DNA of 64,000 nucleotides, taken from the NCBI RefSeq assembly GCF_001040705.1, contig NZ_CVQP01000007.1, positions 490,422 through 554,421 on the forward strand, written 5' to 3'. This document shows positions 1 to 64,000 of the stretch, one piece after another. The position numbers and the translations under genes were made by a program. Position 1 is the stretch's first letter; each line of letters opens with the position of its first letter. This DNA is from Rhodococcus sp. RD6.2 (lineage in GTDB: Bacteria > Actinomycetota > Actinomycetes > Mycobacteriales > Mycobacteriaceae). A model generated the notes under the pieces. That model did not search any database and was not told the origin of the DNA. It saw only the letters and a program-made list of their open reading frames with translations.

Positions 1-925
1 CGGAGGCACCCTGGTGATTCCGCCGCTGCAGATCGGTCCGCTCGACCTGGCCGACCCGACCGCCTTCCTGATGACCGTCACCGTCCTGTTCGCGGTGCTC
101 GGTGTTGTGCTCGTGGCACTGCGCAACAGCGGATACGGCCGCAGGCTCACCGCGATGAAGGACAGTCCCGCCGCGTCGGCGATGCTCGGGCAGAACCTGG
201 TCGGCCTCAAGCTGGGCGTGTTCGTCATCTCCGCGGGTATCGCCGGGCTCGGCGGCATCCTGATGTCGTCCGCGCTGGGCTCGGTCTCGGGTGAGTCGTT
301 CACCATCGTCATCAGCCTGTCGCTGCTGATGCTCACCGTCGTCGCGGGCATCGGCTACGTCAGCGGCGCCTTCTTCGGTGGAGTCATGGCCGGTGTCGGC
401 TTCTCGATCATCATGGTGTCCTTCAACAACCTCGCGAAGGCGCAACCCGACCTCGAAGGTCTGTACCTGCTGCTCGGCAACATCGCGGCGGTCAGCCCGG
501 CCCTGATCGGTATCGGTGTGGGACACAACCCGTCCGGCAGCGTGCACCAGGTCGTGGAGGGCTACCGCAAGCTGCGCGACGCCAAGCCCGTGCTCGTCGG
601 CGGCGCCGCGGTCGTCGCGGTCGCGTACCTGTTGGCCCTGACAGGTGTCCTCGACAACTGGTGGTTCGCCTCGATCGCCATCGTCACGGTGTTCGCGCTT
701 CCCGTCGTCGGCGAGATGGTCATGCCGACAGCCGTTCTCGGTTCGGAGGAAGCGCAGCGACGCCGGCCGATCGATCCCGAGGAAATCGGTGTCGACGTTC
801 CCTACGGCGACGAGGTCATGGCCCGCGTCGACCGCGAACTGGGCCTGCCCGCCGACACCCGTCCGGCACGCCCGACCGTCGAACGCACCCGGCCCGCGAA
901 GGAGCTCACCGATGTCGTCTCCTGA
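1..925 (+). CDS. Branched-chain amino-acid-type ABC transporter permease (LivM-like), 5' end outside the window
   Basis: Inner-membrane permease of a Liv-type (HAAT family) importer for branched-chain amino acids, amides or related small solutes. The frame is open to the left edge, so the N-terminal half is missing; a GTG at 14 is internal, not a start. The visible part holds the EAA-like loop (SGYGRRLTAMKDSPAASAM), which contacts the ATPases, followed by several hydrophobic helices. The last 80 residues form a hydrophilic Pro/Arg-rich tail. It overlaps the ATPase gene downstream by 14 bp, so the genes are probably translationally coupled. Family assignment is firm; the substrate is unknown because the binding protein and the other permease lie outside the window. 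Confidence 0.85.
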   Translation, partial: GGTLVIPPLQIGPLDLADPTAFLMTVTVLFAVLGVVLVALRNSGYGRRLTAMKDSPAASAMLGQNLVGLKLGVFVISAGIAGLGGILMSSALGSVSGESFTIVISLSLLMLTVVAGIGYVSGAFFGGVMAGVGFSIIMVSFNNLAKAQPDLEGLYLLLGNIAAVSPALIGIGVGHNPSGSVHQVVEGYRKLRDAKPVLVGGAAVVAVAYLLALTGVLDNWWFASIAIVTVFALPVVGEMVMPTAVLGSEEAQRRRPIDPEEIGVDVPYGDEVMARVDRELGLPADTRPARPTVERTRPAKELTDVVS

Positions 926-1688
926 CCCCACCTTCGACACCCAGCCGATCCTCGAAACCCGCGGTGTGACAGTCCGGTTCGGTGGCCACGTCGCCGTCGA
1001 CAACGTCGGCATCGCCGTCCACGCCGGCAGCGTCACCGGGCTCATCGGGCCCAACGGCGCAGGCAAGACCACTCTGTTCAACACCGTCACCGGACTGCAG
1101 AAGCCGACGTCGGGGCGGGTGCTCATCGACGGCGTCGACGTCACCCGCAAGGCCCCGTACCGGCGGGCCCGGCTCGGGCTGGCCCGCACCTTCCAGCGCC
1201 TCGAACTGTTCCTGTCGCTGTCCGTGCGGGACAACATCCGGGTAGCCGGCGACATCCATCACGCGGGACTGCGGGGCACCGGCGTGCGCGGCAGGCGGGA
1301 CATCGAGGCCGAAACAGACCGGCTGCTCGAGCTCACCGGGCTCGCCGACGTCGCGCACCAGGACGTCTCCGACATCCCCACCGGACGTGCACGTGTCGTC
1401 GAGGTCGCGCGGTCGCTGATGACCGAGCCGCGGGTCCTGCTGCTCGACGAGCCGGCGTCCGGTCAGACGGAGAAGGAAACCGAGGACTTCGCCGAACTGC
1501 TGCTTCGGCTCTCCGGTGAGGGACTCGGGATCTGCCTGGTCGAGCACGACCTGCCGCTCGTCATGCGGGTGTGCTCGCGCATCCACGTCCTCGACTACGG
1601 CAAGCTCATCGCCTCCGGGACGCCGTCCGAGATCCAGAACGATCCCGCGGTGATCGCGGCCTACATCGGAACGGAGGAGGTCGCATGA
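912..1688 (+). CDS. Liv-type ABC transporter ATP-binding protein (LivG-like)
   Basis: First of two ATPases energising the importer. The 258-residue product has Walker A (GPNGAGKT), Walker B (VLLLDEPASG) and the H-loop (LVEHDLPL). The signature segment is unusual: PTGRARVVEVAR stands where LSGGQ-like residues are expected, and the residues after Walker B read SGQTEKET where SGLN is usual for LivG. The ATG at 912 was chosen because conserved sequence begins shortly after it; longer extensions upstream only overlap the permease in another frame. It ends in an ATGA overlap with the next ATPase gene. Confidence 0.9.
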   Translation: MSSPDPTFDTQPILETRGVTVRFGGHVAVDNVGIAVHAGSVTGLIGPNGAGKTTLFNTVTGLQKPTSGRVLIDGVDVTRKAPYRRARLGLARTFQRLELFLSLSVRDNIRVAGDIHHAGLRGTGVRGRRDIEAETDRLLELTGLADVAHQDVSDIPTGRARVVEVARSLMTEPRVLLLDEPASGQTEKETEDFAELLLRLSGEGLGICLVEHDLPLVMRVCSRIHVLDYGKLIASGTPSEIQNDPAVIAAYIGTEEVA

Positions 1689-2434
1689 CGGCACCCACCG
1701 CCGCCGACACGAACAACGCTGCGCCGCAGCCGGAACCGTTGCTCGAACTCGTCGACGTCCGCGCCGGATACGGCGCGATCGAAGTCCTGCACGGGGTGAA
1801 CCTGGCGCTGGCGCCCGGTGCCGTCGTCGCGCTGCTCGGCCCCAACGGCGGCGGCAAGACGTCGACGCTGAAGATCTGCTCCGGCATCCTGCCGGTGACG
1901 GGCGGCGAGTTCCGGCTCGCCGGCCGGACGGTCAACGGCGCCGACGCCGCCGCGCTCGCCCGACTCGGGATCTGCACCATCCCCGAGGGGCGCGGCATCT
2001 TCGCGAACCTCACCGTCCGCGAAAACCTGTGGGTGGCGACCGGCACCGGCGTCTCCCTCAGGGACCTCGAAGAGGTTGCGTACGAACGTTTCCCGATCCT
2101 CGGGAAGCGTCGCGGTCAGCTCGCCGGATCGATGTCCGGCGGAGAGCAGCAGATGCTCGCGCTGTCCCGCGCTCTTGGAACGAACCCGACGGTGCTGCTC
2201 CTCGACGAACTGTCGATGGGGCTGGCGCCGCGCGTCGTCTCCGAGATGTACGACATCGTCGGCGGACTTGCGGCCGAGGGTCTGTCGATCCTCGTCGCCG
2301 AACAGTTCGCCCGCGCGGTCCTGCCGATCGCGACGTCCGCGGCACTGATCCTGCAGGGCCGTGTCGTCCGGACCGGCGATCCCGCCGAAATCGACCGAGA
2401 ACTTTCCACCAGCTACCTAGGAGGCCAACGATGA
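1685..2434 (+). CDS. Liv-type ABC transporter ATP-binding protein (LivF-like)
   Basis: Second ATPase of the importer, 249 residues. It has a canonical nucleotide-binding site: Walker A GPNGGGKTST, signature MSGGEQQMLALSRAL and Walker B VLLLDELSMGLAP, the last being typical of LivF. The ATG at 1685 overlaps the stop of the preceding gene (ATGA), and its own stop overlaps the start of the next gene in the same way. With the less canonical LivG partner it probably forms a heterodimer in which this subunit carries the intact signature motif. Substrate is not deducible. Confidence 0.92.
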   Translation: MTAPTAADTNNAAPQPEPLLELVDVRAGYGAIEVLHGVNLALAPGAVVALLGPNGGGKTSTLKICSGILPVTGGEFRLAGRTVNGADAAALARLGICTIPEGRGIFANLTVRENLWVATGTGVSLRDLEEVAYERFPILGKRRGQLAGSMSGGEQQMLALSRALGTNPTVLLLDELSMGLAPRVVSEMYDIVGGLAAEGLSILVAEQFARAVLPIATSAALILQGRVVRTGDPAEIDRELSTSYLGGQR

Positions 2435-2790
2435 CCGCACTCGCGGAGGACCGTCGTGACCAGTTCAAGAAGGATGTGTCCGAGTTGAAGTTGAAGACCG
2501 AGGGCACCGGCGGTGGTGACGGGAAGGCCCGCATCGCCGGGCTCGTGCTCATGGTCGTCGGCGCGGTCGCCGCGTTCGGCGTCTACCTCTCCTCCCTGAC
2601 ACAGGACGACCTGCGCAACATCGCCTCGTACCAGATCCTCGCGACCGCACTGCTCGCTGTCACCGTGATCGGTGCCGCGCTGTACCTGGCAGGTGCGGTG
2701 TCGCGGGTGCTGCGCCTGTGGCTGCTGCGTCAGCTCTACGAGGGCCGCGAGCAGGCCGACCGGATCGCCGAGGCGGTCCGCGGGGCGTAG
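2431..2790 (+). CDS. Small two-helix membrane protein at the end of the Liv operon
   Basis: A 119-residue protein I do not recognise. After a charged N-terminus of about 35 residues come two hydrophobic helices (about residues 36-55 and 67-92) and a basic amphipathic C-terminus (RLWLLRQLYEGREQADRIAE). The ATG overlaps the livF stop (ATGA), so it is co-translated with the transporter, which suggests an accessory role. An AGGAGG ribosome-binding site lies just upstream of the start (2419-2424). No enzymatic motif is visible. Confidence 0.75.
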   Translation: MTALAEDRRDQFKKDVSELKLKTEGTGGGDGKARIAGLVLMVVGAVAAFGVYLSSLTQDDLRNIASYQILATALLAVTVIGAALYLAGAVSRVLRLWLLRQLYEGREQADRIAEAVRGA

Positions 2791-2860
2791 GTGGTCAGGC
2801 TGGGCGTCGGCACTCGCCGGCGCCCGGCCATGGCCTGGCCGAAAGGGAGCCGTGCGGGAC

Positions 2861-4525
2861 TCATCGTCGTATTCGGCCCGTCGCGAAGAGCGCACCCGCG
2901 GTCAGCAGGGCCGCGAGTGAGAAGGCCGCCTGTAGCGCGTCGATCCGCGCCTGCGCGTTGACGTCCAGGATCGCCTCCGCGGTCTCGGGAGGCACCCCGT
3001 AGTCGGCGAGCGACGATTCCAGTTGGGTGTCGGAGATGAACGGCACACCAGAACTCAGTTCGGTGCTCGCCTGCTCCTGGACTGCGGCGGGCACCTCCGG
3101 ACTGCTCGCGATTCCTGCCGCCACGGAACCGCTCAGCGTGGCGATCAACACCGACCCGATCAGTGCCGTGCCGAGAGACGCTCCGAGGTTCGTGGCAGTG
3201 TTCTGCAGACCGCCGACCTCGGGGCTCTTCTCGTCCGGGACCGCGGACACCGTCACCGCCCCCAGCTGTGACGACAGCGCACCGAGACCGAGGCCCATCA
3301 GCAGCATCGGGATCGCCACCACGCCCGCGTTCGCGCCGAGGTCCATGCCCGCGGCGAGGATCAGAATGCCGACCAGCATCGAAACCAGGCCGGCGCGCAC
3401 CACGCGGCGCGGGCTCGCATGTGGCCACACCTTCGGGACGCCGATCGCGGTCACGAGCAGGGCCAGCGACAACGGAAGCAGCCGGATGCCCGTGCCGAGT
3501 GCGCTCAGTTCGAGTACCACCGACAGGAACAGTGGGACAACGAAGAACACGCCTGCCTGAATCATGAACTGCGCGAGAAACATCGTCAGGCCGCCGGTGA
3601 GTTGCCGGTTGCGCAGCAGGGCCAGATCCAGCAGCGGCTGGCCTCCGGTTTCGCTCAGGTGCGACTGCCAGCGCACGAACGCGTACAACACCAGCAGTCC
3701 GGCGAGGATCAACCAGAACACGGGAGACAGCCCGAACAGGTCGGGGCCGTCGGCGCGCGGGAGAATCCACCCCCACTCGCTGGACCTCAGCACACCGAAC
3801 ACCGCCAGGCCGAGTCCCGCCGCCGACAGCAACGCGCCCGGAATGTCGAGGTGCACCCGCTGCGGCGGCACGTCCGCGATGCGTCGCAGCACCAGCAGGA
3901 TTGCCACCACGATCACCGCCTCACCCGCGAACACGTACCGCCACGACGCGAACGTCGTCACCGCGCCGCCGATCAGCGGGCCCGCCGCCACCGCCATCGC
4001 GCCCGCCGCCGCAATCAATCCGTATGCGGCCGGTCGTCGCTCGGTTACGAAGTTCGCCGCGACCAGCGCGACGATGGCAGGCATGATCAGTGCCGCGCCG
4101 ATGCCCTCCAGCAGCGACCACCCCAGCAGCAGCACGGTGAGATTCGGCGCGAACGCCGTCGTCGTGCTGCCGATCCCGTAGATCACCAGACCGATCCCGA
4201 ACGCACGACGCCTGCCGAGGATGGTGCCGATCTTGCCGCCGGTGATCATCAACGTCGCCATCACCAGCGTGTACAGCGTGATCGCCGTCTGGATGCCGGT
4301 GATCGTGGTGCCCAGGTCGGAGGCGACCTGCGCCATCGACACGTTCATCACCGAACTGTCCAGCGTCATCAGGAACTGGCCGGCCCCGAGAACGGTGAGA
4401 ACCAGTCCGGACGCGGTGGCCCCCGCGGTGCGGCTCGTTCCGGTGGAGGTCACGAGCTCGATCCGGCCGACGGGGAGGTCGGCGGGGCATACGGTGTCGC
4501 GGTCGATCTCATCGGCGCCTCGCAT
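2861..4525 (-). CDS. MFS drug/proton antiporter, 14-helix DHA2 (EmrB/QacA) type
   Basis: Proton-driven exporter in the inner membrane. The 554-residue product has the DHA2 hallmark in helix 1 (LDSSVMNVSMAQVASDLG), the motif A loop (GGKIGTILGRRRAFGIG) and motif C-like GPLIGG, and enough hydrophobic segments for 14 helices. An extracytoplasmic loop of about 60 residues (ASTELSSGVPFISDTQLESSL region) precedes the last helix. I chose the ATG at 4525; a GTG at 4453 is an alternative that removes a charged leader. It is tail-to-tail with the Liv operon and divergent from the next gene. Drug specificity cannot be read from sequence. Confidence 0.88.
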   Translation of the reverse strand: MRGADEIDRDTVCPADLPVGRIELVTSTGTSRTAGATASGLVLTVLGAGQFLMTLDSSVMNVSMAQVASDLGTTITGIQTAITLYTLVMATLMITGGKIGTILGRRRAFGIGLVIYGIGSTTTAFAPNLTVLLLGWSLLEGIGAALIMPAIVALVAANFVTERRPAAYGLIAAAGAMAVAAGPLIGGAVTTFASWRYVFAGEAVIVVAILLVLRRIADVPPQRVHLDIPGALLSAAGLGLAVFGVLRSSEWGWILPRADGPDLFGLSPVFWLILAGLLVLYAFVRWQSHLSETGGQPLLDLALLRNRQLTGGLTMFLAQFMIQAGVFFVVPLFLSVVLELSALGTGIRLLPLSLALLVTAIGVPKVWPHASPRRVVRAGLVSMLVGILILAAGMDLGANAGVVAIPMLLMGLGLGALSSQLGAVTVSAVPDEKSPEVGGLQNTATNLGASLGTALIGSVLIATLSGSVAAGIASSPEVPAAVQEQASTELSSGVPFISDTQLESSLADYGVPPETAEAILDVNAQARIDALQAAFSLAALLTAGALFATGRIRR

Positions 4526-4693
4526 ATCGATGGTCGTGCTGCGGCACGTGCTGCCGCACCGGTCGATCGTTCGCCTCCAGGCCCAGGCCGTCAATCGGGA
4601 CGAACCAACCTCATCCGCAGCGGGTGAGTCGGCGACCCGGTTCGCCGGGGCAGAGTCGAACCCGGGTCGTGTCCGCGCGAGTGGAGGTCGCCG

Positions 4694-5380
4694 ATGGTCC
4701 CGAAGCCCGTGCTCGGATTGCGGCGCGAATCGATCGGGTTCGCCATCGGTTCCGTACTGTTCGCGGTCGGCGCCGTCCCGGGATACGCGCAGGCTGTCGG
4801 GATCCGGGCCGACAACATCACCTACTTCGTCGGCTCCCTGTTCTTCACGACCGCCGCCGCGATCCAACTGTGGCTCAGTGGCCGGATCCCGCCATCCAGC
4901 GAGGCCCACCGTGTCGACAGATACGACTGGTACTCCGCGGCAATCCAGTTCGCCGGCACCCTCGCCTTCAACGTCAGCACCGGCTCGGCGCTCGTGGTGT
5001 CGCTGACCGCCGAGCAGGAACACCGCTGGGTGTGGCGGCCCGACATGGTCGGGTCCACGGCCTTCCTGGTGTCCAGCGCGCTCGCCGTGGTCGCGACCAC
5101 CGAAACCGACAAGCTCTGGGATCCGCGCGCCCGGAACTGGGTCAGCAGCTGGCTCGGCATGCTCGGTTCGATCGCGTTCGGGGTGTCCGCCGTGGCCGCG
5201 TTCGTCGACCCGAGCACGGGGGAGCTTCGCAACGCCTCGGTCGCAAACCTCGGCACGTTCCTCGGAGCGCTGTGCTTCCTCGGCGCGGCCCTGCTCACCC
5301 TTCCGCCCGAAGATCCCGATCGGACTCGACCACGGTCGTTCGCCGATCGATGGCGGGCCCGACTCACCCGCCGCGGATGA
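4694..5380 (+). CDS. Actinobacterial membrane protein, possible YrhK-like
   Basis: A 228-residue integral membrane protein of unknown function. Hydrophobic segments are spaced as six likely helices in three pairs; the first pair (FAIGSVLFAVGAVPGY and YFVGSLFFTTAAAIQLW) resembles the short YrhK-type two-helix unit, and WYSAAIQFAGTLAFNVST resembles a repeat of it. The C-terminus is basic. GGAGGT at 4684-4689 sets the ATG at 4694. It is divergent from the MFS gene, with a 168-bp intergenic region that probably carries both promoters. The YrhK relationship is a judgement from memory of that domain. Confidence 0.7.
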   Translation: MVPKPVLGLRRESIGFAIGSVLFAVGAVPGYAQAVGIRADNITYFVGSLFFTTAAAIQLWLSGRIPPSSEAHRVDRYDWYSAAIQFAGTLAFNVSTGSALVVSLTAEQEHRWVWRPDMVGSTAFLVSSALAVVATTETDKLWDPRARNWVSSWLGMLGSIAFGVSAVAAFVDPSTGELRNASVANLGTFLGALCFLGAALLTLPPEDPDRTRPRSFADRWRARLTRRG

Positions 5381-5460
5381 GTCGCCGGACCCCGACATGT
5401 GCTGGGCTTGACCAGGGCGGCGGGTGCGCAGCCCCACGACCGGACGCATAGGGGTTCGCC

Positions 5461-6918
5461 ATGGCCGACACCGGGAACAACGATTCGACAGCGCCGCTCT
5501 CGTCGGACGAGCGCGCCGAACTGGAACGCCTGCGCAGGGAGGTCACCGAACTCCGGTCGAGCGCCCCCGCACCACTACCCGAGGCGAAGGCCACCGCCGC
5601 ATCCGGTCACCCGGGACTGCGATGGACGGCGGCGGCACTGCTGCTCGTCCTCGTCGCGGTCCTCGGGATCGGTGCCGTCGCGGCCCGATTCGCGCGCAGC
5701 GAAGTCCTCGACACCGACCGCTACGTGCAGACCGTCACGCCGCTCGCATCCGAACCGGCGCTGCAGTCCGCGCTCGCCAACGAGATCACCGACCAGATCA
5801 TGAGTCGCGTCGACGTCGAGCAGATGACAGCCGACGCCCTCACTGGGTTGACGGAGGTCGCGCCGCGGGTGCCGAGCGCCGTCGTCGGGCTCGCGCCGGT
5901 CATCGCCGGGCAGGCGGAGACGTTCGTCCGGAACGCTGCCACGAAACTCGTCGAATCCAGCCAGTTCGAGACGATGTGGATCGAGGCCAACCGGCAGGCA
6001 CACGAGGAGTTGGTGTCCGTCGCGACCGGCGAGAACTCCGGAAGCGTCAGCATCGACGACCGCGGACAGGTCAGCGTCAACCTCGCCGCCATCATTGACA
6101 CCGTCAAAGCAGACCTCGTCAACCGCGGTTTCAGCTTCGTCGACCGGATCCCCGACGTCGACGCGTCCTTCGTCGTCTTCCAGTCCGCCGACCTGGTCAA
6201 GGCACAGCGCCTCGTGAACTGGCTCAACACCGCGTCCGCGGTCCTGCCGTGGCTGACCCTGCTCGCCGCCGCGCTGGCAGTCTGGGCCGCACCCCCCGGA
6301 GGTCGCCGCCGTGCGGTGTCGCTGGTCGGTGCGACCCTCGCCATCGCCATGGGAATCCTCGCCGTCGGCATCAGCATCGGGCGCTCCGTCTACCTCTCCG
6401 AAGTCCCGTCCGACGTCCTGAGTCCGGACGCGGCCGCGATCCTGTTCGACACACTCGTCCAGCCCCTCCGGACGACACTGCGCGCCGTGTTCGTTCTCGC
6501 CGTGCTCATCGGCCTCATCGGCTACCTGTCCGGAGCGTCGGCCTCCGCGACGGCGATCCGACGGACCTACACGAAGGCGATGGACCGGCTGCGGTCTCCG
6601 TCGGCCGACCGCGCACCCCGCCCCGTCGAGACGTACGCCGCGACGTTCCGTCTCCCGTTGCGCATCGCGATCGTCGTGATCGCCGTCGCGACACTGGTGT
6701 TCTGGAAGTACCCCTCCGGCACGGTCGTCATCGTGACCATCCTGATCGCGCTCGCCGCGCTGCTCGCCGTAGAAGTGCTCGCCAGGCCCGCCCTCGCCAC
6801 CCGCGAGGCACCGACCCCCGCCGAACCGACCGCCACAGAGCCGCGTACTCCCGTCGAACCCACCACCCCCGCCGACTCCACCCCCGCCGGGTCGACCACC
6901 AACCACCCGGAATCCTGA
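5461..6918 (+). CDS. Large actinobacterial integral membrane protein of unknown function
   Basis: 485 residues. A short Glu/Arg-rich coiled segment (ERAELERLRREVTEL) is followed by one hydrophobic helix at about 53-75, a long extracytoplasmic region of about 190 residues rich in polar and beta-prone sequence, then several helices (about 250-430) and a Pro/Thr/Glu-rich tail. This layout is common in uncharacterised actinobacterial membrane proteins, and no catalytic motif is seen. It ends just before a strong hairpin terminator. Function unknown. Confidence 0.75.
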   Translation: MADTGNNDSTAPLSSDERAELERLRREVTELRSSAPAPLPEAKATAASGHPGLRWTAAALLLVLVAVLGIGAVAARFARSEVLDTDRYVQTVTPLASEPALQSALANEITDQIMSRVDVEQMTADALTGLTEVAPRVPSAVVGLAPVIAGQAETFVRNAATKLVESSQFETMWIEANRQAHEELVSVATGENSGSVSIDDRGQVSVNLAAIIDTVKADLVNRGFSFVDRIPDVDASFVVFQSADLVKAQRLVNWLNTASAVLPWLTLLAAALAVWAAPPGGRRRAVSLVGATLAIAMGILAVGISIGRSVYLSEVPSDVLSPDAAAILFDTLVQPLRTTLRAVFVLAVLIGLIGYLSGASASATAIRRTYTKAMDRLRSPSADRAPRPVETYAATFRLPLRIAIVVIAVATLVFWKYPSGTVVIVTILIALAALLAVEVLARPALATREAPTPAEPTATEPRTPVEPTTPADSTPAGSTTNHPES

Positions 6919-6923
6919 CCGAC

Positions 6924-6960
6924 TGTGGCGTTCGGTCATTCGGAGAGACCGAACGCCACA
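6924..6960. terminator. 14-bp perfect hairpin, bidirectional terminator
   Basis: TGTGGCGTTCGGTC (6924-6937) pairs perfectly with GACCGAACGCCACA (6947-6960) across a 9-nt loop. It lies six bases after the stop of the membrane-protein gene and before the convergent VOC gene, so it can serve both strands. There is no long T tract, as is usual in actinobacteria. Confidence 0.8.
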
Positions 6961-7007
6961 TTCCGTCGAACCGGGGGAGGGGCGCGCGGCGTGGGGTGAC
7001 CGGGTGG

Positions 7008-7388
7008 TCAGCGGGTGTCGCGGCGCAGCGGATGGTCCGCGGGCACCTGAACCAGGACGATCTGCACGCCGTCGGGGTCGGCGATCCACATCTCGCGCAG
7101 ACCCCACGGCTCGACTCGCGGTTCGCGATCGATGCGGACCCCCTCCGACTGGAGTTCGGCACTGGCGTCGTCGAGGTCCCGGACCTGCAACCAGATCGCG
7201 CCCTCGAAGGTCGACTCGACGTCCGAGCCGCCGTGTGCGGCGATCTCGATCAGGTTCTGGCCGGCGAAGAAGACGGTGCCGCCCGGGTACTCGCGTGCAA
7301 CCGCGAGCCCGAGGGCGTCCCGCCAGAAGGCGAGGGACGCCTGGTAGTCCTTGGGGCGCAGGATGATTCGACTGCTCAAGATTTCCAC
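7008..7388 (-). CDS. VOC (glyoxalase/bleomycin-resistance/dioxygenase) family protein
   Basis: 126 residues with two beta-alpha-beta-beta-beta modules of the vicinal oxygen chelate fold. The first starts SSRIILRPKDYQASLAFWRDALGL and the second carries GLREMWIADPDGVQIVLVQ, the common ending of this superfamily. Such proteins can be metal-dependent lyases, dioxygenases or drug-binding proteins, and sequence alone does not separate these. The GTG at 7388 starts one base after the stop of the gene upstream, with a GGAGGA ribosome-binding site, so the two are an operon. Confidence 0.8.
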   Translation of the reverse strand: MEILSSRIILRPKDYQASLAFWRDALGLAVAREYPGGTVFFAGQNLIEIAAHGGSDVESTFEGAIWLQVRDLDDASAELQSEGVRIDREPRVEPWGLREMWIADPDGVQIVLVQVPADHPLRRDTR

Positions 7389-7389
7389 G

Positions 7390-7854
7390 TCAGCTCTCCT
7401 CCGTCGGGCGGGACTCGTGGCCGGGGCGGCCGTGGGTGCGGCGCGCCTCCTTCATCTCGGACTCGTACACGTGACGCCTGCCGCCGAGTACCGCGTCGCG
7501 GACCGCCCGGTCCCACGTCCGGAACGGCTCCCAGTAATCGTCGTCGAACTCCTCGACGACCTGGAACGTCCACCGACCCGGCAGCACGTTGCGGCCCAGT
7601 AGATCCGCTTCGACCGCCGCGGCCAGGTCCCGATGGCCGGCGTCGCGCAGCGCGTCGACCGCTTCGCCGAGTTGCCGGTCCGCGTGGCCGATCAGCTGGT
7701 GGAACCCGAAGAGGTGACCGCGGGCCCGCTCGACGGTCTCCAACGCCTCCGACAGTTTGCCGACGGCCGCGACCTCGGCGTCCGTGGTCCCGTCGGGGCG
7801 CGTGTGCTCCGGTGCCGGGTGCTCGCGAGGGTCGTGCGCGGCGACATCGCTCAT
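7390..7854 (-). CDS. Conserved hypothetical protein paired with the VOC gene
   Basis: 154 residues, soluble and highly charged. An N-terminal tail of about 30 residues is followed by a helical region (LSEALETVERARGHLFGFHQ) and a Trp/Asp-rich segment (WTFQVVEEFDDDYWEPFRTW) that looks conserved in type. The C-terminus is basic and low in complexity. I do not recognise a named family. It is the first gene of a two-gene operon with the VOC protein. Confidence 0.65.
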   Translation of the reverse strand: MSDVAAHDPREHPAPEHTRPDGTTDAEVAAVGKLSEALETVERARGHLFGFHQLIGHADRQLGEAVDALRDAGHRDLAAAVEADLLGRNVLPGRWTFQVVEEFDDDYWEPFRTWDRAVRDAVLGGRRHVYESEMKEARRTHGRPGHESRPTEES

Positions 7855-7929
7855 GTTGTCAGTGTGCCCGAGTCGCGTGCGCGGTGTCGTGCTGTCGGTT
7901 CCGACATGTGTCGGCCGCCCGTAGGGGAC

Positions 7930-8556
7930 TCAGTCGGCTGCGGGCGGAGCGGTGATGCCGCGGGTGATGGCGGCCGCGGAGAAGGCGATGAGCTCGGACG
8001 GATCGAGTGGTGCCGCCCAATTGTTGACGATCGTGTCGGACACGCCCATGAGTCCGGAGAGGACGAAGCGGATGAGCGCGGGATCGTCGAAGAGCGTTCG
8101 CCCCTCCGCCTCCGCGGCCTCGAGAATTGCCCGGTGTAGTTCCTCGTTGTACTGCTCCGCAGTCACGCGCAGTTCGCGAACGGACTCGCGTTCGGACCGA
8201 GCGGCACCCTCGATGTCGCGCCAGGTTGCGGTCATCCGCCCCACGCGCGCCCACTGTCGCACCGAGTTCGGGATGGTCGCCGCGATCAATGCGGCGACGC
8301 CGCTGTCACGGGGCAGGGTGGCCACGAAGGCGGCGGATTCGATCTGGCTCTCGTTGAGCAGCGCGATGAAGATCTCCTGCTTGTCTGCGAAGTACTGGTA
8401 GATCAGGCCGGTGCTGGTTCCGGATCGCTGTGCGACCGATCGGATCGTGAGTGCGCCGTAGCCGCCTTCGTCCAGGAGGGCGGCCGCCGCGTCCAGGGTG
8501 CGGCGGCGCCGCGCGTCCGCATCGCCGTAGATGGACTTGCCGTTCGATTCGCTCAC
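7930..8556 (-). CDS. TetR/AcrR-family transcriptional regulator
   Basis: 208 residues: N-terminal TetR helix-turn-helix (RTLDAAAALLDEGGYGALTI, then RSVAQRSGTSTGLIYQYF) and a helical ligand-binding C-terminal domain. It is divergent from the sulfonation operon, and a 41-bp palindrome lies between them, so it most likely represses that operon and perhaps itself. Start: two GTG codons (8559 and 8556) are possible. On the minus strand a TACGGT -10 element ends six bases before 8556, which fits a leaderless transcript beginning at 8556. The ligand may be the substrate or product of the sulfotransferase pathway (inference). Confidence 0.88.
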   Translation of the reverse strand: MSESNGKSIYGDADARRRRTLDAAAALLDEGGYGALTIRSVAQRSGTSTGLIYQYFADKQEIFIALLNESQIESAAFVATLPRDSGVAALIAATIPNSVRQWARVGRMTATWRDIEGAARSERESVRELRVTAEQYNEELHRAILEAAEAEGRTLFDDPALIRFVLSGLMGVSDTIVNNWAAPLDPSELIAFSAAAITRGITAPPAAD

Positions 8557-8607
8557 CACGCCACCGTATCTGTGCGGCTCGGCGGCTCGGCGGCTCGCCT
8601 CGCCTCT

Positions 8608-8648
8608 GAATGAACAATGTTCAATCTAAGATTGAACATTGTTCATTC
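8608..8648. promoter_or_regulatory. Perfect 41-bp palindrome: double TetR-type operator
   Basis: Two 20-nt arms are exact reverse complements around a single central base at 8628. Each arm contains its own 13-bp inverted repeat: TGAACAATGTTCA at 8611-8623 and TGAACATTGTTCA at 8633-8645. The two box centres are 22 bp apart, about two helical turns, so two regulator dimers could bind the same face of the DNA. The right box contains the -35 element of the cysQ promoter. The adjacent TetR gene is the obvious binder, but this is inferred from position. Confidence 0.85.
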
Positions 8649-8660
8649 TGTTGCTACGGT
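8632..8660 (+). promoter_or_regulatory. Promoter of the sulfonation operon, leaderless
   Basis: TTGAAC (8632-8637), a 17-bp spacer and TACGGT (8655-8660) form a good SigA-type promoter. The cysQ GTG at 8668 begins eight bases after the -10, where transcription should start, so the mRNA is probably leaderless. The -35 is embedded in the right operator box, so a bound regulator would block RNA polymerase. Confidence 0.7.
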
Positions 8661-8667
8661 CACAATC

Positions 8668-9459
8668 GTGACCACAGACGCCGCGGCCTCCGCGCCGCAC
8701 CCACCGGCCGTTCACAATTCCGAAGATGCCCGTGCTGCAGCCGACATGGCCACCGCCGCAGGGGAACTGCTACTGGATTTCCGTGCGGACGCGCACCTCG
8801 CGCGTCTCGACCTGGGTGAGGTCCGCCGCATCGGCGACCGCATCTCCCACGAGTTCCTCGTCGCCGAGTTGGCGCGACGGTTTCCGGCCGACGCGGTGCT
8901 GTCGGAGGAAGGGGCGGACGATCCGTCGCGCCTGACCGCCGACCGGGTGTGGATCGTCGATCCACTCGACGGGACCAGGGAGTTCGGCGAGTTCGGCCGC
9001 ATCGACTGGGCCGTGCACGTCGCGCTCGTCGAGCGTGGTCGCCTGACGGCCGGAGCGGTGGCGATGCCGGCACTCGGCGTCACCTACTCGACGGCGGACG
9101 CACCGACCCCCGCCGGACCGGCGCCTGCCGCGCCCCGGGTCGTGGTGAGCCGGACCCGCAGGCCCGAGCCCGTCATGGCCATGGCCGCCGCCCTCGGGGC
9201 GGAACTGGTCGAGATGGGTTCCGCCGGTGCGAAGGCGATGGCCGTCGTCCGCGGTGAGGTCGAGGTCTACGCCCACACCGGCGGCCAGTACGAGTGGGAC
9301 TCGGCGGCCCCCGTCGCCGTGGCCCGCGCTGCCGGACTTCATGTTTCACGTATCGACGGGTCCGAACCCGTCTACAACCAGGAGAACCCCTGGCTGCCCG
9401 ACCTACTGATCTGCCGCCCGGAACTGGCCGGCACCGCACTGGAGGCGCTTGCGCGATGA
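8668..9459 (+). CDS. cysQ: 3'(2'),5'-bisphosphate nucleotidase / inositol monophosphatase family (CysQ)
   Basis: Mg-dependent, Li-sensitive phosphatase that removes the 3'-phosphate of PAP (the by-product of PAPS-dependent sulfotransfer) and can act on PAPS. The 263-residue product has the metal-binding glutamates (SEEGADD), the family core [11 protein letters not shown] with Asp98 and Asp101, and the C-terminal [14 protein letters not shown] motif. The longer reading frame starting inside the operator (8617) was rejected in favour of the GTG at 8668, which has promoter support. It is the first gene of the operon and ends in an ATGA overlap with cysD. Confidence 0.88.
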
Positions 9460-10376
9460 GCAGTCCCACAATCAGCAAGACCCTGACCCACCTCGAGCGA
9501 CTCGAAGCCGAGAGCATTCACATCATGAGGGAGGCCGTCGCGGGGAGCGAAAACCCCGTGATGCTCTACTCGGTGGGCAAGGACAGCGCAGTGATGCTGC
9601 ACCTGGCCCGCAAGGCGTTCTACCCGTCCCGGCTGCCGTTCCCGCTGCTGCACGTCGACACGACGTGGAAGTTCCGGGAGATGTACAAGCTCCGCGACGA
9701 GTCCGCTGCGGCAGGGGATTTCGATCTGCTGGTGTATCAGAACCCCGAGTGTGTGGAGAAGGGGATCAACCCGTTCACGCACGGTTCGTCGACGCACACC
9801 GACATGTGGAAGACCGAGGGCCTCAAGCAGGCCCTCGACCTGCACAGGTTCGACACCGCGTTCGGTGGCGCCCGCCGGGACGAGGAGAAGTCCCGCGCGA
9901 AGGAGCGCGTCTTCTCGGTCCGCTCGGCGGAGCACCGCTGGGACCCCAAGCGGCAGCGTCCCGAACTGTGGCACATGTACAACGTCCGGCGCTCGCCGGG
10001 GGAGACGCTGCGCGTCTTCCCGCTGTCGAACTGGACCGAGCTGGACGTGTGGGAGTACATCCGGCAGGAGAACATCCCGATCGTGCCGCTGTACTTCGCT
10101 GCGCAGCGGCCGGTGGTCGAGCGGGACGGCACCCTGATCATGGTCGACGACGACCGGATGCCGTTGCGGCCCGGCGAGATCTCCGAAATGCGGAGTGTCC
10201 GCTTCCGGACCCTCGGCTGCTACCCGCTCACGGGTGCGGTCGAGTCCACGGCCGCGACCCTGACCGAGGTCATCCAGGAAATGTTGCTCACCACCACGTC
10301 CGAGCGTCAGGGCCGCGTCATCGACCACGACAGCAGCGCCTCGATGGAGAAGAAGAAGCAGGAAGGGTACTTCTGA
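9456..10376 (+). CDS. cysD: Sulfate adenylyltransferase subunit 2 (CysD)
   Basis: Catalytic subunit of heterodimeric ATP sulfurylase, which makes adenosine 5'-phosphosulfate (APS) from ATP and sulfate. 306 residues, full length. The PP-loop [13 protein letters not shown], the segment [12 protein letters not shown] and the C-terminal [13 protein letters not shown] motif are all present. The start overlaps the cysQ stop (ATGA) and the stop overlaps the cysNC start (TGATG), so cysQ, cysD and cysNC are translationally coupled. Confidence 0.96.
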
Positions 10377-12277
10377 TGGCCCACTCGTCCAACCTCATCG
10401 CCGACGACATCGAGCAGTACCTCGCCCAGCACGCGACCAAGTCCATGCTGCGGTTCATCACCTGCGGCAGCGTCGACGACGGCAAGTCCACGCTGATCGG
10501 CCGATTGCTCTACGAGTCGAAGCTGGTCTTCGAGGACCAGCTGAGCGCGCTCGAGAGCGACTCGAAGAAGGTCGGCACCCAGGGCGAGGGCCTCGACTTC
10601 GCGCTGCTCGTGGACGGTCTCGCCGCCGAGCGGGAGCAGGGCATCACCATCGACGTCGCCTACCGCTACTTCACCACCGAGCGGCGCAAGTTCGTCGTCG
10701 CCGACACCCCGGGCCACGAGCAGTACACCCGCAACATGGTCACCGGTGCGTCGACCGCGGATCTCGCGGTGATCCTGATCGACGCCCGCAAGGGCGTGCT
10801 CACCCAGACCCGCCGGCATTCCTACCTGGTCTCGCTGCTCGGCATCCGGAACGTCGTGCTCGCGGTGAACAAGCTCGACCTCGTCGACTACTCACAGGAG
10901 GTCTTCGAGCAGATCGTCGGCGAGTACACGGCGTTCGCCGCGGAGATCGGGTTGGCGAGTGTCGTCCCGATCCCGATGTCCGCGTACATGGGTGACAACC
11001 TCACCGAGCGCAGCCCGAACACGCCCTGGTACCAGGGTCCGTCGCTGATCGAGCACCTCGAGACCGTTGACATCGACGACGACCTCCGCACCGGTCCGTT
11101 CCGGATGCCGGTGCAGTGGGTGAACCGCCCGGATCTCGACTTCCGGGGCTTCTCCGGGCAGATCGTCGGCGGATCGGTGCGCCCGGGCGACCGGATCCGG
11201 GTGCTGCCCAGCGGGAAGGAGTCCACCGCCCTGCGGATCGTCACGATGGACGGCGACCTCGACGAGGGCGTTGCGGGTCAGTCGGTCACGATCACCCTCG
11301 CCGACGAGATCGACATCAGCCGCGGTGACGTTCTCGCAGTCGCGGACGCCCTACCGGGGGTTGCCGACCAGTTCGAGGCGCAGCTGGTGTGGATGGGCGA
11401 GCACGACATGCTCCCCGAACGCCCGTACGTCTGCCAGATCGGGACGATGACGGTGCAGGCGCGGATCACCAAGCCCAAGTACAAGATCAATGTCAACACG
11501 CTCGAGCAGACGGCGACGAACACTCTCGCCCTCAACGAGATCGGCGTGTGCAACATCAGCTTCGATCGGCCGGTCCCGTTCGACGCCTACGTCGACAACC
11601 GCGACACCGGCGGGTTCATCCTGATCGACCGGCTGACCAACACCACCGTCGGTGCGGGCATGATCGCGCACTCGCTGCGCCGGTCGGACAACATCCACTG
11701 GCAGGCCGTGGACGTCAGCGCCGAGTCCCGGGCGGTCCTGAACGGTCACCGGCCGCAGGTGCTGTGGTTCACGGGTCTGTCCGGGTCCGGCAAGTCGACC
11801 ATCGCGAACGAGCTCGAGCGGCAACTGCACGCGAGCGGCTGCCACACCTATCTCCTCGACGGCGACAACGTCCGCCACGGTCTGAACCGAGACCTCGGCT
11901 TCACCGAGGCCGACCGGGTGGAGAACATCCGGCGGGTCACCGAGGTCGCCCGGCTGATGGCCGATGCCGGCCTGATCGTGCTGGCGTCGTTCATCTCTCC
12001 GTTCCGGGCCGAGCGTGACGCGGCCCGCGAGCTGATCGGCGAGGACCGGTTCTGCGAGGTGTTCGTCGACACTCCGATCGACGTCGCCGAGTCGCGGGAT
12101 CCGAAGGGGCTCTACAAGAAGGCGCGGCGTGGCGACCTAACGAACTTCACCGGCATCGACTCCCCGTACGAGTCGCCGGAGAACCCCGAGCTGCGGGTCG
12201 ACACGACCGTGACGACTCCCGCGGAGGCCGCCGTTCAGATTGTCGAGAAGCTCCGCAGCCGCGGCGTCATCGCCTGA
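10376..12277 (+). CDS. cysNC: Bifunctional sulfate adenylyltransferase subunit 1 / APS kinase (CysN-CysC fusion)
   Basis: GTPase subunit of ATP sulfurylase fused to APS kinase, giving PAPS as the end product. In the N-terminal CysN part (about 1-455) are Walker [10 protein letters not shown] (31-39), DTPGHEQY and NKLDLVD, all EF-Tu-like GTPase motifs. The C-terminal kinase (about 458-633) has its own Walker A GLSGSGKS (467-474), [17 protein letters not shown] and the substrate segment [10 protein letters not shown]. This fusion is standard in mycobacteria and relatives. No APS/PAPS reductase gene accompanies it here, so its PAPS is available to the sulfotransferase encoded downstream. Confidence 0.95.
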
Positions 12278-12317
12278 CCCGACCCGTTCCACCAACTACA
12301 CCCGAGGAGCGTTCCCT

Positions 12318-12677
12318 GTGCCCACCCGAGACGAAATCTGTTCGGTGATCGATTCGTACGTCAAGTATCTCGGTGATCACGACGTCGATCAGCTGATGTC
12401 GTTGTTTGCGGCGGACGCGGTCCAGCACGAGCCGCTGGGCGTGCAAACCTTCCGTGGCATCGACGAGATCCGGGCCTTCGGCACCGGAAACGCGAAGGTG
12501 GCGTTCACGGTGAGCCGGTACTCGCCGATCACCGTCACCGGCCGGTTCGCGGCGATGCAGCTCCGCGTGCAGCGCGAGGGCACGCCCGACTTCCTGTCCA
12601 CCGATCTGTTCGAGTTCGGCGAGGACGGCAAGATCGTCTCGCTCAGCGTCGTCCTGGACCCCAAGGCTCAGGTGTGA
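12318..12677 (+). CDS. NTF2-like (SnoaL / ketosteroid-isomerase-like) protein
   Basis: 119 residues with the layout of the NTF2-like cone fold: an N-terminal helix (EICSVIDSYVKYLGDHDVDQLMSLF), ADAVQHEPLG, then RGIDEIRAFG and paired beta strands. The pattern resembles ketosteroid isomerase and polyketide cyclases, but catalytic identity cannot be claimed. The GTG at 12318 was chosen because GAGGAG lies nine bases upstream and homology-like sequence starts here. The stop overlaps the SDR start (GTGA). It may isomerise or bind the substrate that is later sulfonated (inference). Confidence 0.75.
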   Translation: MPTRDEICSVIDSYVKYLGDHDVDQLMSLFAADAVQHEPLGVQTFRGIDEIRAFGTGNAKVAFTVSRYSPITVTGRFAAMQLRVQREGTPDFLSTDLFEFGEDGKIVSLSVVLDPKAQV

Positions 12678-13486
12678 GCGCGGGCCTGCGAGCAGCGCCG
12701 GTGATGCCGGCGCTGCTCGACGGCAAGGTCGTGATCGTCTCCGGTGTCGGTGAGGGGTTGGGACGCTCGGTCGCCGTGCGCAGCGCCCTCGCCGGTGCCC
12801 GGGTCGTCCTGGCCGCGCGGACGGAGTCCCGGCTGACGGAGGTCGCCAACGAGATCCGGGAACTCGGCGGTATCGCGGTGTCCGTGCCGACGGACCTCAC
12901 CGACGACGCGTCGGTGACGAATCTCGCCGATGCGGCGCTGGCCGAGTTCGGAGCGGTCGACACGGTGGTGCACAACGCATTCGTGCAGCCGCCACACGAG
13001 CGGCTTCTCGACGCCGAGTTCGAATCGGTCCGGCAGGGCCTGGACATCAACCTGCTGGCCTCGCTCAACCTGACCCGCAAACTCGCTCCCGCCCTGGAGA
13101 AGTCCGAGGGGTCGGTCGTGGTGATCAACTCGATGGTGCTGCGCAACCAGTTGCCGAACTTCGGTGCCTACCGGGTGATGAAGGCCGGACTGCTCGCCCT
13201 CGCCCGCAGTCTCTCGGTGGAGCTGGGCCCGATGGGTGTCCGAGTGAACTCCGTTGCTCCCGGCTACATCTGGGCGCACCGGGTCAAGGCCATGGTCCAG
13301 AAGCAGGCAGAGCAGCGCGGTGTCGACCCCGCCGAGGTCTACGCCGAGATCGCGGCAGGCACTGACCTGCGCCGGTTGCCGGAACCCGACGACATCGCGA
13401 ACGCGGTGATCTTCCTGGCCTCCGACCTCGCCCGCGCGATCACCGGGCAGTGCCTGGACGTCAACTGCGGCCACGCCCACCACTGA
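12674..13486 (+). CDS. SDR-family NAD(P)-dependent oxidoreductase
   Basis: 270 residues, classical short-chain dehydrogenase/reductase. The cofactor loop is SGVGEGLG instead of the usual TGxxxGIG; the NxAG-type strand is VVHNAF; the catalytic Tyr166 and Lys170 are in YRVMK, with a serine in VINSMV; the C-terminal region reads FLASDLARAITGQCLDVNCG. Arg rather than Asp at the end of the second strand (LAARTE) hints at NADP use. It lies between the NTF2-like and sulfotransferase genes in one operon. In M. tuberculosis an SDR, a sulfotransferase-like protein and a DUF1214-like protein are, to my memory, neighbours at Rv3529c-Rv3531c, which would parallel this order. Confidence 0.88.
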   Translation: MSAGLRAAPVMPALLDGKVVIVSGVGEGLGRSVAVRSALAGARVVLAARTESRLTEVANEIRELGGIAVSVPTDLTDDASVTNLADAALAEFGAVDTVVHNAFVQPPHERLLDAEFESVRQGLDINLLASLNLTRKLAPALEKSEGSVVVINSMVLRNQLPNFGAYRVMKAGLLALARSLSVELGPMGVRVNSVAPGYIWAHRVKAMVQKQAEQRGVDPAEVYAEIAAGTDLRRLPEPDDIANAVIFLASDLARAITGQCLDVNCGHAHH

Positions 13487-13509
13487 ACCACCCTCACAAG
13501 GACATACGA

Positions 13510-14682
13510 ATGACGCAGGATTGCGACGGCATCGGCTCCATCGAGGACCTGCACGCGCAGGCGCGCAGGGAGACCGGTCGCGACGATTTCGGCAGCGACG
13601 AGTACCTGGAAGGCCTGACGGTGCTGCTCGACTCGTTCGCGCGGGAAGCCGACCTCACCCCGAACGGAAAGGTGATCGCGCGCAAGATGATCCTGTCCGC
13701 GCTCAGAGGCCGGCTGATCAGCGAGGCGGCGTTCGCGCGGCACCCCGAGCATGTCGACGTCGAGATCGAGCGGCCGATCTTCATGTGCGGACTGACCCGT
13801 ACGGGCACCACCGCGCTGCATCGCCTCCTCAGCGCCGACCCGGCCAACCAGGGTGTCGAGATGTGGCTGGCCGAGGCGCCGCAGCCCCGTCCCGCCCGTG
13901 AGACGTGGTCCGAGAACCCCGATTTCCTCCGCGTCGACGCCTTCTACCGGGCGCGTCAGGCGAACGAGGCGGACCTGATGAAGGTGCACTTCATGGGTGC
14001 CGAGGAGGTCGAGGAGTGTTGGCGACTGCTCCAGCAGACGATGCTCTCGACCGCGTTCGACACCGTGGCGTACGTGCCGTCGTACACGGCATGGCTGGCG
14101 AAGCAGGACTGGACCGACACCTATGCCCGGTACAAGAAGAACCTGCAGCTGATCGGTATGAACGATCGTGATCGCCGCTGGGTTCTGAAGAGCCCGAGCC
14201 ACGTCTTCGCGATCGACGACATCGTGAAGGTCTTCCCGGATGCGCTGTTCGTTCGCACCTTCCGTGACCCGCACACCTCGATGGCGTCGACCTTCAGCCT
14301 CGCCGAGCAGGGCGGGCACGACATGTCGCAGGCCTTCGACCGCAAGACCATCGGACGGACCCAGCTGGATCTGTGGGCGCGCGGGAACGCGAACTTCCAG
14401 GAGGCCCGGGCCCGCCACAACCCCGAGCAGTTCATCGACATCGACTACCGGGACTTCGTGGCCGACCCGATCGGGACGGCCGAGAAGGTCTACACCCAGT
14501 TCTCCCTGCCGCTCTCCGACGAGGCGCGTCGCGCGATCGCCGATGCCCACGAGGCCAGCCTCGCCGACCACCGCCGCCCGTCACACACGTACTCGCTCGA
14601 AGACTTCGGAATCACCGCCGCCGAGGTCGACGCCACGTTCGCCACCGCCCGACCCCTCTCACCGGATAGGAATTCACGATGA
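13510..14682 (+). CDS. PAPS-dependent sulfotransferase (Sulfotransfer_3 type)
   Basis: Transfers sulfonate from PAPS to an alcohol or amine acceptor. In the 390-residue product the 5'-phosphosulfate loop is FMCGLTRTGTTALHRLL (about 91-107), and the 3'-phosphate-binding segment is VRTFRDPHTSMAS (about 248-260), with the expected Arg and Ser. No signal peptide is seen, so it is cytosolic, where PAPS is made. The ATG at 13510 follows an ACAAGGA ribosome-binding site; a longer upstream start was rejected because it runs into the SDR gene. It follows the PAPS synthesis genes and ends in an ATGA overlap with the DUF1214 gene. The acceptor is unknown; a sterol, lipid or envelope alcohol is possible. 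Confidence 0.9.
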   Translation: MTQDCDGIGSIEDLHAQARRETGRDDFGSDEYLEGLTVLLDSFAREADLTPNGKVIARKMILSALRGRLISEAAFARHPEHVDVEIERPIFMCGLTRTGTTALHRLLSADPANQGVEMWLAEAPQPRPARETWSENPDFLRVDAFYRARQANEADLMKVHFMGAEEVEECWRLLQQTMLSTAFDTVAYVPSYTAWLAKQDWTDTYARYKKNLQLIGMNDRDRRWVLKSPSHVFAIDDIVKVFPDALFVRTFRDPHTSMASTFSLAEQGGHDMSQAFDRKTIGRTQLDLWARGNANFQEARARHNPEQFIDIDYRDFVADPIGTAEKVYTQFSLPLSDEARRAIADAHEASLADHRRPSHTYSLEDFGITAAEVDATFATARPLSPDRNSR

Positions 14683-15740
14683 ACGCCACCTGGGAAAAGT
14701 TCTGCACCGACCTGCTCGAGGTCGGGAACATCCTGTCGGACCCGATCGTGCCGCAGGATCCCCTGACGCAGGCCGAGGGCGTGCGCTACCTGTCGCGCCT
14801 GCTGCGTTACGCGACGATCAACTGCGTCGAGTACACCGACCCGCGGTGGCCGCAGTTCACGTCCGCGCCGAACCCCAACATGATGACCAAGCTCGGCGCC
14901 GACAATCCGGACAACATCTACATGCGCGCCAACATCTCTGGGAAGTACACGTACCGGATCACCGGAACCCGGGGCACGATCCCGCTGATCACCTTCGGTT
15001 CCCGTGTCAACCGCTACCACATCGACGGCACCATGCTGCAGACCGGTGACCTGCACATCCACGACCTCGAGGTCGACGAGAACGGACGCTTCGAGTTCAT
15101 CGCGAGCGTGGACGAGCCCGCCGAGGGGGCGTGGCTGCCGCTCGCACCGGACAGCAACCTCATCTCCGTGCGGCAGACCTACGCGGACCGGCGCGCCGAG
15201 GTACCCGGCGAGCTGTCCATCGAATGCCTCGACCCCGACGGCGAATTCGTTCCGCTGATCGAGGACGAGCTGGGCTGGCGACTGGACCGGGCGATCGGCA
15301 TGCTGAAGGGCTCGGCCGCCACGTTCCTCGAGTGGTCGCGCGACTTCATGCCGCAGCCCAACGAGATCTTCGACCGCGGGCAGGAGCAGTTCCAGAAGGC
15401 CGGTGGCGATCCGACGATCTTCTACTTCCACGGGTACTGGAAGCTCGCCGAGGACGAGACTTGGGTCATCGAGACCGAGGTCCCGAACTGCGAGTACTAC
15501 AACTTCGTGCTGCAGAACTTCTGGGTGGAGTCCCTCGACTACCACCGGACGAACATCTACATCAACAACCACACCGCGAAGCTGAACGACGACGGGACGC
15601 TGACCATCGTGGTGTCGGCGAAGGACCCCGGTTTCGGCAACTGGATCAACACCGACGGCCACGCCGAGGGCACCTGGGCGATGCGCTGGATCAAGGCCGA
15701 CTCGCACCCGATCCCGACTTCCAAGGTCGTCACACTGTGA
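14679..15740 (+). CDS. DUF1214-domain protein, last gene of the sulfonation operon
   Basis: 353 residues, no signal peptide or membrane helix. The C-terminal third has the DUF1214 pattern (WVIETEVPNCEYYNFVLQNF, NNHTAKLNDDGTLTIVVS and a closing GTWAMRWIKAD). The N-terminal part (RYLSRLLRYATINCVEYTDP) is helical. The function of DUF1214 proteins is not established. Its start overlaps the sulfotransferase stop, so the two are made together and may interact or act in sequence. It could bind or position the acceptor. Confidence 0.8.
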   Translation: MNATWEKFCTDLLEVGNILSDPIVPQDPLTQAEGVRYLSRLLRYATINCVEYTDPRWPQFTSAPNPNMMTKLGADNPDNIYMRANISGKYTYRITGTRGTIPLITFGSRVNRYHIDGTMLQTGDLHIHDLEVDENGRFEFIASVDEPAEGAWLPLAPDSNLISVRQTYADRRAEVPGELSIECLDPDGEFVPLIEDELGWRLDRAIGMLKGSAATFLEWSRDFMPQPNEIFDRGQEQFQKAGGDPTIFYFHGYWKLAEDETWVIETEVPNCEYYNFVLQNFWVESLDYHRTNIYINNHTAKLNDDGTLTIVVSAKDPGFGNWINTDGHAEGTWAMRWIKADSHPIPTSKVVTL

Positions 15741-15903
15741 CGCTCGCCACGTAACCGGGGGCACTGTGACCGTACGCCCGGCGTAGGTTCCGGCGGCCGG
15801 TAGCGTGCGCCTGTCGGTGTGGCAGCTTACGTGCACGGGGGTCGCGTGCCGCGCTCGCCAACCTTCTGCCGACGACGACATCGGGATCTGGGAGGGCACT
15901 TTG

Positions 15904-17031
15904 ATGCGCAGGGTGGGACGTCGGACGTCATGGGCGGCGGCATCGCTCGCCGCGGTCGCGGTGTTCGCCGGGCCGGGCCACGCCGCGGCGGAACCGGCGT
16001 CGAGCGGCAGTGCGAGCTCGGGCAGTTCGGATTTCGGCAGCATGGATTTCGGCAGCATGGATGCCGGCAGTGTCACGTCAGGATCGACGGTGCCCGAAGT
16101 CTGGCAGGACGATCCGGGGCCGCTGCCCCCGCTGCGTGACGACATCGTCGTGCCGGAGATCGTCGGTGAGACCGTCACCTCCCCGCAGGTCAAGCGTTTT
16201 CTGGTGGCGTCGCCGTCACTGCGCCGGGTGGTGGGCGTCGACGTGCTGCTCCCCGCCGACACGAGCGCGCCGCGGCCGACGCTGTACATGCTCGAAGGGG
16301 TCGGCGGCGGTGAGGACCAGTCCGCCTGGATGTACATGACCCACGCCCCGAAGTTCTTCGCCGACAAGAACGTCAACGTGGTGATGACCAACGGCGGCGT
16401 CGCCAGTCTCTACACCGACTGGGACAGCCCCGACAAGAACCTCGGCGTACACAAATGGGAAACCTTCATCACGGAGGAACTGCCTCCGCTCATCGACGCA
16501 CGGCTGAAGACCAACGGCGTCAACGCGATCGCGGGCAACTCGATGGGTGCGCAGGGGGCGATGATGCTCGCCCACCGGCGCCCCGACCTGTACCGGGGGA
16601 TCGCGGTGTTCAGCGGCTGCTACTCGACGACCGACGACGCGGGCCGGCTGAGCACACAGTTCACGGTTTCCTCGCGGGGAGGCGACATCCGGAACGTGTG
16701 GGGTTCGCCGGGCGGAGCGGGCTGGGAAGCACACGACTCCGTCCGTCACGCGGAAGCGTTGCGCGGCAAGCCGATCTACATGTCGGTGGCCACCGGCCTC
16801 GCCGGCCGGTACGAGGGGCCGGGTACCGATCTCGAACGGATCGTGGTCGGCGGCGCCATCGAGGCCGTCGCGAACCGCTGCACCAAGCGCCTCGACCAGA
16901 AACTGGACGATCTCGGCATTCCCGCAACCGTCGACTACGAGGCGCGTGGAGTGCACGCCTGGGCGTACTGGAAGGACCAGCTGCCCAAGGCGTGGCCGAC
17001 GCTGGAGCGGGCGTTGGGACTCACGAGCTGA
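15904..17031 (+). CDS. Secreted mycolyltransferase-like (antigen 85 family) esterase
   Basis: Alpha/beta hydrolase likely to act on trehalose mycolates or envelope esters. An N-terminal Sec signal (RRVGRRTSWAAASLAAVAVF, cleavage near AAAEP) is followed by a Ser/Gly/Asp linker with a tandem repeat, then a catalytic domain with LYMLEGVGG, the nucleophile elbow GNSMGA (Ser213) and a C-terminal VHAWAYW containing the catalytic His. 375 residues, close to the family length. I chose the ATG at 15904 because the signal peptide starts there and GGGAGG is upstream. True mycolyl transfer is probable but not proven by sequence. Confidence 0.85.
   Translation: MRRVGRRTSWAAASLAAVAVFAGPGHAAAEPASSGSASSGSSDFGSMDFGSMDAGSVTSGSTVPEVWQDDPGPLPPLRDDIVVPEIVGETVTSPQVKRFLVASPSLRRVVGVDVLLPADTSAPRPTLYMLEGVGGGEDQSAWMYMTHAPKFFADKNVNVVMTNGGVASLYTDWDSPDKNLGVHKWETFITEELPPLIDARLKTNGVNAIAGNSMGAQGAMMLAHRRPDLYRGIAVFSGCYSTTDDAGRLSTQFTVSSRGGDIRNVWGSPGGAGWEAHDSVRHAEALRGKPIYMSVATGLAGRYEGPGTDLERIVVGGAIEAVANRCTKRLDQKLDDLGIPATVDYEARGVHAWAYWKDQLPKAWPTLERALGLTS
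16030..16074 (+). repeat. 15-bp tandem repeat in the mycolyltransferase linker
   Basis: GATTTCGGCAGCATG occurs at 16030-16044 and again, identical, at 16045-16059, followed by a diverged third unit (16060-16074). It encodes DFGSM DFGSM DAGSV in the flexible segment after the signal peptide. Copy number may vary between strains by slippage. Confidence 0.75.
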
Positions 17032-17234
17032 GCGTCCCGTCCGACTTGCGCAGTAACATCGGTCGATCGCCGAGACCCCGGCGTCACAGGACGTCGCACC
17101 AACTCCAGAGTTTGTCGACGCGGCGGCGGAGTCCGACGGCGTTGCTCACGCGTCGAGGGTGGTCGGTGGCGCAGACACAGCCGCAGTAACCAGGGCTGAT
17201 AGGGGGTCGACGGGTGCATTTCGATGGGAGTTCA
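17032..17234. other. Intergenic, no gene seen
   Basis: Between the mycolyltransferase gene and the RloB remnant I see no convincing coding frame on either strand and no clear terminator. It may contain decayed sequence from the same island. Confidence 0.5.
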
Positions 17235-17660
17235 CTAGAGTCCCGCGTCGGCAGGGGTGGTGCCCGCGGCGGTGAGGATTGCGGTCACCAGATCACCGAC
17301 AGTGGTTCCGGGATTGCCGACGCCCGCAGATGATCCAGGGGAGCGTTCCGGCGTGAGTAAGGTTGCTCGCGCGAGCGCGGTAGTGAGGCCTCCCCTCAGC
17401 ATTGTGCACTCGCGGTCGAGGGAGACCGTGTCCCGCAAGTCATTTCACATTCGCTTTGCGTGCTGGGGGCTGGTGATCGCGGCACGGTGGTCTGACAGGT
17501 GCAGGATCGGCCACACTTCGAAGCAGGGGTTGCTAAAGGCGACGCGGATGCCCTCTCGCAGGGCCGTGCGGAGTGCATCCTCCAAGTAGGCGTGGTCATC
17601 GCGGTCGACGACGATCCAAACCTCGACCGCAGCGCGGATCGGACTTTGAACAGGTGGCTG
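17235..17660 (-). pseudogene. Remnant of an RloB-like gene
   Basis: Reading the minus strand from about 17657 gives a frame without a start codon that translates as EVWIVVDRDDHAYLEDAL, then REGIRVAFSNPCFEVWPILH. This is the hallmark of RloB-like proteins (acidic DxDxH strand and SNPCFELW-type motif), which occur beside restriction and anti-phage loci. A stop follows at 17443-17445; just downstream, in a different frame, GNPGTTVGDLVTAIL resembles the usual RloB C-terminus and ends at 17235. The N-terminal half is missing and the body is split across frames, so it is degenerate. Family recognition is from motif memory, not from a search. Confidence 0.6.
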
Positions 17661-17891
17661 TGGTGGCCTCGTCGCCCATCATGTAGATGTCGTGCGGCGC
17701 GTCGGCAGCGGACTGGGTGAGTACCCCCGCCCGTTCGAGCGCTTTGATGCGATCGCTCTGCTTCGAGCCATCGAAGCGGATGCCGCTGCGCCGGCACCCT
17801 AGATTGCCAGCAGCGGTTCGATTTCCACCAGGGCGCCGAAGTTGACCGAGCCACGGGCAGCGCTGATCAATTCCGGGTCGATCACAGCCAT
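17661..17891 (-). pseudogene. Broken reading frame of unknown origin next to the RloB remnant
   Basis: On the minus strand an ATG at 17891 with a strong GGGGGGAA ribosome-binding site opens a frame (MAVIDPELISAARG) that stops after 30 codons at 17799. The reading then continues only in a shifted frame (SDRIKALERAGVLTQSAADA, PHDIYMMGDEATTAT) towards the RloB remnant. It looks like the 5' part of a decayed gene, but I do not recognise the protein. A genuine 30-residue product is possible. Confidence 0.35.
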
Positions 17892-18012
17892 GGTTCCCCC
17901 CGTCGAGAGTCGCGATCCTAATCGCCGAGGGCAACCAGAGCGGGTGGTGGCCGACGGAAACCTGTCGGTGGTCGCTGTCACACTCGTCGGCAGTCACGCG
18001 AGGCGGGGTGAG

Positions 18013-19245
18013 ATGAAGAAGCGATTCAGCTACCGGGCATATCCAGACGCGGACCAGCGGGCAATGCTCGCCAAGACCTTCGGCTGTGCCCGCGTCGTCT
18101 ACAACGACTTCGTGGCCTACTGCCGTGACTCCTATGAGAAGCGTGGCGTCATCCCCGATCTCAACGAGGTCAAGTCGATCGTCACTGCGCAGGCGAAACG
18201 CACCCCGGAACGCCAATGGCTGGCCGAGGTCAGTTCGGTGCCGCTACAGGAGGCTGCTCGAGATGCACAGTCGGGATATCGAGCCTTCTTCATGTCGATC
18301 GCGGGCACGCGGAGGGGGCCTCGAGTCAATCCGCCTCGGATGAAAAGAAAATCGGGACGCCAGGTAGCGACGTTCACGACGAGAGCGTTCACGGTTCGGG
18401 CGGACGGCTGCTCAAGATGGGGGTTTGTCCGTCTTGCCAAGATCGGTGAAGTGAAGTTCAGGCTCTCGCGTCCGCTCCCCTCCTGCCCGTCCACGGTGAA
18501 AGTCATCTGCGAGCCTTCGGGGGAGTACCGAGTGAGCTTCGTCGTCGAGGTGGAGGCCGCCTGCCCAGCGGCCGTCGAGTCGGTGGCGGGCGTCGACCTG
18601 GGACTTGCGCACCTTGCGATCGTCGCAGGTAGTTCTGGCGAACGCTACCGCGTGCCGAACCAGCGGAATCTACGCTCGGTCGAACACAAACTCGCCAAGG
18701 CGCAGCGTCGCCTGTCCAGAAAGGAGAAAGGAGGACGGAACCGGGACAAGGCGCGCATCGGCGTGGCGCGCTTGCATGCAAGAGTCGCGCGTTCTCGTAA
18801 AGACCAGTTGCACAACGTTGCCCGCCGGTTGGTTGACGAAAACCAAGTCATCGCCGTCGAGAACTTGGACGTTGTGGCGCTCGGCAAAACACGATTCGCG
18901 AAATCGATCGCTGATGCGGGATGGGGGATCCTGCTGGGGCTGTTGCGATCCAAGGCTCGGGAGTCGGGTCGCGAGGTCGTCGTCATCGATCGGTGGTTCC
19001 CGAGTACCCAGATGTGTTCACAGTGTGGACGCGTGGACGGGCCGAAGCCGCTCCGCATTCGTATCTGGAAATGCGAATGCGGAGCGGTTCTCGACCGTGA
19101 CTACAACGCAGCAGTCAACATCATGCTCGCCGCAGGGCTTGCGGAGAGCCTAAACGCCCACGGAGGGGTCGTCAGACGAGTGCTTGCGCTCGCGGACCCC
19201 AGCGAATTGGGAACCCACCTGGCCGATGCACGCGCATCGGCGTAG
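18013..19245 (+). mobile_element. tnpB: Orphan TnpB (IS200/IS605 or IS607-type RNA-guided nuclease)
   Basis: 410 residues. TnpB proteins are RNA-guided nucleases encoded by insertion sequences and are ancestors of Cas12. The RuvC triad is intact: Asp195 in GVDLGLAHL, Glu283 in VIAVENLDV and Asp363 in LDRDYNAAVNIM. The zinc finger CSQCG...CECG lies between the last two. The N-terminus (KKRFSYRAYPDADQRAMLAK, CARVVYNDFV) is the usual TnpB domain. I chose the ATG at 18013, after GGGGTGAG; longer frames to 17842 lack family sequence. No TnpA transposase is nearby, so it cannot move by itself. Several hairpins at the 3' end fit a guide-RNA scaffold. Codon choice looks less GC-biased than in neighbouring genes. 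Confidence 0.92.
19048..19087. repeat. 14-bp perfect inverted repeat inside the tnpB zinc-finger codons
   Basis: CCGCTCCGCATTCG (19048-19061) and CGAATGCGGAGCGG (19074-19087) are exact reverse complements with a 12-nt loop. They lie about 160 nt before the tnpB stop, within the codons of the zinc finger. A perfect stem this long in coding sequence is unlikely to be neutral and could be part of a guide-RNA scaffold or an mRNA control element. Confidence 0.6.
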
Positions 19246-19271
19246 GAATCTCTGCTCGATCAGAGCAGAGA
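19223..19271. repeat. Two hairpins at the tnpB 3' end (element right end and/or terminator)
   Basis: CCGATGC/GCATCGG (19223-19229 with 19234-19240, 4-nt loop) lies in the last tnpB codons. TCTCTGCTC/GAGCAGAGA (19249-19257 with 19263-19271, 5-nt loop) follows the stop. Together they could form the 3' scaffold of a TnpB guide RNA and the right end of the element. The second may also act as a bidirectional terminator between tnpB and the convergent menB. Confidence 0.55.
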
Positions 19272-19276
19272 GGAGG

Positions 19277-20170
19277 TCAAAAGTACCAGGGGTACGGCGA
19301 CCAGTCGGGGTCGCGCTTCTCGAGGAACGCGTCCCGGCCCTCGACGGCCTCGTCTGTCATGTAGGCCATCCGCGTCGCCTCGCCCGCGAACAGCTGCTGG
19401 CCGACCAGGCCGTCGTCCTGCAGGTTGAAGGCGTACTTGAGCATCCGCTGCGCCTGCGGGGACTTGGCGTTGATCTTGGTGGCCCACTCGATGGCGACGT
19501 TCTCGAGTTCGGCGTGGTCGACGACCCGGTTCACGGCGCCCATGTGGTGCATGTCCTCGGCGGTGTAGGTGTCGCCCAGGAAGAAGATCTCGCGGGCGAA
19601 CTTCTGGCCGACCATCTTTGCGAGGTAGGCGCTGCCGTAGCCGCCGTCGAAGCTGCCGACGTCGGCGTCGGTCTGCTTGAAGCGGGCGTGCTCGCGGGAC
19701 GCCAGCGTGAGGTCGCAGGTGACGTGCAGGCTGTGCCCGCCACCAGCGGCCCAGCCGTTGACGAGGGCGATGACGACCTTCGGCATGAAGCGGATCAGCC
19801 GCTGGACCTCGAGGATGTGCAGGCGCCCGGCGCGGGCCTTGTCGACGGTGTCGGCCGTCTCCCCGTCCGCATACTGGTAGCCGCTGCGGCCGCGGATCCG
19901 CTGATCGCCGCCCGAGCAGAACGCCCAGCCGCCGTCCTTCGGGCTGGGACCGTTGCCGGTGAGGAGCACGCAGCCCACGTCCGACGTCATGCGGGCGTGA
20001 TCGAGAGCCTGGTACAGCTCGTCGACGGTGTGCGGGCGGAACGCGTTGCGCACTTCGGGCCGGTCGAACGCCACCCGGACGACACCCTCGGTGACATGCC
20101 GGTGGTAGGTGATGTCGGTCAGGTTCTCGAACCCGGGGACGGGGCGCCACAGCTGGGGATTGAAGGTCAC
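19277..20170 (-). CDS. menB: 1,4-dihydroxy-2-naphthoyl-CoA synthase (MenB)
   Basis: Crotonase-family enzyme that cyclises o-succinylbenzoyl-CoA in menaquinone synthesis. The 297-residue product shows the MenB-specific segments FCSGGDQRIRGRSGYQY, GWAAGGGHSLHVTCDLTLAS, KQTDADVGSFDGGYGSAYLA and the C-terminal RDPDWSPYPWYF. The GTG at 20170 is preferred over upstream starts at 20179 and 20197 because a TATCCT -10 element (20184-20179, minus strand) lies eight bases before it, giving a leaderless message; the other two starts fall in or before the promoter. It is divergent from the thioesterase gene. Confidence 0.94.
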   Translation of the reverse strand: MTFNPQLWRPVPGFENLTDITYHRHVTEGVVRVAFDRPEVRNAFRPHTVDELYQALDHARMTSDVGCVLLTGNGPSPKDGGWAFCSGGDQRIRGRSGYQYADGETADTVDKARAGRLHILEVQRLIRFMPKVVIALVNGWAAGGGHSLHVTCDLTLASREHARFKQTDADVGSFDGGYGSAYLAKMVGQKFAREIFFLGDTYTAEDMHHMGAVNRVVDHAELENVAIEWATKINAKSPQAQRMLKYAFNLQDDGLVGQQLFAGEATRMAYMTDEAVEGRDAFLEKRDPDWSPYPWYF

Positions 20171-20241
20171 GAACGCCAAGGATAGGCCGACGCGCACGGA
20201 CCTTGCGCACGGTGATGCGGCCGGGGATTACCGTGCAGGAC

Positions 20242-20880
20242 ATGAGCGAGCAGACCGAGCGGGACGGCGACTACGAGAAGCACGGTGGATTCCCGGTGTA
20301 CCGGGCCGACCCCGACAACGGTGGCCCGCACTACGGTCGACTCGTCGAGGCGCTGCGCGTCGTCCAGGACCTGGCCGTGTCCACCGCGCCGCCGCAGGAC
20401 GTCATCGAGCAGGCGGCCGAACAGGCCGAGGCCCTCGCTGCGCTGCTGGGGCAGTATCGGGTGCCCGAAGGTCGGTCGCCGTCCGGGCGGTCGATCGCCC
20501 TGCCGGGACGCGGCAGCCTGCTGATGCTGCCGTGGGAGGCCCAGCGGTTCGGCGCGGACGGCGTCCGCGCCAGCGGCGTGTTCCGCCGGTACCACATGGG
20601 TGGCAACGGCGCGGCGCACGGCGGCGTGCTTCCCCTGCTCTTCGACGACCTGTTCGGCATGGTCACCCACGCCGCGGGCAGGCCGATCAGCCGGACCGCC
20701 TACCTGCACGTGAACTACCGCAAGATCACCCCCATCGAGACGGAACTCTTCGTCGAGGGGAAGGTCGACAGCGTCGACGGCCGCAAGACCTTCGTCTCGG
20801 CGCGCCTCACCGATGCCGATGGGACCCTCCTCGCCGATGCCGAGGCGCTGATGGTCGTGCTGCTCCCCGGGCAACCCTGA
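20242..20880 (+). CDS. PaaI-type hotdog thioesterase, candidate 1,4-dihydroxy-2-naphthoyl-CoA hydrolase
   Basis: 212 residues. An N-terminal helical extension of about 100 residues is followed by a hotdog domain with GNGAAHGGVLPLLFDDLFG, the PaaI-type active-site pattern around the central helix, and YLHVNYRKITPIETEL. Its position between menB and menC suggests hydrolysis of the MenB product to free DHNA, but the substrate is inferred from context. TACCGT (20229-20234) sits seven bases before the ATG, consistent with leaderless transcription. menC follows two bases after the stop. Confidence 0.8.
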   Translation: MSEQTERDGDYEKHGGFPVYRADPDNGGPHYGRLVEALRVVQDLAVSTAPPQDVIEQAAEQAEALAALLGQYRVPEGRSPSGRSIALPGRGSLLMLPWEAQRFGADGVRASGVFRRYHMGGNGAAHGGVLPLLFDDLFGMVTHAAGRPISRTAYLHVNYRKITPIETELFVEGKVDSVDGRKTFVSARLTDADGTLLADAEALMVVLLPGQP

Positions 20881-20882
20881 CC

Positions 20883-21860
20883 GTGCCGTCCCTTGACGAC
20901 CTGCGCGCCGCCGCGACCGTGGTCGCCCTGCCCATGCGGGTTCGGTTCCGCGGCATCACGGTTCGTGAGGCTCTGCTGCTGCGCGGTCCCGCGGGGTGGG
21001 GCGAGTTCGCGCCGTTCCCCGAGTACGACGACGTCGAGTCCGCGGCCTGGCTGCGTTCGGCGATCGAGAGCGCCTGGGAGGGTCCGCCCACCCCTCGGCG
21101 GATGTCGATCCCCGTCAACGCCACAGTCCCGGCCGTCGCGGCTGCGCAGGTGCCCGAGATCCTCGCCCGGTTCCCCGGCGCCCGCACCGCCAAGGTGAAG
21201 GTCGCGGAGAAGGGGCAGACCCTCGCCGACGACGTCGCCCGCGTCGTTGCCGTCCGCGAGCACGTCGACCACGTGCGTGTCGATGCCAACGGCGGTTGGA
21301 CGGTCGACGACGCCGTGCAGGCGTTGGCAGCCCTGACGGCGGACGGCGCACTGCAGTACGCGGAGCAGCCCTGCGCGACCGTCGAGGAGCTCGTCGAGTT
21401 GCGTCGCCGACTCGCGGAACGGGGCGTCGCAGTGCCCATCGCCGCCGACGAGAGCATCCGCCGCGCCGACGACCCGCTGCGCGTCGTGCGGGCGGGAGCC
21501 GCCGATGTCGCGGTCGTCAAGGTCGCGCCGCTCGGCGGCATGCGGGCGCTGGTTCGGCTCGCCGAGGAGCTCGCCGGCCACGGGGCGAAGGTGGTCGTGT
21601 CGAGCGCGCTGGACACCGCTGTCGGGATCGCAGCGGGGCTGTCCGCGGCGGCGGCCCTCCCGGACCTAGACCTGGCATGCGGGCTGGGAACCGGAGGGTT
21701 TTTCGACGCGGACGTCGCAGCGGCGCGTGCGATGTCGAACGGGGAACTCGCGGTCGCTGCGGTGACGCCAGACGCCGACCGACTCGCCGCGCTCGCGGCG
21801 TCGCCGGAGCGGACCGCCTGGTGGCTCGACCGGATTGCCCGATGTCATGCTCTGCTGTGA
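20883..21860 (+). CDS. menC: o-Succinylbenzoate synthase (MenC)
   Basis: Enolase-superfamily dehydratase that makes o-succinylbenzoate. 325 residues, actinobacterial length. The capping-domain start is followed by catalytic barrel motifs: AKVKVAEKG (Lys pair), VRVDANGGW, YAEQPC, IAADESI (three metal ligands) and VVKVAPLGG (second catalytic Lys). GTG at 20883 was chosen because it follows the thioesterase stop directly; the long frame upstream overlaps that gene. It forms an operon with the thioesterase. Confidence 0.93.
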   Translation: MPSLDDLRAAATVVALPMRVRFRGITVREALLLRGPAGWGEFAPFPEYDDVESAAWLRSAIESAWEGPPTPRRMSIPVNATVPAVAAAQVPEILARFPGARTAKVKVAEKGQTLADDVARVVAVREHVDHVRVDANGGWTVDDAVQALAALTADGALQYAEQPCATVEELVELRRRLAERGVAVPIAADESIRRADDPLRVVRAGAADVAVVKVAPLGGMRALVRLAEELAGHGAKVVVSSALDTAVGIAAGLSAAAALPDLDLACGLGTGGFFDADVAAARAMSNGELAVAAVTPDADRLAALAASPERTAWWLDRIARCHALL

Positions 21861-21936
21861 ATGCGCTGTGAAATTGCTGGTCAGGGAATGGTGCACCGAG
21901 TGACCAACGTGGCTGCTGTGATGGTGGTGACTGGAG

Positions 21937-21965
21937 TTGATGATGGTGTCGGGCGGTCGTATAAG
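21937..21965 (+). promoter_or_regulatory. SigA-type promoter
   Basis: TTGATG (21937-21942), a 17-bp spacer and TATAAG (21960-21965) form a strong housekeeping promoter for the small gene that begins at 22006, leaving a leader of about 35 nt with TCGGAGG as ribosome-binding site. Confidence 0.7.
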
Positions 21966-22005
21966 GTCGCGCTCGACATTCACGCAAAACTCGGAGGCAT
22001 TGAAA

Positions 22006-22452
22006 GTGGTTGCAGCACTGAACGAAACCCTGCTCGACCCGGCGCGGCTGCCCGCCGTCGTCGCGGACGTCCAGGAGCTCATCGACGCCGAGGTTTCGGA
22101 CAAGTCGGGCGCATCGGGTCTCGCGCTCAAGGGCGGCTACGGTGCCGTGAAGAAGGTCGGACCGGGCATCGTTCCCGACGCCGTCGAGGGCTTGCTGCCG
22201 AGCTTCGTCACTCGTCTCGAGCCGTTCTGGCAGGACTACCGGACCGTGGGCGGCGCCGGCTTCGGTGACTTCCTGGTCGCGCGCGGCGACGAGGTCGCGG
22301 ACGCGCTGCTCGGCGTCACCGACGAGAAGATCGAGGGCACCAGCAAGGCCGCGGTCAAGAAGGTCTACTCGTCGCTGCGTCCGTCGGCGAAGAAGAACGT
22401 CCTCGAGGCGCTGCCGCGCCTCGGCACGCTCGTCGAGAAGCACGCCAACTAG
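22006..22452 (+). CDS. Conserved actinobacterial hypothetical protein (possibly DUF6918)
   Basis: 148 residues, soluble and mostly helical (VVADVQELIDAEVSDKSGAS, SLRPSAKKNVLEALPRLGTL). The layout resembles a small actinobacterial family that I associate with DUF6918; that label is from memory. The GTG at 22006 was chosen for its 8-nt spacing from TCGGAGG; a TTG at 22000 is possible. It has its own promoter and a strong terminator, so it is a single-gene unit. Function unknown. Confidence 0.75.
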   Translation: MVAALNETLLDPARLPAVVADVQELIDAEVSDKSGASGLALKGGYGAVKKVGPGIVPDAVEGLLPSFVTRLEPFWQDYRTVGGAGFGDFLVARGDEVADALLGVTDEKIEGTSKAAVKKVYSSLRPSAKKNVLEALPRLGTLVEKHAN

Positions 22453-22463
22453 GCAGCTCTGCT

Positions 22464-22511
22464 GCTCGTGCGCGGTGTGGGGGTCCATGGACACCCGCAC
22501 CGCGCACGAGC
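22464..22511. terminator. Long hairpin, bidirectional terminator
   Basis: GCTCGTGCGCGGTG (22464-22477) pairs with CACCGCGCACGAGC (22498-22511), and the stem continues inward with two mismatches (GGGGGTCC with GGACACCC). It separates the hypothetical gene from the convergent siderophore-interacting gene. Confidence 0.8.
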
Positions 22512-22524
22512 GCCGCAGGCGCCC

Positions 22525-23364
22525 TCAGCCTGCCGCGCGGCCGTGACGCCAGAAACCGGTGAACGCGACATCCGCCTTCGGGACGCCACGATCGTTGACC
22601 AGGTGCCGTCGCACCCCAGCCGCCAGGGCCTGCTCGCCCGCCACGAACACGTAGTCCGGCAGCTGCGCCAACTCGGCCGCCTGGACCGCCGCCAGTGCCA
22701 GCTCACCCGGCCGTGCATGCGGATCCGACCGCGGCAGCCAGGTCAGTGCCATCCCGTCGGGAACCTCGAGCTCCTGCTCGTCGTCGACCGACGGAATCTC
22801 CAGGAACACCTCGCCGGTGATGTCCGGGGCTGCCGACTCCAGGATGCCCGCGATCGCCGGGAGTGCACTCTCGTCGCCGACCAGCAGCCACCGTCTCGCC
22901 TCGGGCAGTGGGTTGTGGATGAGTCCCTCGTCGAGCAGCGCCAACTGGTCGCCGACCGACACCGACTGCGCCCAGTGCGACGCCGGGCCCGCCTCGTCGC
23001 CCGACCCGTGGCACACGAAGTCGATGTCGATCTCCGGGGTGTTTCCGAACAGCGCCTTCTCCGCCGGCCGGAACGCGCGGATCGTGTAGTTGCGCACGAT
23101 CGGCCGGTACGCCTTGCTCATCGCCAGGTACTGCGCGTACCAGAGCAGATTTCCCGTCGCCGTCGGCAGGCGGAGCTCGTTCTGGTCGGGGGTGGGAATG
23201 AACAGGCGGAACCAGTGATCGCTGCCCAGCGGGGTCAGTGAGCTCAGATCCTCGCCCGCGACCGTCACCCGCACGAAGTGCGGACTGATCTGCTTGCTGC
23301 CCGCCACCGTCGCGCGGAGGAACTCGCGGTGTTCGGGTCTGACGTACTTGGGGCGCTTGGCCAT
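22525..23364 (-). CDS. Siderophore-interacting protein (FAD-dependent ferric-siderophore reductase)
   Basis: Cytosolic SIP/ViuB-family flavoprotein that reduces imported ferric siderophores to release iron. 279 residues, normal length. An N-terminal FAD-binding barrel includes [12 protein letters not shown] and the flavin motif RNYTIRAF; the C-terminal NAD(P)H-binding domain includes [13 protein letters not shown] and YVFVAGEQ. The ATG at 23364 lies about 30 bases from a likely IdeR/DtxR box, so expression should rise when iron is low. No siderophore transporter is adjacent. Confidence 0.9.
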
Positions 23365-23392
23365 GTATCCGTCCTCGGAAGTTGCCGTTTAT

Positions 23393-23411
23393 TGAGGTAA
23401 GGCTAACTTCA
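23393..23411. promoter_or_regulatory. Iron box (IdeR/DtxR-type operator)
   Basis: TGAGGTAAGGCTAACTTCA matches the 19-bp mycobacterial/rhodococcal IdeR consensus TTAGGTTAGGCTAACCTAA at 15 of 19 positions by eye, including the central AGG...GCTAAC. It lies 29 bases upstream of the siderophore-interacting gene. Confidence 0.75.
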
Positions 23412-23425
23412 CTTGGGTGGTGGTG

Positions 23426-24019
23426 TCACGGCTGTCCCGGACGCTCCAGCACCCGAACCCGCGGCGGCAGACCCCACTCGGTCCGCCCGAGTCGGCTCAG
23501 CGGCGCGATCGCCGCGAACTCCGGCAACCCGTCCTCCGCCAGACACTCGGGACGCACCGCGATAGCCCGCACCTCGCCCATCACGACGAAACTGTTCCCG
23601 ACCTCGATCACCCGATGCAGCCCGCACTCGATCGCGACGGGCGACTCGGCGACCCGCGGCGGCACGACCTGCGAACTCGGTTCCGCAGTCAGTCCGACCG
23701 CCGCGAACTCGTCGACATCGGACGGGAACAGCGCCGACGTCGCGTTCACCCGGTCGATCAGCGGCGCCGACGCCAGGTTCACCACGAACTCCCCGGTCGC
23801 CTCGATGTTGCGGAGACTGTCCTTGCGGGTCACCGACGTGAACTGCACGATCGCCGGCGACACCGATGCGACCGTGAAGAAGCTGTACGGCGCCAGATTC
23901 GCGGTGCCGTCCACCGCGCACGTCGACACCCACGCGATGGGCCGTGGCACCACCGACGCGGTGAGCAGTGCGTACATCCGGTTCGTCGAAACCTCGCCGG
24001 CTGGGAAGACGGTGCGCAT
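23426..24019 (-). CDS. Flavin reductase-like (FMN-binding split-barrel) protein
   Basis: 197 residues of the flavin-reductase-like superfamily. The FMN-binding region is visible as [20 protein letters not shown] and [20 protein letters not shown], followed by [18 protein letters not shown]. Members of this group reduce free flavin or act as flavoenzymes on small molecules. The ATG at 24019 was chosen because the conserved region starts right after it; the longer frame extends into menD antisense. It is divergent from menD with 58 bp between them. The physiological partner is unknown. Confidence 0.82.
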
Positions 24020-24077
24020 CGGCACATGGTGCCAGCCGACCGGCACCCCCGCCGAAACGTCTGACACCCTGGACATC

Positions 24078-25703
24078 GTGAATCCGTCCACCGCGCAGGC
24101 CGCCGCAGTCGTCGACGAACTGATTCGAGGTGGGGTGCGGGACGTGGTGCTGTGCCCGGGGTCGCGCAATGCCCCGCTCGCGTTCGCGCTGCAGGCCGCC
24201 GACGCCGCGGGACGGATCCGTCTGCACCTGCGGATCGACGAGCGCACCGCCGGATTCCTCGCCGTCGGGCTCGCGGTGTCGGCGGGACGCCCGGTGCCGG
24301 TCGTCATGACCTCGGGCACCGCTGTCGCCAACCTCGGACCCGCCGTGCTCGAAGCCAACTACGCGCGCGTGCCCCTGGTGGTGCTGTCCGCGAATAGGCC
24401 CTACGAGATGCTCGGCACCGGCGCCAACCAGACCATCGAGCAACTCGGTCTGTTCGGAACCCAGGTCCGCGCGACCATCAGCCTCGGGCTCGCCGAGGAC
24501 CGCCTCGACCAGAACAGTCAATGGCGCTCCGCGGTGTGCCGGGTGCTCGCCGCCGCTCGTGGTACCCGTTCCGGCAATGCCGGACCCGTGCACTTCGACA
24601 TCCCCCTGCGCGAACCCCTCGTCCCCGACGCCCACCCGCAGGGGCCGATTCCGGAGGGCAGGCCCGACGGCTCCGCGTGGACGACCACCGAACACGCGAC
24701 CCTGGACGTGCCGCTCGAGATCGATCTCACTCCGGACACCGTCGTCATCTCCGGGCACGGCGCCGCGCATCGCCCCGAACTGGCCGGACTCCCGACCGTT
24801 GCCGAGCCGACGGCGCCGCTGCACGGGGTCGCCCTTCATCCGCTCGCACTGCCACAGCTCAATCCGCGGCAGGCGATCATCACCGGCAGGCCGACGCTGC
24901 ACCGCCCGGTGTCGGCGCTGCTCGCCGACCCCCGGGTGTCCGTGTACGCGCTGACGACCGGACCCCGCTGGCCCGACGTCTCCGGGAACGTCCTCGCCAC
25001 CGGAACCCGCGCTGTCGTGCGCGGCGCGCCCAGTCAGGCGTGGCTCGAACGCTGCAGGCACCTGACCGAACACGCGGACAAGGCCGTGCGGCAGCAGCTC
25101 TCCGCGCACGCGACCCCGACCGGACTGCACGTCGCCGCCGTCGTGACCGACGCGCTGGCAGACGGTGACCAGCTCCTGCTCGGTGCGTCCAACCCCGTCC
25201 GCGACGCGGCCCTCGTCGGCCATCCGCGGCCGGGGGTGCGGGTGCTGTCGAACCGCGGCGTCGCGGGGATCGACGGAACGGTCTCGACCGCCGTCGGCGC
25301 AGCCCTCGCCGCCGATGCGTCCGGGGGCGGCCGGACCATCGCGCTGATGGGTGACCTGACCTTCCTCCACGACGCCTCCGGGCTGCTGATCGGGTCCGGC
25401 GAACCGCGACCGAAGGACCTCACGATCGTGGTCGCCAACGACGACGGTGGCGGCATCTTCGAACTCCTCGAACAGGGCGACCCGCAGTACGCGGGCGTCT
25501 TCGAACGGATCTTCGGGACCCCGCACGGCATGGACCTGTCGGCGCTGTGCGCCGCGTACCGCGTCGAACACCACCACGTCACGCCCGATCAACTCGCCAC
25601 CGAACTGGCACATCCCTTCGGTCGCGGCATCCGTGTCCTTGAGGTCACCACAGAGCGGTCGGGTCTGCGTGAGCTGCACGCCGCCGTCCGGGCACAGCTG
25701 TGA
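24078..25703 (+). CDS. menD: SEPHCHC synthase (MenD)
   Basis: Thiamin-diphosphate enzyme that condenses 2-oxoglutarate with isochorismate, the first committed step of menaquinone synthesis. 541 residues. N-terminal pyrimidine-binding domain has [30 protein letters not shown] and [18 protein letters not shown]; the C-terminal cofactor domain has [13 protein letters not shown] and [13 protein letters not shown]. The GTG at 24078 is chosen because conserved sequence ([17 protein letters not shown]) starts there; the much longer frame upstream overlaps the flavin-reductase gene. It overlaps the DUF3592 gene (GTGA). Confidence 0.95.
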
Positions 25704-26140
25704 GGGAGGTGACCGCGCGGCGCGTCACCAGGGGGGTGCTGATCGTCGCGGTGTCGGTCTCCGTCCTGGCCGTGCTCCTCGTGCTCGCAGCATGGCGCAA
25801 CGACCACACCATCAACTCCGACAAGGGCGTTGCGACCGCGGAGGTGCTGTCCGCGGGAGCGCTGCGATCGGCGGTCAGCTTCGTCACCCCCGACGGCATC
25901 ACACACAACCCGCGCCTCGGGGTCCTGTACCCGACCAACCTCACCGTCGGCCAGCGCATCGACGTCGAGTACGCCCGCGCCGACCCCGACCTCGTCCGGG
26001 TATCGGGCCGTGACGTGCGGGTGGCTCTGGTCCCCGCGGGGTCCGTCATCGTCGTGACGTGGCTGCTCGCGGCGCCGACCCTGTGGTACGTGCGCCGCCG
26101 CACTGCCGCCGCCGTACCGGACGCCGCCGACGCCGGATAG
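25700..26140 (+). CDS. DUF3592-like membrane protein between menD and mgtA
   Basis: 146 residues: one N-terminal helix ([19 protein letters not shown]), an extracytoplasmic beta-rich segment (about 40-110) and a second helix ([15 protein letters not shown]). This two-helix frame with a central domain is typical of DUF3592-like proteins. The GTG overlaps the menD stop. In M. tuberculosis a membrane protein (Rv0556) occupies the same place between menD and mgtA, so synteny supports a real gene. Function unknown. Confidence 0.78.
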
Positions 26141-26224
26141 GGCAACCCACTCGTCGCCCGGTGTTCGCGACACCGTCACCCGCCGCGCCCCGACCCGTCG
26201 TGCGTGGCGCGCACACTCGGAGTC

Positions 26225-27382
26225 GTGCGCGTAGCCGTCGTCGCCGAATCGTTCCTGCCGAACGTCAACGGGGTCAGCCACTCCGTCGTCCGGGTGGTCG
26301 AGCATCTCCGCCGAGCCGGACACCCCACGATGATCGTGGCGCCGGGAGTCCCCGGCGGGCGGTCCCGGTCGGGGCCACCCGCCCCGACCGTCCACGACGG
26401 CGTTCCCGTGCACCGGGTGCCCGCGATCATGGTGCCCCGCGTCAGTTCGCTTCCCGTCGGGATTCCGCAACTGTCGATGCTGGGCGCGCTCCGCGACTTC
26501 GACCCCGACGTCGTGCACCTGGCGTCCCCGTTCGTCCTCGGAGCGGGCGGATTGGCCGCCGCGCACCGGCTCTCGGTGCCTGCCGTCGCGGTCTACCAGA
26601 CCGACATCGCCGGATTCGCCCGCAGCTATGGCCTCGCGCCGACCAGTCGCGCCGCCTGGCGCTGGACCCGGCGACTGCACCGCGGCGCCGCCCGCACCCT
26701 CGCTCCCTCGACCGCCGCAGCCGACGACCTGATCGCCCGCGGCGTCCCGCGGGTGCACCGGTGGGGGCGCGGAGTCGACACCACCCGGTTCGCGCCCGGC
26801 CGACGCGACGTGGCCCTGCGCGCGAGCTGGGATCCGACCGGCAAGCGCATGATCGTCGGATACGTCGGCAGGCTCGCCCCGGAGAAGCACGTCGAGCGGC
26901 TCGCCGTGCTGGCTGCCGACCCCGCCGTCCAGCTGGTGATCGTCGGCGACGGACCCGAACGCGAACGCCTCGCCCGCGACCTGCCGTCCGCGGTGTTCAC
27001 CGGCCAACTCGGCGGCGACGACCTCGCTCGCGCGTACGCCAGCCTCGACGTCTTCGTTCATCCCGGGGAACACGAGACGTTCTGCCAGGCCGTCCAGGAG
27101 GCGCTGGCCAGCGGTGTACCCGTCGTCGGACCCGACGCGGGCGGGCCCCGCGACCTGATCGAGCACTGCCGCAACGGCTACCGACTGCCCGTCGACAGTT
27201 TCACCGACCAGCTCCCGAGCGCGGTCGTGGCACTGCGGGACCCGCTACTTCGGGCCCGGTTCGGGATCACCGCCCGCCGATCCGTCCTCGGTCGGACCTG
27301 GCCCGCCGTGTGCACCGAACTCGTCGGACACTACGAGCAGGTGATCGGCGCGTCGCCCGTACCGGCGCGCCGGACGGCGTGA
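26225..27382 (+). CDS. mgtA: GT4-family glycosyltransferase, MgtA-like alpha-mannosyltransferase
   Basis: Likely adds mannose from GDP-mannose to a glycolipid acceptor of the envelope (glucuronosyl diacylglycerol in corynebacterial/mycobacterial MgtA). The 385-residue product shows the GT4 pattern: [15 protein letters not shown] at the N-terminus, [19 protein letters not shown] at the start of the donor domain, and [20 protein letters not shown] followed by [13 protein letters not shown], which holds the EX7E donor motif. The GTG at 26225 begins the conserved RVAVVAESF strand. Gene order menD-DUF3592-mgtA-menG matches M. tuberculosis and supports the symbol. Confidence 0.85.
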
Positions 27383-27407
27383 GGTACCGCGCCTGTACGG
27401 TTGCGGT

Positions 27408-28106
27408 GTGGCAGCACAGAACAGCACCAGGGCCTCGCTCGAGAAGGAACCGCACGAGGTCGCGTCGATGTTCGACGGGGTCGCGAAGCGCTACGACCTG
27501 ACGAACACGGTCCTGTCGTTCGGGCAGGACCGCGGCTGGCGAAAGGCGACGCGCGAGGCGCTCGACCTCAAGCCCGGCGAGCGGGTCCTCGATCTGGCCG
27601 CGGGTACCGGCGTCTCGACCGTCGAGCTCGGCCGCTCCGGCGCCTGGGTCGTCGCCACCGACTTCTCCAAGGGCATGTTGAAGGCGGGCGTGTCGCGCCA
27701 GGTTCCCATGGTCGCGGGCGATGCGATGTCGCTGCCGTACGCGGACGGCGTCTTCGACGCCGCGACCATCTCGTTCGGGCTGCGCAACGTCTCCGACTTC
27801 GAAGCGGGGCTTCGTGAGATCGCCCGTGTCACCAAACCGGGCGGCAGGCTCGTCGTCAGCGAGTTCTCCACACCGACGTTCGGGCCCTTCCGAACCGTCT
27901 ACATGGAGTACCTGATGCGGGCTCTGCCCCGGGTCGCGCAGGCCGTCAGTTCCAATCCGGACGCGTACGTCTACCTCGCCGAATCCATCCGGGCCTGGCC
28001 CCGGCAGGAGGAGTTGGCCCTATCGATTGAGGCGGCGGGGTGGCGAGACGTACAGTGGCGCAACCTGACCGGTGGGATCGTGGCACTGCATCGAGCCCGC
28101 CGGTAA
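27408..28106 (+). CDS. menG: Demethylmenaquinone methyltransferase (MenG/UbiE)
   Basis: S-adenosylmethionine-dependent C-methyltransferase performing a late step of menaquinone synthesis. 232 residues. It has the UbiE signature [20 protein letters not shown], the SAM-binding loop [12 protein letters not shown], and [22 protein letters not shown] (27396-27401) lies six bases before the GTG at 27408, so the gene probably has its own leaderless promoter. Confidence 0.94.
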
Positions 28107-28156
28107 CGCTGGGAGCGCAGTCGGGGCGCTCCGAGGGGACGAGGGAAGGCACGAGC

Positions 28157-30493
28157 ATGAAGGAGTCCACCGGTCGTGTGACCTGGGGGAATCTGCCGCA
28201 AGAGCTGACCAGTTTCGTCGGTCGGCGTCGCGAACTCACCGAAGCCAGGCATGCGTTGACGACGTCGCGCCTGGTCACCTTGACGGGGATCGGTGGCGTC
28301 GGGAAGACCCGACTCGCACTGCGGGTGGCCGAGGACTCCCGGCGCGCCTTCACCGATGGCGTCTGGCTCGTCGAACTGGGAGAGCTGCACGACCCCGACC
28401 TGGTGGCGGCAACGGTCGCGGCCGCGATCGGACTGCGCGAACAGCCGGGGCTGCCGCCGCTGACGATGCTCACCGACCACCTGACCAACCGCACCGCGCT
28501 CCTTGTCCTCGACAACTGTGAGCACCTGATCGACGCGGTCGCCCGCCTCGCCGAGGCGCTGCTCCGGGTGTGCCCGGACCTGAGGATCCTCGCGACCAGC
28601 CGGGAACCGCTCGCGATCGGCGCCGAGACCGTCCTCCGGGTTCCGTCGCTCACCGTCCCCGACCCGGAGAAGACGCAACTCCAGGGCCTGTCCCGATACG
28701 AGGCCGTGTCGCTGTTCGTCGAGCGCGCCAGGTCGGCGGTACCCGGATTCGAGCTTACGGAAGAGAACATGGGCGCGGTCGCGGCGATCTGCCAGCGGCT
28801 CGACGGGCTGCCGCTGCCGATCGAACTGGCGGCGGTCCGTCTCCGGGCGATGTCGGCCGAACAGATACTCGACCGCCTCACCGACCGTTACGAGTTGCTG
28901 ACCAAGGGCAGTCGCGGTGCCCCGACCCGGCAACAATCGCTGCGGATGAGCATCGACTGGAGCCACGAACTCTGCACCACCGCCGACCAGGTGCTCTGGC
29001 GCAGGCTGTCGGTGTTCGCGGGCGGTTTCGAGCTGGACGCGGCCGAAGGGGTCTGCGGCGGCGAGGTGCCGTCACTGGAACTGCTCGACGGAGTCGCATC
29101 GCTGGTCGACAAGTCGATCCTGATCCGGGAGGACGCCGGGGAGGGAGTGCGGTATCGGATGCTCGAGACGCTCCGCGAGTACGGCCGGGACAAGCTGATC
29201 GAGGCGGGAGAGTTCACCGCACAGCAACGTAGGCATCGCGACTGGTACGCCTCCCTCGCGAAATCCGCCGAGGAGAACTGGATCGGACCGCGGCAGGTCG
29301 AGCTGATCCGGCGACTCGATCGGGAACAGCCGAACCTGCGGGACGCACTGACCTTCTGTGTGGCCGAGTCGGGGGAGGCGGACGCCGGTCTGCAGATGGG
29401 CGTCGCCCTGTACCCGTACTGGTTGTGCCGCGGGATGTCGACCGAGGGCAGGCACTGGCTGGACCGGCTCCTCGAGGTGGAACTGGACAGTCCCGAACGG
29501 AACCGGATTCGGGCGATCTCCGTCGACTGCGTGCTCGCGGGAACCCAGGGCGACCTGCGACGCGCCGAGGCGTTGTCCGCTCGCGGCCGAGCGCTGGCAG
29601 CAGCTCTGGGCGATTCCGACGCCGACCTGATCTCGTGTCTCGCGTCGGCGTCGGTCGCGCTGTTCGCCGGCCGTCTGGTCGAGGCCATCCCGCAGTTCGA
29701 GTATGCCATCGCCCGGTACCGCCGCTCAGGGGATCTCTTCCGGTTGACGACCGCACTGGTCGGGATCGCTGTCGCCACCGGCGTGAGCGGTGACGAGGAC
29801 AGGGCGATCGCCTACCACGAGGAGATTCTCGAGATCACCGAGGAACACGGCGAGTCCGCGCTCCGTGAGTACTCGCTGCTCGCGCTGGCACTGAGCTGCT
29901 GGTCCGACGATCCGGTCGGCGCGACAGATCTGCTGGAGCAGGCGCTGCGACTCGCCCGTGTCGTCGACGATCCCCTCGGCAGCAGTTCGTGCACCGAGGT
30001 GCTCGCGTGGATCGCAGCCGCGGACGGACGGTACCGACGGGCGGCGGTGCTGATGGGAGCCGTCCAGTCCCGCGCGGAGTCGGTCGGCAGCCCCACCGTC
30101 CTGGTCCCGAACGTTCTCGTCCATCATGAGGAGGCGGAGAAGCGGACTCGGGACGCGCTCCCGGACGCAGTGTTCGATGCGGCGTTCCGGCAGGGCCGCG
30201 GCCTCTCTGCCGAGGAGACGTTCGCCTACGTGCTGGGGGAGCAGCAGGCCCAGGCCGTGCAGACACCCGACATGGTCTCGCTCACCCGGCGCGAGCAGCA
30301 GGTCGCCGATCTGGTGTCGCAGGGTCTGACCAACAAGGCCATCGCCGCGAAACTGGTCATCTCGCAGCGGACCGCGCAGGGACACGTCGAGCACGTCCTG
30401 TCGAAACTCGGCTTCAACTCCCGTGCCCAGATCGCAGCGTGGGTCGTCGAGCAGCAGGCGCACCTGGCTATTCAGGCTCATGATGATGAGTAG
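28157..30493 (+). CDS. Large ATP-binding LuxR-family transcriptional regulator
   Basis: 778 residues, signal-transducing ATPase of the AfsR/MalT-like type. N-terminal NB-ARC-like ATPase has Walker A GIGGVGKT (44-51), Walker B LLVLDN (near 119) and the sensor-like ILATSREPL; the middle is helical TPR-like repeats; the C-terminal LuxR helix-turn-helix starts LTRREQQVADLVSQGLTNKAIA (about 709-770). The ATG at 28157 follows GAGGGAAGG. It lies directly upstream of an alpha/beta hydrolase gene and may control it. The inducing ligand is unknown. Its insertion between menG and menJ differs from the M. tuberculosis order. Confidence 0.9.
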   Translation: MKESTGRVTWGNLPQELTSFVGRRRELTEARHALTTSRLVTLTGIGGVGKTRLALRVAEDSRRAFTDGVWLVELGELHDPDLVAATVAAAIGLREQPGLPPLTMLTDHLTNRTALLVLDNCEHLIDAVARLAEALLRVCPDLRILATSREPLAIGAETVLRVPSLTVPDPEKTQLQGLSRYEAVSLFVERARSAVPGFELTEENMGAVAAICQRLDGLPLPIELAAVRLRAMSAEQILDRLTDRYELLTKGSRGAPTRQQSLRMSIDWSHELCTTADQVLWRRLSVFAGGFELDAAEGVCGGEVPSLELLDGVASLVDKSILIREDAGEGVRYRMLETLREYGRDKLIEAGEFTAQQRRHRDWYASLAKSAEENWIGPRQVELIRRLDREQPNLRDALTFCVAESGEADAGLQMGVALYPYWLCRGMSTEGRHWLDRLLEVELDSPERNRIRAISVDCVLAGTQGDLRRAEALSARGRALAAALGDSDADLISCLASASVALFAGRLVEAIPQFEYAIARYRRSGDLFRLTTALVGIAVATGVSGDEDRAIAYHEEILEITEEHGESALREYSLLALALSCWSDDPVGATDLLEQALRLARVVDDPLGSSSCTEVLAWIAAADGRYRRAAVLMGAVQSRAESVGSPTVLVPNVLVHHEEAEKRTRDALPDAVFDAAFRQGRGLSAEETFAYVLGEQQAQAVQTPDMVSLTRREQQVADLVSQGLTNKAIAAKLVISQRTAQGHVEHVLSKLGFNSRAQIAAWVVEQQAHLAIQAHDDE

Positions 30494-30673
30494 TCCTCAC
30501 CAGTTGTGACAGCGTGACCTCTCATTTGTTCTTCCGTCACGTACCCGTTACTGAAAACAGGTACATAACCCCGTAGTTCGGCCGTCGTGCATTCGGGTTC
30601 CACCCGGCACTGTGATGAAGGTCTCAACCACCTGTTGAACCGTCGCTGTGCCGTTGTGAATCCGAGGTATCCG

Positions 30674-31543
30674 ATGCACCAGTCCGCCCCCTCATCGCCG
30701 CAGGCCACCGTGCTCCGCCCGAGCCACGACGTTCGCTGGCGGCAGGTCCAGATGGGCCGCACCACGGTGGACTACGCAGTCGGTGGGCACGGCCGGCCCG
30801 TCCTGTTCCTGCACGGCTGGGGGCTCGGCCCCGCCACCTATCGCACGGCACTCCACGAGCTGGCCCACCGCGGGGTCCGCGTGTACGCGCCCGCCATGCC
30901 CGGCTTCGGTGGCACCCCCGAACTCCCGGTCGGGGAACGGACCATCGACGGCTACGCGCAGTGGGTGGGACGTTTCGTCGACGCCGTCGGCATCCGCGGC
31001 CGCGTCACCGTCGTCGGCCACTCCTTCGGAGGCGGCGTCGGTGTCCGCACCGCACACGACCTGCCCGATCACGTCGACGAACTGGTCCTCGTCAACTCCG
31101 TCGGAGGGGCACGCTGGCTGTCCGAGGGCATCGACCGCCCGATCCACGAACGCCCGATCTGGGACTGGATGCTCCACCTGCCCGCTGATGCCCTCGGCTC
31201 CCGCTCGGTCGGTCAGGTCGTCGGCGCGATCGCCGGTGTCGCGCTCCCGAACGTGATCCGTGACCCCATGGCAGTCTGGCGGGCCGGGCACCTCGCTCGC
31301 ACCGCCGACCTGCGACCCGAACTCGAAGTGCTCGCGCGGCGGCAGCTGCCCGTGACACTCCTGTGGGGAACCGGCGACACCGTCATCCCCGAGGCCAGCT
31401 TCGCGTCCATGCGCGCGGCGCTCGGCGAACCGAACGTGATGATGGTCCGTGGGAAGCACTGCTGGCCGATCAGCGACCCCGTCCGATTCGGCGACACCGT
31501 GCAGAGAGTGCTGGCGCGGTCGGGGGAACTGGTGTCGGCATGA
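30674..31543 (+). CDS. Alpha/beta-fold hydrolase
   Basis: 289 residues with HGWGLGPATY (oxyanion region), MPGFGGTPEL, the nucleophile elbow VVGHSFGGGV (Ser117), an acidic residue near LLWGTGDTVI and a C-terminal GKHCWPISDP carrying the His. The fold could serve an esterase, C-C hydrolase or lactonase. The ATG at 30674 with GAGG upstream was preferred to a GTG at 30587, which adds a Cys/Arg-rich leader with no family character. Its stop overlaps the DUF35 gene start (ATGA). Confidence 0.85.
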   Translation: MHQSAPSSPQATVLRPSHDVRWRQVQMGRTTVDYAVGGHGRPVLFLHGWGLGPATYRTALHELAHRGVRVYAPAMPGFGGTPELPVGERTIDGYAQWVGRFVDAVGIRGRVTVVGHSFGGGVGVRTAHDLPDHVDELVLVNSVGGARWLSEGIDRPIHERPIWDWMLHLPADALGSRSVGQVVGAIAGVALPNVIRDPMAVWRAGHLARTADLRPELEVLARRQLPVTLLWGTGDTVIPEASFASMRAALGEPNVMMVRGKHCWPISDPVRFGDTVQRVLARSGELVSA

Positions 31544-31896
31544 GCATCGACCACGTGACCCGGCCGCTGGCGACCGCCTTCATGCTCCGATCCTGCGTCT
31601 GCTGCGCAACGCTGTTCGCGCCGGAGGTGTGGGTGTGCCGAGACTGCGGCGGCGACCTCGAATGGGTGCCCTCGACCGGTCGCGGCACGGTGGTGTCATG
31701 GACGCGACTCGACCCCGCGGCCGCCGGGAGCGGCAACCGGGGTCTCGAATCGCTCACCATCGCGATCGTCGAACTCGACGAGGGGCCGTGGATCTACGCG
31801 TCGATCGAATCCTGCGGCCGTGAACCGCGAGGCGCGCGTGTCGCCTTCGAACACGAATCGGTCGTCGGGCGGTTCCCCGTCTTCGTGCTCAGCTGA
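31540..31896 (+). CDS. DUF35 (Zn-ribbon/OB-fold, acyl-CoA-associated) protein
   Basis: 118 residues. The N-terminal zinc ribbon has two CxxC pairs (CVCC and CRDC, residues about 20-40), followed by an OB-fold (GTVVSWTRLD, IVELDEGPWIYASIE). DUF35 proteins usually partner thiolases or acyl-CoA enzymes, including steroid side-chain aldolases, but no such partner gene is adjacent. It is coupled to the hydrolase (ATGA overlap). Its last 8 bp overlap the end of the convergent menJ gene. Confidence 0.82.
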   Translation: MSIDHVTRPLATAFMLRSCVCCATLFAPEVWVCRDCGGDLEWVPSTGRGTVVSWTRLDPAAAGSGNRGLESLTIAIVELDEGPWIYASIESCGREPRGARVAFEHESVVGRFPVFVLS

Positions 31897-33211
31897 ACGG
31901 CGGCCGCGCGTCGAGTCGAAGGGACGACGCGCCTGCTGCCCGCCATGCCCGAGCGGTGAGGTCGGCATCGGCGTCCGTCACCAGATTTCCCATCACCCGA
32001 ACGGCGACCGTCATGAGCGCCCTCGACCGCATCGCGACGGGCCCGCTCGTGGGCAGTACGCGCGGCACGGTGAGAAGCCCGGCCAGCCTGCGGGCAATGG
32101 AGAAGGCGCGGCCGTAGCGTTCCCGCAGCACCTGCGGCCACAGGTCGGTCAGGTCACCCGCCCCCAACAGATCCGACACCATCCGGCCGGTCTCGAGGCC
32201 GTAGTCGATGCCCTCGCCGTTGAGGGGGTTCACGCATGCTGCCGCGTCCCCGATCAGCGCCCAGTTACGGCCCGCGACCCCGGACACCGCGCCGCCCATC
32301 GGGAGCAGTGCCGACGCGACGGACCGGATCTCGCCGTCCAACTGCCACTCGTGGCGGCGCGCACTCGCATAGAGCTCGATCAGCGGACGCAGAGCGCCCG
32401 GCGCCGGACGTGCCGCGGTCGCGAGGGTCCCGACGCCGATGTTGACCTGGCCCGATCCGAGGGGAAACACCCAGCCGTAGCCGGACTGCAGCGTGTCCGC
32501 CGCGTCGCGCAGCTCGAGATGCGACGTGATCCACGCGTCGTCGCTACGACCGGAATCGACATACGCGCGGGCCGCGACGCCGTAGGCGGTGTCCCGGTGC
32601 CACTGCCTGCCCAACTGCTTACCGAGTGTGGACCGCACACCGTCGGCCACGATCAGGTGCTCGCACCGCACGGTGCGAGGACCGTTGAAGGTGGTGAACG
32701 TCACCGCGCGCACCCTCCCGCCGTCGCGCTGGACGTCGACGGCCTTCGCGCCCTGCATCATCGTCGCGCCCGCGTCGACCGCGACCTGGCGGATGCGATC
32801 ATCGAGTTCGATGCGAGGTACCGCGCTCCCGGTCGAGGGGAGTGAACCTCCCGGCCACGGCAGTTGCAGCTGCTGACCGAAGCCGGTCAGCCGGAGGCCA
32901 CGGTTCACCGGCCCGCCCGACAGCCAGTCGCCGAGACCGAGGTGTTCGAGTTCGGCGATCGCCCGAGGTGTCAGCCCGTCGCCGCAGGTCTTGTCCCGGG
33001 GGAACGTCGCGGCATCGGCCAGCACCACTCCGCGCCCGGAGCGGGCCGCCCATGTCGCCGCCGCCGATCCGGCCGGACCTGCGCCGACGACCAGGACCTC
33101 GGTGTGTTCCGGCACCGTGGCCGGCCGGGGTGTGGGACCTCCCGACGGCACGGGTTCACGACGTCCGGACGGAATGACACGCGGATCGGGTTCGGGCTGC
33201 GGGGACACCAC
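31889..33211 (-). CDS. menJ: Geranylgeranyl-reductase-family flavoprotein, menaquinone reductase (MenJ-like)
   Basis: FAD-dependent reductase that saturates an isoprene unit of the menaquinone tail. 440 residues. The FAD-binding Rossmann motif VLVVGAGPAGSAAATWAA lies near residue 40; PRDKTCGDGLTPRAI, typical of the family, follows; the second FAD segment is WALIGDAAACVNPLNGEGID. The first 35 residues are Pro/Arg-rich and unrelated. It is divergent from grcC1, as Rv0561c (menJ) is beside grcC1 in M. tuberculosis. The symbol rests on family plus synteny. Confidence 0.87.
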   Translation of the reverse strand: MVSPQPEPDPRVIPSGRREPVPSGGPTPRPATVPEHTEVLVVGAGPAGSAAATWAARSGRGVVLADAATFPRDKTCGDGLTPRAIAELEHLGLGDWLSGGPVNRGLRLTGFGQQLQLPWPGGSLPSTGSAVPRIELDDRIRQVAVDAGATMMQGAKAVDVQRDGGRVRAVTFTTFNGPRTVRCEHLIVADGVRSTLGKQLGRQWHRDTAYGVAARAYVDSGRSDDAWITSHLELRDAADTLQSGYGWVFPLGSGQVNIGVGTLATAARPAPGALRPLIELYASARRHEWQLDGEIRSVASALLPMGGAVSGVAGRNWALIGDAAACVNPLNGEGIDYGLETGRMVSDLLGAGDLTDLWPQVLRERYGRAFSIARRLAGLLTVPRVLPTSGPVAMRSRALMTVAVRVMGNLVTDADADLTARAWRAAGASSLRLDARPPFS

Positions 33212-33340
33212 GGCAGTATCTTCGCAGGCGCTGCGCCATGCCCGGCGACAGCCCGGTACGCCGTGCGGACGACGGGTTCACTACCGTGAGCATCCACGGC
33301 AGGTTGGTGAGGGGTCCGGTTGGGCATCCCGGAGAACAGG

Positions 33341-34372
33341 ATGGGTACTGGGATCGTGAGCACGAGCGAAGTGACGAACACCGTCGTCGCCGGTGTGGAC
33401 CTGGGCGACCAGGCGCTGGCAGGCGTCATTCGGACCGGTCTGGCCGACGTCGAGGCACTGCTGGTCGGTGAGTTGTCCGACGGTGAGGACTTCCTCACCG
33501 AAGCCGCGCTGCACCTGGCGAAGGCGGGGGGCAAGCGGTTCCGGCCCCTGTTCACCCTGCTGACCGCCCAGCTCGGCCCGAACGGCACCGATCAGTCGGT
33601 GATCACGGCGGCGACGGTGGTCGAACTGGTGCACCTGGCGACGCTGTATCACGACGACGTCATGGACGAGGCGTCGATGCGTCGCGGTGCGCCGAGCGCG
33701 AACTCCCGGTGGGGCAACAGCATCGCGATCCTGGCGGGCGACTACCTGTTCGCGCACGCCTCGCGGCTGGTCTCGACGCTCGGACCCGACGCGGTGCGGA
33801 TCATCGCGGAGACGTTCGCGGCGCTGGTCACGGGCCAGATGCGCGAGACCATCGGCGCCAAGGAATCCCAGGATCCGGTCGAGCACTATCTCAAGGTGGT
33901 GTGGGAGAAGACCGGCTCGCTGATCGCCGCGTGCGGCCGGTTCGGAGGTACGTTCTCCGGCGCGTCCGACGACGACGTCGCGCGGCTCGAGCGTCTCGGA
34001 GACGCCGTGGGCACCGCGTTCCAGATCGTCGACGACATCATCGACATCTCCTCTGCGACCGAGCAGTCCGGCAAGACTCCGGGCACGGATCTGCGGGAGG
34101 GCGTGCACACCCTTCCGGTGCTCTATGCGCTCCGGGAGGAGGGACCGGATGCGGACCGTCTCCGCGTGCTCCTGGACGGACCGGTCACCGACGACGCCGA
34201 CGTGGCCGAGGCGCTGGTTCTGCTGGAACGCTCACCGGGGATGGCTGCGGCGAAGGCCAAGCTCGACGAATACGTCGAACTGGCGCGCACGCAACTCGCC
34301 GAGCTCCCGCAGGGCCCGGCGAACGAGGCTCTGAAACGACTGGTCGAATACACGGTCGCGCGGGTCGGCTGA
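33341..34372 (+). CDS. grcC1: Polyprenyl diphosphate synthase (GrcC1-like)
   Basis: Trans-isoprenyl diphosphate synthase that builds the isoprenoid tail for menaquinone. 343 residues. KAGGKRFRP binds substrate; the first Asp-rich motif is LYHDDVMDEA; GNSIAILAGDYLFA follows; the second Asp-rich motif is QIVDDIIDI. The start at ATG 33341 follows GGAG with 6-nt spacing; GTG 33356 is possible. Its position next to menJ and downstream of the menaquinone genes supports a role in tail synthesis. Chain length is not deducible by eye. Confidence 0.92.
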   Translation: MGTGIVSTSEVTNTVVAGVDLGDQALAGVIRTGLADVEALLVGELSDGEDFLTEAALHLAKAGGKRFRPLFTLLTAQLGPNGTDQSVITAATVVELVHLATLYHDDVMDEASMRRGAPSANSRWGNSIAILAGDYLFAHASRLVSTLGPDAVRIIAETFAALVTGQMRETIGAKESQDPVEHYLKVVWEKTGSLIAACGRFGGTFSGASDDDVARLERLGDAVGTAFQIVDDIIDISSATEQSGKTPGTDLREGVHTLPVLYALREEGPDADRLRVLLDGPVTDDADVAEALVLLERSPGMAAAKAKLDEYVELARTQLAELPQGPANEALKRLVEYTVARVG

Positions 34373-34479
34373 CGTAACGTCTCACCGGAGGGAACTACCG
34401 TCCCGGGGTTCCTCGTTGACCTGGTGGCGGGTCGGCCGCCGCATGCGGCCGACCGGTATCTGATCGGGAAGGCGCCGCT

Positions 34480-35352
34480 GTGCATCGGTATTCGAACGGG
34501 CTGAAGACCTTCGGGCTGCTCGTCGTCATGTCCGGGCTGATCGTGTTCATCGGCTCACTGTTCGGTAACCGGACGATCCTGTTGTTCTCGGTCGTGCTGG
34601 CCGTCGGCGCCAACGCCTACGCCTACTTCAACAGCGACAAGCTGGCACTGCGGGCGATGCACGCGCAGCCGATCACGGAGGTCGAGGCGCCGGTCATCTA
34701 CCGGATCGTCCGCGAACTCGCGACGACCGCGCACCAGCCGATGCCTCGCCTGTACATCAGTCCGACGGCGGCTCCCAACGCGTTCGCAACCGGACGTAAT
34801 CCGCGCAACGCCGCGGTGTGCTGTACCAGCGGAATCCTGCAGATCCTGGACGAACGCGAACTCCGTGCCGTCCTCGGCCACGAACTGTCCCACGTGTACA
34901 ACCGGGACATCCTCATCTCGTCGGTCGCCGGAGCGATGGCGGCGGTGATCTCGGGTCTCGCGAACATGGCGATGTACGCGAGCATGTTCGGGGGCCGAGG
35001 GGAGGGCAGGCCGAACCCGTTGGCGTTGCTTCTGGTGTCCCTGCTCGGGCCGATCGCCGCAACGGTCGTCAAACTGGCGGTGTCGAGGTCGCGGGAGTAT
35101 CAGGCCGACCAGTCCGGCGCCGAACTGACCGGTGACCCGCTGGCCCTTGCGTCGGCGCTGCGCAAGCTCGAGCGGGGCACCCAGGCGGCGCCGCTGCCGC
35201 CGGAACCGAAGATCGCCGCGCAGTCGCACATGATGATCGCCAACCCGTTCCGGGCCGGAGACAAGATGAGCCGGATGTTTGCCACGCACCCGCCGATGGC
35301 GGACCGGATCGCACGCCTGGAGGATCTTGCGGGTAGACGGCTCCCCGAGTAA
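34480..35352 (+). CDS. htpX: HtpX-type membrane zinc metalloprotease
   Basis: Membrane-protein quality-control protease, 290 residues. Two N-terminal helices ([36 protein letters not shown]), the zinc motif HELSH (His134 to His138) in [12 protein letters not shown], two more helices, and the third zinc ligand Glu in [10 protein letters not shown]. The GTG at 34480 begins the conserved [10 protein letters not shown]. It lies downstream of grcC1, the same order as grcC1-htpX in M. tuberculosis. Confidence 0.94.
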
Positions 35353-35409
35353 CTCCGACAGGGGTAGTTTTACCGTTTGGTGAGCAATTCCATACTGATC
35401 GGGCGGTAG

Positions 35410-37212
35410 ATGAGAACGACGACGACGCTGTTCGGGGCACTCGCGGTGATCGCGTCTGCGGCGCTCCCCGCCGGTGTGGCACACGCCGATCCGGCCGGGT
35501 TCACCAGGTCGAGCCTCTATTTCGACACGACGGTCGGTCCCGACGGCAGTCGGCACTGCAACGTCGAGGCCGATCTCTACACTCCCGACGACGTGTCGGC
35601 GGACAAGCCCGCGCCGGCCGTGCTGACCACCCACGGGTTCGGCCAGACCAAGGACGCGCAGGCGCCGACCGCGGAGTTCCTCGCCGGCCGCGGCTACGTG
35701 GTCCTCGCCTATTCGGGTCTTGGATTCGGCGGCACCGGATGCAAGGTCAGCATCGACAGCCCCGATCCGGACGGGCAGGCCGCGCAGGACCTCGTCAGTT
35801 TCCTCGGCGGCGCCGACGGGATCGCCTACGAGGACGCCGCGCACACCCGGCCGGTGCCCGGACTCGACATCGTGGTCCGTGACACCGTCGCCCAGGACGG
35901 CCGAACCCTTCCCGACGATCCGCGTGTCGGCATGGTCGGCGGGTCCTACGGTGGCGCGATCCAGTTCGCCGCGGCCGCCGTGGATCGGCGGATCGACGCG
36001 ATCGTGCCGATGATCACCTGGAACGACCTGAGCTACTCGCTGGCACCGAACAGCACCGGCGCGACGGTCGGAGTGTCCGGCGCGGTCCCCGGCGCGACCA
36101 AGACGTCATGGACGACGATCTTCAGTGCTGCAGGTGTGACCGCTCCCGGCGCCGCCGGCTACCGCGCGGACCCGACCAAGGTCCTCGGCTGCCCGAACTT
36201 CGCAGACCCGGCGTGCGGCGCCCTCGCCACCTCACTCACGCAGGGGTTTCCCGACCCGCAGGCAGTGCAGTTCCTGCGCTCCGCGTCGGTGGCGTCCTAC
36301 GTCGACCGGATCCACACGCCGACACTGCTGATCCAGGGCGCAGAGGACACCCTCTTCAACCTCAACGAGGCCACCGCGACCTTCGAGGCACTGCAGCGTC
36401 AGGGCACCGAGGTCAAGATGATCTGGCAGAAGCGCGGGCACTCCTCGGGCGGTGACCAGAGCCTGCTGTCGGGCGGTTCCTCCCGGCCGAATCCGGACAC
36501 GCAGTACACCACCGCGCGGTACCTGGACTGGTTCGAGAGCCACCTCAAGGACGCCGACGTCGACACCGGCCCCACCTTCGCCTACTACCGGGACTGGGTC
36601 GGCGCCGCCGGAACCGCCGACAGCTACGAGACGGCCTCGACGCCCGACGTCGGCACCGCGCAGTCGCTGTACCTGTCCGACGGCGGGACGCTGGTGTCCG
36701 ACCGCGACGCCATCCGCGCGGGGTCGCAGACACTGTCGACGCCTGTCGGGGGAGTGGTCCAGGGGTCGACGCCGTCCATCGTTCAGGTCACGCCGGGACC
36801 ACGACCCGAGAATCAGCCGCCCGGCAGTTTCGTGACCTGGACCGGCGCCGCGCTGGACGCACCGCTGGACGTGGTCGGTGCCCCGGCCGCCACGGTGCGG
36901 ATCTCGACTCCGACGCCCGTGACCGGAGACCTGGATGCCGTGGTCGTCTTCGCGAAGCTGTACGACGTGGCCCCGGACGGATCGGCGACGCTGATCAACG
37001 GCCAGGTTGCGCCGGTGCGGATCGTCGACCCGAACGCTCCGGTCACGATCACGATGCCTGCGATCGTGCACCGCTTCGACACAGGGCACAGCGTGCGCCT
37101 GGTCCTGTCGGGCAGCGACTCGAGCTTCCGCGGCGGCCTCGTTCCGCGCCAGGTGACCGTCGCGGCAGGCGATGCGGGTCAGCAGTTGGTGCTGCCGGTC
37201 GTCGGGCGCTGA
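35410..37212 (+). CDS. Secreted CocE/NonD-type (S15 X-Pro dipeptidyl-peptidase-like) hydrolase
   Basis: 600 residues. A signal peptide (TLFGALAVIASAALPAGVAH) leads to a mature N-terminus near ADPAG. The alpha/beta hydrolase domain has THGFGQTKD, the nucleophile motif GGSYGGA (Ser179), the acid region LIQGAEDTLFN and a His in KRGHSSGG. The C-terminal jelly-roll domain (about 430-595), with IVDPNAPVTI and HRFDTGHSVRLVLSGSD, is typical of this family (PepX_C-like). It could be a peptidase or esterase acting outside the cell. It stands alone and ends in a strong terminator. Confidence 0.85.
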   Translation: MRTTTTLFGALAVIASAALPAGVAHADPAGFTRSSLYFDTTVGPDGSRHCNVEADLYTPDDVSADKPAPAVLTTHGFGQTKDAQAPTAEFLAGRGYVVLAYSGLGFGGTGCKVSIDSPDPDGQAAQDLVSFLGGADGIAYEDAAHTRPVPGLDIVVRDTVAQDGRTLPDDPRVGMVGGSYGGAIQFAAAAVDRRIDAIVPMITWNDLSYSLAPNSTGATVGVSGAVPGATKTSWTTIFSAAGVTAPGAAGYRADPTKVLGCPNFADPACGALATSLTQGFPDPQAVQFLRSASVASYVDRIHTPTLLIQGAEDTLFNLNEATATFEALQRQGTEVKMIWQKRGHSSGGDQSLLSGGSSRPNPDTQYTTARYLDWFESHLKDADVDTGPTFAYYRDWVGAAGTADSYETASTPDVGTAQSLYLSDGGTLVSDRDAIRAGSQTLSTPVGGVVQGSTPSIVQVTPGPRPENQPPGSFVTWTGAALDAPLDVVGAPAATVRISTPTPVTGDLDAVVVFAKLYDVAPDGSATLINGQVAPVRIVDPNAPVTITMPAIVHRFDTGHSVRLVLSGSDSSFRGGLVPRQVTVAAGDAGQQLVLPVVGR

Positions 37213-37225
37213 CGGAACCCGGAAC

Positions 37226-37267
37226 GCACGACGCCGGGCGGCCCGCGGTGGGCGCCCGGCGTCGTGC
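37226..37267. terminator. 15-bp perfect hairpin, bidirectional terminator
   Basis: GCACGACGCCGGGCG (37226-37240) pairs perfectly with CGCCCGGCGTCGTGC (37253-37267) across a 12-nt loop. It separates the convergent hydrolase and yajQ genes. No T tract. Confidence 0.85.
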
Positions 37268-37313
37268 GGTGAACCGGCGACGTGGTCGCCGGCACCGGTG
37301 GGTCTAGCGGGGT

Positions 37314-37805
37314 CTAGCGGTAGTTGACGAACTGCAGCGCGATGCCGAAGTCCTCGCCCTTGAGCAGGGAGATGACGGCCTGCAGGTCGTCACGCTTCTT
37401 GGAGCTGACACGCAGCTCCTCGCCCTGGATCTGTGCCTTGACACCCTTCGGGCCCTCGTCGCGGATCTTCTTCGAGATCTTCTTCGCGTTCTCGGTCGTG
37501 ATGCCCTGGACGAGAGACCCGGTGAGCTTGTAGACCTTGCCGGACTGGGCGGGCTCGCCGGCGTCGAACGCCTTGAGGGAGATGTCCCGGCGGATCAGCT
37601 TCTCCTTGAACACGTCGAGGGCAGCCTTGAGGCGCTCCTCGGTGTCGGCGGTCAGTGTGATGGATTCCTCACCGGACCACTCGATGCTCGCGCCGGTGCC
37701 CCGGAAATCGAAGCGGGTGTTCAGCTCCTTCTCCGCCTGGTGCAGAGCATTGTCCACTTCCTGTCGCTCGACCTTGCTCACCACATCGAAGGACGAATCC
37801 GCCAC
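37314..37805 (-). CDS. yajQ: YajQ-family nucleotide-binding protein
   Basis: 163 residues, the exact usual length of the family. It begins [20 protein letters not shown] and ends [13 protein letters not shown], both family hallmarks; the two ferredoxin-like domains are visible. YajQ proteins bind RNA or nucleotides, and some bind cyclic di-GMP. The GTG at 37805 was chosen because it gives the canonical start and has GGGAG upstream; the longer frame adds a basic leader with no homology character. Confidence 0.93.
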
Positions 37806-37971
37806 GTCACTCTCCCTATGTCGTCGGTCCCCGGCCAAGGGTCTCGGGGCTTCGGAACCCACGATAACCACACGGTTTGCATTAACCCGCCCCGGTGGTT
37901 GTATTCTTCTCAAGCGCCAGGGAGAACCGGGATGCCCGAAAGGGTGGAACGAGGATTCCTGGATGACACCA

Positions 37972-38054
37972 GGCAGGTTGCCCGAGCGGCCAATGGGAGC
38001 GGACTGTAAATCCGTCGGCTTATGCCTACGTAGGTTCGAATCCTACACCTGCCA
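37972..38054 (+). tRNA. tRNA-Tyr (GTA)
   Basis: Acceptor GGCAGGT (37972-37978) pairs with ACCTGCC (38047-38053); discriminator A. The anticodon GTA is at 38006-38008. The long variable arm is typical of bacterial tRNA-Tyr, and the T arm has GGTTCGAATCC. No CCA is encoded. Confidence 0.95.
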
Positions 38055-38060
38055 CACCTG

Positions 38061-38090
38061 GGTCCCAGTGAGCGTGAGCTCGCTGGGGCC
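38061..38090 (+). terminator. Hairpin downstream of tRNA-Tyr
   Basis: GGTCCCAGTGAGC (38061-38073) pairs with GCTCGCTGGGGCC (38078-38090) with two G-U pairs and a 4-nt loop (GTGA). It may end the tRNA transcript or guide 3' processing. No T tract follows. Confidence 0.55.
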
Positions 38091-38201
38091 TGGTGGTTAG
38101 ACAGTTTGAATATGGGTCCTGACCAGGCGGTTTGGAACTCCGGACACAGACTGTGTAACCTCTTGGAGGCTTCGAAGCGCGGACAACGCGCAGCGGAGCA
38201 C

Positions 38202-38274
38202 GCCCCCTTAGCTCAGTCGGCAGAGCGTTTCCATGGTAAGGAAAAGGTCAACGGTTCGATTCCGTTAGGGGGCT
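38202..38274 (+). tRNA. tRNA-Thr (GGT)
   Basis: Acceptor GCCCCCT (38202-38208) pairs with AGGGGGC (38267-38273). The anticodon loop ATGGTAA carries GGT between the TTTCC/GGAAA stem. The T arm has ACGGTTCGATTCCGT. Reads ACC/ACT codons. No CCA encoded. Confidence 0.94.
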
Positions 38275-38314
38275 CGCTGGATGGGTGCCGCGTAGAGTGG
38301 CACCGATGCATCGA

Positions 38315-38387
38315 GGCGGTGTAGCTCAGTTGGTAGAGCAAACGACTCATAATCGTTGTGTCGCCGGTTCAAGTCCGGCCATCGCTA
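38315..38387 (+). tRNA. tRNA-Met (CAT), elongator type
   Basis: The D arm GTAGCTCAGTTGGTAGAGC, the anticodon loop CTCATAA with CAT at 38348-38350 and the T arm CCGGTTCAAGTCCGG are clear. The acceptor GGCGGTG (38315-38321) pairs with CATCGCT (38380-38386) using two G-U pairs, including the first pair. The sequence is of elongator rather than initiator type. Confidence 0.9.
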
Positions 38388-38456
38388 CAAACCTGAAAAG
38401 ACTCTGGTCGACCGAGATCAGAGTGACCCACAGTTTCTCCGAAAGAAGGCATACCC

Positions 38457-38624
38457 GTGGCCTCCTCCACAGACGTTCGTCCCAAGATCACCTTGGCCTG
38501 CGAGGTATGCAAGCACCGGAACTACATCACCAAGAAGAACCGGCGCAACGACCCCGATCGCCTCGAGCTGAAGAAGTTCTGCCCTAACTGCGGAACCCAC
38601 CAGGCGCACCGGGAATCCAAGTAG
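38457..38624 (+). CDS. rpmG: 50S ribosomal protein L33
   Basis: 55 residues, read by hand: [17 protein letters not shown]... ending HQAHRESK. It is the zinc-binding (C+) form, with CEVC and CPNC pairs. The GTG at 38457 is preceded by GAAAGAAGG. It sits immediately after tRNA-Met and ends in a classic terminator; the tRNA-Thr/tRNA-Met/rpmG order before hadA matches the mycobacterial rpmG2-hadA region. Confidence 0.95.
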
Positions 38625-38630
38625 CATTCA

Positions 38631-38667
38631 TCGCGTGCCCCGCTCCTGCGGGGCACGCGATTTTTTT
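38631..38667 (+). terminator. Rho-independent terminator of rpmG
   Basis: TCGCGTGCCCCG (38631-38642) pairs perfectly with CGGGGCACGCGA (38649-38660) and is followed by seven T residues. This is the most canonical intrinsic terminator in the window. Confidence 0.95.
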
Positions 38668-38764
38668 CGATACGACGCAGGGCCGGTACGGGATCGCACC
38701 CGTGGCCGGCCCATCGCTGTGTTCTCTCACGGCCGGCGTCCACTGCAGATAGGGTCCCGCTTCA

Positions 38765-39220
38765 GTGAAACTGAACGCTGATCTCGTTGGCCTGCATCAC
38801 AGGTTCAGCGACTACTACGAGGTCGGCCGCGAGAAGGTGCGTGAATACGCGCGCGCGGTCAAAGACGACAACGCCGCCCATCGTGACGAGTCCGCGGCCG
38901 CGGAACTCGGCCACGACAGCCTGGTGGCGCCGCTCACCTTCATCTCGGTGTTCGGCTTCCTCGCACAGGAGGAGTTCTTCGAGACGCTCGGCCTGGAACT
39001 CGACCTGAGCAACATCCTGCACACGGATCAGCGCCTGGTCTTCCACCGCCCGATGAAGGTCGGCGACCGGCTCTACTGCGACGTGTTCGTCGACTCACTC
39101 CGGGTGATGGGCGGCAGCGACATCATCGTCACCCGCAACGACATCACCGACCAGGACGGTGAGCCCGTGCTCACCACCTACACCACGTTGATGGGTCGAC
39201 ACGTCGAGGAGGGCGAGTGA
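38765..39220 (+). CDS. hadA: (3R)-hydroxyacyl-ACP dehydratase subunit HadA
   Basis: Substrate-binding subunit of the FAS-II dehydratase used in mycolic acid elongation. 151 residues, hotdog fold; it begins NADLVGLHHRFSDYYEVGRE and has VAPLTFISVFGFLAQEEFF, but lacks the catalytic Asp-His motif, as expected for HadA. GTG at 38765. A TAGGGT element (38750-38755) lies nine bases upstream, so the leader is short or absent. Its stop overlaps the hadB start. Confidence 0.9.
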   Translation: MKLNADLVGLHHRFSDYYEVGREKVREYARAVKDDNAAHRDESAAAELGHDSLVAPLTFISVFGFLAQEEFFETLGLELDLSNILHTDQRLVFHRPMKVGDRLYCDVFVDSLRVMGGSDIIVTRNDITDQDGEPVLTTYTTLMGRHVEEGE

Positions 39221-39648
39221 TGGCGCTCAAGCGATTCGAGGACGTCGTCGCCGGACAGGAACTGCCGGAGTCCGTGGTGACGCTGACGCGCGCCGATCTC
39301 GTGCAGTACGCCGGCGTCGCAGGCGACCCGAACCCCATCCACTGGGACGACACGGTCGCCCGATCAGTGGGTTTGCCAATGGCTGTTGCGCACGGCATGC
39401 TGACGATGGGTATCGGAGCCGGGTACATCACGTCCTGGCTCGGGGACCCGGGAGCGGTACTCGAGTACAACGTCCGTTTCACCAGCCCCGTCTACGTTTC
39501 CAACGAAGGCACGGGCACCGAGATCGAGCTGTCCGGTAAGGTACGCTCGGTCGACGAGGCGGACCGCACTGCGGTGATTGCCATCGTGGCGAAGGTGGAC
39601 GGCAAGAAGATCTTCGGTCGAGCTGCCGCAACCGTCCGACTCGGCTGA
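39220..39648 (+). CDS. hadB: (3R)-hydroxyacyl-ACP dehydratase subunit HadB
   Basis: Catalytic subunit of the FAS-II dehydratase, 142 residues. The MaoC-type hydratase motif is intact: AGDPNPIHWDD with the catalytic Asp and His, followed by VAHGMLTMG. ATG 39220 overlaps the hadA stop. In mycobacteria hadC follows and pairs with HadB as HadBC; here no hadC gene is found before tRNA-Trp. Confidence 0.92.
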   Translation: MALKRFEDVVAGQELPESVVTLTRADLVQYAGVAGDPNPIHWDDTVARSVGLPMAVAHGMLTMGIGAGYITSWLGDPGAVLEYNVRFTSPVYVSNEGTGTEIELSGKVRSVDEADRTAVIAIVAKVDGKKIFGRAAATVRLG

Positions 39649-39784
39649 AATCGAGCCGATTGGGTTTGTTAGACCACCGTGCAGTACACTGAGATTTCTG
39701 GGATTGTTCAGCGCTGCGCGCTGCCCTACGGCGTCAATTCGAGTCGAACGGGGTGGCGCGCGTGTTGTGTGGTCACAGAGTTGG

Positions 39785-39813
39785 TTGACGGAAAGTGACC
39801 TGGTCACGATCTT
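39785..39813 (+). promoter_or_regulatory. Probable promoter of tRNA-Trp
   Basis: TTGACG (39785-39790), a 17-bp spacer and GATCTT (39808-39813) place the transcription start just before the tRNA 5' end at 39821. The -10 is weak. Transcription may continue into secE and nusG. Confidence 0.5.
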
Positions 39814-39820
39814 CAACCAA

Positions 39821-39893
<73 letters not shown>

Positions 39894-39924
39894 CCCCGGA
39901 TGTCAGCAACTGAGAGGAACGACG

Positions 39925-40317
39925 GTGAGCGACGATCGCGGAAAGGCCGAGAACTCCACGGGGTCCTCGGACACCGACGACGCCGCCGCAAGCGCCGCAT
40001 CCTCTCGACCGACTGGCAAGCGTCCGGGTCGCCGTTCCAGCGCGGCCGCGGACTCGTCTGCGGCGACCACGGTCGCCGCCACTGGCCCTTCCGCGCCGGC
40101 GAAGAAAGCGGAGAAGCCGCGCAAGGAGAACCTCTTCAAGCGCTTCCGGCGGTTCATGCGCGAGGTCATCGCCGAGCTACGCAAGGTGATCTGGCCGAAC
40201 CGCAAGCAGATGGTCACCTACACCACGGTTGTGCTCGTCTTCGTGGCGTTCATGGTGGCGTTCATCTTTGGATTGGACTTGGCGTTCGTCAAGGGCGTCA
40301 CCTGGTTGTTCGGCTGA
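39925..40317 (+). CDS. secE: Preprotein translocase subunit SecE
   Basis: 130 residues. The N-terminal 65 residues are Ser/Ala/Thr-rich and disordered, common in actinobacterial SecE. The conserved core FKRFRRFMREVIAELRKVIW is followed by a single membrane helix (TTVVLVFVAFMVAFIFGLDL). It stabilises SecYEG. GTG 39925 follows GAGAGGAACG. nusG lies 41 bp downstream. Confidence 0.95.
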   Translation: MSDDRGKAENSTGSSDTDDAAASAASSRPTGKRPGRRSSAAADSSAATTVAATGPSAPAKKAEKPRKENLFKRFRRFMREVIAELRKVIWPNRKQMVTYTTVVLVFVAFMVAFIFGLDLAFVKGVTWLFG

Positions 40318-40340
40318 CCCCGACAACCGACCCGCAATGA

Positions 40341-41150
<810 letters not shown>

Positions 41151-41239
41151 TTGCCAACGAACCGACCCCGGTTCGCCGAGGTGCGGCCCATACACTTGCA
41201 CTGCAGCAAGAAACACACTCGCAAGAAATAGGAACGAAG

Positions 41240-41674
41240 ATGCCCCCCAAGAAGAAGAAGCTCGCAGGGCTGATCAAGCTTCAGATCCAGGCCGGTCAGG
41301 CTAACCCTGCCCCGCCGGTGGGTCCCGCGCTCGGTCAGCACGGCGTGAACATCATGGAGTTCTGCAAGGCCTACAACGCGGCCACCGAGTCGCAGCGCGG
41401 CAACGTGATCCCCGTGGAGATCTCCGTCTACGAAGACCGGACCTTCGACTTCAAGTTGAAGACCCCGCCGGCCGCCAAGCTGCTGCTCAAGGCCGCAGGC
41501 GTCCAGAAGGGCTCCGGCGAGCCGCACAAGACCAAGGTCGCGACCGTGACCATGGACCAGGTGCGCGAGATCGCGAAGACCAAGCAGGAAGACCTCAACG
41601 CCAACGACATCGACGCAGCCGCGAAGATCATCGCAGGCACCGCCCGTTCCATGGGCATCGTCGTCGAGGGCTGA
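41240..41674 (+). CDS. rplK: 50S ribosomal protein L11
   Basis: 144 residues, full length. It has [20 protein letters not shown] at the N-terminus and a C-terminal rRNA-binding domain with [20 protein letters not shown]11 forms the GTPase-associated centre with 23S rRNA and L10-L12. The TACACT element at 41191-41196 could be the -10 of its promoter. Confidence 0.97.
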
Positions 41675-41839
41675 GCGAAGCGAAGCCCGCCTCGGGCTCC
41701 GTAGGGCTGATCCACTCCTGCTTCGGCTGACGGCCGAACAGAAACAGAACGCGTGGGAGGACCGGCCAGGTCCGCAACCACAACCGAATCATTCACCGCC
41801 GACCCGCACGGTCCGTGGTGAGAAGTAAGGACAGAAGAC

Positions 41840-42553
41840 ATGGCAAAGCGCAGCAAGGCGTACCTCGCCGCCGCTGAGAAGGTCGACCCGAGCAAGCTCT
41901 ACAGCCCGCTGCAGGCTGCGAAGCTCGCGAAGGAGACCTCCTCCTCGAAGATGGACGCGACCGTCGAGGTCGCCGTTCGTCTCGGCGTCGACCCCCGCAA
42001 GGCGGACCAGATGGTTCGTGGCACCGTCAACCTCCCGCACGGCACCGGTAAGACCGCCCGTGTGATCGTGTTCGCCGCAGGCGAGAAGGCCGCCGAGGCC
42101 GAGGCCGCAGGTGCGGACGCCGTCGGTGCCGAGGACCTGATCGAGCGCATCCAGGGCGGTTGGCTGGACTTCGACGCCGCGATCGCCACCCCGGACCAGA
42201 TGGCCAAGGTCGGCCGCATCGCCCGCGTCCTCGGACCGCGTGGCCTGATGCCGAACCCGAAGACGGGCACCGTCACCACCGATGTGGCGAAGGCTGTCGC
42301 GGACATCAAGGGCGGCAAGATCAACTTCCGCGTCGACAAGCAGGCCAACCTGCACTTCGTGATCGGCAAGGCGTCCTTCGACGATGCCAAGCTGGTCGAG
42401 AACTACGGCGCTGCGCTGGACGAGATCCTGCGTGCGAAGCCGTCGTCGGCCAAGGGTCGCTACGTCAAGAAGATCACGGTTTCGACCACCACCGGACCGG
42501 GCATCCCGGTGGATCCGAACCGTACCCGCAACCTCCTCGAGGACGAGGCGTAA
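41840..42553 (+). CDS. rplA: 50S ribosomal protein L1
   Basis: 237 residues, full length, with the L1 signature [20 protein letters not shown] and [21 protein letters not shown]1 binds the L1 stalk of 23S rRNA and commonly represses its own operon by binding the mRNA. The 165-bp gap after rplK contains a short hairpin (AGCCCG/CGGGCT) that could be involved, but I cannot identify the L1 site with confidence. Confidence 0.97.
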
Positions 42554-42577
42554 GCGGTACGTCACTGACGTGAGAAC

Positions 42578-42613
42578 AAAGCCGGTCGGGAGTTCACTCC
42601 CGACCGGCTTTTT
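42578..42613 (+). terminator. Intrinsic terminator after rplA
   Basis: AAAGCCGGTCGGGAG (42578-42592) pairs perfectly with CTCCCGACCGGCTTT (42597-42611) across a TTCA loop, followed by T residues. It closes the secE-nusG-rplK-rplA region and isolates the rplJL operon. Confidence 0.93.
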
Positions 42614-42724
42614 CGTGTGTGTGGTCAGCCGACGCGGCGACGGTGGAACCAGTGCCGGGCCCGTCCGGGAGCGAGCGGCGGCGGAGGTCGATGCGGTCAC
42701 GGAGGGATGCTCGGAGGACACGAT

Positions 42725-42753
42725 TTGGTGTCGCGACCCGAGTCGCGTATTCT
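42725..42753 (+). promoter_or_regulatory. Promoter of rplJ-rplL
   Basis: TTGGTG (42725-42730), a 17-bp spacer and TATTCT (42748-42753) form a SigA-type promoter about 300 bp before rplJ, leaving room for a long regulatory leader. Confidence 0.65.
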
Positions 42754-42794
42754 TCTTCGAAGAGTTCGACTAGTTCGAGTTCACCCCAAGAAGT

Positions 42795-43052
42795 TCTACC
42801 AAAGACCGTTGGTCACCGGTGTGCGCTGCCCAGCAGCGAGATCGGTTGAAGGTCCGGAGCAGGTCCGGCGGCCCACGCAGGAGGACGAGGTAGGGGAGAG
42901 GTTGGTTTCCGGCGTGAGCCGTGTCCATCGCTCCTCGTTTACGCCCCGTGTGCCCTGCACCGGGGCGTTTGTCGTGTTACGGGGCCTTTCGCCGGATGTT
43001 CCACACCGTCCGGCAGGACGCACCAACACGATGTCACGAGAGGAGGCGAAGT
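42795..43052 (+). promoter_or_regulatory. L10-type autoregulatory leader of rplJL
   Basis: The leader starts with ACCAAAGACCGTTGGT, passes through GGTTGAAGGTCC and GGCCCACGCAGGAGG (about 42860-42895), and then has the hairpin ACGCCCCG/CGGGGCGT (42941-42948 with 42961-42968). This layout resembles the known L10 leader, in which the L10(L12)4 complex binds its own mRNA to repress translation. Recognition is from memory of the family. It also contains the ribosome-binding site GAGAGGAGG before rplJ. Confidence 0.65.
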
Positions 43053-43589
43053 ATGGCAAAGCCCGAGAAGGTTACCGCGGTTGCGGAGATCACCGAGCAG
43101 TTCAAGGGTTCGACCGCCGCCGTCATCACGGAGTTCCGTGGTCTGTCGGTGACGAGTCTGACGCAGCTGCGTCGCGCGCTCGGAGAAGGCGCTACCTACT
43201 CCGTCGCCAAGAACACCCTGGTCAAGCGTGCCGCCGCTGAGGCGGGCGTCGAGGGCCTTGACGACCTGTTCGTCGGACCGACCGCCATTGCATTCATCAA
43301 GGGCGAGCCGGTTGACGCTGCGAAGGCACTGAAGGCCTTCGCGAAGGACAACAAGGCACTCGTCATCAAGGGCGGCTACATGGACGGCGCTGCGCTGTCC
43401 GTGGACGAGGTCAACAAGATCGCGGACCTCGAGTCCCGCGAGATCTTGCTGGCCAAGCTCGCCGGCGCGATGAAGGGCAACTTGGCAAAGGCCGCTGGCC
43501 TGTTCAATGCCCCCGCTTCGCAGATGGCCCGCCTGGCCGCTGCGCTGCAGGACAAGAAGGCCGCGGAAGGCTCCGCAGCCGAAAGCTGA
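43053..43589 (+). CDS. rplJ: 50S ribosomal protein L10
   Basis: 178 residues. N-terminal [20 protein letters not shown] and [16 protein letters not shown] bind rRNA; the C-terminal helix carries the L7/L12 dimers. ATG 43053 follows a strong GAGAGGAGG; the longer frame is leader sequence. It is followed by rplL. Confidence 0.97.
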
Positions 43590-43709
43590 TCCGCACGAGA
43601 CCGGACGGGCGTCCTCGCGGGCGCGAACAAGGTCTTGCGTATCACGTAACAAACCACTCCCACCTCGTCGCGGATCAGCGACATGGGACTTACAGGAAGG
43701 ACCGCCATC

Positions 43710-44096
43710 ATGGCGAAGCTCACCACCGAAGAGTTGCTGGACCAGTTCAAGGAGCTCACCCTCCTCGAGCTCTCGGAGTTCGTGAAGGCGTTCGAGGAGA
43801 CCTTCGAGGTCACCGCCGCTGCTCCGGTCGCCGTCGCCGCTGCAGGCGCTCCGGCTGCTGCCGCTGAGGCCGCTGAGGAGCAGGACGAGTTCGACGTCAT
43901 CCTCGAGGGTGCCGGCGACAAGAAGATCCAGGTCATCAAGGTCGTCCGTGAGGTCGTCTCCGGCCTGGGCCTGAAGGAGGCGAAGGACCTCGTCGAGGGT
44001 GCTCCGAAGCCGATCCTGGAGAAGGTCGCCAAGGACGCCGCTGAGGCTGCCAAGGAGAAGCTCGAGGCTGCTGGCGCGAAGATCACCATCAAGTAA
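43710..44096 (+). CDS. rplL: 50S ribosomal protein L7/L12
   Basis: 128 residues. N-terminal dimerisation domain ([20 protein letters not shown]), an Ala/Pro-rich hinge and the C-terminal factor-binding domain ([20 protein letters not shown]). ATG 43710 follows AGGAAGG. In many bacteria rpoB follows directly; here a terminator and an Mce operon intervene. Confidence 0.97.
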
Positions 44097-44133
44097 GGTG
44101 CTCGTCGCGTGACGCTTCGGCGTCAGGTCTGAC

Positions 44134-44172
44134 GAAAGAGGGTCGTTCCCCGCGAGGGGAGCGGCCCTCTTT
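44134..44172 (+). terminator. Intrinsic terminator after rplL
   Basis: GAAAGAGGGTCGTTCCCC (44134-44151) pairs with the following GGGGAGCGGCCCTCTTT (44156-44172) with G-U pairs and a GCGA loop; TTCCGTTTC follows. It separates rplJL from the mce operon. Confidence 0.88.
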
Positions 44173-44253
44173 CCGTTTCTGTCGGTCGGTGTGTGCGGTT
44201 GCGACGCTGTTTGCCCAGGCCGGCAGGTGTTCGAAAGGGGGTCGCGCAAGCTA

Positions 44254-44283
44254 TTGCACTCCGTACTTACTCGTGAGTAGGAT
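44254..44283 (+). promoter_or_regulatory. Promoter of the mce operon with an embedded palindrome
   Basis: TTGCAC (44254-44259) and TAGGAT (44278-44283), 18 bp apart, form a likely promoter. Between them is TACTCGTGAGTA (44268-44279), a palindrome with 5-bp arms and a 2-bp centre that overlaps the -10. A repressor bound here would block the promoter. No regulator gene is adjacent, so the binder is unknown. Confidence 0.55.
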
Positions 44284-44366
44284 CGGTGGTCACGAGTACC
44301 ACATTGATGCGATACAGTGACCCAACCCACAGTGGGGGACCTGTCGAAACAGCGTGGAGGTAAGTG

Positions 44367-45416
44367 GTGGGTGTTGAGGTAAAGGTCGAAGGACTTACCA
44401 AGTCGTTCGGTTCGCAGAAGATCTGGCAGGACGTCACGCTGACGCTGCCTGCCGGCGAGGTCAGTGCGCTGCTGGGTCCGTCCGGTACCGGTAAGTCCGT
44501 GTTCCTCAAGTCGCTGATCGGCCTGCTGCGGCCCGAGCAGGGATCGATCGTGATCGACGGAACCGACATTCTGCAGTGCTCCTCGCGGGAGCTGTACGAG
44601 GTCCGGCAGATGTTCGGCGTGCTCTTCCAGGACGGCGCGCTGTTCGGCTCGATGAACCTCTACGACAACGTTGCGTTCCCGCTGCGCGAGCACACCAAGA
44701 AGTCCGAGTCCGACATCCGCAAGATCGTGATGGAGAAGCTCGAGCTCAACGGCCTGCTCGGTGCGGAGAACAAGCTGCCCGGCGAAATCTCCGGCGGTAT
44801 GCGCAAGCGCGCAGGCCTGGCGCGTGCGCTGGTCCTGGACCCCGAGATCATCCTGGTCGACGAGCCCGACTCCGGTCTCGACCCCGTCCGCACGACGTAC
44901 CTGAGCCAGCTGCTGATCGACATCAACGCGCAGATCGACGCCACGATCCTGATCGTGACGCACAACATCAACCTCGCTCGCACCGTCCCGGACAACCTGG
45001 GCATGCTCTTCCGCAAGCAGCTGGTCATGTTCGGTCCGCGTGAGGTGCTGCTGACCAGCGAGGAGCCGGTCGTCAAGCAATTCCTCAACGGCAGCAAGAT
45101 CGGCCCGATCGGCATGTCGGAGGAGAAGGACGACTCGCAGATGGCGGCCGAGTTGGCGATGAAGGAAGCCGGTCACCACGACGGTTCGCAGGAGGTGTCC
45201 GGCGTCATTCCGCAGATGCAGGCCACTCCGGGCATGCCCGTCCGGCAGGCGGTGCACCGCAGGCAGGATCGCGTCCGGTCCATCCTGCACACCCTGCCTC
45301 CGGAGGCGCAGGCCAGCATCCGTGAGAGTCTCGGCGACAGTGACGACGCCGCTACGCAGGTGATCCCTGCCTACAGCGATGCCGGTGCGGAGTCGTCTTC
45401 CTGGGGTCACGGGTAG
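44367..45416 (+). CDS. mceG: Mce transporter ATPase (MceG/Mkl)
   Basis: ATPase that energises Mce lipid importers (MlaF-like). 349 residues. Walker A LLGPSGTGKSVFLK, signature ISGGMRKRAGLARAL, Walker B IILVDEPDSGLDPV. The C-terminal extension of about 110 residues (after FLNGSKIGPIGM) is the MceG-specific part. Two GTG codons (44364, 44367) follow GTGGAGG; 44367 has better spacing. It is directly upstream of yrbEA, so the importer has its ATPase in the same operon, unlike M. tuberculosis, where mceG is separate from the mce operons. Confidence 0.93.
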   Translation: MGVEVKVEGLTKSFGSQKIWQDVTLTLPAGEVSALLGPSGTGKSVFLKSLIGLLRPEQGSIVIDGTDILQCSSRELYEVRQMFGVLFQDGALFGSMNLYDNVAFPLREHTKKSESDIRKIVMEKLELNGLLGAENKLPGEISGGMRKRAGLARALVLDPEIILVDEPDSGLDPVRTTYLSQLLIDINAQIDATILIVTHNINLARTVPDNLGMLFRKQLVMFGPREVLLTSEEPVVKQFLNGSKIGPIGMSEEKDDSQMAAELAMKEAGHHDGSQEVSGVIPQMQATPGMPVRQAVHRRQDRVRSILHTLPPEAQASIRESLGDSDDAATQVIPAYSDAGAESSSWGHG

Positions 45417-45422
45417 CCGCGG

Positions 45423-46217
45423 GTGGGGGGTTCGAAGAGCGCGCTGCTGAGTCCACTGTCGGCAGCGTTGACCCAGGCCGGTCTGATCGTTCAACTTTTC
45501 GTCGACGTCGTCCGCAACACGTTCCGCAAGCCGTTCCAGTTCCGTGAGTTCATCGAGCAGGCCTGGTTCATCGCCAGTGTGACCATCCTGCCGACCGCGC
45601 TCGTCGCGATTCCGTTCGGTGCCGTGGTGTCGTTGCAGACGGGGTCGCTGATCAAACAGCTCGGCGCCGAAGCATTCACCGGCGCCGCGAGCGTCCTGGC
45701 CGTGATCCAGCAGGGCAGTCCGATCGTGACGGCCCTGCTGATCGCGGGTGCCGCCGGCTCGGCTGTCACGGCAGACCTCGGCTCGCGCACGATCCGTGAG
45801 GAGATCGACGCGATGGAGGTGCTCGGCATCGACCCGATCCACCGGCTCGTCGTCCCCCGCGTCCTCGCGATGGTCCTCGTCGCGCTGCTGCTCAACGGAC
45901 TCGTCTCGGTCGTCGGCATCGCGGGCGGGTACTTCTTCAACGTGATCCTGCAGGGCGGAACGCCGGGTGCCTACCTGGCGTCGTTCTCGGCGCTCGCGCA
46001 ACTCCCCGACCTGTACGTCGCGGAGGCGAAGGCAGCGATCTTCGGTGTGATCGCGGGTGTTGTCGCGGCATACAAGGGACTGCACCCCAATCCCGGACCG
46101 AAGGGCGTGGGCGAAGCGGTGAACCAGACGGTCGTCATCACGTTCCTGCTGCTCTTCTTCGCGAACCTGATCCTGACGATGGTGTACCTGCAGATCGTTC
46201 CGGCGAAGGGGGCGTGA
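45423..46217 (+). CDS. yrbEA: Mce permease YrbEA (MlaE-like)
   Basis: 264-residue inner-membrane permease. It has the MlaE pattern: N-terminal amphipathic segment with FREFIEQAWFIAS, a core with QQGSPIVTALLIAGAAGSAV and the coupling-type sequence TIREEIDAMEVLGIDPIHRL, which faces the ATPase. GTG 45423. With YrbEB it forms the permease dimer. Confidence 0.93.
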   Translation: MGGSKSALLSPLSAALTQAGLIVQLFVDVVRNTFRKPFQFREFIEQAWFIASVTILPTALVAIPFGAVVSLQTGSLIKQLGAEAFTGAASVLAVIQQGSPIVTALLIAGAAGSAVTADLGSRTIREEIDAMEVLGIDPIHRLVVPRVLAMVLVALLLNGLVSVVGIAGGYFFNVILQGGTPGAYLASFSALAQLPDLYVAEAKAAIFGVIAGVVAAYKGLHPNPGPKGVGEAVNQTVVITFLLLFFANLILTMVYLQIVPAKGA

Positions 46218-46221
46218 GTCG

Positions 46222-47082
46222 ATGACCATCGCCAAGGGACGCGGCAGCCGCAGCGTGATTCTCGCGCGCCGCGCAGGCAGGGCACCGTTGCACATGCTCG
46301 ACCGTGCGGGCGACCAGATGTCGTTCTACGCCCGGGCAATCGGGTGGATCCCCCGCACCATCACCCACTACGGACGAGAGGTACTGCGACTGCTCGCCGA
46401 GGTCACCTTCGGCAGCGGCGCGCTCGCGGTCATCGGCGGAACGATCGGCGTCATCGTGATGATGTCCGGCTTCACCGGTGTCGTCGTCGGACTGCAGGGC
46501 TACGCCGCGCTCGACCAGCTTGGTAGCTCGGTGCTCACGGGCTTCCTCTCCGCGTACGTCAACACCCGCGAGATCGCGCCCATCGTGGCAGCACTGGCGC
46601 TGTCGGCGACCGTCGGGTGTGGCTTCACCGCCCAGCTGGGTGCGATGCGGATCTCGGAGGAGATCGACGCACTCGAGGTGATGGCGGTGCCGTCGGTGCC
46701 GTTCCTCGTCACGACCCGCATGGTCGCCGGCTTCGTCGCCGTCATCCCGCTGTACATCGTCGGCCTGCTCGCCTCGTACTTCGCGTCTCGCATCATCAGC
46801 ACGGTCTTCAACGGGCAGTCCACCGGCTCGTACGACCACTACTTCAACCTGTTCCTACCGCCTGCCGACGTCCTGTGGTCGTTCGGGAAGGTGCTGGTCT
46901 TCGCGTTCGTGCTCATCATGGTCCACTGCTACTACGGCTACACCGCATCCGGCGGTCCTGCCGGTGTCGGCGTCGCGGTGGGCCGCGCGGTGCGCACCGC
47001 GATCGTCACCATCGCCGTTCTCGACTTCTTCCTCAGCCTCGCGATCTGGGGCACCACGACGACCGTGCGGGTGGCGGGATGA
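46222..47082 (+). CDS. yrbEB: Mce permease YrbEB (MlaE-like)
   Basis: 286 residues, second permease. A longer cytosolic N-terminus leads to RTITHYGREVLRLLAEVTFG; the core has SATVGCGFTAQLGAMRISEE and IDALEVMAVPSVPFLV, the coupling segment. It starts 4 bp after yrbEA and overlaps mceA (ATGA). Confidence 0.93.
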   Translation: MTIAKGRGSRSVILARRAGRAPLHMLDRAGDQMSFYARAIGWIPRTITHYGREVLRLLAEVTFGSGALAVIGGTIGVIVMMSGFTGVVVGLQGYAALDQLGSSVLTGFLSAYVNTREIAPIVAALALSATVGCGFTAQLGAMRISEEIDALEVMAVPSVPFLVTTRMVAGFVAVIPLYIVGLLASYFASRIISTVFNGQSTGSYDHYFNLFLPPADVLWSFGKVLVFAFVLIMVHCYYGYTASGGPAGVGVAVGRAVRTAIVTIAVLDFFLSLAIWGTTTTVRVAG

Positions 47083-48428
47083 GCCACGACACCTCGGCGC
47101 TGCGCCGACGCCTGCTCGGGCTTGCCTTCTTCCTGGTTCTCGCCCTGTTCCTGGCATTCACGATCGGGATGTACAACAAGTCGTTCACCAAGGTCGTGAA
47201 CGTCAGCCTGGTCACCGACACGGTCGGCAACTCGTTGCCTGCGCACGCGGACGTCAAGGTCCGTGGGCTCATCGTCGGCGAGGTTCGCTCGTCGACGACG
47301 AAGGACGGCGAGGTCACCTCGCAGCTCGCGATCGCACCGGACAAGGCCGAACTGATCCCGGCGAACACGACGGCGCGGTTGCTGCCCAAGACGTTGTTCG
47401 GTGAGCGGTACGTGGCGCTGATCGTTCCGGAAGGGGACACTGCGGCGCCGATCAGCGACGGCGACACCCTCTACCAGGACGCGAGCGGCAACGCGATCGA
47501 GGTCGGGGAACTCCTCGACGGCTTGCTGCCGCTGCTGCAAGCGGTTCCCCCGCAGGACCTCGCGAACACGCTCGGCGCGCTGAACCAGGCACTGACCGGC
47601 CGCGGCGCCGATATCGGACTGAGCTTCGAACGCCTCGAGACGATCTTCGCCGGCGTCAACGCGGAACTGCCGAACCTCGAGGAGTCGCTGCGCGGGCTCG
47701 CGGACTTCTCGGAGACGTACTCGGAGGCGGCTCCGGAACTCGTCAGCGCGCTCGACAACCTCCGGACCACCGGGGCGACCGTTGTCCAGCAGCAGAATCA
47801 GATCCGTGCACTGATGTCCTCCGTCACCGCGACTGCGGGGACCACGGCAGACTTCCTGACGGCCAACCGTGACTCGGTGATCTCGATCGCGGCGGATTCG
47901 CGGGACACCCTCGAGGTGCTCGCTGCTGCCTCACCGACCTTCGGGTGCACGTTCGCGCAGTTCGTTCCGATCGTCGAGCGGGCAAGCGCGATCCTCGGCC
48001 TGAATCCCGACGGCAGCATGCAGGATCACCCGGGCGCGCGGGCGGCGACGGTGTTCGTGAACCCGAAGGGCCGCTACCTGCCGAACCAGGACGAGCCGCG
48101 ACTGTTCGACAGCCGCGGTGCCAAGTGCTACACCCCCGCGGAACCCGGCGACAAGTTCCCGCAGTATCCGGGCGGGTCCTACAACGACGGTGCCTACCAG
48201 GTGCCGTCGCGCAATCCCGGCCCGTCGTACGTGCCGTCGCCCGCGGCGCCGCAGTACGCGCCCGTTCCCGGCGCCACGCCCGCGAGTTACACCGGATCGA
48301 CGTACGAACAGGACACGCTGGCAGTGATCTACGGGGAGGGCACGGGCACATTGCCCGAGGACGTGGCCGGCTGGACAACTCTGGTGGGGGCACCGGCGCT
48401 GCGCGGGGCGGAGGTGAGCGTCAAGTGA
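47079..48428 (+). CDS. mceA: Mce family protein MceA
   Basis: 449 residues. One N-terminal helix (LLGLAFFLVLALFLAFTIGM) anchors it, followed by the MCE domain (ADVKVRGLIVGEVRSSTTKD), a long helical region that builds the lipid tunnel, and a Pro/Tyr/Gly-rich C-terminal tail (YQVPSRNPGPSYVPSPAAPQ). ATG 47079 overlaps the yrbEB stop. Confidence 0.92.
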   Translation: MSHDTSALRRRLLGLAFFLVLALFLAFTIGMYNKSFTKVVNVSLVTDTVGNSLPAHADVKVRGLIVGEVRSSTTKDGEVTSQLAIAPDKAELIPANTTARLLPKTLFGERYVALIVPEGDTAAPISDGDTLYQDASGNAIEVGELLDGLLPLLQAVPPQDLANTLGALNQALTGRGADIGLSFERLETIFAGVNAELPNLEESLRGLADFSETYSEAAPELVSALDNLRTTGATVVQQQNQIRALMSSVTATAGTTADFLTANRDSVISIAADSRDTLEVLAAASPTFGCTFAQFVPIVERASAILGLNPDGSMQDHPGARAATVFVNPKGRYLPNQDEPRLFDSRGAKCYTPAEPGDKFPQYPGGSYNDGAYQVPSRNPGPSYVPSPAAPQYAPVPGATPASYTGSTYEQDTLAVIYGEGTGTLPEDVAGWTTLVGAPALRGAEVSVK

Positions 48429-49504
48429 AGGCCCAGTTGAGGGGGCTTGCGGGCCCGATGACGAAGCTCATCATCTTCGCCGTCGTGACGATCGTCGCGA
48501 CCGCGTTTCTGGCGTTCACCATCGCGAACACCAGCGGCGGTGGAGGAACCCGGTTCAACGCGATCTTCTCCGACGTCACCTCGCTCAACAAGGGTGACGA
48601 GGTGCGGATCGCGGGCGTCCGCGTCGGGCAGGTCGACAAGATCTCGATCGTCAACGACCGCGAAGCGAAGGTCGAGTTCTCGCTGACCGACCGGGACTGG
48701 CTGCCGGTCGGATCCACGGCCACCATCCGCTACCGCAACCTCGTCGGGCAGCGCTACATCGCGCTCGAACAGGGCGACGGACCGCAGGGCATGAAGATGA
48801 CGGAGGGGCAGACGATCGACCTCGATCACACCAGCCCCGCGGTCAACCTCACCACCCTTTTCAACGGGTTCCGGCCGCTGTTCCAGACACTCAGCGCCGA
48901 CGATGTGAACAAGCTGTCGTACCAGATCATCCAGGTCTTCCAGGGGGAGGGTGGCACCATCTCGGAACTCGTGCGGACCACGGCGTCCCTGACGAACACG
49001 ATCGCGGACAAGGACCGGGTGATCGGGGACGTGATCGACAACCTCAACGTCGTCCTCACGACCGTGAACGAGCACGACAAGGAGCTCAGCTCCCTCATCG
49101 TGAACACGCAGCAGCTCGTGACGGGCCTTGCCAACGACCGCGGGGTGGTCGGTGACGCCGTCACGTCGCTCGCCGGTCTCGCCGACACAGCGGCGGACGT
49201 ACTCGAGCCGACGCGACCGTCGATCCAGGGATCGGTGTCGGCGCTCAACACTCTGGCCGGCACGTTGAACGCGCAGAGCGACGCGGTGAACCAGGTGCTC
49301 GCGAACCTGCCCGTCAAGCTGGACAAGCTCAGCCGAATCGCCAGCTACGGTTCGTGGTTCCAGTTCTACCTGTGCGGCATCGACGTCGTCGCGGGTCCGG
49401 GTGAGTCGCAGTACCTGAACCTGCCGACGGGGATGCCGACGGTGAACCAGCCGCTGTACACGAACTCGGCGCCGCGATGCTCGGCGAACGGGGCGGGCGA
49501 ATGA
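48425..49504 (+). CDS. mceB: Mce family protein MceB
   Basis: 359 residues: N-terminal helix (KLIIFAVVTIVATAFLAFTI), MCE domain (NKGDEVRIAGVRVGQVDKIS), helical domain and a short C-terminal region with two Cys (FYLCGIDVV, APRCSANG). GTG 48425 overlaps the mceA stop (GTGA). Part of the heterohexameric tunnel. Confidence 0.92.
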   Translation: MKAQLRGLAGPMTKLIIFAVVTIVATAFLAFTIANTSGGGGTRFNAIFSDVTSLNKGDEVRIAGVRVGQVDKISIVNDREAKVEFSLTDRDWLPVGSTATIRYRNLVGQRYIALEQGDGPQGMKMTEGQTIDLDHTSPAVNLTTLFNGFRPLFQTLSADDVNKLSYQIIQVFQGEGGTISELVRTTASLTNTIADKDRVIGDVIDNLNVVLTTVNEHDKELSSLIVNTQQLVTGLANDRGVVGDAVTSLAGLADTAADVLEPTRPSIQGSVSALNTLAGTLNAQSDAVNQVLANLPVKLDKLSRIASYGSWFQFYLCGIDVVAGPGESQYLNLPTGMPTVNQPLYTNSAPRCSANGAGE

Positions 49505-50499
49505 GCGCGCCGCGCCGCAGCCCGGCACAGATCGGGGCACTCGGCATCGTCCTCGTGCTCCTCGCGACCATGTCGGCGTTCTTCCTCGAGGATCTGCCGA
49601 TCATCGGAGCGGGATCGACGTACCGCGCCGAGTTCAGCGAGGCCGCAGGCCTCAAACCGGGCAACGAGGTCCGGATCGCGGGTGTGAAGGTCGGAAGCGT
49701 CACCGATGTGTCCCTCGAGGGCGATCGGGTGGAGGTCGCGTTCAAGGTGCAGGACGCCTGGGTCGGTGACCAGACCACGGCGTCGATCCAGATCAAGACG
49801 ATCCTCGGGCAGAAGTACCTGGCACTCGATCCCCGGGGCGGGGAGGGGCTCTCCCCGAGCGCGACGATTCCGCTGGACAGGACGACCTCCCCCTACGACG
49901 TCATCGACGCCTTCTCCAGCGCGGCGACGACGATCCAGGAGATCGACACGCCGCAGCTGGCGCAGAGCATGCAGACCCTGTCGGAGGCATTCGAGGGCAC
50001 TCCGGCCGATGTCAGGGCCTCTCTCGACGGGGTTGCGCGACTGTCCCGGACGATCGAGAGCCGGGATGCGGAGCTGACGAAGTTGTTCGCTGCGACTGCG
50101 AAGACGTCCACCGTCCTCGCGGAACGCAACGAGGAGTTCACCCAGTTGATCTCCTCCGCCGGCCTTCTGCTCGGGGAGCTCAACGCCCGCCAGCAGTCGA
50201 TCTCCCAGCTCCTGAGCGGCACCCAGCGGCTGTCGCAGCAGCTCACCGGGCTGGTGCGTGACAACGAGCAGCAGATCGGACCCGCGCTGGAACAACTCCG
50301 CGGGGTGGTCCAGATCCTGCAGGACAACAACGACAACCTGAACCAGGCGATCAAGCTGTACGCGCCGTTCACCCGGCTGTACGCGAACATCGTCGGTAAC
50401 GGTCGCTGGTTCGACCAGGTCGTCGTCAATCTGACGCCGCCTGCGCTGCCCCTGATTCCGGGGTACCGCGATCCGGTGCGCACGCTGGGGGTCAACTGA
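49501..50499 (+). CDS. mceC: Mce family protein MceC
   Basis: 332 residues: signal-anchor helix ([19 protein letters not shown]), MCE domain ([20 protein letters not shown]) and long alpha-helical segment ([20 protein letters not shown] onward). It ends after the helical part without the Pro-rich tail seen in MceA. ATGA overlap with mceB. Confidence 0.92.
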
Positions 50500-51785
50500 T
50501 GACCGGTATGACAACGGGGCGGCTGCCGAAGTTCAGTCGCGGCCAGATCCTGACCTCGGTCGGTGTCGTGATCGCCGTGCTTCTCCTCGCGGTCGGCGGG
50601 TGGTGGGCTTTCACCCGCGCCGGGACCACGACCGTCACCGCCTATTTCGACAAGTCCGTCGGCATCTACGCCGGGTCGGACGTCCGCGTACTCGGCGTGA
50701 AGGTCGGTGAGGTCAACGAGGTGACACCCCTCGGCGACGAGGTCCGGGTGGTGATGCGGGTCGATCGCGGGGTCGACATCCCCGCCGACGCCAAGGCAGC
50801 GCAGGTGACGCCGTCGGTGGTGGCCGACCGGTACATCCAGCTCGCGCCCGCGTACTCCGGCGGTCCGGTCATGGAGTCCGGGGCGACCATCTCGCGGGAC
50901 CGGACAGCGACGCCCGTCGAGGTCGACCAGTTGTACGCGAGCATCGAGGAACTGTCCGAGGCGCTCGGGCCGAACGGTGCGAACAAGGACGGCGCGCTGA
51001 CGAACCTGGTGGACACCGCAGCGGCGAACCTCGACGGGAACGGCGAGGCCCTCGGCACCACCATCACGGAACTGTCGAAGGCGGCCGCCACGCTGAACTA
51101 CAGCCGCGGCGACCTGTTCGACACGGTCGACAACCTGCAGACGTTCGTCAGTGCCCTCGCCGCGAACGACGAGCAGGTCCGGCAGTTCAACACGCAGCTC
51201 GCGGATCTCAGCGGATTCCTCGACGGCGAGCGGGAGAATCTCGGCGCCGCGCTGAACCAGCTGTCCGTCACGCTCGGGGACGTCGCGGTGTTCATTCGCG
51301 ACAATCAGGATCTGGTCGCGAGCAACGCGGAGGGATTGGTCCAGGTGACGCAGACGCTCGCAGACAATCGACAGGACCTCGTGGACGCGTTGACGGTGCT
51401 TCCCCTCGCGATCAGCAACGTCGTCAATTCCTACGACGCCGAGTCCGGGACCCTTGCGTCGCGGGTGAACCTGCCCGAGACACAGGATCCCTTCGGTGCC
51501 CTGTGCAAGCTGATGGACCTCGGCAAGCTGATGCCGGGCGATCCCGAGTTCGATGCCCTGAGCAGGCAGATGCGCCCCGTCATCGAGAATTGCAACGTGA
51601 TCATGGACCAGGTCACCGCAGGGGTGAAGACCCCGACGCTGAACCTGCCCTTCGGCATTCTCAGTGGCGACAACCTGCAGCGGCCCTCCCAGCCGGGCAC
51701 CGTGCCGGGAACGGTCTCGCCGCGGCTGGGCAATTCGCAGGCGCCGGGGCTGAGCGACCAGAACATTCCCAGGTCCGGGCAGTGA
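50499..51785 (+). CDS. mceD: Mce family protein MceD
   Basis: 428 residues: anchor helix ([20 protein letters not shown]), MCE domain ([20 protein letters not shown]), helical domain and a Pro/Ser-rich tail ([15 protein letters not shown]). The start shares one base with the mceC stop (TGATG). Confidence 0.92.
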
Positions 51786-53101
51786 GGCGGGTGGGAATGA
51801 TGCAGGGGTGGCCGTTGAAGGGCATGAACAGGGCTGTCGCGATGGGCGCGGGTGCGTGCGTGACCGCACTGGTGGTGTCGGGTTGCGGTTCGGGGATCTA
51901 CAGCATCCCGCTGCCCGGTGGTGCCGAGATCGGTGACGATCCGATGCACCTGACCGTGCAGTTCGACGACGTCCTCGACCTGGTGCCGCAGTCGACGGTC
52001 AAGGTCGACGGCGTGGCGGTTGGTCGGGTCGAGAACATCGGCGTCCCGGGCGACGGGTGGACCGCGGACGTGGCGGTTGTCGTCGACTCGGCGGTCGACC
52101 TGCCTGCCAACGCCGTCGCGAGTGTGCAGCAGACGAGCCTGCTCGGTGAGAAGTTCATCGAGTTGGAGGCACCGGAGATCGATCCGTCCTCGGCGCGCCT
52201 GTCGGACGGTGCCACGATTCCGGTGGACCGGACCAGGCACGCGACGGACATCGAGCAGGTCCTCGGGGCCCTGTCGCTGTTGCTCAACGGCGGTGGCGTC
52301 GCCCAGTTGCAGCCGATCATCCACGAGCTGACGGTGGCGTTCGACGGACGGGAAGACCGTGTACGGGCCCTCCTGGAGGAGGCGAACACCCTGATCGGCG
52401 GTCTGGAACGTCAGAAGAACGAGATCACCCGCGCGCTGGACGGCCTCGACGCGCTGTCGGGGCGGGTGGCGGAGCAGACCGATCAGATCGATGCGGTTCT
52501 CGCGGAGATCCCGCCTGCGGTGCAGGTGTTGAACGAGCAGCGGCCGCAGTTCATCCAGATGCTCACCCAGCTGAATCGGCTGGGGGAGGTAGGCACAGAC
52601 GTCCTGACGCAGTCGCGCGACAACCTGATCGCCGACCTCCGCGCGCTACGGCCCACGTTGCAGGCACTCGCCGACACGGGGGACGACCTGGTGACGGTGA
52701 TGCCGCTGATTCCGACGTTCCCGTTCCCGGACGGCGCGGAGAAGGTCATCCACGGCAATTCGATGAACCTGTTCCTGACGCTGGACATGCGTCTGGGGCA
52801 GCAGTTGGAGGCGCTCGGAGTCGGGATGCCCGACCCCGTCTACGTCCCGCCGCCGCCGGGGTACAACGGCTATGTCCCCAACGTCGACCCGTCGAACCCG
52901 TACTACAACGGGAACGGTCCGCGTCCGGGGTGGCCGACGGTGTCACTGCTGCCGCTTCCACCGATCGTGCCTGCGCCCGCGCCGCCTGCGGGCGAGGCGC
53001 CCGCGCCCGGCACCGAACCGGTCGCCGGTGCGGTGCAGGATCAGACGCCGCAGAACCCGCTCAGCGGACTGCTCGACTCGTTGGGGGTGGGTGGCCGGTG
53101 A
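51782..53101 (+). CDS. mceE: Mce family lipoprotein MceE
   Basis: 439 residues. A basic N-terminus and hydrophobic stretch end in the lipobox LVVSGCGSG, so Cys is the lipidated residue, as in LprK-type MceE proteins. The MCE domain follows ([20 protein letters not shown]), then helices and a Pro-rich C-terminus ([20 protein letters not shown]). GTG 51782 overlaps the mceD stop; an internal ATG a few codons later is possible. Confidence 0.9.
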
Positions 53102-54351
53102 GGTCGAAGCTGGTTCGTGTCCAGTTGGTGGTGTTCGTCCTGGTCGCGGCGGTCGGGTTGCTGTACGTCGGGGCGACGTACGTGCGGCTGGACAACCTGA
53201 TGGGGTTCGGGCAGTACCGGGTGACGGCCGATTTCGCGGATTCCGGTGGCATCTTCACCAACGCCGAGGTCACCTATCGGGGTGTCCCCGTCGGCCGGGT
53301 CGGGGAACTGCACCTGACCGACGACGGGGTCGAGGTCGATCTGGAGCTGGACTCCGGCGGTCCCGACATTCCGGCGTCGGCGCGAGCGGTGGTCGCGAAC
53401 CGGTCGGCGATCGGTGAGCAGTACGTGGACCTGCAGCCGCCGTCGGACGAGGGGCCCTACCTCGAGGACGGTTCGCAGATCACGAGGCATGACACGTCGA
53501 TCCCGGTGCCGGTCGAGGAGGTATTGGCGAGCACGAACTCGCTGGTGAGATCCGTTCCGCTGGATTCACTGAACACCACCGTGACCGAGCTCGGGCGCGC
53601 GTTCGACGGCCGAGGTGACGATCTCCAGGTGCTGGTGGACTCGGTGAACTCGCTCAGCGAGGTCGGCATCGAGCATCTGCCGCAGACCCTGCAGTTGATT
53701 CGTGACGGCCGTGTCGTACTCGACACGCAGTCGGAGCAGTCGTCGGCGATCCGGCAGTTCAGTGGTGACCTGAACCGGCTGTCGGCGCAGTTGCGGGACA
53801 ACGATCCGGACCTGCGTCGGTTGATCGAGACGGGAACGGCGGCGAGCAAGGAGGTCGGTTCGTTGATCGACGAGGCCGGTCCGGCGCTGACCACGGACCT
53901 GAGCAATCTGGCGTTGGTGAGCGCGTCTCTCGGTCCGCGTTCGATCGCCTTGAACACGCTGCTGACGTTCCTGCCCGCGCTGGCGGCAGGCGCGGGGACG
54001 GCTGCGCCGGGCGACGGGACGCTCCACCAGGGTCTGATCCTGGAGACGAACCAGCCGCCGCCGTGTACCCAGGGCTACGAGGGCACGCACGCGATCGTCG
54101 ACCAGATGAAGCGGGAGAACCCGGACTTCGACCCGACCGTGGACGACTTCCCGCTGAACATGGAGGCGAACTGCACGACCCCACTCGGCAGCATCACGGG
54201 TGTGCGTTCGGCGAACCGGGTCGTGTATGCCGACCCGAACACGCCGCAGCCCTGGGACTACAAGCCGAAGGTCGCTCCGGAGGCGTTGAACCTGAATCCG
54301 ATCGCCACCCAGCTCGCGGCATTGATGGGCATCACCCCCGAAGTGAGGTGA
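53098..54351 (+). CDS. mceF: Mce family protein MceF
   Basis: 417 residues: anchor helix (VQLVVFVLVAAVGLLYVGAT), MCE domain (FTNAEVTYRGVPVGRVGELH), helical domain and C-terminal region with two Cys (PPPCTQGYEG, EANCTTPLG). GTG 53098 overlaps the mceE stop (GTGA). It completes the six-protein MceA-F set. Confidence 0.92.
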   Translation: MRSKLVRVQLVVFVLVAAVGLLYVGATYVRLDNLMGFGQYRVTADFADSGGIFTNAEVTYRGVPVGRVGELHLTDDGVEVDLELDSGGPDIPASARAVVANRSAIGEQYVDLQPPSDEGPYLEDGSQITRHDTSIPVPVEEVLASTNSLVRSVPLDSLNTTVTELGRAFDGRGDDLQVLVDSVNSLSEVGIEHLPQTLQLIRDGRVVLDTQSEQSSAIRQFSGDLNRLSAQLRDNDPDLRRLIETGTAASKEVGSLIDEAGPALTTDLSNLALVSASLGPRSIALNTLLTFLPALAAGAGTAAPGDGTLHQGLILETNQPPPCTQGYEGTHAIVDQMKRENPDFDPTVDDFPLNMEANCTTPLGSITGVRSANRVVYADPNTPQPWDYKPKVAPEALNLNPIATQLAALMGITPEVR

Positions 54352-54413
54352 CCTCGGGCTGCGTGGCGACGGCTCGGTGGGCCGAAGTTACTTTCAAGTA
54401 GGGTGGAGAAGTG

Positions 54414-55046
54414 ATGCGCAACACGACACTGCTCAAGCCCGCGTTGGTGGCGGCGAGCCTGCTCGCCGTGGTGGCGCTCGGGTTCGCCGCGTGGTTCGGT
54501 TACGGATGGGCGCATGCCCTGGTCGTCGACAAACCCGCCGCAGCGGCTCGTGAGGACGCACTGACCGGCGCGCGGCAGGTCGCGATCAACCTCAATACCG
54601 TGAACCCCGACGACCTCGACGGGACGTTCGCGAAGATGGAGTCCTCCATCACCGGGGACGACATGGTTGCCTCGCTGAACGAGACTCGCGACGCGCTGGC
54701 AGAGCAGATCCGGCAGACGGGTGCGCGGAGCGAGGCGCAGGTCCTCGACGCGACCCTGACCGACTTCAGCCGGGACGAGGGGAAGGCGACCGCACTGGTC
54801 GTGCTGACGTCCACGACGACCTGGCCGGACCGGGCGCCGAACAAGATCAAGCTCACCATGCGGATCGGGCTGACCGACGTCGACGGGGAGTGGAAGGGGT
54901 CGAAGGTCGAGCCGATCGGTACCCCGATCGCGATGGACGCAGCGACACCCGCGCCCGCCGGCGACGCCCCCGCGACCCAGGAGCCTGCCCCCGCGCCTGC
55001 GCAGGAGCCCGAGACACCCGAACCGGCCGCGGGCAGCGGCGAGTAG
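54414..55046 (+). CDS. Mce-associated membrane protein
   Basis: 210 residues: one N-terminal helix (ALVAASLLAVVALGFAAWFG), then an extracytoplasmic domain typical of Mce-associated (Mas) proteins, ending in a Pro/Ala/Glu-rich tail. Such proteins stabilise Mce complexes. ATG 54414 was preferred to GTG 54411 because of spacing from GGTGGAG. It lies 62 bp after mceF. Confidence 0.85.
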   Translation: MRNTTLLKPALVAASLLAVVALGFAAWFGYGWAHALVVDKPAAAAREDALTGARQVAINLNTVNPDDLDGTFAKMESSITGDDMVASLNETRDALAEQIRQTGARSEAQVLDATLTDFSRDEGKATALVVLTSTTTWPDRAPNKIKLTMRIGLTDVDGEWKGSKVEPIGTPIAMDAATPAPAGDAPATQEPAPAPAQEPETPEPAAGSGE

Positions 55047-55089
55047 CCGCCCCGACCGCCGTCCGCCCCTCGCCTCAGGAGTTCGTTCA

Positions 55090-56028
55090 GTGCCCCCTCA
55101 CCGTCGCAGCAGCAACACCCCGCAGCCGAAGGGTCGTCGACCCAAGATCGCGGGCAGGCAGAGCCCTCGCAGCGAGGCACCCGCACCGGACGAGGTCGAG
55201 CAGACGTCGCTGCCCGCCACAGGCACGCCGGACTCCTCGCCTGCTGCCGCGGTCGCGTCGGAGCCGCCCGTCGAGGTGACGGCACCGACTGATCGTGCGG
55301 TGGACACCGAGGCCACGGCGGTCGAACCCGACACCGTGGAGATGGGCGGATCCGACGGCGTCGAGGCCCAGGACACGCCCGAGTCGACCCCCGAGGGATC
55401 GTCGGAGCCGCAGACGACTCCTCGTCCCGTGAATCGGACGAGTTCGCTCCGGCCGCGAGCGCAGGCGGACGACGGCCCGGGCGGTCCGCGTGACGCCTCG
55501 TCCACCGTCGCCGGCTCGCCGGCCGACGACGAGGCGGTCCGCGCAGGTTGGCGTCGGGTGGCCGTGTTGACCGCGATCGCGGTGGGGTTGGGGGTGTTCG
55601 CGGCGGTTGCGGCGGTGCGCCCGGGTGCCCAGGTCACCAATCGTGCGTGGGTGGATCAGGCCGAGACGATGGAGGTGACCGCCGCGGCGCGCGATGCGAT
55701 CCAGACCCTCTACACCTACGGCTGGGAGACGGTCGAAGAGGACTTCGACAACGCCCGGGCCGTGCTCACCGACAGCATGCGCACCCAGTTCGACCAGACG
55801 GCGCAGGTGACCCAGGACGCGGTCACGCAGACGAAGACTCAGACGAACGCCCAGGTCACGGACATCGGCGTCAAGCTGCTCGACGGAGATCGCGCCGAGC
55901 TCGTCGCGAGCATGAACGTCAGCGCGAGCAACGACGGAGTCGAGCAGGGAAGCGCTGCCGGCCCGCTGTCGGTGACGATGACCCGGGTGGGGGACACCTG
56001 GCTGTTGTCCGAGATCAGGGACCGTTGA
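55090..56028 (+). CDS. Second Mce-associated membrane protein
   Basis: 312 residues. A long disordered cytosolic N-terminus (about 155 residues, rich in Pro, Thr, Glu and Arg) precedes one helix (VAVLTAIAVGLGVFAAVAAV) and a domain like that of the first Mce-associated protein (AARDAIQTLYTYGWETVEED, ending in VGDTWLLSEIRDR). GTG 55090. Last gene of the mce cluster. Confidence 0.83.
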   Translation: MPPHRRSSNTPQPKGRRPKIAGRQSPRSEAPAPDEVEQTSLPATGTPDSSPAAAVASEPPVEVTAPTDRAVDTEATAVEPDTVEMGGSDGVEAQDTPESTPEGSSEPQTTPRPVNRTSSLRPRAQADDGPGGPRDASSTVAGSPADDEAVRAGWRRVAVLTAIAVGLGVFAAVAAVRPGAQVTNRAWVDQAETMEVTAAARDAIQTLYTYGWETVEEDFDNARAVLTDSMRTQFDQTAQVTQDAVTQTKTQTNAQVTDIGVKLLDGDRAELVASMNVSASNDGVEQGSAAGPLSVTMTRVGDTWLLSEIRDR

Positions 56029-56483
56029 CAGGCGCCTCGGGGCGATTCCTCGGCTTCGGTCTTGACGTCCGGCGCGTGAGGCGTCACTCTATTGGCAAGA
56101 CCTGCGAGTAATCGTGAGTCCGGATGATCACGCGCCGGCGCAAATGGAGGCATCGGGCGCGAGTGTCGCGCAGGCACAGATCCCACCCGGGCGACTGGAT
56201 ACCGCACAGTCTCGTGGACCTGTGATCTCACTTCGGTGATCGAATCTTAGGTTTCTTCTCGCGCTGTTTGTATTCTGCGCGCATTTCCGGTACCGTTGGA
56301 CGTTGCGCTGGCTGCCTCCTGTCCACCTCTCGACCCTGCCGCATCGAAGTTTCCGCTTCCTGCGTGGTGGTGACGAGTTTTCGTTCGGGTTGTGACCAGC
56401 GAATTCGCCCCACAGAAGAAGCAGATACAGCGGCGGTCGCAACGCAAGCGAGCGGCCCGCGTGAGGTGCTGGAAGGACGCATC
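56029..56483 (+). promoter_or_regulatory. rpoB upstream region
   Basis: 455 bp without a convincing gene. It should hold the rpoBC promoter. Candidate -10 elements are TATTCT (56271-56276) and TACCGT (56289-56294); neither has a strong -35 at the right distance, so the start site is uncertain. The reading frame continuing upstream of rpoB to 56268 is Cys/Arg-rich and not RpoB-like. Confidence 0.5.
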
Positions 56484-59966
<3,483 letters not shown>

Positions 59967-59973
59967 GAGCCGA

Positions 59974-60005
59974 CCCGGCGGGGAGGTGTGAACCTCCCCG
60001 CCGGG
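59974..60005. other. 14-bp perfect hairpin between rpoB and rpoC
   Basis: CCCGGCGGGGAGGT (59974-59987) pairs perfectly with ACCTCCCCGCCGGG (59992-60005) across a GTGA tetraloop. It begins 7 bp after the rpoB stop and has no T tract. It may be an attenuator, an RNase processing site or an mRNA stabiliser. Confidence 0.65.
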
Positions 60006-60065
60006 ACCCGGCAGCACATAGTGAACTAGCAGCACATTCAACCCGAACAGGGGAAAGGAAGTTAC

Positions 60066-64000
<3,935 letters not shown>

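Follow-up and report, generated by a model that had tools for sequence, protein, structure and literature searches.

An operon of seven co-directional genes in Rhodococcus sp. RD6.2, located in a stretch of 64,000 nucleotides that was analyzed as a whole (the window), is read here, with slightly better than even confidence, as encoding a locally regulated, self-contained sulfonation pathway whose acceptor would be a hydroxylated steroid or a steroid-like polycycle. All seven genes proposed by the first-pass annotation were identified on one strand, in the order cysQ-cysD-cysNC-KSI-like-SDR-sulfotransferase-DUF1214. They comprise a cysQ-like PAP phosphatase gene (8668..9459, + strand; Inositol_P, 116.5 bits; 109.5 bits with the CysQ profile TIGR01331, under its cutoff of 228.8), cysD for the small subunit of sulfate adenylyltransferase (9456..10376, +; TIGR02039, 494.6 bits, cutoff 396.6), a cysN-cysC fusion for the large subunit and APS kinase (10376..12277, +; NF004035, 1063.5 bits, cutoff 715; APS_kinase domain, 233.6 bits), and genes for a SnoaL_2/ketosteroid-isomerase (KSI)-like protein (12318..12677, +; PDB matches to steroid isomerases), an SDR of the PRK07890 subfamily (12674..13486, +; 358.1 bits, cutoff 258), a Sulfotransfer_3 sulfotransferase (13510..14682, +; PF13469, 188.6 bits) and a DUF1214 protein (14679..15740, +; PF06742, 30.4 bits, cutoff 25). 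Four of the six junctions overlap, in agreement with the tight packing noted earlier (cysQ/cysD, -4; cysD/cysNC, -1; cysNC/KSI-like, +40; KSI-like/SDR, -4; SDR/sulfotransferase, +23; sulfotransferase/DUF1214, -4). Promoter and terminator scans of the locus returned 0 hits against 0.8 expected and 1 against 2.3 expected, respectively, with no terminator 3′ of the DUF1214 gene.

CysD and CysNC (ATP sulfurylase plus APS kinase) adjoin the Sulfotransfer_3 sulfotransferase, the arrangement by which a PAPS-sulfonation cluster was recognized. As read from the sequence, CysD and CysNC would convert sulfate to PAPS, the PF13469 sulfotransferase would be able to use PAPS, and CysQ would remove PAP; supply of the donor, its use and removal of the by-product are thus predicted to be encoded together, as had been proposed.

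A TetR-family regulator is encoded divergently (7930..8559, - strand; TetR_N, 52.2 bits), and between its gene and the operon stands a perfect 41-bp palindrome (8608..8648, unstranded; 20+1+20, 100% complementary) containing two GAACAnTGTTC sites, which is a probable tandem TetR operator. Position 8608, given earlier as the start of the operon, is the first base of this palindrome and not a gene start; an in-frame ATG at 8617 falls within the palindrome, and the start of cysQ is therefore more probably the GTG at 8668. At least one GAACAnTGTTC-type site, as well as an adjoining TetR gene, was identified in all 30 loci bearing the window-type operon (type A). No second exact match to the operator sites was found genome-wide, one match had 2 mismatches, and the reversed control gave 0. 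The TetR protein and its paired operator would probably repress the operon until an inducer is present, which fits the earlier suggestion of an inducible pathway.

The sulfotransferase clade of the window occurs in 26 of the 301 genomes sampled from the family, and the whole set of genes is present in the same order in all 26, as a search for this gene order in related genomes, proposed at the outset, established. With the TetR gene included, the 8-gene order recurs in 25 of the 25 relatives compared, indicating that the arrangement is more than chance. Among soil relatives, R. globerulus and R. spelaei have the operon. The genes do not vary independently within the family, a possibility raised earlier against the operon; outside it, where type A occurs in Nocardioides, Actinocorallia and Streptomyces, the parts do vary. 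The locus of Nocardioides jensenii is without cysQ, cysD and cysNC, and that of Nocardioides sp. Root140 is without cysQ and without the genes for the KSI-like protein and the SDR, and keeps those for the sulfotransferase and DUF1214. HsaC matches were found in 30/30 type-A genomes, but this co-occurrence says little, because the matches in the four genomes outside the family (46–57%) are hardly apart from the scores of the own genome's paralogues (40–49%). No plasmid-borne copy of the whole operon was found (0 of 410 matching plasmid records with at least 80% query coverage). Genes of an F420-dependent oxidoreductase family occur within five called ORFs of the operon in 15 of the 30 type-A loci, on the downstream side in 14 and on the upstream side in 1, although not in that of the window.

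The patchy distribution (26/301), the spread beyond the family, where the DUF1214 protein is 82–84% identical as against at most 57% for HsaC, and the local TetR with its own operator would also suit a phase-II-like detoxification of an aromatic or terpenoid compound from outside, the same compound acting as inducer through TetR. We hold this to be distinctly unlikely, since the KSI-like enzyme and a KstR-marked paralogue (see below) narrow the acceptor toward steroids, and no conserved transporter was found among the five called ORFs flanking each of the 30 type-A loci on either side.

The genes cysD and cysN are classical genes of sulfate assimilation. In keeping with the first-pass annotation, the 64,000-nucleotide window yielded neither an APS/PAPS reductase nor a sulfite reductase; the reductase genes lie elsewhere. 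PF01507 has four matches in the genome, corresponding to three cysD genes and one cysH gene, the latter on contig C6, and the four PF01077 matches are on contigs C5 and C6. The window cysDNC is accordingly not the only copy, there being two further cysD genes, and contig C6 harbors a cysI-cysH-cysD-cysN locus that has its own cysD and cysN and is without APS kinase. The only two APS kinases of the genome belong to the window operon and to a paralogous cluster on contig C1, and each adjoins a sulfotransferase. An assimilatory role for the window operon is rejected in view of the separate C6 locus, whose CysH carries the three APS-reductase signatures that PMC8557817 names. In Rhodococcus qingshengii IGTS8, another cluster, CysN2C-CysD2-Stf0, is described as appearing with dibenzothiophene as the sulfur source (PMC8557817, in part). 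Even so, a second locus for sulfate assimilation or sulfur limitation, with the downstream genes as unrelated passengers, is exceedingly improbable in view of the C6 locus, the invariant order of the acceptor genes across the family and their retention in N. jensenii without cysDNC.

The paralogous C1 cluster (type B) shares with the window DUF1214 (25%), SDR (48%), sulfotransferase (54%), CysD (49%), cysNC and cysQ. It differs in comprising two divergent gene groups with an IclR-like gene (named by eye) between them, in bearing a KstR-type site and in being without a KSI-like gene, which is absent from type B as a whole. Among 23 sampled type-B loci, 19 have PAPS genes within the same 20 kb, SDR or DUF1214 being undetected in some; three of the four without them have the full DUF1214-SDR-sulfotransferase trio. 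Steroid catabolism in these actinobacteria, like their KstR regulon, has been studied intensively. Only two exact KstR palindromes were found in the genome (reversed control, 0), one at kstR and one, a predicted site at C1:933936, 82 bases upstream of the C1 DUF1214 gene. Of 22 type-B DUF1214 genes, 17 are preceded by a KstR-type site, which is exact in 8, as against 1/4400 for shuffles. These sites come from related genomes and are not independent, and stretches drawn at random from these loci, some of which may hold real sites, occasionally match the better sites in quality (8/345 within 4 of 19 mismatches). In the window, no KstR-type palindrome was detected when up to 2 mismatches were allowed. 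The CysD of the window groups in a tree with alphaproteobacterial CysD. Judged from these sequence relationships, the operon is a mosaic, its SDR, sulfotransferase and DUF1214 genes being paralogous to a widespread KstR-site cluster and its CysD being alphaproteobacterial-like.

Rv3529c-Rv3531c of Mycobacterium tuberculosis, which we take to be the same SDR/sulfotransferase/DUF1214 trio, presumably has no adjoining PAPS genes. In the parts of the sources consulted, these genes are listed among those of cholesterol catabolism as CHP, possible oxidoreductase and hypothetical protein (PMC6429209, PMC1995591), and KstR binding upstream of Rv3531c is reported as positive in vitro (PMC1995591). This reported KstR control distinguishes them from the window.

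The catalytic residues of KSI are Tyr14, Asp38 and Asp99. In the KSI-like protein the corresponding positions are Y14, E38 and D96, invariant in 14/14 sequences, with Asp38 replaced by Glu. Of the 60 PDB matches listed, 58 are steroid isomerases, mostly variants of two KSI proteins (best, 3.2e-8). The earlier label "NTF2-like" can thus be sharpened, KSI being the best solved match, to a probable ketosteroid-isomerase homologue. The nearest solved structure to the SDR is 3ucx, followed by a 7alpha-hydroxysteroid dehydrogenase. The sulfotransferase matches 2zq5, presumably a mycobacterial sulfotransferase, at 7.5e-122, and R97, T98, G99, R252 and S260, which we take to be donor-site residues, are invariant in 21 aligned rows. 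The sulfotransferases of the genome were sought with PF00685 and the window protein; the PF09037 (Stf0) profile was silent, as was its control. DUF1214 adjoins the sulfotransferase in 30/30 type-A loci. Its only convincing fold matches are uncharacterized proteins, namely 6ans of Burkholderia cenocepacia (41% identical) and Vibrio VPA0735 and VPA0106, the other matches listed having a query TM-score of at most 0.20. A locus of Sphingomonas paeninsulae considered as the same trio was rejected, its third gene not being DUF1214 (hhalign probability 0.1%; no Pfam match).

The mycobacterial sulfotransferases known so far act on envelope molecules, the SnoaL_2 and SDR families are broad, and Root140 has the sulfotransferase and DUF1214 without the other two enzymes, all of which would suit an endogenous lipid, quinone or envelope acceptor, with the KSI-like protein a SnoaL-type enzyme for another substrate. 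This alternative appears rather unlikely, given that KSI is the best solved match, that the three catalytic positions are kept or conservatively changed and that the paralogue bears KstR-type sites. Among the acceptors first proposed (a lipid, sterol or envelope metabolite), the sterol would thus be favored over the envelope.

The nearest functional precedent is the cholesterol-sulfate cluster BT_0411-BT_0416 of Bacteroides thetaiotaomicron, likened by gene content, in which PAPS synthesis genes and a PAPS-dependent sulfotransferase are likewise combined and expression of Bt_0412 and Bt_0416 is raised by cholesterol; in the portion of the source consulted, a sulfate importer is proposed and KSI-like, SDR and DUF1214 partners are unmentioned (PMC9417993). 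The IGTS8 cluster, already published, also combines fused cysNC, cysD and a sulfotransferase in Rhodococcus, but differs in gene order and in its sulfotransferase being called Stf0; it is set beside types A and B by its description in the part consulted (PMC8557817). On a plasmid of Novosphingobium sp. KACC 22771 (NZ_CP117882), cysD, cysNC, cysQ, sulfotransferase and DUF1214 genes are consecutive (76, 71, 53, 33 and 45% identity to the window set, respectively). No match to the TetR or KSI-like protein was found there, the neighboring set upstream includes SDR and SnoaL_4 genes, and the cluster adjoins ring-cleavage-type genes; a flavoprotein there is not KstD.

Three hints, the KSI match, the KstR sites at the paralogue and the position of the Novosphingobium module beside ring-cleavage-type genes, point to a steroid-like acceptor. 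Counting against it are the missing KstR site of the window operon, shared by 5/22 type-B loci, the absence of the KSI-like gene from type B and Root140, the latter also without the SDR, the Glu at the second KSI catalytic position, the breadth of the SDR and SnoaL families, and the compatibility of the Novosphingobium set with other ring-cleavage pathways. On the steroid reading, the SDR would interconvert hydroxyl and ketone, the KSI-like protein would bring a double bond into conjugation, sulfonation of a hydroxyl would fall to the sulfotransferase, and the sulfonated product would be bound or further converted by DUF1214, so that intermediates would be solubilized, trapped or detoxified.

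Anaerobes carry out an ATP-driven dehydration via 25-hydroxysteroid kinase. By analogy, sulfonation might be a catabolic activation and not a terminal tag, converting the hydroxyl of a steroid to a leaving group whose elimination DUF1214 would catalyze, while the KSI-like protein and the F420-dependent oxidoreductase encoded near half of the type-A loci would settle the new double bond. This speculative idea, to which we assign little probability, would imply a PAPS-powered steroid dehydroxylation common to actinobacteria and sphingomonads.

No sulfonation branch is assigned to actinobacterial steroid catabolism or the KstR regulon in the open-licence literature searched, as far as the portions consulted extend. 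If correct, the proposed sulfonation of a steroid-like acceptor would constitute an unrecognized metabolic branch in Rhodococcus sp. RD6.2, would supply the conserved hypothetical trio with a function and DUF1214 with a first biochemical setting, and predicts that steroid sulfates, or sulfonation-dependent intermediates, would be detectable by mass spectrometry.

The genome of Rhodococcus sp. RD6.2 (5.57 Mb in 13 contigs, 99.99% complete) carries at 8608..15740 of the window the seven-gene set proposed in the first-pass annotation, and searches with Pfam and NCBIfam confirmed its composition: CysD, a CysN-CysC fusion, a small SnoaL_2 protein resembling ketosteroid isomerase (KSI-like; 12318..12677), a Sulfotransfer_3 protein and a DUF1214 protein were all identified, the SDR belongs to the PRK07890 subfamily (NCBIfam), and the first gene encodes a CysQ-like phosphatase that scores below the cutoff of the NCBIfam CysQ model. 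The reported tight succession was also borne out, with overlaps at four of the six junctions. The gap between the operon and a divergent TetR gene contains a perfect 41-bp palindrome composed of two GAACAnTGTTC sites; genome-wide, this motif has two exact matches, both at this locus, and one other with two mismatches; no match occurs in the reversed control. Among named genomes, Rhodococcus triatomae BKS 15-14 has the DUF1214 gene most similar to that of the window (97%, in a search that may omit the genome itself). A putative secreted esterase (15904-17031, forward strand; PF00756, 114 bits) begins 163 bases past DUF1214, and approximately 2 kb 3′ of the operon lies an open frame (17842-19245, forward strand) that by eye resembles a TnpB/OrfB-type transposon protein.

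The first-pass annotation described the operon as free of sulfate-reduction genes, and a separate locus for these was found among the three cysD genes of the genome: on contig C6, a sulfite-reductase-family gene, cysH, cysD and cysN are consecutive. The CysH encoded there contains CCALRKVAPL, SIGCAPCTS and KTECGLH, given as APS reductase signatures in the available text of PMC8557817. An assimilatory role for the operon was rejected, since cysH and the sulfite-reductase-family gene sit on C6 with their own cysD and cysN. APS kinase was detected at two places, the window and contig C1; the CysN of C6 is thus without APS kinase. Searches with PF00685 and with the window sulfotransferase each found a pair of genes, one at each of these places. 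Within the reach of these searches, PAPS production in this genome is confined to loci adjacent to sulfotransferase genes.

A related sulfotransferase occurs in 230 of 301 family genomes, drawn evenly from a larger group, and 26 of them (RD6.2 included) encode one with at least 75% identity, the next best being 62%. In all 25 relatives fetched, TetR, cysQ, cysD, cysNC, KSI-like, SDR, sulfotransferase and DUF1214 genes occur in the same order, with identities to the window ranging from 61–88% for TetR up to 84–97% for DUF1214 and 86–96% for CysD; in one, from a 79% complete genome (L072), cysNC is broken in two and the SDR reading comes out short. A scan of named genomes yielded 23 loci, 20 with the full gene set. 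The three incomplete loci, all outside the family, are those of Nocardioides jensenii (without cysQ, cysD and cysNC), Actinocorallia populi (without cysQ) and Nocardioides sp. Root140 (without cysQ, KSI-like and SDR); that of Streptomyces sp. SID10853 is complete. Across the 30 loci of this sulfotransferase clade (type A: the window, the 25 relatives and these four), TetR, sulfotransferase and DUF1214 are each present in 30, cysD, cysNC, KSI-like and SDR each in 29, and cysQ in 27. All 30 have the operator motif, and in the type-A stretches scanned it is confined to the called gap that separates TetR from the first operon gene, or to within a few bases of that gap. The PF00756 esterase was not found as a conserved neighbor across these loci. 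In 15 of the 30, a member of an F420-dependent LLM-class oxidoreductase family is encoded no more than five called ORFs away (e.g., downstream of DUF1214 in L068 and L105), and the one member tested fits TIGR03619. A second DUF1214 copy (61% identical) occurs 3′ of the operon in L091 (from 12173) and L067 (from 12590), probably the same Speluncibacter contig, and the stretch examined contains a stop codon. Genomes of a single genus, g29 (e.g., G033, G071 and G111), each encode up to six related sulfotransferases, six being the ceiling of the count per genome in this search.

The paralogous cluster on C1 (type B) comprises DUF1214, SDR and sulfotransferase genes in one direction and, in the other, a gene that looks IclR-like by eye, cysD, cysNC, cysQ and an F420-dependent oxidoreductase, the last fitting TIGR03617, unlike the one tested near type A. 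Among 23 sampled type-B loci (20 kb each), 19 contain cysD and cysNC, which lie about 6 kb from the trio in L085 and were not found in L076, L086, L087 and L088. The queries applied here detected no SDR in L076, L078 or L083 and no DUF1214 in L079. Identities between the window and C1 are 48% (SDR), 54% (sulfotransferase) and 25% (DUF1214). In a 35-row CysD tree, type A clusters with four alphaproteobacterial plasmid sequences (100/100), apart from both the type-B and the assimilatory CysD; because outside sequences are few and two branches are long, the tree does not fix the donor lineage. Judged from these relationships, the operon is a mosaic, its CysD grouping with alphaproteobacterial copies and its SDR, sulfotransferase and DUF1214 being related to those of C1. 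The DNA of cysD-cysNC (9456-12277) is 67–75% identical to alphaproteobacterial plasmid genes among the matches listed, which together with the tree makes a lateral origin of these two genes likely.

Several lines of evidence bear on the acceptor. The available text of Kendall et al. (2007; PMC1995591) reports a motif upstream of Rv3531c with positive KstR binding. The KstR palindrome TAGAACACGTTCTA has 11 matches with at most one mismatch in the RD6.2 genome (reversed control, 0), two of them exact. One is 66 bases upstream of a gene scoring 336.9 bits against the KstR model (cutoff 280), on a contig with KstD-, HsaA-, HsaC- and HsaD-model matches above cutoffs; the other precedes the C1 DUF1214 gene by 82 bases, in the upstream region common to this gene and the divergent IclR-like/cysD side. 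Allowing three center variants, KstR-type sites with at most two mismatches were found within 300 bases upstream of DUF1214 in 17 of the 22 type-B loci with detected DUF1214 (8 exact, 5 with one mismatch, 4 with two; base-shuffled control, 1/4400 regions), and none in L020, L024, L085, L087 and L088. In a looser scan that tolerated 4 mismatches in 19 positions, 8 of 345 stretches taken at random from the same loci matched, and real sites may account for some of these. At up to two mismatches, no site was found in the window or in the promoter regions of the 25 type-A relatives; L061, L071 and L072 have four inner two-mismatch matches in total.

Against the PDB, 58 of the best 60 matches of the KSI-like protein (78 matched) are steroid Δ-isomerases (best, 3.2e-8), most of them variants of two proteins. 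The catalytic KSI residues Tyr14, Asp38 and Asp99 align with Y14, E38 and D96, and none of these three positions varies among 14 type-A orthologues. The solved chains nearest to the SDR are 3ucx and then 7α-hydroxysteroid dehydrogenases, by itself a weak clue to the acceptor.

The window DUF1214 also matches 28 plasmid records, 24 from Sphingobium, Novosphingobium, Croceicoccus or Sphingomonas and 19 at 36–45% identity. The accessible part of PMC10653915, from which the words DUF1214 and sulfotransferase are absent, describes strains of the TomTYG and TomMM series as α-tomatine degraders. On a plasmid of Novosphingobium sp. KACC 22771 (L139), cysD, cysNC, cysQ, sulfotransferase and DUF1214 are consecutive. 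Genes upstream of them encode a hydrolase and a hydratase (each under the cutoff of its model), an acetaldehyde dehydrogenase, an aldolase, a PRK07121 flavoprotein, a SnoaL_4 protein and an SDR whose nearest model is PRK07890 (248.5 bits; cutoff 258). The flavoprotein is 33% identical to one adjoining an aldolase gene on the steroid contig of RD6.2 and 26% identical to its KstD; these plasmid genes would suit some other ring-cleavage pathway as well.

As read from sequence, the operon encodes PAPS synthesis, a sulfotransferase with invariant likely donor-site residues, PAP removal and a locally encoded regulator with paired operator sites. The architecture proposed in the first-pass annotation stands, and its broad choice of a lipid, sterol or envelope metabolite is sharpened, short of proof: the acceptor is probably a steroid or close analogue, whose ring oxidation state the SDR and KSI-like enzyme would adjust, with the substrate as probable inducer. 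DUF1214 lies beside the sulfotransferase in every type-A locus; its predicted model (mean pLDDT 80.1, pTM 0.69) convincingly matches uncharacterized solved proteins only, and an alignment of 24 type-A and type-B sequences has 42 invariant columns. On a bold reading, it might eliminate or release the sulfonated hydroxyl, and the anaerobic 25-hydroxysteroid kinase, as outlined in excerpts of PMC8449060, is a published analogue of activation preceding elimination. The excerpted text of PMC8557817 describes a Rhodococcus cluster of cysNC, cysD and sulfotransferase in IGTS8, so the clustering of PAPS genes with a sulfotransferase has a precedent in the genus. The open-license literature searched, mostly as listings, yielded no example of such a cluster combined with KSI-like, SDR and DUF1214 genes, of the tandem TetR operator or of the KstR-marked paralogue. 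The operon would work like Bacteroides BT_0411-0416, which, according to the available text of PMC9417993, combines PAPS synthesis with a sulfotransferase for cholesterol and is cholesterol-responsive; the proposed steroid link of the operon can be tested immediately.
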